Source: Okeania sp. SIO3I5
Lineage (GTDB): Bacteria; Cyanobacteriota; Cyanobacteriia; Cyanobacteriales; Microcoleaceae
Direction: 5' to 3'
NCBI RefSeq assembly: GCF_010672085.1
Contig: NZ_JAAHHT010000078.1
Span: 1 to 35,896, forward strand
DNA length: 35,896 nt
Shown: piece by piece, positions 1 to 35,896 of the stretch
Position numbering within the stretch: the stretch's first letter is position 1
How the letters are laid out: every line of letters begins with the position of its first letter
The notes under the pieces: model-generated
Told to the model about the DNA's origin: nothing
Seen by the model: the letters and a program-made list of their open reading frames with translations, nothing else
Databases searched by the model: none
Program-made: the position numbers and the translations under genes

Positions 1-280
1 GGAAAGTTTGAGTATCCCTTTGAAAGGGGGGGGAGATTCGGAAAGTTTGAGTATCCCTTTGAAAGGGGAGGGAGATTCGGAAAGTTTGAGTATCCCTTTG
101 AAAGGAGGGGGAGATTCGGGAAGTTTGAGTATCCCTTTGAAAGGGGAGGGAGATTCGGAAAGTTTGAGTATCCCTTTGAAAGGGGAGGGAGATTCGGAAA
201 GTTTGAGTATCCCTTTGAAAGGAGTGGGAGATTCGGGAAGTTTGAGTATCCCTTTGAAAGGGGTGGGAGATTCGGGAAGT
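1..280 (+). repeat. In-frame 39-bp tandem array inside the NRPS gene
   Basis: Seven consecutive 39-bp units start at 8, 47, 86, 125, 164, 203 and 242. The array runs off the left edge. Each unit encodes 13 residues of the type LSIPLKGxGDSxS and holds the near-palindrome CCCTTTGAAAGGG. Units differ at a few bases (GGG/GAG/GTG and GAA/GGA), so they have begun to diverge. The frame is kept throughout and NRPS sequence resumes at 281 (LSVAAVCQKL). Confidence 0.95.
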
Positions 281-3200
281 TTGAGTGTAGCTGCGGTTTG
301 CCAAAAACTGGTAGAAACTTCCCCAGAAATACTCATTGTTAGGAACATTCCCAACGCTCGAATTTGGGCGGATGTGCAAGCAATGGCATTGTTAGCAAGT
401 TCAAATTGTCCCCAAACTGTAGGCGAACTGCGACAACAGATTACCCAAAACGGAATTGAACCGGAAAAATGGTGGGAATTGCAGTCAAAGATTCCTTATC
501 GGATCAACATTACGTGGTCTGGCAATGGTGCTGATGGTTACTACGATGTAATATTCGTGAGGAATGATACCAATTTAATTGCAGACAACACTATGGCGTT
601 GCTCAACCAAGAGATTGATCTTTCACTCCCCACACCTCCCACACCTCCCACACCTCCCACACTCCCCACACTTCCCACACTTCAACCTTGGAGTGCTTAT
701 GCAAATGAACCATACACCGGAACCAAACAAAGTCAATTAATCCCTCAATTACGTAGTTTCTTGCAAGAAAAATTGCCTGATTATATGATGCCATCAGCAT
801 TTGTGGTTCTCGACGAACTTCCCCTCACACCGAGCGGAAAAATCGATCGACGCGCACTCCCCGCTCCAGATAAATCACGTCCGGTTCTGGATGTGGAATT
901 AGTTGCACCGCGAACTCCCACAGAAGAAATTCTCACAGGAATCTGGGCAGAAATTCTCAGTCTCAACGAGGTGGGAGTCTTAGATAACTTCTTTATGTTG
1001 GGAGGAGATTCTATTGGTGCAACTCAACTGATTTCACGAGTCCGCGATACTTTTCAGATAGAACTGTCGCTGCATCGGTTGTTTGAATCTCCAACAGTGG
1101 CAGAATTTGGCGAGCTAATATCAGGAGCGACTCGCCAACAATTAGCTGCTATACAACCAGTGTCACGAAATGGAGAGTCACCCTTATCTTTTGCCGAGCA
1201 ACGACTTTGGTTTTTAGACCAATTGCAGTCAGGAAGTGTCGTTTATAATGAACAAGAAGGGTTGCGTTTATCGGGTTCTCTGTCTGTTGAAGCATTAGAG
1301 CAAGCAGTACAAGAAATCGTTCGCCGTCACGAAAGTTTGCGGACGAATTATCAGGCGATCGATGGTTCTCCTGTGCGAGTTATTCACCCCGAACTGGATT
1401 TAAAAATGCCTATTGTTGACTTACAGCAGTTGCCAGCAGAGGAAAAGTTAAAAGAAGTACAGCGCTTGGGTGAGGCAGAAATTCAGCAACCATTTGATTT
1501 AGCAAGCGATCGCTTAGTGCGAGTTACTTTATTGCAATTAGCAGTCGATGATTATGTGCTGTTGCTAACGATGCACCATATTATTACTGATGGTTGGTCA
1601 ACTGGTGTATTTAGTCATGAATTGGAAGTGCTTTATAGAGCTTATGTTCAAGGAAAAATCTCACCGTTACCGCAACTGCAAATTCAATATGCGGACTTTG
1701 CTTGCTGGCAACGGCAACCTGCGACTGCTGAGATGCTAGCGCCTCAACTTGGTTACTGGAAACAACAGTTGGCAGGAGCGCCACCTTTATTAGAGTTACC
1801 TACAGATTATCCTCGGAAAACCGTGCAAACAGCTATTGGGGGTAAAGAATTTTTTGAACTGGGAGTCGAATTCACAAAACAGCTCAAGGATATGAGTCAA
1901 GAATTAGGAGTGACTCTGTTTATGATCCTATTTGCTGCCTTTAGCACCTTACTGTATCGTTATTCTGATCAAGAAGATATACTTGTTGGTACACCAATCG
2001 CCAACCGCAACCGCAGTGAAATAGAAGGATTGATCGGCTTTTTTGTCAATACCTTAGTGTTGCGAACCCAATTTGCAGATAATCCTAATTTCACAGATTT
2101 ATTGCATCAGATACGGCAGACTTCTTTGGATGCTTACGCTCATCAGGATATACCTTTTGAACAATTAGTAGAAACTTTAAAACCAGAACGCAGTTTGAGT
2201 TACACGCCCATAATTCAGGTAATGTTCGCCTTGCAAAATGCACCGATGAAACCTTTGGAATTACCGGAAGTGAGTTTTAATTGGTTGCAGATAGAAAGTG
2301 CTAAAGCTAAATTTGATTTAACTTTATCAATGGAGGAGACAGAAGCAGGATTAATTGGATATTGGGAATATAATCGAGATTTATTTGAACCAGGAACTAT
2401 TCGTCGAGCGATCGGACATTTTAAGATTTTGCTCCAAGCGATCGCTACTCATCCCAAAACACGAGTCGGCGAACTTCCCTTGTTAACGGAAGCAGAACGC
2501 CATCAATTATTAGTAGAATGGAATGACACCAAAACGGCCTATTTTCAAAATCAGTGTATTCATCAACTATTTGAAAAACAGGTAGAACAAACTCCCGATG
2601 CAGTAGCAGTTGTTTTTGAAGGAGAACAACTTACCTATCGCAAATTGAATGAAAGAGCAAATAAACTGGCGCGATATTTGCAAAACTTGGGAGTCAAACC
2701 AGAAGTTCCGGTAGGTATTTGCGTAGAGCGATCGCTAGAAATGGTAGTAGGAATACTGGGCATTCTCAAAGCAGGTGGAAGCTATGTACCCTTGGACTCC
2801 AACTCTCCACCGGAACGCCTAGCTTTTATACTTGCCGATACTGGAATTTCGATGATTCTGACACAAGACAAGCTGAAATCTACAATTCCTTCCCTTGCTG
2901 ATGTTGCCATCTGTTTAGATACTCAGTGGCATCAGATTGCACAACACCCTCCAACAAATTTGACAACCTCCGTTGAACCCAATAATCTAGCATACATCAT
3001 CTATACCTCTGGTTCAACTGGTAAACCAAAAGGGGTGTTAATTCAACATAATAACGTCACCCGTCTGTTTGCTGCAACTCAATCATGGTTTTCCTTCAAT
3101 AGCAACGATGTTTGGACTCTATTTCATTCATACGCCTTTGATTTTTCTGTATGGGAAATATGGGGAGCATTGCTCTACGGAGGATGTTTAGTTATTGTGC

Positions 3201-5170
3201 CTTATGAAATTACCCGATCGCCCCAGGATTTTTATAAATTACTTTGCCAACATAAAGTCACCGTTCTCAATCAAACACCCTCAGCTTTTCGGCAGTTAAT
3301 TCAAATTGAGGAGTTTGTCAAGAACGAAGACACTCTCAATCTTCGTTTTGTGATTTTTGGTGGAGAAGCTCTAGAAATCAAGAGTCTGGAACCCTGGTTT
3401 GAGCGACATGGTGACAGTTCTCCTCAGCTTATCAATATGTATGGCATCACTGAAACCACAGTTCATGTGACTTATCGCCAGTTAACGATATCAGACCTCA
3501 AATCTAACGCTAGTCCCATCGGTTCCCCCATTCCAGACCTACAAATTTACATTCTCGACAAACATCTCCAACCCCTCCCCATCGGAGTACCAGGAGAACT
3601 TCACATTCGTGGCGCTGGGTTAGCACGAGGTTATCTCAACCGCCCCGAATTAACCGAGCAAAAATTTATCCCCAACCCCTTTAGCAACGAAACAGGTTCT
3701 CGCCTCTACAAAACAGGCGATAAAGCACGCTATCTCCCCGATGGCAACATCGAATATATTGGACGTATCGACAATCAGGTAAAAATTCGAGGTTTCCGTA
3801 TCGAACTCGGAGAAATCGAAGCAATCTTGACTCAACATCCAGACGTCAGCGAAGCTATCGTTATTGTCCGAGAAGATATTCCAGGAGATAAACGCATCGT
3901 CGCCTATATCGTTGCCAAACAAGAAATGGTATCCTCCCAACTACGTAGCTTCCTGAAAACAAAGCTACCCGAATACATGATACCCTCTGCCTTCGTCTTT
4001 TTAGACGCAATACCTCTCACTCCTAACGGTAAAAGCGTTCGCGCAGCGTCTCTGAAAGAGAATCGTCGCGCCCTCCCTGCACCTGATACTTCTAATCTCT
4101 CTCAGCAAACAGGAATATCCCCCCGCACCACCACAGAACTAAAACTCGGACAAATTTGGTCAGAAGTTCTCAATATTCCCACCGTGGGAGTACGAGATAA
4201 TTTCTTCGAGTTAGGAGGTCATTCCCTTTTAGCAGTGCGTTTAATAGCTCGCATCGAACAACAGTTAGGAACTCATCTACCTTTAGCAACTCTATTCACA
4301 GAACCCACCATCGAATGTCAAGCCAATTTATTGAGTTCTGCCACCGACACGCAACCTTTTTCTCCTCTAGTTCCCATTCAAAAAACAGGATACTTACCAC
4401 CCTTCTTCTGCGTTCATCCCGTCGGAGGCAACGTTTTGTGTTATGCAAAATTAGCCGAACATTTAGGAAAAAATCAACCCTTTTACGGTTTGCAATCTCC
4501 CGGTTTATATGGAAATTCTCAACCGTTAACTAATATAAAAGATATGGCTGCTTGTTACATTGAATCCATACAAGCAGTTCAACCCAAAGGACCTTATTAT
4601 CTGGGAGGTTGGTCTTTGGGAGGTGTCATTGCATGGGAAATGGCACAGCAGTTGCAAACTTTAGGACAAGAAGTCAGACTGTTAGCTTTAATCGATAGTT
4701 ACGCACCCACATTTCTTCAAGAAGAAATTGATGACACTTCTCTGACTAATTCTCTAATTACCGATCTCGGCGGTATATTTGGCAAGGAATTATCAATTTC
4801 TACCAACGAACTTCAGGAACTTTTGCCAGAAGAACAGTTGAATAGCATTCTCCAAGAAGCAAAACGCTTGAATATCTTGCCACCAGAAATCAGTCTTGAA
4901 CAGATGTCTCGGTTATTCGAGGTATTCAAAAGTAACCTCAAAGCAATGTATGATTATCTAGCATCACCATATTCTGGTCGAACAGTTCTGTTTTGTGCTA
5001 GCGATGAAGTTTCACAGAGAGGTTGGAGTTCCCTAGCTACCGAAGCAATAGAAATTTATACTATTCCTGGAAACCATTATGGGATTATGCGCGAACCTAA
5101 TGTTGAAGGTTTGGCGAAACAGTTAGAAACCTGCCTTGAATATTATGTCCGGTTGAATACTTATAATTAG
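2..5170 (+). CDS. Nonribosomal peptide synthetase, terminal part (partial at 5' end)
   Basis: Final modules of a cytoplasmic NRPS. The frame is open to the window edge, so the first in-frame start (TTG at 8, inside a repeat) is not the true start. Counting residues from 8: repeat peptide 1-91; the end of a domain embedded in an adenylation domain (methyltransferase-like, by resemblance); the end of that A domain (A10 PSGKIDRRAL); PCP1 with LGGDS (Ser335); condensation domain about 385-820 with HHIITDG at 523-529; a second A domain about 860-1360 with YTSGSTGKPKG from 999; PCP2 with LGGHS (Ser1406); type I thioesterase with GWSLGG (Ser1536), Asp1563 and His1690. Specificity residues of the second A domain read by alignment to GrsA as DFWNIGMVH plus Lys, the known threonine code. 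The protein would add Thr and release the product by hydrolysis or cyclisation. Three in-frame repeat insertions are listed separately. The product is unknown. Confidence 0.93.
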   Translation, partial: ESLSIPLKGGGDSESLSIPLKGEGDSESLSIPLKGGGDSGSLSIPLKGEGDSESLSIPLKGEGDSESLSIPLKGVGDSGSLSIPLKGVGDSGSLSVAAVCQKLVETSPEILIVRNIPNARIWADVQAMALLASSNCPQTVGELRQQITQNGIEPEKWWELQSKIPYRINITWSGNGADGYYDVIFVRNDTNLIADNTMALLNQEIDLSLPTPPTPPTPPTLPTLPTLQPWSAYANEPYTGTKQSQLIPQLRSFLQEKLPDYMMPSAFVVLDELPLTPSGKIDRRALPAPDKSRPVLDVELVAPRTPTEEILTGIWAEILSLNEVGVLDNFFMLGGDSIGATQLISRVRDTFQIELSLHRLFESPTVAEFGELISGATRQQLAAIQPVSRNGESPLSFAEQRLWFLDQLQSGSVVYNEQEGLRLSGSLSVEALEQAVQEIVRRHESLRTNYQAIDGSPVRVIHPELDLKMPIVDLQQLPAEEKLKEVQRLGEAEIQQPFDLASDRLVRVTLLQLAVDDYVLLLTMHHIITDGWSTGVFSHELEVLYRAYVQGKISPLPQLQIQYADFACWQRQPATAEMLAPQLGYWKQQLAGAPPLLELPTDYPRKTVQTAIGGKEFFELGVEFTKQLKDMSQELGVTLFMILFAAFSTLLYRYSDQEDILVGTPIANRNRSEIEGLIGFFVNTLVLRTQFADNPNFTDLLHQIRQTSLDAYAHQDIPFEQLVETLKPERSLSYTPIIQVMFALQNAPMKPLELPEVSFNWLQIESAKAKFDLTLSMEETEAGLIGYWEYNRDLFEPGTIRRAIGHFKILLQAIATHPKTRVGELPLLTEAERHQLLVEWNDTKTAYFQNQCIHQLFEKQVEQTPDAVAVVFEGEQLTYRKLNERANKLARYLQNLGVKPEVPVGICVERSLEMVVGILGILKAGGSYVPLDSNSPPERLAFILADTGISMILTQDKLKSTIPSLADVAICLDTQWHQIAQHPPTNLTTSVEPNNLAYIIYTSGSTGKPKGVLIQHNNVTRLFAATQSWFSFNSNDVWTLFHSYAFDFSVWEIWGALLYGGCLVIVPYEITRSPQDFYKLLCQHKVTVLNQTPSAFRQLIQIEEFVKNEDTLNLRFVIFGGEALEIKSLEPWFERHGDSSPQLINMYGITETTVHVTYRQLTISDLKSNASPIGSPIPDLQIYILDKHLQPLPIGVPGELHIRGAGLARGYLNRPELTEQKFIPNPFSNETGSRLYKTGDKARYLPDGNIEYIGRIDNQVKIRGFRIELGEIEAILTQHPDVSEAIVIVREDIPGDKRIVAYIVAKQEMVSSQLRSFLKTKLPEYMIPSAFVFLDAIPLTPNGKSVRAASLKENRRALPAPDTSNLSQQTGISPRTTTELKLGQIWSEVLNIPTVGVRDNFFELGGHSLLAVRLIARIEQQLGTHLPLATLFTEPTIECQANLLSSATDTQPFSPLVPIQKTGYLPPFFCVHPVGGNVLCYAKLAEHLGKNQPFYGLQSPGLYGNSQPLTNIKDMAACYIESIQAVQPKGPYYLGGWSLGGVIAWEMAQQLQTLGQEVRLLALIDSYAPTFLQEEIDDTSLTNSLITDLGGIFGKELSISTNELQELLPEEQLNSILQEAKRLNILPPEISLEQMSRLFEVFKSNLKAMYDYLASPYSGRTVLFCASDEVSQRGWSSLATEAIEIYTIPGNHYGIMREPNVEGLAKQLETCLEYYVRLNTYN
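625..682 (+). repeat. CACCTCCCA-type short repeat encoding a Pro-Thr linker
   Basis: Repeated CACCTCCCA/CACTTCCCA units encode a run of PTPPTPPT and LPTLPT residues. It sits between the embedded domain and the C-terminal subdomain of the first A domain. The same short repeat occurs in the spacer near 23240-23275, so it is a dispersed repeat that fell in a linker. Confidence 0.8.
4034..4060 (+). repeat. Small dispersed repeat inserted at the A10 motif of the Thr A domain
   Basis: The expected A10 stretch (PNGK-x-(N/D)-RRALPAPD) is interrupted after PNGK by SVRAASLKE and resumes as NRRALPAPD. The first A domain of the same protein has the uninterrupted PSGKIDRRALPAPD. The inserted DNA (GCGTTCGCGCAGCGTCTCT and following bases) resembles the short GC-rich interspersed repeats common in cyanobacteria. 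The lysine that contacts the adenylate is retained directly before the insert. Confidence 0.8.
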
Positions 5171-5619
5171 GGTTTGCTGAAAAAATCGGCGTTGCTGAAT
5201 TAAGGGATGAATATTAAGTAGGACGGGCATCCTGCCTGTCCAAAAATATCAGGAACGGGCAAGATGCCCATTCCACAAAACTATTAAAATCATCCCGAAT
5301 TTATGCAACGCCAAAAAATCTTTTTGCTCTTTCTAGTAGTCAGATCAAATCCGCTGGGCAACGGAAGTGATATAATTCTACCATCAGTATTGGTGAAAAC
5401 TGCCAATTTGTGGGGGTTTGGAGACCAAACCCCTACGGGGCAAGAATTATAACGATACTACCGGATTTGATATTATACCTTATATCATGTCTCTTTGAAT
5501 AACCAGAATAAAAAATTTAGAGAGTAGGGGCGATTCGCTTAATTAGGAGCATGACCTAGGAAATCGCCCCTACGGGAGTGAAGAAGATTTTTATTATGGC
5601 TAATTAATGAGACTTGATA
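5171..5619. repeat. Repeat-filled spacer downstream of the NRPS gene
   Basis: No gene was seen here. From 5220 to 5275 there is a REP-like pair built on GGACGGGCATCCTGCCTGTCC-type hairpin sequence and a related GGGCAAGATGCCC copy. At 5345-5374 lies the dispersed sequence ATCAAATCCGCT...GGCAACGGAAGTG, which recurs at 17482-17505. A hairpin with perfect 12-bp arms, GTAGGGGCGATT (5524-5535) and AATCGCCCCTAC (5562-5573), follows. A simple T-rich terminator after the NRPS stop was not found. Confidence 0.7.
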
Positions 5620-5710
5620 TTACAGAGGTTTTCACAGTAGGGACGTTCCATGGAACGTCCCTACTTGCTGGTTGTCACTATGTGGTTCATCAATCTGAAA
5701 AGCGCTGTAA
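5620..5710. repeat. MITE-like element, family B, copy 1
   Basis: Imperfect terminal inverted repeats, TTACAGAGGTTTTCA at the left and CTGAAAAGCGCTGTAA at the right, enclose 91 bp. Inside is a perfect 28-bp palindrome at 5637-5664 centred on TTCCATGGAA. A second copy with the same ends is at 22955-23132. There is no coding capacity. Confidence 0.75.
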
Positions 5711-5720
5711 TTTTTCGGTA

Positions 5721-5825
5721 TATAGCAACAGTCAGGGCGATTAGGAGATAGACTGATGATGAATATTAGACTAGGAAACACTTTTCCAACTGTTCCCTGT
5801 TCCCTGTTCCCTGTTCCCTGCTATA
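5721..5825 (+). repeat. MITE-like element, family A, copy 1 (with TTCCCTG heptamers)
   Basis: A 105-bp element starting TATAGCA and ending CTGCTATA. The right third is about four tandem copies of TTCCCTG. It matches the reverse complement of 7944-8048 along its full length, with differences mostly near the left end. It ends 22 bp before the first possible ATG of the downstream gene, so it forms that gene's 5' leader. Confidence 0.85.
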
Positions 5826-5847
5826 GTATAAAAAGTAAGTAATATGA

Positions 5848-6687
5848 ATGAAAAACAGAATGAAAATTGCAATTATTGGTTGTGGTTATGTTGGCACTGC
5901 AGTTGCCAAACTCTGGAGTCAGAAAGGTCATCAATTAACTCTAACCACTACTACCCCAGAACGAGTTTCAGAATTACAAAATATAACACCACAAGTAGTA
6001 GTAATGAAAGGCAATGACTCTAGCGCCATGCACGATGTCTTGCAAAATCAAGAGGTGGTATTGTTAAGTGTAGGTTTTCGCCCTCATATCGGTATGGAGT
6101 ACAAACAAACATATCTAGAAACTGCCCAAACTCTAGTTGCTACTTTGAAACAAACTCCAAGTGTAAAACAAATAATTTACACAAGTAGTTACTCAGTTTA
6201 TGGTGACAAAAATAGTGAGTGGGTAGATGAAAATTCTCCTGTTACCCCCTCAACTGAAGGTGGAAAAATTCTCCATGAAACTGAGGAGGTTTTATTATCT
6301 GCATCCACTTCTCAACAACAGGTTTGTATCCTGCGTTTAGGCGGAATTTACGGTCCAGGTAGGGAATTAGTGAAAATTTTTAGTAGGTGGGAAGGCAAAA
6401 CTCGCCCCGGTAATGGCAATGATTGTACCAACTGGATTCATTTAGATGATATTGTAGGAGCTTTAGAGTTTGCTCGTGAGAAACAGTTGCAGGGTATTTA
6501 CAATTTGGTTAATAATGTGCCGATGATTACTCGAGAATTACTTGATGGTTTACACAAATATCAAGGTTTAGGAAAGATTTATTGGGATGGTTCGACTCCT
6601 TCAACACGCCCTTTTAATGCTAGGGTATCAAATCAAAAATTGAGAGATGAAGGTTTTGAGTTAGTTCATCCAGAAATTGTATTTTGA
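5848..6687 (+). CDS. NAD(P)-binding epimerase/dehydratase-like protein (atypical SDR, YeeZ-like)
   Basis: A 279-residue Rossmann protein. The dinucleotide loop is GCGYVG near the N-terminus, followed by a hydrophobic strand and the TSSYSVYG segment typical of extended or atypical SDR nucleotide-sugar epimerases. WIHLDDIVGA and a conserved C-terminal half follow. The classical YxxxK pair is not obvious, which fits the atypical YeeZ-like group of unknown substrate. An ATG four codons downstream (5860, MKIAIIGCGYVG) places the Rossmann strand at the usual distance and may be the true start; neither start has a good Shine-Dalgarno. It converges with the transporter gene at 6908-7933, and an inverted pair of 105-bp elements brackets the two genes. 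Confidence 0.82.
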   Translation: MKNRMKIAIIGCGYVGTAVAKLWSQKGHQLTLTTTTPERVSELQNITPQVVVMKGNDSSAMHDVLQNQEVVLLSVGFRPHIGMEYKQTYLETAQTLVATLKQTPSVKQIIYTSSYSVYGDKNSEWVDENSPVTPSTEGGKILHETEEVLLSASTSQQQVCILRLGGIYGPGRELVKIFSRWEGKTRPGNGNDCTNWIHLDDIVGALEFAREKQLQGIYNLVNNVPMITRELLDGLHKYQGLGKIYWDGSTPSTRPFNARVSNQKLRDEGFELVHPEIVF

Positions 6688-6720
6688 GGTTCGTTCAATA
6701 ATTAATAATTAATAATTAAT

Positions 6721-6825
6721 TTAGGACTTACGCAAAGAAACCCGGTTTCTACGAGAAATCATTGTTTTGAACAACAGACGTCTACAAGAAACCGGGTTTC
6801 TGGGTTCGCATAGCTTTAGTCCTGC
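6721..6825. repeat. Dispersed repeat with GAAACCCGGTTTC hairpin and AGGACTTACGCA end
   Basis: Lies between the convergent genes. It starts TAGGACTTACGCA and ends with a degenerate TTTAGTCCTG. Two opposed copies of AGAAACCCGGTTTCT pair across about 45 bp. The AGGACTTACGCA end is shared with the element inside bchH (27213-27305) and with 13618-13690. The hairpin could also end transcription from both sides. Copies of the GATAACT heptamer follow at 6827-6847. Confidence 0.65.
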
Positions 6826-6907
6826 TGATAACTGATAACTGATAACTCAAATAACGCACATTTTCAAGCTAAACGCACTACTACTACCAAACCAGAGAAA
6901 AAATATT

Positions 6908-7933
6908 TCACTCTTCTAGCGTCTTCAGACCTCCTTTACTTGATGTCGCTAAGTACACCCCAAACAAAATAACAACAAATGTTAACAAGTTAAATAGAGT
7001 TAAAGTTTCTGAAAAAATTACCCAAGCTAGGATAGCAGTAATCACTGGATGGAGCAGCAATATAGTCGCAAATAATCCTGCAGATAACCGTTTGAGGCTA
7101 TAAGCTGTCAAACTTTGAGCGGTCACTAAAACAATACCAGCAGAAGTGACACTTAGCCAAACTCCCCAAGAATGGGGCAATATTCCCTCACTAGCTACCT
7201 GAATAGCTTGGAAACCATGAAAAGGTATGATCTCATAATTTTCAAAGGTTCCAACCAATACAATTGGTAGTAAAAAAACCGTTCCTAGCCAGGAGTTAAA
7301 AGTTGTTATTGTATCTATATTTAATCGAACTCGCAGTTTCTCTAAAACCAGTACATACCCACCAAAAGAAATAGCAGAAACTAAAGCCAGTTCATCACCT
7401 TGTAGTTTGTCAATAGCTATCGAGAAGTCATTAGCGACTAGAGCGATCGAACCGGCAATAGAGATCCCTATGCCGATGATAAATTTGCGATCGAACACTT
7501 GACCCAAGAACATCCATCCCACCAAGGTAGTAAATAGTGGAGTCAGACTGTGTAAAACCTCGGAGTTAGCAACGCTAGTTTCAGTCAGCGACCAAGCATA
7601 AAGTAGTTGGTGTCCTACAGAAAATCCGGCCATTATTAACAACAGGAGTAAGAGTTTATAGGCATCTGGGAAAGGTTTGATAGTCAAGGCATTTCCTGAC
7701 CATCGCTGCTTGAGGAAGGATATTCCATTCCACAATAACAAAACAACAGCGCCGACCCAGCGTTGATTAAATATAGTAGCATTGGGACTAAGTTCGGATT
7801 CGCTGACTTTGACCAGGATGGGGAGGAAAGCGATAAGGACAAGAATAGCCAAGACTGCCCCTAAAGCTAATAGGGTTTCGCGAAGGGCAGTTGATGGGGA
7901 AGTTAATTCTAATTCTTTTGTCATTAAACCCAC
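6908..7933 (-). CDS. EamA/DMT-family inner-membrane transporter
   Basis: About 341 residues with ten predicted hydrophobic helices arranged as two EamA repeats, the layout of drug/metabolite transporters (RhaT/YdcZ-like exporters). Helix-rich segments such as VLAILVLIAFLPILV at the N-terminus and LLTFVVILFGVYLA near the end support this. The motif LHSLTPLFTTLVGWMFLGQ is typical of the end of the first EamA unit. The longest reading begins at GTG 7933, but ATG at 7924 (MTKELEL) is the likelier start. Substrate cannot be told. The upstream side carries family A element copy 2, immediately before the start. Confidence 0.88.
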   Translation of the reverse strand: MGLMTKELELTSPSTALRETLLALGAVLAILVLIAFLPILVKVSESELSPNATIFNQRWVGAVVLLLWNGISFLKQRWSGNALTIKPFPDAYKLLLLLLIMAGFSVGHQLLYAWSLTETSVANSEVLHSLTPLFTTLVGWMFLGQVFDRKFIIGIGISIAGSIALVANDFSIAIDKLQGDELALVSAISFGGYVLVLEKLRVRLNIDTITTFNSWLGTVFLLPIVLVGTFENYEIIPFHGFQAIQVASEGILPHSWGVWLSVTSAGIVLVTAQSLTAYSLKRLSAGLFATILLLHPVITAILAWVIFSETLTLFNLLTFVVILFGVYLATSSKGGLKTLEE

Positions 7934-7943
7934 ATATAACTAA

Positions 7944-8048
7944 TATAGCAGGGAACAGGGAACAGGGAACAGGGAACAGTTGGAAAAGTGTTTCCTAGTA
8001 TAAGATTCATCATCAGTCTATGTCCTAATCTTTGCTTCGACTGCTATA
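7944..8048 (-). repeat. MITE-like element, family A, copy 2 (with heptamers)
   Basis: The reverse-complement counterpart of 5721-5825, also 105 bp, with TATAGCAG and CTGCTATA ends and four GGGAACA heptamers next to the left end. The heptamer end faces the start codon of the EamA gene, mirroring the arrangement of copy 1 at the epimerase gene. Confidence 0.85.
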
Positions 8049-8235
8049 TACTAATATATAACTAATAGACTTCTATATAATTAATAGACTTCTCCGGAAA
8101 AGTATATTGTAATTATTTGTGTTACGAGAAACGCATCTTGGGAACTTCTTGCTCCCGTACTCGCGGCCAGAATACCCACACTGGGCATTTTTTTGTTCCT
8201 ATCTACCATGAAGCGATCGGGACTATCCAAAAATT

Positions 8236-8365
8236 TATAGCGCTAGGAAATAGGGAATAGGGAATAGGGGATAGGGAATAGTAAACTGTCAAAGGGTTTT
8301 TCTTATAGGGAAATGCTCTGCAAACAGGATTTATAAATGTCCTAACCTTGGCTTCGACTGCTATT
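8236..8365 (-). repeat. MITE-like element, family A, diverged copy 3
   Basis: About 130 bp, beginning TATAGCGCTAGG and ending GGCTTCGACTGCTAT. It has an internal array of the heptamer variant TAGGGAA and the shared inner motif ATGTCCTAACCTTGGC. It ends about 30 bp before the EcfT-like start codon; here the heptamer end points away from the gene. Confidence 0.65.
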
Positions 8366-8396
8366 ACTTTTGAATTTTAACTTTTGATTAATTAAT

Positions 8397-9401
8397 ATGG
8401 ATTTATTACGATCGCTACCTTTAGGATTATATCTAGAAAAACCCATAACATGGCTACATAAACTTGACCCTAGAGTTAAATTAATCTGGCTAATGAGCTT
8501 TCTTATTAGTCCAGTTTTAGGAAGTTCAATTTGGCGTTTAATATTAGTAGCAATATTAATTCTTTTAACATTTTCTGCCTCAATTCCTTTACGAGTTTGG
8601 AAAAAACAAATGGGTTGGTTACTAATGTTCTGTTCTTTAATATTTTTTATGAGTGCAGCGATCGCTCCTGATGGACTTTCAATTAACTATCAACCCCGCC
8701 TACCAAAAGATGAATTAGCTTTTGCTCAACAAACCCCTAATTTAACAGAAGCAACAGAAACAAAAACTTGGAAAAACATTTTTGAAATATTTAGAAAAGA
8801 AACTTCTCAAGAAACTGCTGAACAAAAGCCAAAACCAACTGAACTTCCTCAACCAACCTCTTATAGCTACATCATTTTTCAACAAAGTCCAATTACCATA
8901 ACCCGTCGTTCCGTAGATTTAGGCATTCGTATTGCCACCTTATTATTTACAGTTATTTATAGCACTAATCTATATCTTTTAACCACAGCCTCAGAAGAAA
9001 TTACAGCAGGTATAGAAGACCTAATGACACCTCTAAATAAATTAAAATTACCTGTAACTGAAATAAGTTTAACTTTGACCCTATCCTTAAGATTTATACC
9101 TCTAGTTTTAGAGGAAATACAAAATTTAGTTCGTTCTGTCAGAACTAGAGCAATTAACTGGAAAAAATTAGGACTCCGACAAGCTTCTCAGGTATGGTTA
9201 ATCGTAGCAGAAAGACTATTAGAAAATTTGTTATTGCGAGCAGATCAAATTGCTAGTGCCATGAAAGTCAGAGGTTTTACAACTGCTGACCAACATAGAG
9301 TAGAATGGCTCGATTTAAAGTTAAAGCCATTAGACTGGGTAGTATTGATTAGTTTAGGCTTATTCTGGTGGATTAGGTTGGCTTGGGGAGGACAAGGTTA
9401 A
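8397..9401 (+). CDS. EcfT/CbiQ-family energy-coupling factor transmembrane protein
   Basis: 334 residues. The N-terminus (LHKLDPRVKLIWL) is the family hallmark, and AMKVRGF near residue 280 matches the C-terminal Ala-x-x-x-Arg-Gly coupling motif that contacts the ATPase subunits. Hydrophobic segments lie near 30-70, 75-95, 175-200, 220-240 and 310-330. The protein is longer than a typical EcfT of about 260 residues because of a polar insert, roughly residues 100-160, rich in Pro, Glu and Lys. In cyanobacteria this gene precedes pipX; a dedicated ATPase or S component is not in the window, so the transported substrate is unknown. Confidence 0.85.
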   Translation: MDLLRSLPLGLYLEKPITWLHKLDPRVKLIWLMSFLISPVLGSSIWRLILVAILILLTFSASIPLRVWKKQMGWLLMFCSLIFFMSAAIAPDGLSINYQPRLPKDELAFAQQTPNLTEATETKTWKNIFEIFRKETSQETAEQKPKPTELPQPTSYSYIIFQQSPITITRRSVDLGIRIATLLFTVIYSTNLYLLTTASEEITAGIEDLMTPLNKLKLPVTEISLTLTLSLRFIPLVLEEIQNLVRSVRTRAINWKKLGLRQASQVWLIVAERLLENLLLRADQIASAMKVRGFTTADQHRVEWLDLKLKPLDWVVLISLGLFWWIRLAWGGQG

Positions 9402-10150
9402 AACAAAAAAATTTATATTATCTAAATAAGTAATGATCTGGTATTGTTATATAGTAAAGTATAATCCTTAGTAAAAATAGCTGTGAAATACTTAGTTTTA
9501 GTTTCTGATTAATATTGTTAATATTTTTCAGCTCAAAATTGCAAATTGAGATTCATAACTAATGTCAAACAATCAAAATTTTCAGTAAGTTAAGTATTTT
9601 ACACATATATTTCTTTATTGGATATATTAAGTTCTAAAAGTATTTAAGAAAATGGTGTTGGTCAATGAGGGGATAGAATTTCTTTGATCAAAAAAATTGG
9701 GTCGTGCAACCCTGCGTTGATCGGCTACAAGTTTTTGGAGCGTTGCTCTAATCCCCGTTATAAAAACAACTTCTGTACGGGCGAATGGCCAGCAAGCCCC
9801 TACTTCTGACTTCGTTAAAGGGGGAGGCTTTAAACCTGAATTATCTAATTATTTAATTGTTTAATTGTTTAATTCTTTCGGTAAAGCACTAGCCCAAAAA
9901 ATAAATCATCATTATCAATTACCAACGCCAAAAAAATACAAAAATCTAAATTTTCTGTCACACTGGAAAATCTAAAATATAGTAGTCGCCAGCAGGTCAG
10001 GAAATTCTCGCGCCTCTCAAATGTAGTCCGTGCTGTGAATTTAACTTCTGACTTCTGACTTCTGACTTCTGCTATAATATGGTCTGTCACTTGACAAAGG
10101 CCACTAAACTATTTACAAATCTTGTGATTATCTGCTGATTTTAAGCCTAA
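9402..10150. other. Long AT-rich spacer with repeats before pipX
   Basis: No gene was seen in 750 bp. The first 250 bp are plain AT-rich sequence. Near 9690-9850 there is a short GC-richer stretch containing GGCTTTAAACCTGA, a sequence repeated at 12610-12624. A run of TTTAATTG repeats follows at about 9850. The right part holds a family A-like element (listed separately). The pipX promoter must lie in or after it. Confidence 0.6.
9978..10076 (+). repeat. Family A-like element with ACTTCTG heptamers
   Basis: It starts TATAGTAGTCGCC and ends with four ACTTCTG heptamers followed by CTGCTATA, so it has the same ends and layout as family A but a different heptamer. It is about 99 bp. It ends 74 bp before the pipX start codon. 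Confidence 0.6.
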
Positions 10151-10420
10151 ATGACCAACGAAACTTACATGAACCATCCTAATTTTGGCCTTTTGTACAG
10201 GGTGTGCTTAGTTGATGATAAGCAAGAATTGTTTACAACGCTTTATGCTCAACGCTTATTTTTTTTAGTAACTAATGGAATAGGTGGTATAAAATTTGAA
10301 CCAGTGGGTCGCTCTGACGCACGCTTAATGGTGGAAGTTCGTCTCCGCCATCTACGTCGCAATGGTCTAGTGGCTGATTACCAAAAGCTCCAGCAGGTTC
10401 ACAAAAATACTTTTCAATAA
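10151..10420 (+). CDS. pipX: PipX, PII- and NtcA-interacting regulator
   Basis: 89 residues, the usual family length, with an N-terminal Tudor-like domain and a helical C-terminus. In the family, PipX binds NtcA with 2-oxoglutarate to co-activate nitrogen-control genes under nitrogen limitation, and is sequestered by PII (GlnB) under nitrogen excess. The sequence NHPNFGLLYRVC...TLYAQRLFFLV and VEVRLRHLRRNG matches the family well. It sits between the EcfT-like gene and pipY, as in many cyanobacteria. The pipX-pipY gap here is 216 bp, wider than the tight coupling described for Synechococcus elongatus. Confidence 0.95.
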   Translation: MTNETYMNHPNFGLLYRVCLVDDKQELFTTLYAQRLFFLVTNGIGGIKFEPVGRSDARLMVEVRLRHLRRNGLVADYQKLQQVHKNTFQ

Positions 10421-10636
10421 TAACTGCTTTATCATTTATCAGTACCTCTAGCTAAAGCCATAAGCTGGAAATACAGAAATTGGTTTTTTATCCCCTATCC
10501 TATAATCGGCTATTGACATCAAGCTTTTGTCAAAAGTTAAAAAAAGATAGATAAGGCGTTGAGTCTTTTGTCTATATGGATGACTTGAGGCAAGCTGCAT
10601 TAGTATAAATAAAATATTCTCAAGCCTAAAGATCAA

Positions 10637-11311
10637 ATGGTTGAGTCCATTGCTGAACGTATTACCAGCATCCGCTTTAAGTTACCTGAGTCAGTACGGT
10701 TAATCGCCGTAACTAAACAGGTATCGGCTGATACTATTCGTACTGCTTATGCAGCAGGAATACGAGATTTTGGGGAAAATAAGGTTCAAGAAGCAGAAGC
10801 AAAGCAAGCTCAACTACAAGATTTACCAGATATTACTTGGCATTTAATTGGCCACTTGCAAAGTAATAAGGCAATAAAAGCCTTAAAGCAGTTTCAATGG
10901 ATTCATTCTGTAGATAGCTTGAAATTGGCCAAACGCCTTGATGATTTAGCAAAAGAGTTCTCTTGTAGTCCTAATATTTGCCTGCAAGTTAAAATTTTGC
11001 CTGATCCTAACAAATATGGGTGGAGTATATCAGAGTTAATGAGTGATTTGGCAGAGTTAAATCAATGTCAAAATCTGAATATTACCGGTTTAATGACTAT
11101 TCCACCCCAAGGATTAGACGATTTACAAACCCTATCAGTATTTGAGAAAACTCAGGAGTTAGCTCAGGAAATTGGCAAAAAAAATTTGTCTAATTTAAAA
11201 ATCCACGAGCTTTCAATGGGAATGTCGGAAGATTATAATTTAGCCATATCTGCCGGTGCTACTATGGTGAGACTAGGTAGAACTTTATTTGGTGAGAGGA
11301 GGATTAAATAA
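10637..11311 (+). CDS. pipY: PipY, YggS/COG0325 pyridoxal-phosphate homeostasis protein
   Basis: 224 residues of the single-domain TIM-barrel PLP-binding family (YggS/PROSC). The PLP lysine is Lys27 in RLIAVTKQV. Other conserved parts are DFGENKVQEAEAK, WHLIGHLQSNK, LMTIPP and the phosphate-binding LSMGMSEDY...VRLGRTLFG. The family buffers cellular PLP and affects amino- and keto-acid balance; it has no known enzymatic turnover. In cyanobacteria it is functionally linked to the preceding pipX. The start ATG leaves a sensible N-terminus. Confidence 0.95.
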   Translation: MVESIAERITSIRFKLPESVRLIAVTKQVSADTIRTAYAAGIRDFGENKVQEAEAKQAQLQDLPDITWHLIGHLQSNKAIKALKQFQWIHSVDSLKLAKRLDDLAKEFSCSPNICLQVKILPDPNKYGWSISELMSDLAELNQCQNLNITGLMTIPPQGLDDLQTLSVFEKTQELAQEIGKKNLSNLKIHELSMGMSEDYNLAISAGATMVRLGRTLFGERRIK

Positions 11312-11427
11312 GCTGATATTATATCCAAATACAACTTAAAAATTAAAAATATAGTACACTACCAAGCGGGTTGAGAGGCTTAAAGGATAAGTGGATTTAT
11401 CCGTTATCTCACGGGTTAACTAAATAA

Positions 11428-11487
11428 TATACCAGTCGAAGCAAAGATTGGGACATTCTTGACTTATAACTTCTGACTGGCGTTATA
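11428..11487. repeat. Short family A-like element before sepF
   Basis: About 60 bp, from TATACCAGTCGAAGCAAAG to GACTGGCGTTATA. Its left part shares CAGTCGAAGCAAAGATT with the inner end of family A copy 2. It lies about 160 bp before the sepF start. Confidence 0.6.
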
Positions 11488-11650
11488 CCCACAATTTTGA
11501 TCTATATATAGAGATGTCAAAATTAAGCCCTCTAGATTTTTAAATCTCAAGCTTATGGTAGATACACTCTCACTTGAATTTAGTCCAAGTGTGCATTTGT
11601 TAACAAATACTAAATACTTGTTAACTAAATAGTATCGGAGAATTATAACA

Positions 11651-12286
11651 GTGAATAGTCTTTTTTCCAAGCTAAAAGATTTTGTCGGACTCAACGAACC
11701 AGTTGAGTATGAGTATGATTACGATGAAATGGAAGGAGAACAATATCAAAGTGTTTATCCTCCACAACAGGAACCTCCTGCTGCTGTACCTGCTGAGGAG
11801 GAAAGTCGCTCTAACCGTCGATTAAGAAATCGGGCCGCTGCTGCGACAGTAACGACTGCCAGCACAGGTACTACTGGAGTTGTTAAACAAGAATCTGGAA
11901 TGGGATCGGTTATGAATAATGTAATTGGAATGCCAGGAGCTTTAAACGGAATGTCGGAAGTTGTGGTTCTGGAACCACGTACTTTTGAAGAAATGCCTCA
12001 AGCAATTCGTGCCCTACGGGAGCGTAAGTCTGTGGTTTTAAATTTAACAATTATGGACCCAGATCAAGCCCAAAGAGCTGTAGATTTTGTAGCAGGGGGT
12101 ACTTATGCTCTTGATGGTCATCAAGAACGCATTGGAGAAAGTATTTTTCTGTTTACACCAAGTTGTGTGCAAGTTAGAACTCAAGCAGGTTTAGTTAACG
12201 AAACATCACAGACTCAACCACGCCCTCGTGTGGCAACTTCTGGGTCTCAAGTTTGGCAACCAGAGCAAGTTCAAATGATGCAATAG
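11651..12286 (+). CDS. sepF: SepF (Ylm-type) cell division protein
   Basis: 211 residues. The N-terminal [14 protein letters not shown] is an amphipathic membrane-binding helix. It is followed by an acidic, low-complexity linker to about residue 85 and then the SepF core ([20 protein letters not shown], then [19 protein letters not shown], ending [10 protein letters not shown]). A Pro/Gln-rich tail follows. SepF binds FtsZ filaments and tethers and bundles the Z ring at the membrane; cyanobacteria use it as a main anchor (Cdv2). Translation starts at GTG, supported by GGAG at 11637-11640, ten bases upstream. It is placed between pipY and proC as usual in cyanobacteria. Confidence 0.95.
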
Positions 12287-12409
12287 CAAAGGAATTTTGG
12301 GTATGGGGTTAAATAAAAAATTAAAATTTAATTCTCTACTTGAGAATGTTTTTGATTTGGAATTATATTTAAAATTACCCATCCCCAATTCCTAAAAAGA
12401 GGAAGTAGG

Positions 12410-12590
12410 TTTAATAATTAATAATTAACAATTAATAATTAATAATTACCTGTTCGTAATAGAAGTATTGGTTCAATAATTAAGAATTAACAATTAACAA
12501 TTAATATTAGAATTATCTCTTCGTAATAGAAGGATTGGTTCAAGAATTAATAATTACCTCTTCTGTAATAGAAGTATTGGTTAAAAGGAT
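12410..12590. repeat. Degenerate AT-rich tandem repeats between sepF and proC
   Basis: Three copies of CGTAATAGAAG(T/G)ATTGGTT, at about 12455, 12521 and 12562, are separated by runs of AATTAATAATTAAC-type repeats. The spacer from 12287 to 12755 has no other recognisable content except the GGCTTTAAACCTGA repeat at about 12610. Confidence 0.7.
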
Positions 12591-12755
12591 TTTTTTTCTT
12601 CTCAAGGAGAGGCTTTAAACCTGATTTTTTCTGTAAAATAACAGACTTTATTATTTATTAAAAGTTAGAGATGTAAATCATAGATAGAATTATAAGCATA
12701 GTGTTATAGAATGGGATTCTATATCATAATCATATATTTATTTTTGAGTTGAAAA

Positions 12756-13583
12756 ATGGTAACTGCTAAGTTAGGTTTAATCGGTGGTGGGGTAATGGGA
12801 GAGGCTTTGTTATCCTGCCTAGTTCAACAACAAGTTTATCAACCTTCAGAAATTTTAGTTAGTGATCCGCAGCAACAAAGGCGGGATTTTTTGGCACAAG
12901 AGTATGGGGTAGGGGTAACTACAGATAATCGTCTGGTTATTACGAGTACGACGGAGGCGTTGTTACTGGCGGTTAAACCTCAAATATTTGATAGTGTTGT
13001 ATCACAACTAGGAGACTGGCACGTTGGTAGTCAGAGAAAAACTTTACCTGTACTAATTTCTATTATGGCAGGTGTGCCTTTGCAAAGGTTGGAGCTGGCT
13101 TTTCCTGGGCAACCTGCGATTAGAGTTATGCCTAATGCTCCGGCAACAATAGGTGCAGGAATGAGCGCGATCGCTGCGGGGCAGAATGTGGAACCAGAGC
13201 AAAAGCAGTTAGCTACTCGCATTTTTGAATCTGTAGGTCAGGTAGTGGAGGTTCCAGAAAGTTTAATGGATGCAGTTACAGCGGTATCTGGTTCCGGGCC
13301 TGGTTATGTGACAATTTTTATAGAATCCTTGACAGATGGGGGCGTTTGTGCTGGTTTGCCGAGAGCGATCGCTTATCAGTTGGCATTACAAACTGTTCTG
13401 GGAACGGCGGTTTTATTGCAGGAGTCGAGAATGCACCCAGGACAGTTGAAGGATAAGGTGACAAGTCCAGGGGGAACGACTATTACTGGAATTGCTGAGT
13501 TAGAAAGTGCGGGTTTTCGTTCTGCTGTTATTGAAGCTGTTCTGGCGGCAAAGGAGCGATCGGAGGAGTTAGGGGAGAGTTAA
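12756..13583 (+). CDS. proC: Pyrroline-5-carboxylate reductase
   Basis: 275 residues. It catalyses the last step of proline synthesis, reducing 1-pyrroline-5-carboxylate with NAD(P)H. The N-terminal Rossmann motif is GLIGGGVMGEALL. LLAVKPQ and RVMPNAPATIGAGMSA follow. The C-terminal dimer and substrate region carries AVSGSGPGYV and KDKVTSPGGTTITGI, all family signatures. Length is normal and no domain is missing. It closes the conserved ecfT-pipX-pipY-sepF-proC block but is 469 bp from sepF, so it probably has its own promoter. Confidence 0.96.
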   Translation: MVTAKLGLIGGGVMGEALLSCLVQQQVYQPSEILVSDPQQQRRDFLAQEYGVGVTTDNRLVITSTTEALLLAVKPQIFDSVVSQLGDWHVGSQRKTLPVLISIMAGVPLQRLELAFPGQPAIRVMPNAPATIGAGMSAIAAGQNVEPEQKQLATRIFESVGQVVEVPESLMDAVTAVSGSGPGYVTIFIESLTDGGVCAGLPRAIAYQLALQTVLGTAVLLQESRMHPGQLKDKVTSPGGTTITGIAELESAGFRSAVIEAVLAAKERSEELGES

Positions 13584-13617
13584 TTTTGGATGTGGGGAGT
13601 GTGGGAAGGAACAAAAG

Positions 13618-13690
13618 GTTAGAAGTAGGGGCGAATGGCATTCGCCCTCTACGGATAGCGTATTTTCTAAGAATTCGCGTAAGTCCTGTT
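13618..13690. repeat. Dispersed repeat with GGGCGAATG hairpin and TAAGTCCTG end
   Basis: It contains the hairpin GGGCGAATG/CATTCGCCC (13629-13647) and ends GCGTAAGTCCTG. The same two parts, hairpin core and terminal AGGACTTACGC, form the element inserted in bchH. The left terminal repeat is not clear here, so this may be a truncated copy. Confidence 0.65.
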
Positions 13691-13766
13691 ATTAAATTAT
13701 CTGGACATGATATAACAACTGATAACTGAGAAGCTATTTGTCAACTCATAAAAACCTCTCTCCAAA

Positions 13767-13789
13767 CCTCTCTCCTGCGAGGAGAGAGG
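13767..13789. repeat. CCTCTCTCCT hairpin repeat
   Basis: Perfect 10-bp arms CCTCTCTCCT and AGGAGAGAGG with a 3-base loop, followed by a C-rich/G-rich inverted stretch to about 13843. It resembles the common cyanobacterial intergenic hairpin repeat. It could stop proC transcripts but lacks a following T run. Confidence 0.6.
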
Positions 13790-13928
13790 CTTTGAAAACC
13801 CCCTTCCCTTGCAGGGAAAAGGGCAGGGGGGTTAGGTTTTTAGGATTCATAGGTTCTATACAATACTTCTCAAACAGGTTCTAATAACTGATAACTTATA
13901 ACTGAAAAAAGGTTGTTGACAAAAAAAA

Positions 13929-14171
13929 CTTGACATGATACTGTAAGTATAATGGAGAAAATGCGCTCATATATAGTCAGATCAATTCAGCTAAAAAAAT
14001 CAGATTTCCTTCTTATACGGAGCAGACAGGCAGAAGTTATAATTTTGAATTAATAATTTTGAATTTTGAATTGATTTGACATGGTACTATAAACATAATG
14101 GAGAAGGTGCGCTCAGATATACTCAAATAAATTAGGCCAAAAAAGCCTTATTTTCCTGGTAGGCAGTCTGA
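13929..14171 (+). promoter_or_regulatory. Duplicated leader upstream of the kinase gene
   Basis: Two related segments, starting at 13929 and 14076 (offset 147 bp), share TTGACATGrTACT, ATAATGGAGAA and TGCGCTCA. A further TTGACA at 13916 lies 17 bp before TACTGT, a plausible -35/-10 spacing, whereas TTGACA to TATAAT inside each copy is only 12 bp. Each copy ends in a pyrimidine-rich, G-containing segment. The downstream copy leads directly to a GATAACT heptamer run (about 14170-14190) just before the kinase ATG. Promoter activity is inferred only. Confidence 0.5.
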
Positions 14172-14199
14172 TAACTGATAACTGATAACTGAAAAAGTC

Positions 14200-16266
14200 A
14201 TGCAGTCTGGAAAAATCCTGAGAAACCACTACAAAATTATTGACTCTCTCGGAAGCGGAGGGTTTGGAGATACCTACTTAGCTGAAGATTTAGACTTACC
14301 AGGAAATCCTAAACGGGTAGTTAAGCATCTATCACCTAAAGAGCAATTAGAGCAACTATCTAAACAATCAGATCAAAGAATTCTTTTAGATGATGCTAAA
14401 AAACGTTTTGAGAAAGAAGCAAAGACTCTAGACAAGTTAGGGAAAGACTCAGACCAAATACCAGAATTATTTGACTATTTCCAAGAAGGAACAGAATTTT
14501 ATCTAGTACAAGAATATATAGAAGGGCACGATATAAGTAAAGAACTGACACTAGGGAAAAAATTAAGCGAGTCTGACACCATTGCCCTACTCAAAGGAAT
14601 ATTAGAAGCATTAGCAGTAGCTCATCAAAACAATATTATTCATCGAGACATCAAACCACAAAATTTGATGCGCCGTAAGTCAGACAACAAAATAGTATTG
14701 ATAGACTTTGGAGCAGTAAAAGAAATAAGTGTATTAACTACAGGTAAACAACGAGGAAAAACAACTTTAACTGTAGCAATAGGTACACCTGCGTATATGC
14801 CAACCGAGCAAATTAAAGGCAAACCAAAACCAAGTAGCGATATTTATGCAGTGGGAATAATAGGAATACAAGCACTCACAGGCAAACATCTCGATGATTT
14901 CCCCACAGATTCAAAAACCGGAAATGCGAGCTGGCGAAATGAAGTACAAGTAAGTAACTGTCTGGCAGATATATTAGATAAGATGGTACATGAATCTTTT
15001 CGACAGCGTTATCAAAATGCCACAAAAGTATTAGAAGCATTAAATTTAATGATTGCAAGAACTACACAAGATCCCAAACCTAATAAAATAAAAAGAGTGG
15101 TTGCTGATTTTGGGTATTATTTGTATTTTTGGGTAGTTGCTAAACTATTAAATAACAAATATTTTAAATTATTCAGTTTTCATTTTCATACCTTGATTCA
15201 GCAACGCCGAAAAACAGTAGCAGCAAAACCCCAATCCCAACTCCAAGCGAATCAAACTAGAAGACAAATATTGATATTGGGTGGTCTAGCAGGAAGTGGG
15301 TTTGTCGCAGCAATATGGAGTAGAGATTTGAAGGATAAACCATCTGCAGAAATAATTTCTACTCCCCAACCAATACCAGATACAACTCCAGAAATAATTT
15401 CTACTCCCGAACCAACTCCAGTAACTCCTCTTCCACAACAACCTAAAATTTCCATTCAGAAATTTACTACCGTCACAGTTAACAGCAGAGGAGAAAAAAT
15501 AAGTAGCGATCCAGGTGAAGTAGAAGTAATGACAGAAAACCTAGGTAATAAAGTCTCCTTAGAAATGGTAAAAATTCCCGCAGGTAAATTTCTCATGGGG
15601 TCTCCAGAGACAGAAGCATGGAGACAGAATAATGAAAGTCCCCAACATTATGTAGATGTGCCAGAATTTTTCATGGGAAAGTATCCAGTCACTCAAGCAC
15701 AGTGGAAAGCGGTTATGGGAAATAATCCTTCTTACTTTAAAGGTGCAAACCGTCCTGTAGAAAACGTAAGTTGGAACGACGCCACAGAATTTTGTCGGAA
15801 ACTCTCACAAATAACAGGTAAAAAATATAGTTTACCGAGTGAGAGTCAGTGGGAATATGCTTGTCGAGCTAGAACTTCCACACCATTTTATTTTGGTGAA
15901 ACTATAACGTCTGAGTTAGTTAACTTTAATGGCAGCTATATTTATCGCAATGCACCTAAAGGAAAATATCGTGAAGAAACAACAAATGTGGGAACTTTTC
16001 CTCCCAATGCTTTTGGTTTGTACGATATGCACGGGAATGTCTGGGAATGGTGCGCTGATGATTGGCATGATAATTATAATGGAGCGCCTACAGATGGAAG
16101 TGTTTGGTTAGAGGGAAATAAGAATCTTTCTCCGCTTCGGGGCGGTTCGTGGTTTCTCGATCCTGGTTTCTGCCGTTCTGCGTATCGCAACTATGACTTG
16201 AGGCGCGACATCCTCAAAAACCAATATGGTTTTCGTGTTGTGTGTGATAGCGGGATAACTCTGTAA
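14200..16266 (+). CDS. Ser/Thr protein kinase with membrane helix and C-terminal FGE-sulfatase-like (C-type lectin fold) domain
   Basis: 688 residues. The kinase (about 10-290) has the Gly loop LGSGGFG, a candidate ATP lysine in VVKHL (Lys42), HRDIKPQN from His148 (catalytic Asp150) and DFG from Asp169, so it looks active. A single hydrophobic segment lies near 355-375, followed by a Pro/Thr-rich linker to about 417. The FGE-sulfatase-like domain spans about 445-685 (MVKIPAGKFLMGS, PVENVSWNDATEFCRKLS, LPSESQWEYACRA, DMHGNVWEWC, LRGGSW). It is probably a binding fold, not an active formylglycine enzyme. The last 40 residues look like a DGR variable region (separate entry). No Shine-Dalgarno is obvious; a heptamer array abuts the start. 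The likely role is a sensor kinase with a diversified ligand-binding tail. Confidence 0.9.
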   Translation: MQSGKILRNHYKIIDSLGSGGFGDTYLAEDLDLPGNPKRVVKHLSPKEQLEQLSKQSDQRILLDDAKKRFEKEAKTLDKLGKDSDQIPELFDYFQEGTEFYLVQEYIEGHDISKELTLGKKLSESDTIALLKGILEALAVAHQNNIIHRDIKPQNLMRRKSDNKIVLIDFGAVKEISVLTTGKQRGKTTLTVAIGTPAYMPTEQIKGKPKPSSDIYAVGIIGIQALTGKHLDDFPTDSKTGNASWRNEVQVSNCLADILDKMVHESFRQRYQNATKVLEALNLMIARTTQDPKPNKIKRVVADFGYYLYFWVVAKLLNNKYFKLFSFHFHTLIQQRRKTVAAKPQSQLQANQTRRQILILGGLAGSGFVAAIWSRDLKDKPSAEIISTPQPIPDTTPEIISTPEPTPVTPLPQQPKISIQKFTTVTVNSRGEKISSDPGEVEVMTENLGNKVSLEMVKIPAGKFLMGSPETEAWRQNNESPQHYVDVPEFFMGKYPVTQAQWKAVMGNNPSYFKGANRPVENVSWNDATEFCRKLSQITGKKYSLPSESQWEYACRARTSTPFYFGETITSELVNFNGSYIYRNAPKGKYREETTNVGTFPPNAFGLYDMHGNVWEWCADDWHDNYNGAPTDGSVWLEGNKNLSPLRGGSWFLDPGFCRSAYRNYDLRRDILKNQYGFRVVCDSGITL
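16138..16239 (+). other. Candidate DGR variable region (VR)
   Basis: The end of the FGE-like domain runs from RGGSW (Arg647-Trp651) through CRSAYRN to GFRVVC (677-682). Conserved scaffold words are separated by residues that in known cyanobacterial DGR target proteins derive from adenine-rich (Asn) codons of the template. DNA composition shifts abruptly: 32 of 60 bases are G or C at 16141-16200, against 23 of 60 at 15961-16020 in the same gene. No template repeat or reverse transcriptase is in the window, so a remote cassette would have to act on it. Confidence 0.6.
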
Positions 16267-16310
16267 CCCTTTTCTCTTTTCTCTTTTTGCCCTTTTCCCT
16301 CTTTCCTACA

Positions 16311-16500
16311 TCCATCCGTGTATCCGTGGCCAAATCTGTGTGAGCTATCCGTGCCATAATCCGCGTGAGCTATCCGTGCCATAATCCATCCGTGTATCCG
16401 TGCCATAATCCGTGTGAGCTATCCGTGCCATAATCCCTGTGAGCGGAGAAGTCAGGGCAAGACAAGGATTTTGCCACGGATACACGGATGATAGAATCTG
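16311..16500. repeat. ATCCGTGTATCCGTGCC dispersed repeat cluster
   Basis: Several direct copies of AGCTATCCGTGCCATAATCC and ATCCGTGTATCCGTG, then an opposite-strand copy (CCACGGATACACGGATG, 16473-16489). A related sequence forms the tandem array inside bchH at 25230-25658, where it encodes GHGYTDD. Confidence 0.8.
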
Positions 16501-16852
16501 CATTTTGTGTAGCTACCCAAAAAATCGGCGCCGAAAGGATTTTCCCCTTGCATCGGCAAAAAAATTATGATACAATTTAGTTAGTGGGGGTTGCTCGTCC
16601 CTACGCATGACTGTTTATTCAACAGAAAATATATTGTAGTGGATGGATACACCTAAAATGGTGCGTGACGACGGATTGCCGAATCCGTTTTATATCCTGA
16701 ATTTAAGCCGTCTTTTCATGTTGCGCCAGCAAAAGGCACTCTACTGAACTGTTTCAGCTAAAACTGTGCATTAGGGAGTAGGGGAGAAAGATTGTTGTTG
16801 GGTTTCGTCCCTCAACCCAACCTACAAAGGTGGGAAATATAGGATAGGAGAT
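16501..16852. other. Spacer before the Uma2 gene
   Basis: No gene was seen. At 16796-16826 is the dispersed GTTGGGTTTCGTCCCTCAACCCAACCTAC-type repeat, here 35 bp before the likely Uma2 start; other copies are at about 17893, 18203 and 23657. Confidence 0.5.
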
Positions 16853-17479
16853 GTGGTATTAATGATTGCAGGAATTGATAGAACAACGATGTCGTTCGAC
16901 GAATTCATAGCTTGGTATCCAGAGAATTCTGAAAAACGATACGAATTGAGACGAGGAGTAGTTATCGAAATGCCGAAACCCAGAGGGAAGCATTCCAGAT
17001 TAGCGGGCGATCTAGCCTACGATCTGGGGACTGCCCTACGACAAGGAAATCAACCCTATTTTATTCCCAAGGAATGTATCGTTAAAGTCGGCAATGACAC
17101 AGGTTATGAACCAGACATTATCGTTTTAGATGAAATTGCCCTAGCAGATGAACCCAGATGGGAGCGAGAATCGATCGTTACTTCAAGTCAGTCGATAAAA
17201 CTTGTGGTAGAAGTCGTTTCAACCAACTGGCGTGATGATTACCTGGTAAAACTGGCAGACTATGAAGCATTGGGTATCCAGGAATATTGGATCGTTGATT
17301 ATTTGGGAATCGGTGGTAGGCGCTATATTGGTTCTCCCAAGCAGCCCACATTTACCGTTTGCACGTTGGTGGAGGGGGAATATGAACTACAGAAGTTTCG
17401 CGACAGTGACCAAATTATTTCTCCCACATTCCCAGCATTTCAACTAACGGTTAACCAAATTTTCGCTCCAGGTAAGTGA
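16853..17479 (+). CDS. Uma2-family (DUF820) putative restriction-like endonuclease
   Basis: About 208 residues of a family with a PD-(D/E)xK nuclease fold that is strongly expanded in cyanobacteria. The expected parts are present: MSFDEFIAWYPENSEKRYEL at the N-terminus, GYEPDIIVLDE (motif Asp), KLVVEVVS (motif Glu) and YEALGIQEYWIVDY. The function of the family is not settled; roles with mobile elements are suspected. The longest frame begins with GTG 16853, but ATG 16862 (MIAGIDR), with GGAG at 16847-16850 eleven bases upstream, is the better start. It converges with the antitoxin gene. Confidence 0.88.
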   Translation: MVLMIAGIDRTTMSFDEFIAWYPENSEKRYELRRGVVIEMPKPRGKHSRLAGDLAYDLGTALRQGNQPYFIPKECIVKVGNDTGYEPDIIVLDEIALADEPRWERESIVTSSQSIKLVVEVVSTNWRDDYLVKLADYEALGIQEYWIVDYLGIGGRRYIGSPKQPTFTVCTLVEGEYELQKFRDSDQIISPTFPAFQLTVNQIFAPGK

Positions 17480-17511
17480 TATCAAATCCGCTTGGCAACG
17501 GAAGTGTTATA

Positions 17512-17585
17512 AGAAACCGGGTCTATGGGAGGTAAATTTTAGTGTGGAGAAGCATTTAATATAGACCCAGTTTCTCTGCTTTTTT
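17512..17585 (+). terminator. Long-stem hairpin followed by a T run after the Uma2 gene
   Basis: Arms AGAAACCGGGTCTAT (17512-17526) and ATAGACCCAGTTTCT (17561-17575) pair with one mismatch across a 34-base loop. Six T residues follow within ten bases. It lies between convergent genes and could act as a terminator, but it is also a member of the GAAACCGGGTT repeat family. Confidence 0.5.
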
Positions 17586-17610
17586 ATTATCCATTATCCA
17601 TTATCCATTA
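17586..17610. repeat. ATTATCC heptamer array over the antitoxin stop codon
   Basis: Three full ATTATCC units plus a partial. On the minus strand they encode the last residues of the Phd-like protein and its stop codon. Confidence 0.8.
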
Positions 17611-17866
17611 ATGAAGCATCAATCAAATCGTGTTCTTGTGTTTTACCTGTTTTATATTCAGCGATCGCTTCTTCTAAATGTTTAGCATTAGCAGAAGATT
17701 TTAAGAGATAAACAGTTTCCATGAGACTGTCATAATAACTTTTCGACATGACTACAGCGTCTTCTGTATCTCTTCTAACAATTACAGTACAGTTTTGATC
17801 ATTGGCCACTCTATCTAATACAGATTTCAAGTTTTTTCTGGCTTCGCTAAAGTCTACTATATTCAT
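17594..17866 (-). CDS. Phd/YefM-family antitoxin, apparently orphan
   Basis: 90 residues. The N-terminus (MNIVDFSEARKNLKSVLDRV) and VIVRRDTEDAVVMSKSYYDSL are the family's DNA-binding and dimerisation core. YLLKSSANAKHLEEAIAEY is the usual bridge to the toxin-binding tail. Such antitoxins normally precede a RelE/YoeB-type or Doc toxin, but none is found on either side: only a 114-bp spacer separates it from the Uma2 gene. The last residues (MDNG) and the stop lie in an ATTATCC heptamer array, so the native C-terminus, and possibly a toxin gene, may have been lost. Confidence 0.88.
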   Translation of the reverse strand: MNIVDFSEARKNLKSVLDRVANDQNCTVIVRRDTEDAVVMSKSYYDSLMETVYLLKSSANAKHLEEAIAEYKTGKTQEHDLIDASLMDNG

Positions 17867-18253
17867 GGTGAGAACTATACAGATTTAAGATAGTAGGTTG
17901 GGTTAAGCGACAGCGCAACCCAACAAAAATGATAATGAAGATGTTAGTGAATAAAGAAGGATTGTTCTAATCTAATCTACAAGATGGCTACAACTTTTAC
18001 AGCAATTTCGGAGGCGCGTGAGGTACAAAATTTCATTTAGTAATTTTGGTAACACAAGCATCCTGCTTGTTACAGGCTAGAAGCCTGTGTTACAATTTTG
18101 GTAACACAAGCATCCTGCTTGTTACAGGCTAGAAGCCTGTGTTACAAAGATAGAGATTAATCTTCAACTGTACCTCACCATCCTCATGCATTGCTGTAAA
18201 TGTTGGGTTTCGTTCCTCAACCCAACCTACATAACCAACATAACCAACGCCTT
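17867..18253. repeat. Repeat-rich spacer with duplicated GTAACACAAGC unit
   Basis: Two 52-bp direct copies (about 18042-18146) contain GTAACACAAGC, GCTTGTTAC and the perfect hairpin ACAGGCT-AGA-AGCCTGT. At 17893-17925 and 18203-18231 are copies of the AACCCAACCTAC repeat. No gene was seen. Confidence 0.75.
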
Positions 18254-20944
18254 TTATCCGAAATTGCTCAAAGTTTTCATAGCAAACTGTTTGATTTGCT
18301 CATCTAAATCATTTCCAGCTCGATCGCGCAATACCCCAAGCATCCCATCACTGACTGGATATTGTTCAATAATTGCCTCTAGAGCAGCTTTTCGCGGATT
18401 ATTCTCCCAATCTTCCTGACGAATAAAAGGATCAGAACAGGCGCGATCGCAGAAAAACTCAAACATTCCCGGTTCCTGATACCAATCCAAAGCTAACTGC
18501 TGTATTGCTGAACGTCGGACAAAAGCATTATCATCAAACTCAGCTAATTTTTTCAGAATAACAACCGTTTCAGGATGACTTTTTTCTACCAAAGCTAGTA
18601 ATTCCAAAGCAGTTTGTCGCACATAAAAACTATCATCATTGACAGCCACTTGTTTGATAATTTCTATAATCTCAGGGTAACTGTGCCAACAAATCCCCAA
18701 CTCTACTACTGCTGTTTGTCGTACGCACATATCCCCATCATCAAGAACTAACCGTTTAAACAACGCCAACGTCTCAGAATCTCCCTTCCATCCCAGAGCT
18801 AATTGTTGCATTGCTGCTTGTCGTACTTCCAGTTCATCACTAGACTCAATCCTTTGTTTGATAATACAAAAAGTATCAGAGTCATCTTTCCACCCCAGAG
18901 CTAATTGCTGCATTGCCAACTGTTGCAAATCTGGACAATGAGCAGATACAGCCAGTTTTTTCAGAGCAGATATAGTATCAGGATCATCATGCCAATCTGT
19001 AGCTAACTGTACCACTGCTGATTGTTGTAGCTCGGAACACTTATCAGACAGAACCAATTGTTTAATAATATCCAAAGTGTCAGGATCATCCTTCCAATCT
19101 GTAGCTAACTGTTCCATTGTCGCTCGTTGTACATCAGAACATGGATCGTCAACAGCTTGTTGTTTCAGCAAAGCCAAAATATTCGGATCAGCTTGGCGAT
19201 CGCTAGCTAATTTGCTAATAGCTGCTATCCGTACATCTGAAGATTTGTCCGCAGCAGCTATTTGCTGGAGAGTCGCTAGAGTATCAGGATGATCTTTGTA
19301 ACTCTTTGCCAATAGTTCCATTGCTGCAATGCGTACCTCCGAAAAACGATCTGACACAACTACTTGCTTAATAGTAGCGATCGCTTCCGGGTCATTTTTC
19401 CAACCAGAAACCAACATCTCCATTGCTGCAACCTTGACATCGTGGCGTTCGTCAGATAAAGCAACTTTTTTGAGAATAGCAAAAGTATCAGGATCATCAT
19501 GCCAAGTCGTAGCTAGTTGTTCAACTGCTAACTTTCTTGTATGCCAACAATTGTCAGAGACAACAACTTTTTTGAGAATATCTATAGTATCAGGATCATC
19601 TTTCCAACCTATAGACAATTCTCGTATTGCTGCCACTCGTACATCAGAGTTAGACAGAGCCAATTTTTTCAGGAGAGCTAAAACACTGGGTTCATCTTTC
19701 CACCCAACAGTTAATTGCGCCAGTGCTATTTCTCCCACTACCCAACATTCAGGAGATTCAGCTTGTTGTTTGAGAAAAGTTAAAACATCAGGATCGTGTT
19801 GCCAAAATGCACCCAACTGCACTACCGCTAATTCTCGCATCTGCCAAGATTCGTCATCCTGAACTACCTGTTTCAGAATAGCGACAGTATCTGAGTCATG
19901 TTGCCAATTTTCGATCAAATAACCCAGTGCTGATTTTCGCACTTCTAAAACTGGATCTGATATAGCTAACCGTTTCATAATAGCCACTGTATCAGAATCT
20001 GTTCTCCAATCTTGCCCTAAGTGTTCCACTGCTGCCAGTCGGACATGAAAACATTTGTCAAATACTGCGAGTTGTTTGAGAGTTGATAAAGTTTCCGAGT
20101 CATCTCGCCAATTTTGAGCTAGCTGACTCATAGCTGCTCGTCGTACTTCTGCAGCTTGAGCAGAAACAGCCAACTGTTTAATGATATTTATAGTATCAAG
20201 GTCATCTTTTCCTAGTTGAGCTAACTTGGATACTGCTTCCGAAGCCACATAGGGGTTGGAGTCAGACATTGCTATTTGTTTGAGCCACACCAGAGTCTGG
20301 GAGTCAAATTTTCCATCTTGATTCAATTTTTCTATTATTGCTAGACGCACTCCCCAATGTCGATCTGATTCTGCTCTTTTTTTCAGCCACCCAAGAGTCA
20401 GGGGGTCTTCTTGCCAACCTTCGGCTAAAAGTTCTACTGCTGTCTCCCGTAAGGTTTCATCAATATCAGATACTGCTCGTTGTTTGAGAAAAGCTAATGT
20501 ATCAGGATCGTTTTTCCAGTTTTGTGCTAATTGTTTGAGAGCTACAGAGCGCACATTTAACGAGCGATATCGATCTGCTAAAATTAATTGTTTCAGGAAA
20601 GCGATCGTATTCGGGTCTTCATGCCAACCCGCAATCAAATAGTTGAGTATGGCTTCTTGCAACCACCAATACTCATTATTGGATACTACTAATTGTTTGA
20701 GGAAAGGTAGAATATTGGGGTCATTTGGCCAACCTTGGACAAAATATTCTGTTGCTGCTCTCCGGACATCTGGACATTTACCTGATATGGCTAATTGTTT
20801 GAGAATAGGTACAGTATCCGGGTGATTTTTCCATTCAATAACTAACTGTTCGAGTGCTGCTCGTTGTAAGTCTGAATCTTCCTCAAACACTGCTTGGTGT
20901 TTGAGGGATAATAAAGCATTTGGATCATTTTTGAGCATTATCAT
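18254..20944 (-). CDS. HEAT-repeat protein, standalone
   Basis: 896 residues made almost entirely of about 27 helical repeats of 31-33 residues with the pattern W-x-DDPDT-x-x-ILKQLA-x-SD-x-x-x-x-VR-x-AA-x-x-QLA. The pattern matches HEAT-like alpha-solenoids seen as C-terminal sensor regions of cyanobacterial NACHT/STAND proteins. No NTPase, nuclease or membrane part is present, and the protein starts nearly in phase with the repeats. No catalytic motif is visible, so a scaffolding or ligand-binding role is inferred. The final repeats (about 840-896) are more diverged. It could be a detached sensor of a former NACHT protein or a genuine solenoid adaptor. Confidence 0.85.
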   Translation of the reverse strand: MIMLKNDPNALLSLKHQAVFEEDSDLQRAALEQLVIEWKNHPDTVPILKQLAISGKCPDVRRAATEYFVQGWPNDPNILPFLKQLVVSNNEYWWLQEAILNYLIAGWHEDPNTIAFLKQLILADRYRSLNVRSVALKQLAQNWKNDPDTLAFLKQRAVSDIDETLRETAVELLAEGWQEDPLTLGWLKKRAESDRHWGVRLAIIEKLNQDGKFDSQTLVWLKQIAMSDSNPYVASEAVSKLAQLGKDDLDTINIIKQLAVSAQAAEVRRAAMSQLAQNWRDDSETLSTLKQLAVFDKCFHVRLAAVEHLGQDWRTDSDTVAIMKRLAISDPVLEVRKSALGYLIENWQHDSDTVAILKQVVQDDESWQMRELAVVQLGAFWQHDPDVLTFLKQQAESPECWVVGEIALAQLTVGWKDEPSVLALLKKLALSNSDVRVAAIRELSIGWKDDPDTIDILKKVVVSDNCWHTRKLAVEQLATTWHDDPDTFAILKKVALSDERHDVKVAAMEMLVSGWKNDPEAIATIKQVVVSDRFSEVRIAAMELLAKSYKDHPDTLATLQQIAAADKSSDVRIAAISKLASDRQADPNILALLKQQAVDDPCSDVQRATMEQLATDWKDDPDTLDIIKQLVLSDKCSELQQSAVVQLATDWHDDPDTISALKKLAVSAHCPDLQQLAMQQLALGWKDDSDTFCIIKQRIESSDELEVRQAAMQQLALGWKGDSETLALFKRLVLDDGDMCVRQTAVVELGICWHSYPEIIEIIKQVAVNDDSFYVRQTALELLALVEKSHPETVVILKKLAEFDDNAFVRRSAIQQLALDWYQEPGMFEFFCDRACSDPFIRQEDWENNPRKAALEAIIEQYPVSDGMLGVLRDRAGNDLDEQIKQFAMKTLSNFG

Positions 20945-21774
20945 AATAGCCTCTAAGAAAGAATAGTTTTTCTAGTTTTAAAATATGAATTGGAAAAGCT
21001 AAATAGCACAGTTATACTAATTATTTATTATATATTAAATTAGAGTAATAGATTACAGCACTTTTTAAAATTAAGTGAATCTTTACTTTTTGAAATAATA
21101 TTAAATCTGCCCCTTATTGGTATAATTAAATAATATTGTAGGAGTTTTGTCATTAAATCCTAACACTACTGGGGAGTTTTTCCCTCTTGAGCGAATCTCC
21201 AAACTCCAAAGCAAGTAGATTTGATATAATTATATGAAATACTTTAATCTTTGCTACTAAAGATTGATAGGAAAATTTATGGGATGGCAAAATTGGGAGA
21301 TTCATAAGTAGCATAATTTTTTGTATTTCATATTACCTGAAAGATTGGGGGCGATGGCATCCATATCATTTCAGTTATTAGTTGTTAGTTGTCAAATTTA
21401 GTCTAAAATAGTTAATTAATGGATAATGGATAATTACATCTCTCTTTTAGGGAGAGGATTGACTAAAAGGAAAAAACTTATTTTTTTTCCTTAAAATGGG
21501 AGGTTTTCAACCTGAATTATTTAATTATTTAGTTTTCGGTAATTATTAATTATTAATTATTAATTATTAATTTTTAATTGTGAATCTAGCCCATTAAGTA
21601 TCTATTGATTAGGCTAGAGCAATACTAAAAGTTAATTATAACTATTAGACAGCTCCGATAATCAAAAATAAAATTAATTATCGTAGATAAATAATCAATT
21701 ATTTCCTCCCATTCCCTATTCCCTATTCCCTATTCCCTATTCCCTATTCCCTATTTTACAAATTAAATACAATT
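20945..21774. other. AT-rich spacer with heptamer array at its end
   Basis: No gene was seen in 830 bp. It contains AT-rich sequence, a CTCCAAA...GCAAGTAGATTTGATATAATT stretch (21198-21233) related to other spacers, a TTAAT/TTATTAA run (21540-21580) and a final ATTCCCT array. Divergent promoters for the HEAT gene and the iminopeptidase gene must lie here. Confidence 0.6.
21711..21755 (+). repeat. ATTCCCT heptamer array
   Basis: Six tandem ATTCCCT units end 20 bp before the iminopeptidase start codon. The same repeat type forms the gene-facing end of family A copy 1, before the epimerase gene. Confidence 0.9.
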
Positions 21775-22713
21775 ATGCGAGAACTATATCCAGCTATTCA
21801 ACCATACAAAACAGACAATCTAAAAGTTTCCGATATTCACACTCTTTATTATGAAGAATGTGGCAACCCCCAAGGTAAACCAGTAGTCTTTTTACATGGT
21901 GGGCCAGGTGGTGGAATAACCCCTATTTATCGCCAATATTTTGACCCTAAAAAATGGCGAATTATTCTCTTTGATCAACGCGGTTGTGCCCGTAGTAAAC
22001 CCCATGCTGAACTTAATCAAAATACTACTTGGGATTTAGTTAATGATATTGAAAAACTGCGAGTTCATCTAAGTATTAAAAATTGGGTTGTGTTTGGAGG
22101 AAGTTGGGGAAGTACCCTAGCATTAGCTTATAGTCAAACCCATCCTGAAAGTTGCACTGGTTTGATTTTACGAGGCATTTTTCTAGTACGCCCAAAAGAA
22201 ATTTCTTGGTTTTATCAAGAGGGTGCAAGTAAAATTTTTCCCGATGCTTGGGAGGAATATTTAAAACCTATTCCAGTAGCAGAAAGACATGATTTAGTTA
22301 AAGCTTATTATCAAAGATTAACCAGTACAGATGAAAAAGTACGATTAGAAGCTGCTCGTGCGTGGTCAATTTGGGAGGGAAGTACAAGTAAATTAATTCA
22401 AAATCCTAATGTGAAGGAAAGTTTTGGTGAGAGTCATTTTGCTGTAGCTTTTGCCAGAATAGAATGTCATTATTTCATTAACAAATGCTTCTTTGAAGAA
22501 GAAGAACAGTTATTAAAAAATGTCGATAAAATCAGGCATATTCCCGGAGTAATTGTTCAGGGAAGATATGATGTTATTTGTCCGATGGTGTCAGCTTGGG
22601 AATTACATCAAGCATGGCCAGAAGCAGAATTTATTGTAGTGCCAGATGCCGGACATTCGGTGACTGAACCGGGAATTAAAGATGCTTTAATTAGAGCAAC
22701 TGATAAATTTTAA
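21775..22713 (+). CDS. pip: Proline iminopeptidase (alpha/beta hydrolase, S33)
   Basis: 312 residues, the usual size. It removes N-terminal proline from peptides in the cytoplasm. Family signatures are LHGGPGGG (oxyanion region), LFDQRGCARSKPH and the nucleophile elbow GGSWGS with Ser110. GRYDVICP (Asp266) and DAGHS (His294) complete the triad. The alpha-helical cap follows the nucleophile as in S33 enzymes. There is no signal peptide. It stands alone, with repeat-filled spacers on both sides. Confidence 0.95.
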   Translation: MRELYPAIQPYKTDNLKVSDIHTLYYEECGNPQGKPVVFLHGGPGGGITPIYRQYFDPKKWRIILFDQRGCARSKPHAELNQNTTWDLVNDIEKLRVHLSIKNWVVFGGSWGSTLALAYSQTHPESCTGLILRGIFLVRPKEISWFYQEGASKIFPDAWEEYLKPIPVAERHDLVKAYYQRLTSTDEKVRLEAARAWSIWEGSTSKLIQNPNVKESFGESHFAVAFARIECHYFINKCFFEEEEQLLKNVDKIRHIPGVIVQGRYDVICPMVSAWELHQAWPEAEFIVVPDAGHSVTEPGIKDALIRATDKF

Positions 22714-22808
22714 AGCATTCAGCAGACAGCTATTACCTATCAGCATTTGTAGTCAACCACAGAAAATGGGTTTATTGAATACCTAACCATCTAACATTTA
22801 CCTCCCAT

Positions 22809-22853
22809 AAACCCGGTTTCTTATAACACTTCCATTGCACAGAAACCGGGTTT
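22809..22853. repeat. AAACCCGGTTTCT inverted repeat
   Basis: Perfect 13-bp arms (22809-22821 and 22841-22853). A further partial copy is at about 22895-22908. It belongs to the same repeat family as 6721-6825 and 17512-17575. It may also end iminopeptidase transcripts. Confidence 0.75.
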
Positions 22854-22954
22854 GTATGAAATGCCGATCGCTGACTAATATCTGTCTCTGATCAACCCGG
22901 TTTCTTATAGCACTCCGAAGCAAGCAGATTTTATATTATACAAATTACCATGCA

Positions 22955-23132
<178 letters not shown>

Positions 23133-23311
23133 TGCTATACTTAAGCTATACTTCAATAGTCAAATAGTTGCCAAAATTCAAAGTCTGGGGCATGACAATT
23201 ATTAGTCGGTTAGTATAGATTATTCCTACTTTTAACCTCTCCCCACACCTCCCACACTTCCCACACTTCCCCACCCTGATCGGATATAGCATTCATGCAT
23301 GAGAAATGATA

Positions 23312-23430
23312 TTAGACATCCCAATCATTACCAACTCTTTCCATCAGGCGGTTCAAGATTACATCTCCTTTTGGGTTGACAACAGTTAAGCGGATGATTG
23401 ATGGATCTTTGGGGCGGTGAGCAATAATAT
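23312..23430 (-). pseudogene. Unrecognised coding fragment overlapping the transposase remnant
   Basis: In a different frame from the transposase fragment, an open stretch reads from about SFRNGSHKYIIAHRPKDPS to ILNRLMERVGNDWDV and a stop. It has protein-like composition and overlaps the end of the transposase frame. It may be the C-terminus of an unrelated gene joined by rearrangement. The family was not recognised. Confidence 0.35.
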
Positions 23431-23646
23431 ATTTGTGACTTCCATTTCTAAAGCTATAAGTATATGGAGATGGTCTGGCAAGATAACAATAGCGTCTATT
23501 TTAAATGGATGTTTTTCCATAACATATCGAAAAGCTTTTCTTAGTAAATCTACATTTTCAGGTTTGCACAAAATTTTCTGGCGGTTGTATGTGACTACTG
23601 TGAAAAAATAAGTTGCTCCTGGTGTTTTTGCCCGACGATATTCCAT
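23386..23646 (-). pseudogene. REP-associated tyrosine transposase (RAYT/Y1_Tnp) N-terminal fragment
   Basis: 86 residues. MEYRRAKTPGATYFFTVVTYNR, then LLRKAFRYVMEKHPFKIDAIVILPDHLHILIAL, match the start of IS200-like REP-associated transposases, including the DHLH metal-binding (HUH) motif. Similarity stops right after HLHILIAL and the catalytic tyrosine region is missing; full proteins are about 150-180 residues. It is therefore a truncated remnant. Such enzymes are linked to palindromic REP/MITE repeats, which abound in this window. Confidence 0.8.
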
Positions 23647-23656
23647 AATATTTTGT

Positions 23657-23745
23657 AGTTTTGTAGGTTGGGTTGAGGAACGTTAGCGGAGCTTATCCGT
23701 TAGCGGAGCTTATCCGTAGGATAAGGATAAACCCAACATTATCTT
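23657..23745. repeat. AACCCAACCTAC-family repeat with GTTAGCGGAGCTTATCC duplication
   Basis: GTAGGTTGGGTTGAGGAAC is followed by two tandem copies of GTTAGCGGAGCTTATCC (22-bp spacing) and AACCCAACATTATC. It is a composite of dispersed repeats between the transposase remnant and the 53-bp array. Confidence 0.7.
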
Positions 23746-23809
23746 GGTTTTTGTTGGGTGTCACTTCATTATACTTAATCTATTTATTGCCTGATTATCT
23801 TGGTTTTGC

Positions 23810-23999
23810 TTGGGTTCGCTCTCGCTTAACCCAACCTACTTGTTACATGATCTGGGTTGGTATTGGGTTCGCTCTCGCTTAACCCAACCTACTTGTTACA
23901 TGATCTGGGTTGGTATTGGGTTCGCTCTCGCTTAACCCAACCTACTTGTTACATGATCTGGGTTGGTATTGGGTTCGCTCTCGCTTAACCCAACCTACT
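23810..23999. repeat. 53-bp tandem array overlapping the 3' end of bchH
   Basis: Units start at 23810, 23863, 23916 and 23969 (exact 53-bp period); the last is partial. Each unit holds TTCGCTCTCGCTTAACCCAA, CCTACTTGTTACATG and ATCTGGGTTGG. The units are essentially identical, so the array is young. The final unit supplies the last four codons (Ser-Arg-Leu-Gly) and the stop of bchH on the minus strand. Confidence 0.95.
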
Positions 24000-26900
24000 C
24001 ACACCTTCAATTTCCTCATCCGCTAATTCATACAACTCCCGCAATTTCTGCAACTTCTCCTCATCTGTTTGCCAAAAACCACGTCCGTTCGCTTCCAACA
24101 TCCGCCCAATAATATTCCGAAACGCTTCTGGGTTTGCTTCCCGCAATTTCTGCGCCATCTCTGCATCCAAAGCATAAGTTTCGGCAGCACCGTCATAAAC
24201 CCAATTATCTACAAAATTAGCGGTACCGCCCCAACCTATCAACGCGGTCATACGTTGAGAAATCTCGTAAGCTCCCCCACTACCTTGATTTGCCATTGCT
24301 TCTGCCCACTTTGGATTCAATAATTTGGTGCGATATTCCATCCGCAACAAGTCTTCTAATTTTCGGGGGGTTGTATCTTTAGAGAAACTTTCGACAAAAC
24401 TCGCACTTACTTTTTTACCCGTTTGTTTTTCTGCTGCCAATTTCAACCCACCAGTATTAGCATAATATTCCTGAATATCTGTCAAACCATACTCCACCGA
24501 GTCAATTTCTTGGACGATGCGATCGCAACCTTTCAACAATTCCTGCAAAATTTCTGGGCGTGCCTCTCCTTTATCTTTGCGTCCGTAACTAAAGACGTTT
24601 CGCCCTTGCCAAGTATCGCCTAACTCATCCGCTGACTCCCAGTTACTATCCACAACCCGATCATTCACCAAGGAACCAAAATCACCAGCAGGATTAGAAA
24701 ATAACCGCGCTGAAATATTTTCTACTCCCTGCGCTTGCAATGCTAAAGCGTGTTTGCGGATAAAATTTTGTTCTACGGGTTCGTCTGCTGTTGCTGCTCG
24801 TTGGAATAGATCGTCTAATAATTCAATAATATTGACAAAACTATCCCTGAAAATTCCTGATAAATTTCCTAAAATATCGATGCGGGGATGACCGACTTCA
24901 GCTAAAGTCTTTAATTCATAACGAACGATTCTACCTGTACCTTCTTTTACTGGTTCGGCACCTACTAATTCTAATAAAATTCCGATTGATTCACCCCGAG
25001 TTTTAATAGCATCTAATCCCCATAACATTACTGCCACAGTTTCAGGATAATTATGATTTTCTTCGAGATGTTGAGCAATAATTTTCCGAGCAATTTCTCG
25101 CCCTCTTTCATAAGCAGCAGGAGAAGGCATTCGATAGGGATCTAAAGCATGAATATTTCTACCAGTCGGCAAAACTCCCGGACCATCTCGTAATAAATCT
25201 CCTCCTGGAGCAGCCGGAATATATTCTCCATTTAATCCCCGCAAAAGATTAGTCAATTCGTCAGTATTTTGCATCAACAAATCCCGAATATTTGCAGCAT
25301 CTTTATTAACCGAATCATCCGTATATCCGTGCCCAAAATCCGTGTCTTGCTTATCGGTTAATCCCCGCAAAAGATTAGTCAATTTATCAGTATTTTGCAT
25401 CAACAAATCCCGAAGATTTGCAGCATCCTTCTTAACACCATCATCCGTATATCCGTGCCCAAAATTCGTGTCTAGCTTATCAGAATTTCGCATTAACAAA
25501 TCCCGCATATTTTTAGCATCCTTCTTAACATCATTATCCGTATATCCGTGCCCAAAATTCGTGTCTAGCTTATCAGCATTTCGCATCAACAAATCCCGCA
25601 TATTTTTAGCATCCTTCTTAACACCATCATCCGTATATCCGTGCCCAAAATCCGTGTCTAGCTCTCCAAAATAAGCCTCCAAATAAGATTTTAATTCTTC
25701 CTGATTCGGCACTTCTCCCAAAGTATGCAAACCAGAAGAAAATAATCTTTGTTCTACAACCTGCAAATATTCGTAAATTTCCACAAAATAGGGATTAACC
25801 ACATCTGCACTAAACATCCGTGCATTTTCCGCAGTAAATTCAATCCCTAATTTTTTCCCATACTCAAACGGACAATCTGAATTTAAACCAGTATCAAAAA
25901 TCTTCTTAAAAATCGATTCTCGCAACCCCGAATTTTTCTGGGGGTCTTCCCGATATTCAGAAATTAACTCTCGCAAACTAACCAATTCTTTATACAAACC
26001 TGCCCGACTATAAGGCGGAATATTATGAGAAATTAAAACTCCATAACCACGGCGTTTTGCCAACATAGATTCGGAAGGATTATTAGCAGCATATATATAT
26101 AGATGTGGCATATTTCCTAACAGAATATCTGACCAAGAATAGCCAGTATTTCCCAAGGGCGAACCGGGTAACCATTCCACAGTTCCGTGCATTCCAAAAT
26201 GAACAATTGCATCTGCTTGAAATTCATTTTGGAGCCATTTATAAAAAGCTGCATATTGGGGATGGGGGGTTAAATCTCTTTCAAACATTAAGCGCATTGG
26301 GTCGCCAGAAATTCCGAGGGGTGGTTGTACACCGAGCCAAATATTTCCTAATTGAATTCCGCCAATATGAAAATTTTCACCATCGGTTTTTATGCCAGTG
26401 CGGGTCAGATTTCCCCATTGTTTTTCCATGCGACTTGTTGATAGATATCCTAACCATTTTTCTAGGGTTTTAATATTAACTTGGTTGTTATCCCCCCTCG
26501 TTCCCCACTTGAAAATATCTTGGTTGTTATCCCCCCTCGTTCCCCCCTTTGAAAGGGGGGAGGTAGGAGTAGTGTTTTGCTTTTTGGAAAGGGGGGAGGA
26601 AGAGGAAGCATAAATTTCGTCTGCTTCTTTAATTTGACGAATAAGTTGTTCCCCATCTTCAGGAATTTCCCCAACGTTGTAACCCTCCTCTTTCAAAGCG
26701 TGGAGGAATTTGAGGAGCGATCGCGGCACATTTAATAATGCTGCTGTTCCTGTGGCGCCATAACCGGGAGGAAAACCATAAAGAATAACGGCAATTTTTC
26801 TTTCTGCGGGGGGTGTCTGACGCAGTTTTATCCAATTTTTGACTCTACCTGTGAGGCGTTTGACTCGTTCGGGAATCAAATAAATATCTTCTCCGACTAA

Positions 26901-28229
26901 ACCACCGAGGGGAACAGGATCGATCGCTCCATCTAATTCTGGCAGTGCATATAAAACGACACTTTGCAAACCGCCTACACCTTGGCGCGTCCAAGAATAG
27001 ATATCCTGAATGAGTAAAGGTGCTGCTACAAAATAGGGTACATTTTTGGCAGTGAGAATGCGTTGGGAAACTTCCACTTGTCGTCCTGCTTCCATGGAAC
27101 CCGCTGGTCCCCCCACCAAGGGAAACCCAATAGTTGAAACGACTGCATCGACTTCCACTGCTTCGGGAGACAGGGAAAGTATTGGTTTAACAGAATCATT
27201 TTTTTGAATTTCACAGGACTTACGCACGGACACTAAATCCACTGAGGGCGAATGCCATTCCCCCCTACATATGCCGTTTTCAAGGTTAATTTGCGTAAGT
27301 CCTGTTTCAACAGAATCTAACTTTTGACTTTTATCTAACTTTTGACTTTTGACTTTTGAATTTTGAATTTCCGAAGCGCTGGTCATCCAATCTCTGACAG
27401 CAACATGACCTTCGACTCCGTTGATAAATACGGGTAGAGGTGTTAAACCTGCCTCTTCAAATTTGCGGATAAGTTGCGGAATGTAAGGTTGTTTAGTAAT
27501 GACGTGCTTGCGGTAAAGCAAAATGCCAACAACGGGAGTCGGGCAAGTTTGCTTTTGTTGGCGATACCATTCCAGATATTTTTTGGGAGACTCAAAATAA
27601 CCCTGGTAGTCTGGATGCAGTAAACCCATATTGGGAGTTTCCACTGGTGGAGGTATTTCACCAACTTTTAAATCTAAATATTTTTCTGCCAACACCCAAC
27701 ACATAGCAGCGACGTTTTCTGTACCCCCCGCATTCCAATAACCGTAAATTATCAACCAGTTCCGGAGGTCTTGCACTTTTTTGACTGGTACAAATTTGAG
27801 TAATTTCGGACCTGTTTTCAGGAAACTGATATAACCTGCCAGTTTATCTTCCTCTCTCCCACTGGAAAATTTGCTGAGAATAAACTTGACTGGTTTTGGC
27901 ATTCCCTTCGGTTGATCGCCGATCACAAATTTTCCCAACTTTGTTAGTGCCATCAATTCCAATGCTGACTCAAAAACCAGACGAATAGGAATATTTTGTA
28001 CTCTTTCGCGCAACCACAAAACTTGATCGTAGTCAAAAAGGAGACTGCCGAAAAACACATCAGCATTTTCGAGAGCAGTAGCGACAGTTTCTGGTTGTTG
28101 GGAAAGAGCGCGATCGCTAAATACTTGGATATCTAAATCTGGACATCGAGAAGTTGCCAATTGAGCTGCTTGGCGATATAATCCGGTGTTAAATGATTCA
28201 AAACCTGCGATTAAGACAATGCGTTTCAT
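23985..28229 (-). CDS. bchH: Magnesium chelatase H-subunit homologue (BchH/ChlH type, CobN family)
   Basis: 1414 residues. H subunits bind protoporphyrin IX and carry metal insertion driven by the I/D ATPases. MKRIVLIAGFESFN, YGYWNAGGTENVAAM, ETPNMGLLHPDYQGYFESP, LLYRKHVITKQPYIPQLIR, VVSTIGFPLVGGPAGSMEAG, HFGMHGTVEWLPGSPLG and GVLPTGRNIHALDPYRMPSP place it in the BchH-like paralogue group of cyanobacteria, not canonical ChlH or CobN (start and spacing differ from both). I expect about 1220-1250 residues. The excess is explained by three in-frame repeat insertions near residues 309-339, 544-585 and 858-1000. The conserved core is intact on both sides of each, so it is probably functional. I and D subunits are not in the window. 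Confidence 0.9.
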   Translation of the reverse strand: MKRIVLIAGFESFNTGLYRQAAQLATSRCPDLDIQVFSDRALSQQPETVATALENADVFFGSLLFDYDQVLWLRERVQNIPIRLVFESALELMALTKLGKFVIGDQPKGMPKPVKFILSKFSSGREEDKLAGYISFLKTGPKLLKFVPVKKVQDLRNWLIIYGYWNAGGTENVAAMCWVLAEKYLDLKVGEIPPPVETPNMGLLHPDYQGYFESPKKYLEWYRQQKQTCPTPVVGILLYRKHVITKQPYIPQLIRKFEEAGLTPLPVFINGVEGHVAVRDWMTSASEIQNSKVKSQKLDKSQKLDSVETGLTQINLENGICRGEWHSPSVDLVSVRKSCEIQKNDSVKPILSLSPEAVEVDAVVSTIGFPLVGGPAGSMEAGRQVEVSQRILTAKNVPYFVAAPLLIQDIYSWTRQGVGGLQSVVLYALPELDGAIDPVPLGGLVGEDIYLIPERVKRLTGRVKNWIKLRQTPPAERKIAVILYGFPPGYGATGTAALLNVPRSLLKFLHALKEEGYNVGEIPEDGEQLIRQIKEADEIYASSSSPLSKKQNTTPTSPLSKGGTRGDNNQDIFKWGTRGDNNQVNIKTLEKWLGYLSTSRMEKQWGNLTRTGIKTDGENFHIGGIQLGNIWLGVQPPLGISGDPMRLMFERDLTPHPQYAAFYKWLQNEFQADAIVHFGMHGTVEWLPGSPLGNTGYSWSDILLGNMPHLYIYAANNPSESMLAKRRGYGVLISHNIPPYSRAGLYKELVSLRELISEYREDPQKNSGLRESIFKKIFDTGLNSDCPFEYGKKLGIEFTAENARMFSADVVNPYFVEIYEYLQVVEQRLFSSGLHTLGEVPNQEELKSYLEAYFGELDTDFGHGYTDDGVKKDAKNMRDLLMRNADKLDTNFGHGYTDNDVKKDAKNMRDLLMRNSDKLDTNFGHGYTDDGVKKDAANLRDLLMQNTDKLTNLLRGLTDKQDTDFGHGYTDDSVNKDAANIRDLLMQNTDELTNLLRGLNGEYIPAAPGGDLLRDGPGVLPTGRNIHALDPYRMPSPAAYERGREIARKIIAQHLEENHNYPETVAVMLWGLDAIKTRGESIGILLELVGAEPVKEGTGRIVRYELKTLAEVGHPRIDILGNLSGIFRDSFVNIIELLDDLFQRAATADEPVEQNFIRKHALALQAQGVENISARLFSNPAGDFGSLVNDRVVDSNWESADELGDTWQGRNVFSYGRKDKGEARPEILQELLKGCDRIVQEIDSVEYGLTDIQEYYANTGGLKLAAEKQTGKKVSASFVESFSKDTTPRKLEDLLRMEYRTKLLNPKWAEAMANQGSGGAYEISQRMTALIGWGGTANFVDNWVYDGAAETYALDAEMAQKLREANPEAFRNIIGRMLEANGRGFWQTDEEKLQKLRELYELADEEIEGVSRLG
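25230..25658 (-). repeat. In-frame tandem repeats (93, 93, 126 bp periods) in bchH
   Basis: Four units begin D-T-(D/N)-F-G-H-G-Y-T-D and continue with KKDAxNxRDLLMxNxDxL. Unit starts on the plus strand are 25658, 25565, 25472 and 25346. The last two units also carry TNLLRGL. The GHGYTD part is encoded by the ATCCGTATATCCGTGCC dispersed repeat found at 16311-16500; the DLLMQNTDELTNLLRGL part is native. This suggests insertion followed by tandem amplification. Confidence 0.92.
26478..26600 (-). repeat. In-frame CCCTTTGAAAGGG-type repeat insertion in bchH
   Basis: On the plus strand TTGGTTGTTATCCCCCCTCG occurs at 26481 and 26520, a 39-bp period, followed by CCCCCCTTTGAAAGGGGGG. It is read in frame as GTRGDNNQ twice plus PLSKGG. 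The core hairpin matches the NRPS array at the left edge of the window. Confidence 0.88.
27213..27305 (-). repeat. 93-bp MITE-like element inserted in frame in bchH
   Basis: Perfect 14-bp terminal inverted repeats ACAGGACTTACGCA (27213-27226) and TGCGTAAGTCCTGT (27292-27305). A possible TTC target duplication flanks it. The length is 31 codons and it has no stop in the gene's frame. The core carries the GGGCGAATGCCATTC motif found at 13629. ACTTTTG-type heptamers follow at about 27318-27360, also translated. Confidence 0.9.
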
Positions 28230-28374
28230 GGCCTAATTTTTATAAAAGTTACTATACTATTAGGATAACGAAAAAAGACTAATTATTGTCACCATGCTCT
28301 AGAATTGCTATATTATTTCTATAAGTGATGTTTTTTTCGGCATTTAGCAGTATTGTAAACATACATAAAAAATA

Positions 28375-28647
28375 ATGATTACTATTAATTTAAAACCGGA
28401 AATTGAAGTTCAGATTCGAGAAAAAGCTAAGTCACAAGACTTATCAATTGAAAAATATATTGAAAGTTTAATAGAAAAAGAAGTTACTGATGTGGGAGAT
28501 TATCGGCAATCTAAAGTGTCTATTGACGAGTGGGAAAAAAAATTATTCAAATTCATTAATTCTCCTCTTAATTATTGTCTTTCTGTTCTACCAGATGAAG
28601 CAATTAGTAGAGAAAATATTTATACAAGAGAAGATGAAATATTATGA
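28375..28647 (+). CDS. Probable antitoxin of a VapBC-type pair
   Basis: 90 residues. The N-terminus (MITINLKPEIEVQIREKAK, then SIEKYIESLIEKE) resembles a ribbon-helix-helix DNA-binding fold. The acidic C-terminus (PDEAISRENIYTREDEIL) would be the toxin-binding tail. Its stop overlaps the start of the PIN-domain gene by four bases (ATGA at 28644-28647), which couples translation and strongly supports an antitoxin-toxin operon. The exact antitoxin family is not certain. Upstream (28230-28374) is a plain AT-rich promoter region shared with the divergent bchH gene. Confidence 0.8.
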   Translation: MITINLKPEIEVQIREKAKSQDLSIEKYIESLIEKEVTDVGDYRQSKVSIDEWEKKLFKFINSPLNYCLSVLPDEAISRENIYTREDEIL

Positions 28648-29036
28648 CTTATCTATTAGATACAAATATTCTGTTACGCTTGAGACAAACAAATCACCCT
28701 CAGCATTCAAGTGTACTTAAGGCTCTTCTATTATTAAAGAAAAAACAAGAAAATTTGTGTATTTTTCCACAAAATTTGATCGAGTTTTGGGTAGTAGCTA
28801 CACGGCCTGTTGAAGTGAATGGTTTAGGTTTAGATTTTCAACAAGCTCTAGAAGAAATTCAGCTACTCAAAACTATTTTTATTCTATATGAAGATAATCC
28901 AGGTATTTTTCAACAATGGGAAATGCTGATTATAAAATACAAAGTAATAGGAAAAAAGGCACATGACACTAGATTAGTTTCTAGTATGATTGTTCATCAA
29001 ATTAATTATGTATTGACACTTAATATAAGAGATTGA
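28644..29036 (+). CDS. PIN-domain toxin, VapC family
   Basis: 130 residues. LLDTNILLR (Asp6), FPQNLIEFW (Glu47), KKAHDTRLVS (Asp108) and TLNIRD (Asp130) provide the four acidic positions of a PIN ribonuclease. Members usually continue 10-15 residues after the last of these (a segment like FxRYxxI); here a stop follows Asp130 directly, so the C-terminus may be clipped by a base change or frameshift. The overlap with the antitoxin gene is intact. Activity is likely but not assured. Known VapC toxins cleave tRNA or rRNA. Confidence 0.87.
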   Translation: MTYLLDTNILLRLRQTNHPQHSSVLKALLLLKKKQENLCIFPQNLIEFWVVATRPVEVNGLGLDFQQALEEIQLLKTIFILYEDNPGIFQQWEMLIIKYKVIGKKAHDTRLVSSMIVHQINYVLTLNIRD

Positions 29037-29587
29037 ATGTATCAGAAAATATAAAAAGGAGATAGGGAACAGGGAACACTTAACTGGGAACAGGGAATAG
29101 GGAATAGGGAATAAGGAGGAAGAAATCAACATAAATATTTATCGCTTAAAAAGTCTCGGAACATAACTACTGAATACTTCTTTATCTACCAATTTTTAAT
29201 CTCTTGAATTATTACCGCTTTTAGATTCACATCACAAGTGATGCTCTCTTAATACTTATTTTACAAACAGTCTCTAAATGATTTTAAGAATTACTCAGAA
29301 ATAATTGCTATCGATCCACTAACAATTGTAGAAAATGAATAAAATTAAGATTTATACCTTTTCATAAATTACCGACACTGTCTTGATAATTTCCTGGTGA
29401 CAAATCACATTTGCACGATTTTCAATCATTAATATTACAATCAGACTATTAACTGTAATTACTCAAAAAATATGTCTACTATTTATAGATCAAAAGCCAG
29501 TAATTTTTTAATTCTATTTTAGTCATAGAATGATTAACGATTAAATTATTTTCTCAATTCTTCTAAACTGAGAGTATCTTTTCGGTC
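29037..29587. other. AT-rich spacer
   Basis: No gene was seen. At 29060-29112 there are GGGAACA and GGGAATA heptamer repeats. The rest is AT-rich without clear signals. An in-frame extension of the next gene (29588-29695) has poor coding character and is treated as leader. Confidence 0.5.
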
Positions 29588-29695
29588 TTGCCAAATTCCT
29601 TTAAAGTTATAATAACTAAAATAGTTATAATAACTAAAACAGCAGAACTATCATCTATAAGTCCTTTCTTACTAAATTATTCAACTCCAGATATA

Positions 29696-30955
29696 ATGAT
29701 AAATCCGAAAAATCCTTTTACTGTCGGTAAAACAGTCCCCCCAGAACGTTTTGTGGGGCGCAAATATGAGATTAATAGCACTTTTGATCAAATAGCTAGT
29801 CGTGGTCATGTGGCAATTTGGGGAAGTCCAGGTATGGGCAAATCATCTTTGTTAGAGGTTTTAAAGTCTCCTGAAATTTGGCAGAAACGTCGGTTCGATC
29901 CATCTGTAGTTGTTATTGTTTATTTCAGTTGTTTCAGTATCCAACCTTTCCTACCTTCTAAATTTTGGCAAGAAATTCTCAAGTTGCTAGCTGAAAAGTT
30001 TCAAAAAGATGCTTCTTTATATTCAGAAATTAATACATTATCAGCAAAACCAGAAGTAAATAAAGATGATTTGCGCCAAGCATTAAAACTGATAGGAAAA
30101 CAAAATAAACACTTAGTTTTGCTGGTGGATGATTATCATATTGCTATCCGTGAAAACTCTCAATATAAATCAGAAAATGTAGAAATTTTTTTAAGTGAAT
30201 GTCGTAATTTAGCCAATGATTCAGCGGAGAAGAATCTGTCAATGATTGTTACTTCATTGCGGCGTTTGAATGAAATAGGCCCTGATCTAACACCAGACAA
30301 ATCTCCTTGGTTTAATCATTATTTATTTTTACCACTGAAGCCATTTACAGAGGAAGATGTAACAAATATTTTCAGTGGAGTGCGAATAAAACCTAAGTTA
30401 AAAGATAGGATTCGACAAATAGCTGGTAGTAATCCTACTTTATTACAAAATGCTGGATTTATTTTTTACAACAAATTACAAGCTGAGGAAGCCCGTGATG
30501 TTGAGACATTTACTAAAGATTTTTTAGCAGCAACAAAACATTTTTTTCAGAAAATATGGCAGCTTTCAACTGAAGAAGAACAAGCTATTTTAATGCTTAT
30601 TGCTTTATCTCGTTTAAAAGGTCGTTTGCCACAAACAAATCAGCGTTATGACTTGGGAAATATTGATATAATTTTGAGCCAAAAAGAACAAAAATTAAAT
30701 GATTTAGAGGAACGTGGCATAATTATCTCTAATAAAACTGAGGATAAAATAACTTACTCTTTTGCTTCCTCTTTAATGGAATGGTGGGTAATTCAAGAGA
30801 TTAAAAATAGTAATGATGAAGAACTTGAAAAGCGTAAGAAAATATTTCTCAATCTGATGAGTAAGAAGCAATTAGAGAGGGTTAAAAAAGTGGTTCTATT
30901 TTTGTGGGAACACAAAGATGATGTGGCATCTGGAGTAGAATTGTTTATGAGCTAG
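29696..30955 (+). CDS. STAND-like AAA ATPase (single domain)
   Basis: 419 residues from ATG 29696 (MINPKNPFTVGKTV); a longer frame from 29588 adds 36 residues of poor quality and is less likely. The NPFxxGxxVPPERFVGRKYEI start precedes the P-loop GSPGMGKSS (Lys49). LVLLVDDYH is a Walker B with two acids. The sensor region (MIVTSLRRLNEI) and a helical/winged-helix-like C-terminal part (about 260-400) resemble the ATPase region of STAND proteins. There is no attached TPR, WD or effector domain. It starts with the same NPF/NPY...FxGR signature as the large protein 240 bp downstream, so the two are likely related and may work together. Confidence 0.82.
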   Translation: MINPKNPFTVGKTVPPERFVGRKYEINSTFDQIASRGHVAIWGSPGMGKSSLLEVLKSPEIWQKRRFDPSVVVIVYFSCFSIQPFLPSKFWQEILKLLAEKFQKDASLYSEINTLSAKPEVNKDDLRQALKLIGKQNKHLVLLVDDYHIAIRENSQYKSENVEIFLSECRNLANDSAEKNLSMIVTSLRRLNEIGPDLTPDKSPWFNHYLFLPLKPFTEEDVTNIFSGVRIKPKLKDRIRQIAGSNPTLLQNAGFIFYNKLQAEEARDVETFTKDFLAATKHFFQKIWQLSTEEEQAILMLIALSRLKGRLPQTNQRYDLGNIDIILSQKEQKLNDLEERGIIISNKTEDKITYSFASSLMEWWVIQEIKNSNDEELEKRKKIFLNLMSKKQLERVKKVVLFLWEHKDDVASGVELFMS

Positions 30956-31196
30956 TACAAGACCTCTCCCCCCTGCCCCTCCCCCTCCTCCCCCCTCCTC
31001 CCCATCCTCCCCACCCTCCCACAAGGGTTTCAAGAGTTCCTTATAAGGGATAGCTTTGAAAGGGGGGCTGGGGGGATAGGAAGGGGGCTGGGGGGTTAGG
31101 TTTTTTACTGACATTTTCAAGCTAGACACCCTACTATAACTTATTACAAAACATTAGGATGTGTCGGTTTAATAGGCTGATTTAAAATTAATTAAT
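30956..31196. repeat. C-rich and G-rich repeat spacer between the two ATPase genes
   Basis: A CTCCCC/CCCTCC-rich run (about 30967-31020) is followed by GCTTTGAAAGGGGGGCTGGGGGG, two related G-rich units and GTTAGGTTTTTTACTGACATTTT. These are dispersed repeats; the strand-opposed C and G runs could form a large stem. No promoter motif was recognised. Confidence 0.65.
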
Positions 31197-34100
31197 ATGA
31201 TACTTTCAACTAATCGGAAAAATCCCTATATCATTGGTCATCCAATTTATGAAAAGGAATCATTTTTTGGTAGAGATAGCCTGTTTAACTTTATTGATGC
31301 TAACTTGAACAATGGTGCAAAAGTTATCTTATTACAGGGTCAACGCAGAATAGGTAAGTCATCTTTTTTATATCAAATCCCTAATTTTGTGGGAGGAGAT
31401 AATTTTGTTTTTGTTTACTTCGATCTTCAATACCAAGCCAGCTTAACTCTTGCAGAAGTATTGGAGAAATTAGCTATAGAAATCATTAGAAATATTCAGC
31501 CAAAACCAGATAATATAAAGCCACCTTTAAAGACAGATTTAGAAGCAAATACTGAGATTTTTTCTGAGATTTTTTTACCTCAAGTATTTGAAAATTTAGG
31601 TGGCAAAAATTTAGTATTGTTATTAGATGAATTTGATGTCTTGAGCAATTATAATCCGGCATCAGCAATAGAACATTTTTTCCCCTACTTACAGTCTATT
31701 ATTTTAAATCGTCAGCAACTTTTCCATGAGCAACTTTTCATTATTGCAGTTGTAGGAAGGCGACTGGATGATCTGAAAAACTTACTCAATTTATTTGCGG
31801 GAGCGCCCAATCAAGAAATTGGTTTGTTGGATAGAGACAGTGCTATCCAGTTGATTACTCAATCTCGTCATCCCCAGTTAATTACAAAACCTGTTGAGGG
31901 AGTGCTGGAATATCAACCCGATGCGATCGCAGCCATATTAGAACTTTCCGCAGGCCATCCCTATTTTACACAAGCAATCTGTTTTCAAATTTTCCAGCAA
32001 GCACAAGCAGAAGCAAAATGGCAGGTGAGCAGCGCAGATGTGAATAAAATGATTGTTGATAGAGCAATTGAAAGTGCTGAAGGTGGGTTGACATGGTTTC
32101 GGGATGGACTGCCAATTCCTGAACGAGTAATATTCTCAGCAGTAGCAGAAGCTCAAAGGATAGCAATGAAATATGCTGAACTTGTGCAGGAACCCTTGAC
32201 GCTGTTGAAAGAATATGGAGTTGTTCCTACAGAATCTCTGTTTCCAGCAGCAGATCGATTAGTTAAATGGGGTTTTTTAGATGCGGTAGAGAGTTCAGAC
32301 TTATCTTTGGAGAAGGTTCCTAGATATAGAGTAAAAATTGAGTTAGTTCGTCGTTGGTTATTGAAACGATATTCTCTGAGAGGAGAAATACAGGAACTGG
32401 AGAACCTGATTTCAAAGGCTAATCGCATTTATAAATTAGCAACAGACTTGCACGAAGAGTCAGTGACGCTGACGAGTCTCATTCCTCTTTACAAGGAGGT
32501 TTTGGAAATCAACCCCAACCATTTCCAGGCTTTGTTTGATTTGGCAGAGGGATATCTTGAGGCCGAAGACTTTAGCAAAGCAGTCGAATGTTACCAACGA
32601 GGATATGAAGTTAATCCAATCCAGACTGAGGATGGATTAGTGGAATCGCTTTTAGGTTACGGGCAAAAGTTGATGGAGCAAAGAAAGTGGGAAATAGCTA
32701 AGGAACAGTTTGAAAAAGTATTAAATCTCGATCCTGACAACATATTAGCACAGGAGAAATTGATAGAAATTAAGAGATTGACAGAAGTTAAGAGATTTGT
32801 AGGAAGTACAAGAAATAGGCGAAATCCTTATATTATTGGTCGCTCTATTGATGAACCAGAATTGTTTTTTGGGCGAGAAAGTCTGTTTCGTTTTATTGAA
32901 GATAACTTGAGTAATAATCAACAAGTTATTCTGCTTCATGGTCAAAGACGTACAGGTAAATCCTCTGTATTACAGCAAATTCCTAAAAAGGTAAATTTAG
33001 ATAATAAATTTGTTTTTATCCTGTCAGATTTTCAAGATCAAGGCCAATGGTCTCTCCATCAAATTATCTACAAACTTACTCAAGAAATCTGTGAGCAGTT
33101 AGGAATAGATGCAAATACAATTGGTTTAGCTTCAATTCAAAATCTAGAAAAAGATCCAAATGTATTCAGAGCATTATTACATCCGATATTCCATAAATTG
33201 GGTAGTAGAAATTTAGTATTATTACTGGATGGGTTTGATGTATTAAACAGCAACAATAATGATTCATGGTTTGAAGATTTCTTTAGATACTTACAGCAGA
33301 TTTTGTATGAGGAAAGTCAACTTTTTATTATTCCTGTTGTGGGAAGGCGACTCAGTGATATGCCAAAACTTCTGGAATTATTTAAGAACGCCCCTCATCT
33401 GAGAATAGGACTACTAGATGAATTCAGTATCCAAAGGTTGATTACAAGACCTACTAGAGGATCTCTGCGATACACTAACAAAGCAATAGAGAAAATTCTC
33501 AAGCTTTCAGCAGGACATCCCTATTTTACACAAGCTATATGTTACGCTCTGTTTGCACAAGCACGGGAACAGGAAAAAGATCAGATTCTGGAAACTGATG
33601 TAGGCAAAGTTCTAGACGATGCTATTGAGTTGAGTGAAGCAGGGTTAATTTGGTTTCGGGAGGGATTATTGATTTCAGAAAGAGTCGTATTTTCAGCAGC
33701 AGCAGAAGCTCAAGAGATAGCTATGCAGAAAAATCAGTCACTCCCAGAAAACCCTTTAAAGCTGCTAAAAAGCATTGGAGTTGATACAGATAAACTACAC
33801 CACGCACAACAAACTTTGATTGAAAATGAGTTTTTAGATGCAGATGGTAATAGAGTTACAGTTGAGTTTGTGCGTCATTGGTTTGTCAAATATTACCCAC
33901 TAAAGTCAGAGATATGGGAACTGGAAAAACTTGATAATGAAGCTAATTATTACTACGAAAGAGCCAATAAATGGGAGAACCAAGGGAATATAAATGATGA
34001 GTTATATCACTATGCTAAAGCTTTAGAACTTAATCCTAACCATTTTAGTGCTTTATTCCGCTTGGCTGAAGCATATCTAAAAAGTAAAAAATATCAGGAA

Positions 34101-35738
34101 GCATTAGAACTATATGAGCGAGCTTACAAAATTAATCCACAACGTGCGAAAAAAGATTACATAGAATCATTGTTTGGTTATGGCAATTATTATTTTCAAA
34201 ATAGTCGTTTACTTCATAGAGATTTAAGTTCAGTTAAAAAGCTCTATGAAAAAGTATTAGAAATTGATCCTGAGAATACAGACGCTTTAGATAGACTTAA
34301 ATACTTTAGAGATAAGGAAAAGCCTAGAAAGGTTCCAACTCCTTTGCTCATTTCAGCAGCTTTGGCAGTTCCTTTACTGGTTGGAATAGCAACATTTTTG
34401 AGACCAATAGTACCAGATATTCTACCAGGAAAAACATTTAGTAGTGGTGAAAACACACTATTTTCTGAGACTAACGACGAAAGTTATAGTAGGATTATTT
34501 CAACTTGTAATCAAGAATTCCAAGAGAAGAATTATGACGAAGCAGCCAATTGTTTTGAAGAGCTTGCACAGAAGTATCGCAACCAACCAGAACCGTTGAT
34601 TTACTATAACAATTCTCTGGCTCTTAGCTATGGTAATCCTCTAACAATAGCTGTAGCTGTACCAGCAGATAAGAATCAGATAAGAGCTAAATCAGTTTTG
34701 CGAGGTGTTGCTCAGGCACAAAATGAATATAACGAAACTGAGTTACAAAATAATTCGTCACAAAACACAAATATTAGATTACTCGAAATTGTCATTGCCA
34801 ATGATAGCAACAGTGATGAAATATCTCCCAAATTAGCTCAAGAAATAGTGAAAAACAAGGATATCTTAGGTGTAATAGGGCATAATGATAGCAGTGTTAG
34901 TAAAGCCGCATTAGAAGTATATGAACAAAAAGGTTTAGCTATGATTACTTCCAGTAGCACAAGTACGGAATTGAAAGGAGACGTTTTCTTTAGAACGAAC
35001 ATTAACAACTTGGTATTAAGTCAAAAGCTAGCTGACTATGTTCAAGATATAGGTATAGAAAAAGTTATGGTTTTCTATAACGAACAGAATTCATTTAGTC
35101 GAAATATAAAGGAGTTCTTTGATTACTATTTTACCTCTTTAAACCCTGAGAATCAGGTTGAATTTGAAGATTCAAAAGGACAGTATTTTGACGCAAAAGA
35201 AGCAGTTATAAAGGCTGTAGATAGCAAGTTTCAAGCAGCTATGCTATTCCCAGATATAGCAACAATTGACCAAGCAATCTCAATTGCCAAAGCTAATTAC
35301 CAATTGCCAGAAAAGCAAAGATTAAAATTGTTTGATACTACTACGCTATATGATTGCGCTACCCTAAACCAAGGTAAGCAAGCAGTTAAAGGTTTGATTT
35401 TGGCGGTGCCGTGGCATAAAGAATTAGACAATGTACAAGCATTTTTAGATCGAGCAAAAGCTCAGTGGGGAGGAGCGGTTGACTGGCGTACTGCTACCAG
35501 TTATGATGCAACTCAGGCTTTTATTGGTGCTTTATCTAATTCTGGCGATAATCCTACTAGAGCTAAAGTTTTGGAAGAACTTAAACAAGTCAATATCCTA
35601 CCTGAAGAAACCTCTTCTGGGCAAAATCTTAGATTTAATCCAGACGGTGAAATTACTCGTGAAGCAATTCTTGTTGAAGTTGTTGAATCTCCAAATCAAT
35701 TTTGCTCTAATTTAGATTTTCGTCTGGTAAAGGAATAG
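31197..35738 (+). CDS. Transmembrane fusion: two STAND-like ATPase-TPR modules, one TM helix, LivK-type periplasmic binding domain
   Basis: 1513 residues. Module 1 (about 1-535): NPYIIGxPI...FFGRDSLF, P-loop GQRRIGKS (48-55, Lys54), Walker B LLLDEFD (Asp144-Glu145), a winged-helix-like part, then TPRs (about 410-535). Module 2 (about 540-1045) repeats the layout: NPYIIGRSI, P-loop GQRRTGKS (Lys588), but Walker B reads LLLDGFD (Asp678-Gly679), lacking the catalytic acid, then TPRs. A membrane helix is at about 1049-1070 (LLISAALAVPLLVGIATFL). It is followed by a short TPR-like segment (about 1090-1140) and a type 1 periplasmic-binding domain from 1147 (NPLTIAVAVPAD; GVIGHNDSSVSKAALEVYEQ; MITSSSTSTEL) to the end. 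Topology implied: ATPases inside, ligand domain outside. No enzymatic effector is present. It is probably a ligand-gated signalling ATPase, the ligand perhaps an amino acid or small amide. Confidence 0.88.
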   Translation: MILSTNRKNPYIIGHPIYEKESFFGRDSLFNFIDANLNNGAKVILLQGQRRIGKSSFLYQIPNFVGGDNFVFVYFDLQYQASLTLAEVLEKLAIEIIRNIQPKPDNIKPPLKTDLEANTEIFSEIFLPQVFENLGGKNLVLLLDEFDVLSNYNPASAIEHFFPYLQSIILNRQQLFHEQLFIIAVVGRRLDDLKNLLNLFAGAPNQEIGLLDRDSAIQLITQSRHPQLITKPVEGVLEYQPDAIAAILELSAGHPYFTQAICFQIFQQAQAEAKWQVSSADVNKMIVDRAIESAEGGLTWFRDGLPIPERVIFSAVAEAQRIAMKYAELVQEPLTLLKEYGVVPTESLFPAADRLVKWGFLDAVESSDLSLEKVPRYRVKIELVRRWLLKRYSLRGEIQELENLISKANRIYKLATDLHEESVTLTSLIPLYKEVLEINPNHFQALFDLAEGYLEAEDFSKAVECYQRGYEVNPIQTEDGLVESLLGYGQKLMEQRKWEIAKEQFEKVLNLDPDNILAQEKLIEIKRLTEVKRFVGSTRNRRNPYIIGRSIDEPELFFGRESLFRFIEDNLSNNQQVILLHGQRRTGKSSVLQQIPKKVNLDNKFVFILSDFQDQGQWSLHQIIYKLTQEICEQLGIDANTIGLASIQNLEKDPNVFRALLHPIFHKLGSRNLVLLLDGFDVLNSNNNDSWFEDFFRYLQQILYEESQLFIIPVVGRRLSDMPKLLELFKNAPHLRIGLLDEFSIQRLITRPTRGSLRYTNKAIEKILKLSAGHPYFTQAICYALFAQAREQEKDQILETDVGKVLDDAIELSEAGLIWFREGLLISERVVFSAAAEAQEIAMQKNQSLPENPLKLLKSIGVDTDKLHHAQQTLIENEFLDADGNRVTVEFVRHWFVKYYPLKSEIWELEKLDNEANYYYERANKWENQGNINDELYHYAKALELNPNHFSALFRLAEAYLKSKKYQEALELYERAYKINPQRAKKDYIESLFGYGNYYFQNSRLLHRDLSSVKKLYEKVLEIDPENTDALDRLKYFRDKEKPRKVPTPLLISAALAVPLLVGIATFLRPIVPDILPGKTFSSGENTLFSETNDESYSRIISTCNQEFQEKNYDEAANCFEELAQKYRNQPEPLIYYNNSLALSYGNPLTIAVAVPADKNQIRAKSVLRGVAQAQNEYNETELQNNSSQNTNIRLLEIVIANDSNSDEISPKLAQEIVKNKDILGVIGHNDSSVSKAALEVYEQKGLAMITSSSTSTELKGDVFFRTNINNLVLSQKLADYVQDIGIEKVMVFYNEQNSFSRNIKEFFDYYFTSLNPENQVEFEDSKGQYFDAKEAVIKAVDSKFQAAMLFPDIATIDQAISIAKANYQLPEKQRLKLFDTTTLYDCATLNQGKQAVKGLILAVPWHKELDNVQAFLDRAKAQWGGAVDWRTATSYDATQAFIGALSNSGDNPTRAKVLEELKQVNILPEETSSGQNLRFNPDGEITREAILVEVVESPNQFCSNLDFRLVKE

Positions 35739-35896
35739 TGACTCTCACTTTGAAGATCAAAAATTCTTCATATAGAATCCGGTTATATAGTATATGTTCA
35801 TTATTAAATCGGACAATCGGACCATCTCCCCCAACAATACACTCTTGTATTCAACCGGATTTGATATTACTCCTTACTCCTTACTCCTTACTCCTT
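35739..35896. repeat. Window-end spacer with ACTCCTT heptamers
   Basis: Contains AATCCGGTTATATAG and ACCGGATTTGATATTAC segments of a dispersed repeat (compare 5450-5475) and at least three tandem ACTCCTT units running off the window end. No gene was seen. Confidence 0.7.

Follow-up and report, generated by a model that had tools for sequence, protein, structure and literature searches.

The window, that is, the whole stretch of 35,896 nucleotides analysed here, is an entire contig (C539) of Okeania sp. SIO3I5. It carries a gene for a serine/threonine protein kinase with a C-terminal FGE-sulfatase domain of the C-type-lectin (CLec) fold, whose tail had been proposed as the variable region (VR) of a diversity-generating retroelement (DGR). 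The features are listed in Table 1. The FGE domain matches Treponema denticola variable protein 1 by sequence (PDB 2y3c; E 7.1e-22). A predicted model of the domain, mediocre within the VR with pLDDT below 50 in parts, had PvdO as its best match and also resembled 2y3c (TM 0.75, Foldseek) and formylglycine-generating enzymes. 2y3c is known as TvpA, and the Treponema protein is a DGR target. Both proteins are variable proteins with an FGE-like fold. The solved chain of 2y3c has 294 residues and is too short for a kinase, whereas the window protein has one. A membrane anchor of the kinase, assumed in the preliminary description, is not established; hydropathy gave one weak hydrophobic stretch, with a Kyte-Doolittle value of 1.56.

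Table 1. Features of the kinase-FGE gene and of its variable region (positions in the window).
Feature	Position	Strand	Basis
Pkinase-FGE gene, remote DGR target type	14200..16266	+	ORF, 688 aa
Serine/threonine protein kinase domain, Pfam PF00069, aa 11-276	14230..15027	+	E 3e-34
Possible single transmembrane or RR-signal-like stretch, aa 356-374, weak	15265..15321	+	hydropathy only
FGE-sulfatase / C-type-lectin-fold domain, Pfam PF03781, aa 455-681	15562..16242	+	E 1.8e-56
DGR variable region (VR), B type	16141..16261	+	blastn to Crocosphaera TR, adenine bias
Variable codons 1-3 (template AAC AAC AAT)	16153..16161	+	alignment to template
Variable codons 4-5 (template AAT AAC)	16165..16170	+	alignment to template
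Variable codons 6-9 (template AAC AAC AAC AAT)	16189..16200	+	alignment to template
Variable codon 10 (template AAC)	16210..16212	+	alignment to template
Variable codons 11-14 (template AAC AAC AAT AAC)	16216..16227	+	alignment to template
3' conserved VR end common to template (GGTTTTCGTGT...GGGATAACTC)	16228..16261	+	sequence alignment

Orthology of the window kinase by synteny was rejected. The sepF-proC neighbourhoods fetched from six congeners are without such a kinase (in G003, the contig reaches only ~430 bases beyond proC). The window kinase was therefore compared with its nearest homologs, which are not proven orthologs. Downstream, the window encodes an 896-aa protein with 11 HEAT_2 stretches (18254-20944, minus strand) near a Uma2-type nuclease gene (16853-17479). 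Tandem arrays at 16321-16444 and 25232-25663 have a common ATCCGTGTATCCGTG-like motif. Around the broken DGR locus of L035, a similar string is found again (~6740-7460; partly masked).

The blocks RGGSW, CRSAYRN and GFRVVC, on which the proposal of a VR was built, are present at the gene end as described. The accompanying jump in GC content is real: 33 of 60 bases at 16136-16195 compare with a mean of 22.4 for upstream 60-mers (SD 3.6, maximum 30). The architecture alone is no proof, as RGGSW...GFR also ends FGE domains without a VR. For this reason, a template repeat (TR) was sought. None was found inside the window. The earlier statement that neither a reverse transcriptase (RT) nor a template repeat lies nearby thus holds for the window, in which the best matches were at E 5.3 for RT, E 0.12 for Avd and E 0.04 for a TR outside the VR.

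Two templates with the framework of the window VR were found among the DGR RT loci of other cyanobacteria, one in Crocosphaera MO_188.B44 (L166:9003, GGSWNNNPNNCRSAYRNNNNRRDNHNNNNGFRV) and one in the unicellular cyanobacterium SU3 (L168:8925). This B-type template has the pattern GGSW-NNN-P-NN-CRSAYR-NNNN-RRD-N-H-NNNN-GFR with adenine-rich AAC/AAT codons. The Crocosphaera TR adjoins an open RT and Avd. It aligns to the VR with 72.7% identity over 121 nt (E 3.7e-15), while its next-best place within the window has E >1. In the 99-nt core, 18 of 33 template adenines are mismatched versus 9 of 66 other bases (p=3.1e-5; single template, picked because its framework fitted the search pattern). Over 123 nt of TR, the mismatches are 19/37 at adenines and 16/86 elsewhere (p=3.3e-4). 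The two VRs of Crocosphaera itself differ from the TR at 13/33 and 18/33 adenines and at none of the 66 other bases. In the window, differences are concentrated at template adenines, as expected in the preliminary description. Six of the nine non-adenine mismatches are third bases of variable codons; variable codons 11-14 include AAA and CAA, both with a changed third base.

The TR/VR homology stops beside the stop codon, which places the VR close to the 3' end of the CLec gene. The conserved end of the VR lies where the initiation-of-mutagenic-homing site is expected and may have this function. Other templates fit less well. The A-type TRs of Okeania SIO2C9 were rejected, since the B-type fitted best of three TRs. 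The C-type TR of a second DGR in Trichodesmium erythraeum GBRTRLIN201 (L107) has an SDEAD framework in place of the RRD of the window, though it resembles the B-type TR (73.7% over 95 nt). The match to a real template with mismatches at adenines strongly supports the last ~40 codons as a genuine DGR variable region.

The tail is not alone. In the loci read from the 10.5 Mb genome of the strain, 19 tails of this kind were found; one more, L078, served as a control. Seventeen of the 19 are adenine-biased (p<0.05, best of three TRs, chosen by fit at non-adenine sites, which favours low non-adenine counts), and the two exceptions both lie in L042 on contig C335. Pooled mismatches by template base were 300/614 for A, 121/612 for C, 69/582 for G and 93/613 for T. 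FGE tails of the same genome with similar endings and without a VR had no adenine bias in any of six comparisons (p>=0.28; only two control tails, scored against all three TRs without choice). Three VR-bearing FGE genes look broken by internal stops or a domain split over both strands (C92:1920-2606, C133:15680-16369 and C1:149385-150148).

In the genus set, 42 distinct B-type VR cores have a diversity of 0.585 at columns with a TR adenine versus 0.124 elsewhere. By codon position, the diversity is 0.433/0.389/0.170 in the VR versus 0.146/0.130/0.300 upstream (upstream segments from 18 of the 42 B-type genes). This inverted pattern also supports the VR and argues against an ordinary divergence of FGE domains, in which RGGSW...GFR would be generic and the variable residues normal loop divergence. 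The similar ends of the two control tails favour such a divergence. The adenine-specific mismatch to real templates, the negative controls and the stronger variation of codon positions 1 and 2 make it hardly credible.

Close relatives point the same way. Four B-type pairs are 93-97% identical upstream. Three of these differ at 47-66% of adenine sites and at 0-9% of the others. The fourth is from L145/L148/L150, a conserved set in which only 3-9% of adenine sites differ (3% for the pair). The window gene and its nearest relative, L129 from Okeania SIO2F4, are 91.4% identical upstream; the differences between their VRs affect 56% of adenine sites and 19% of other sites. Gene conversion among paralogous kinases, rather than a DGR, could now spread and reshuffle the tails. 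The 19 paralogous tails in one genome and the scattered kinases, missing at sepF-proC in the six congeners, agree with it. However, each of the 19 tails has a VR of its own, and gene conversion would not pick adenine sites, though it could be superimposed on an older DGR pattern. We consider it very unlikely.

The generator was searched for in the draft assembly of the strain (562 contigs, rated 99.98% complete). RVT_1 had 31 matches, mostly group II intron-like by their motifs; many such RTs, together with remnants, populate this genome. A DGR motif of the GNLTSQ kind was absent from 28 scanned loci covering 30 of the 31 matches (C338:3798-4493 lay outside). A search with the DGR RT fragment had contig C526 (E 1.4e-76) as its sole match below E 0.01. 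C526 encodes a kinase with a VR. Behind it come the 5' flank of a template, which breaks off after GCTCCGTG, then a short repeat of the CTGATAACTGA type and RT codons 233-345. Only 113 of 353 RT codons align; about two thirds of the RT are gone. In Okeania SIO2C9 (L159), the order is VR, TR2, Avd, RT and TR1. The alignment of C526 to this locus reaches the 5' end of the template and then jumps to RT codon 233, which corresponds to a deletion of L159:6648-8534; TR1 is also absent. C526, the sole DGR locus found in the assembly, has lost the template, the Avd and most of the RT. Downstream, it carries a PP2C gene that corresponds to the one in Trichodesmium MAG_R02 (L105), which identifies C526 as the native place of the DGR. 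The VR beside the broken DGR is A-type.

Elsewhere in the draft assembly, neither a template repeat (by pattern or BLAST) nor an intact DGR RT was found, and no bAvd match exceeded the cut-off. A weak bAvd match on C22 (24.9 bits, cut-off 40) was rejected. By eye, it resembles a four-helix protein of the 23S-IVP type, and its 3.3-kb locus has no RT. The diversifying machinery appears to be lost in this genome. The second, near-identical copy of the VR predicted in the preliminary description was not found; the template family was identified in other cyanobacteria instead. The suggestion of a DGR acting in trans is likewise left without support, by these losses and by the state of the VR itself.

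In a live VR, the framework would be recopied, whereas an orphaned VR would be expected to accumulate changes at the third positions of variable codons. In the window tail, 3 of the 14 codons with an AAY template end in a purine, the most among the 42 cores. Third-base deviations number 7 of 14; as many or more occur only in L048 (8) of the same genome and in L155 (7) of Hydrocoleum, which carry one 25-aa VR core in two genomes. Non-adenine deviations (8 of 43 core sites) are not extreme: L129 and L147 have as many, L048 and L155 more. The B-type tails of the strain have 4, 4, 5, 8 and 11 of them and those of T. erythraeum GBRTRLIN201 (G004) just one in 6 of 7 cores, counts raised for the strain, Hydrocoleum and the other Okeania genomes because the consensus leans to G001, G004, G005 and G006 (29 of the 42 cores). 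In these four genomes, which include the Trichodesmium genomes G001 and G004, 21 of the 29 B-type cores have at most two deviations. On the basis of third-base erosion, the window tail is read with moderate confidence as retired. Three other B-type VRs of the strain (L002, L003 and L004) are less eroded, with 2, 2 and 1 third-base deviations, so the activity may have ceased late or not all at once.

The search for the B-type template was extended beyond the strain. It was not found in any of the seven assemblies of the genus set by a 30-base pattern or by BLAST. The two pattern matches were one C-type TR and one VR. BLAST gave 65 matches, of which 62, judged by eye, were at FGE-tail matches. 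The other three were rejected as templates. L235 is a B-type VR located at the edge of a contig. L241 comprises the final 38 bases of a match, also at a contig edge, and is uninformative. L240 has an FGE-like tail, C-type by its look and without a match to the three TRs.

Ruins of B-type DGRs are present. T. erythraeum GBRTRLIN201 has a 40-aa stump of the Avd together with a short one of the RT between two B-type VRs (L243, G004:C171:73000-77500), and Trichodesmium MAG_R02 has a 40-aa Avd stump after a B-type VR (L249, G001:C499). Identity of these Avd stumps to the B-type Avd of Crocosphaera is 77.5% and 82.5%, versus 57.5% and 62.5% to the A-type Avd of Okeania. The RT stump is 54.8% identical to the Crocosphaera and 48.6% to the Okeania RT. 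A 29-aa RT end behind another B-type VR (L242, G001:C401) matched the Okeania RT only, and its type is open or A.

Most DGR RT genes examined in the clade look damaged. Among the loci brought in by the pattern-based search, an RT open from end to end was present in 1 of 7 clade loci (SIO2C9, L159) and 14 of 15 loci of other cyanobacteria (Fisher p=6e-4; four loci duplicating clade loci and 12 non-cyanobacterial loci omitted; L170 and L171 look alike and are maybe not independent). The DGR RTs of L103, L104, L105, L106 and L107 from Okeania, Hydrocoleum and Trichodesmium have stops, frameshifts or missing parts, and the Avd of L106 also carries a stop. As many assemblies are metagenomic, single stops and frameshifts may be errors. 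The broken RTs could be assembly errors or real decay.

Together, the observations are best explained by a real DGR variable region of a remote kinase target that is now orphaned and probably retired, after an apparent loss of the machinery in this genome. We assign this reading a probability of about 0.7. The C-terminal module of the kinase would have been shaped by mutagenic retrohoming, with a B-type template as the source. The tail would now be fixed and slowly eroding, in one of ~19 kinase/lectin sensors, each retaining the binding surface from the time at which its DGR ceased to work. By analogy with the family, a ligand that presumably binds to the variable face would control the kinase, which passes the signal on. 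The weak hydrophobic stretch may place the lectin module outside the membrane.

With 562 contigs in a draft assembly, an intact cassette could sit in an assembly gap or in a minority of cells, which would speak against an orphan. For other disrupted DGR loci, long reads gave intact structural variants, according to the part of PMC10907252 consulted. The tail would then be an active remote target, still rewritten in trans by a DGR that is present in cells of the strain. Several observations favour this. At least 11 of 18 TR/VR loci of T. erythraeum IMS101 are hypervariable in Tara metagenomes (PMC8867640, in part), three of the four closest B-type pairs differ strongly at adenine sites, and the kin carry A-type DGR genes, mostly damaged. 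Against it stand an assembly rated nearly complete without TR, Avd over the cut-off or intact RT, the deleted syntenic DGR locus, the eroded third bases and the failure to find a B-type TR in the genus set. An active target is therefore unlikely.

A variant concerns the whole genus. The B-type targets could have been rewritten by a visiting template, that is, an itinerant DGR on a plasmid, a phage or a transient insertion. This idea comes from the 21 nearly uneroded cores in G001, G004, G005 and G006, where no B-type template was found, just ruins in G001 and G004. It is quite improbable. If true, an itinerant DGR would re-diversify the whole kinase set when present and fix it when lost, with bursts of repertoire renewal.

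The proposed orphan has known counterparts. Kinase-lectin remote targets of cyanobacteria are on record (PMC7517822, PMC8867640); for the kinase-CLec type, such targets, their dispersal and a loss of parts needed for diversification were described or suggested (Vallota-Eastman et al. 2020, PMC7517822; this and the following statements refer to excerpts of the papers). The window protein is of the same type, with a C-terminal CLec on a serine/threonine kinase, a VR at the 3' end and dispersed paralogs far from an RT. In that study, identity links a remote VR to a DGR within its own genome. The window VR differs, as no intact DGR core was found in its assembly and its template type was not found in the genus set. 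T. erythraeum IMS101, from the organism group of the window's kin, has two DGR RTs, remote targets and 18 TR/VR loci, at least 11 of which vary in nature, in contrast to the mere RT remnant in the window's genome (PMC8867640). Thiohalocapsa PB-PSB1 has disrupted DGR loci, remote targets and a VR that matches a TR elsewhere at non-adenine sites, in which it resembles the genome of the window (PMC10907252). In Thiohalocapsa, TRs acting in trans or intact structural variants were identified; in the genome of the window, none were.

In the open-licence literature searched, no account of orphan DGR variable proteins, of DGRs in Okeania or of lost DGRs with remote targets was found. Two results have not been seen in print there. 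One is that, across the clade, many targets go together with ruined generators; the other is that Crocosphaera allowed the missing B-type template to be identified. The case illustrates the fate of DGR targets after loss of the generator, with ~19 kinase/lectin tails kept apparently without a working one. Third-base erosion offers a simple clock to separate live from retired variable regions. A fixation of DGR repertoires after selection has been suggested (PMC7517822, in the part consulted). With a single open RT among its seven loci, the clade could show directly whether this holds.

Two minor observations concern the DGRs of other genomes. The second DGR of T. erythraeum GBRTRLIN201 (L107, G004:C237) adjoins, by eye, genes for an AAA-type ATPase and a trypsin-like peptidase and resembles conflict systems of multicellular bacteria. 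DGR loci with an FGE-type template in an Aquimarina MAG (L176) and a Pseudomonadota MAG (L177) have RTs with 51% and 46% identity to that of Trichodesmium. This likeness may reflect a transfer between phyla.
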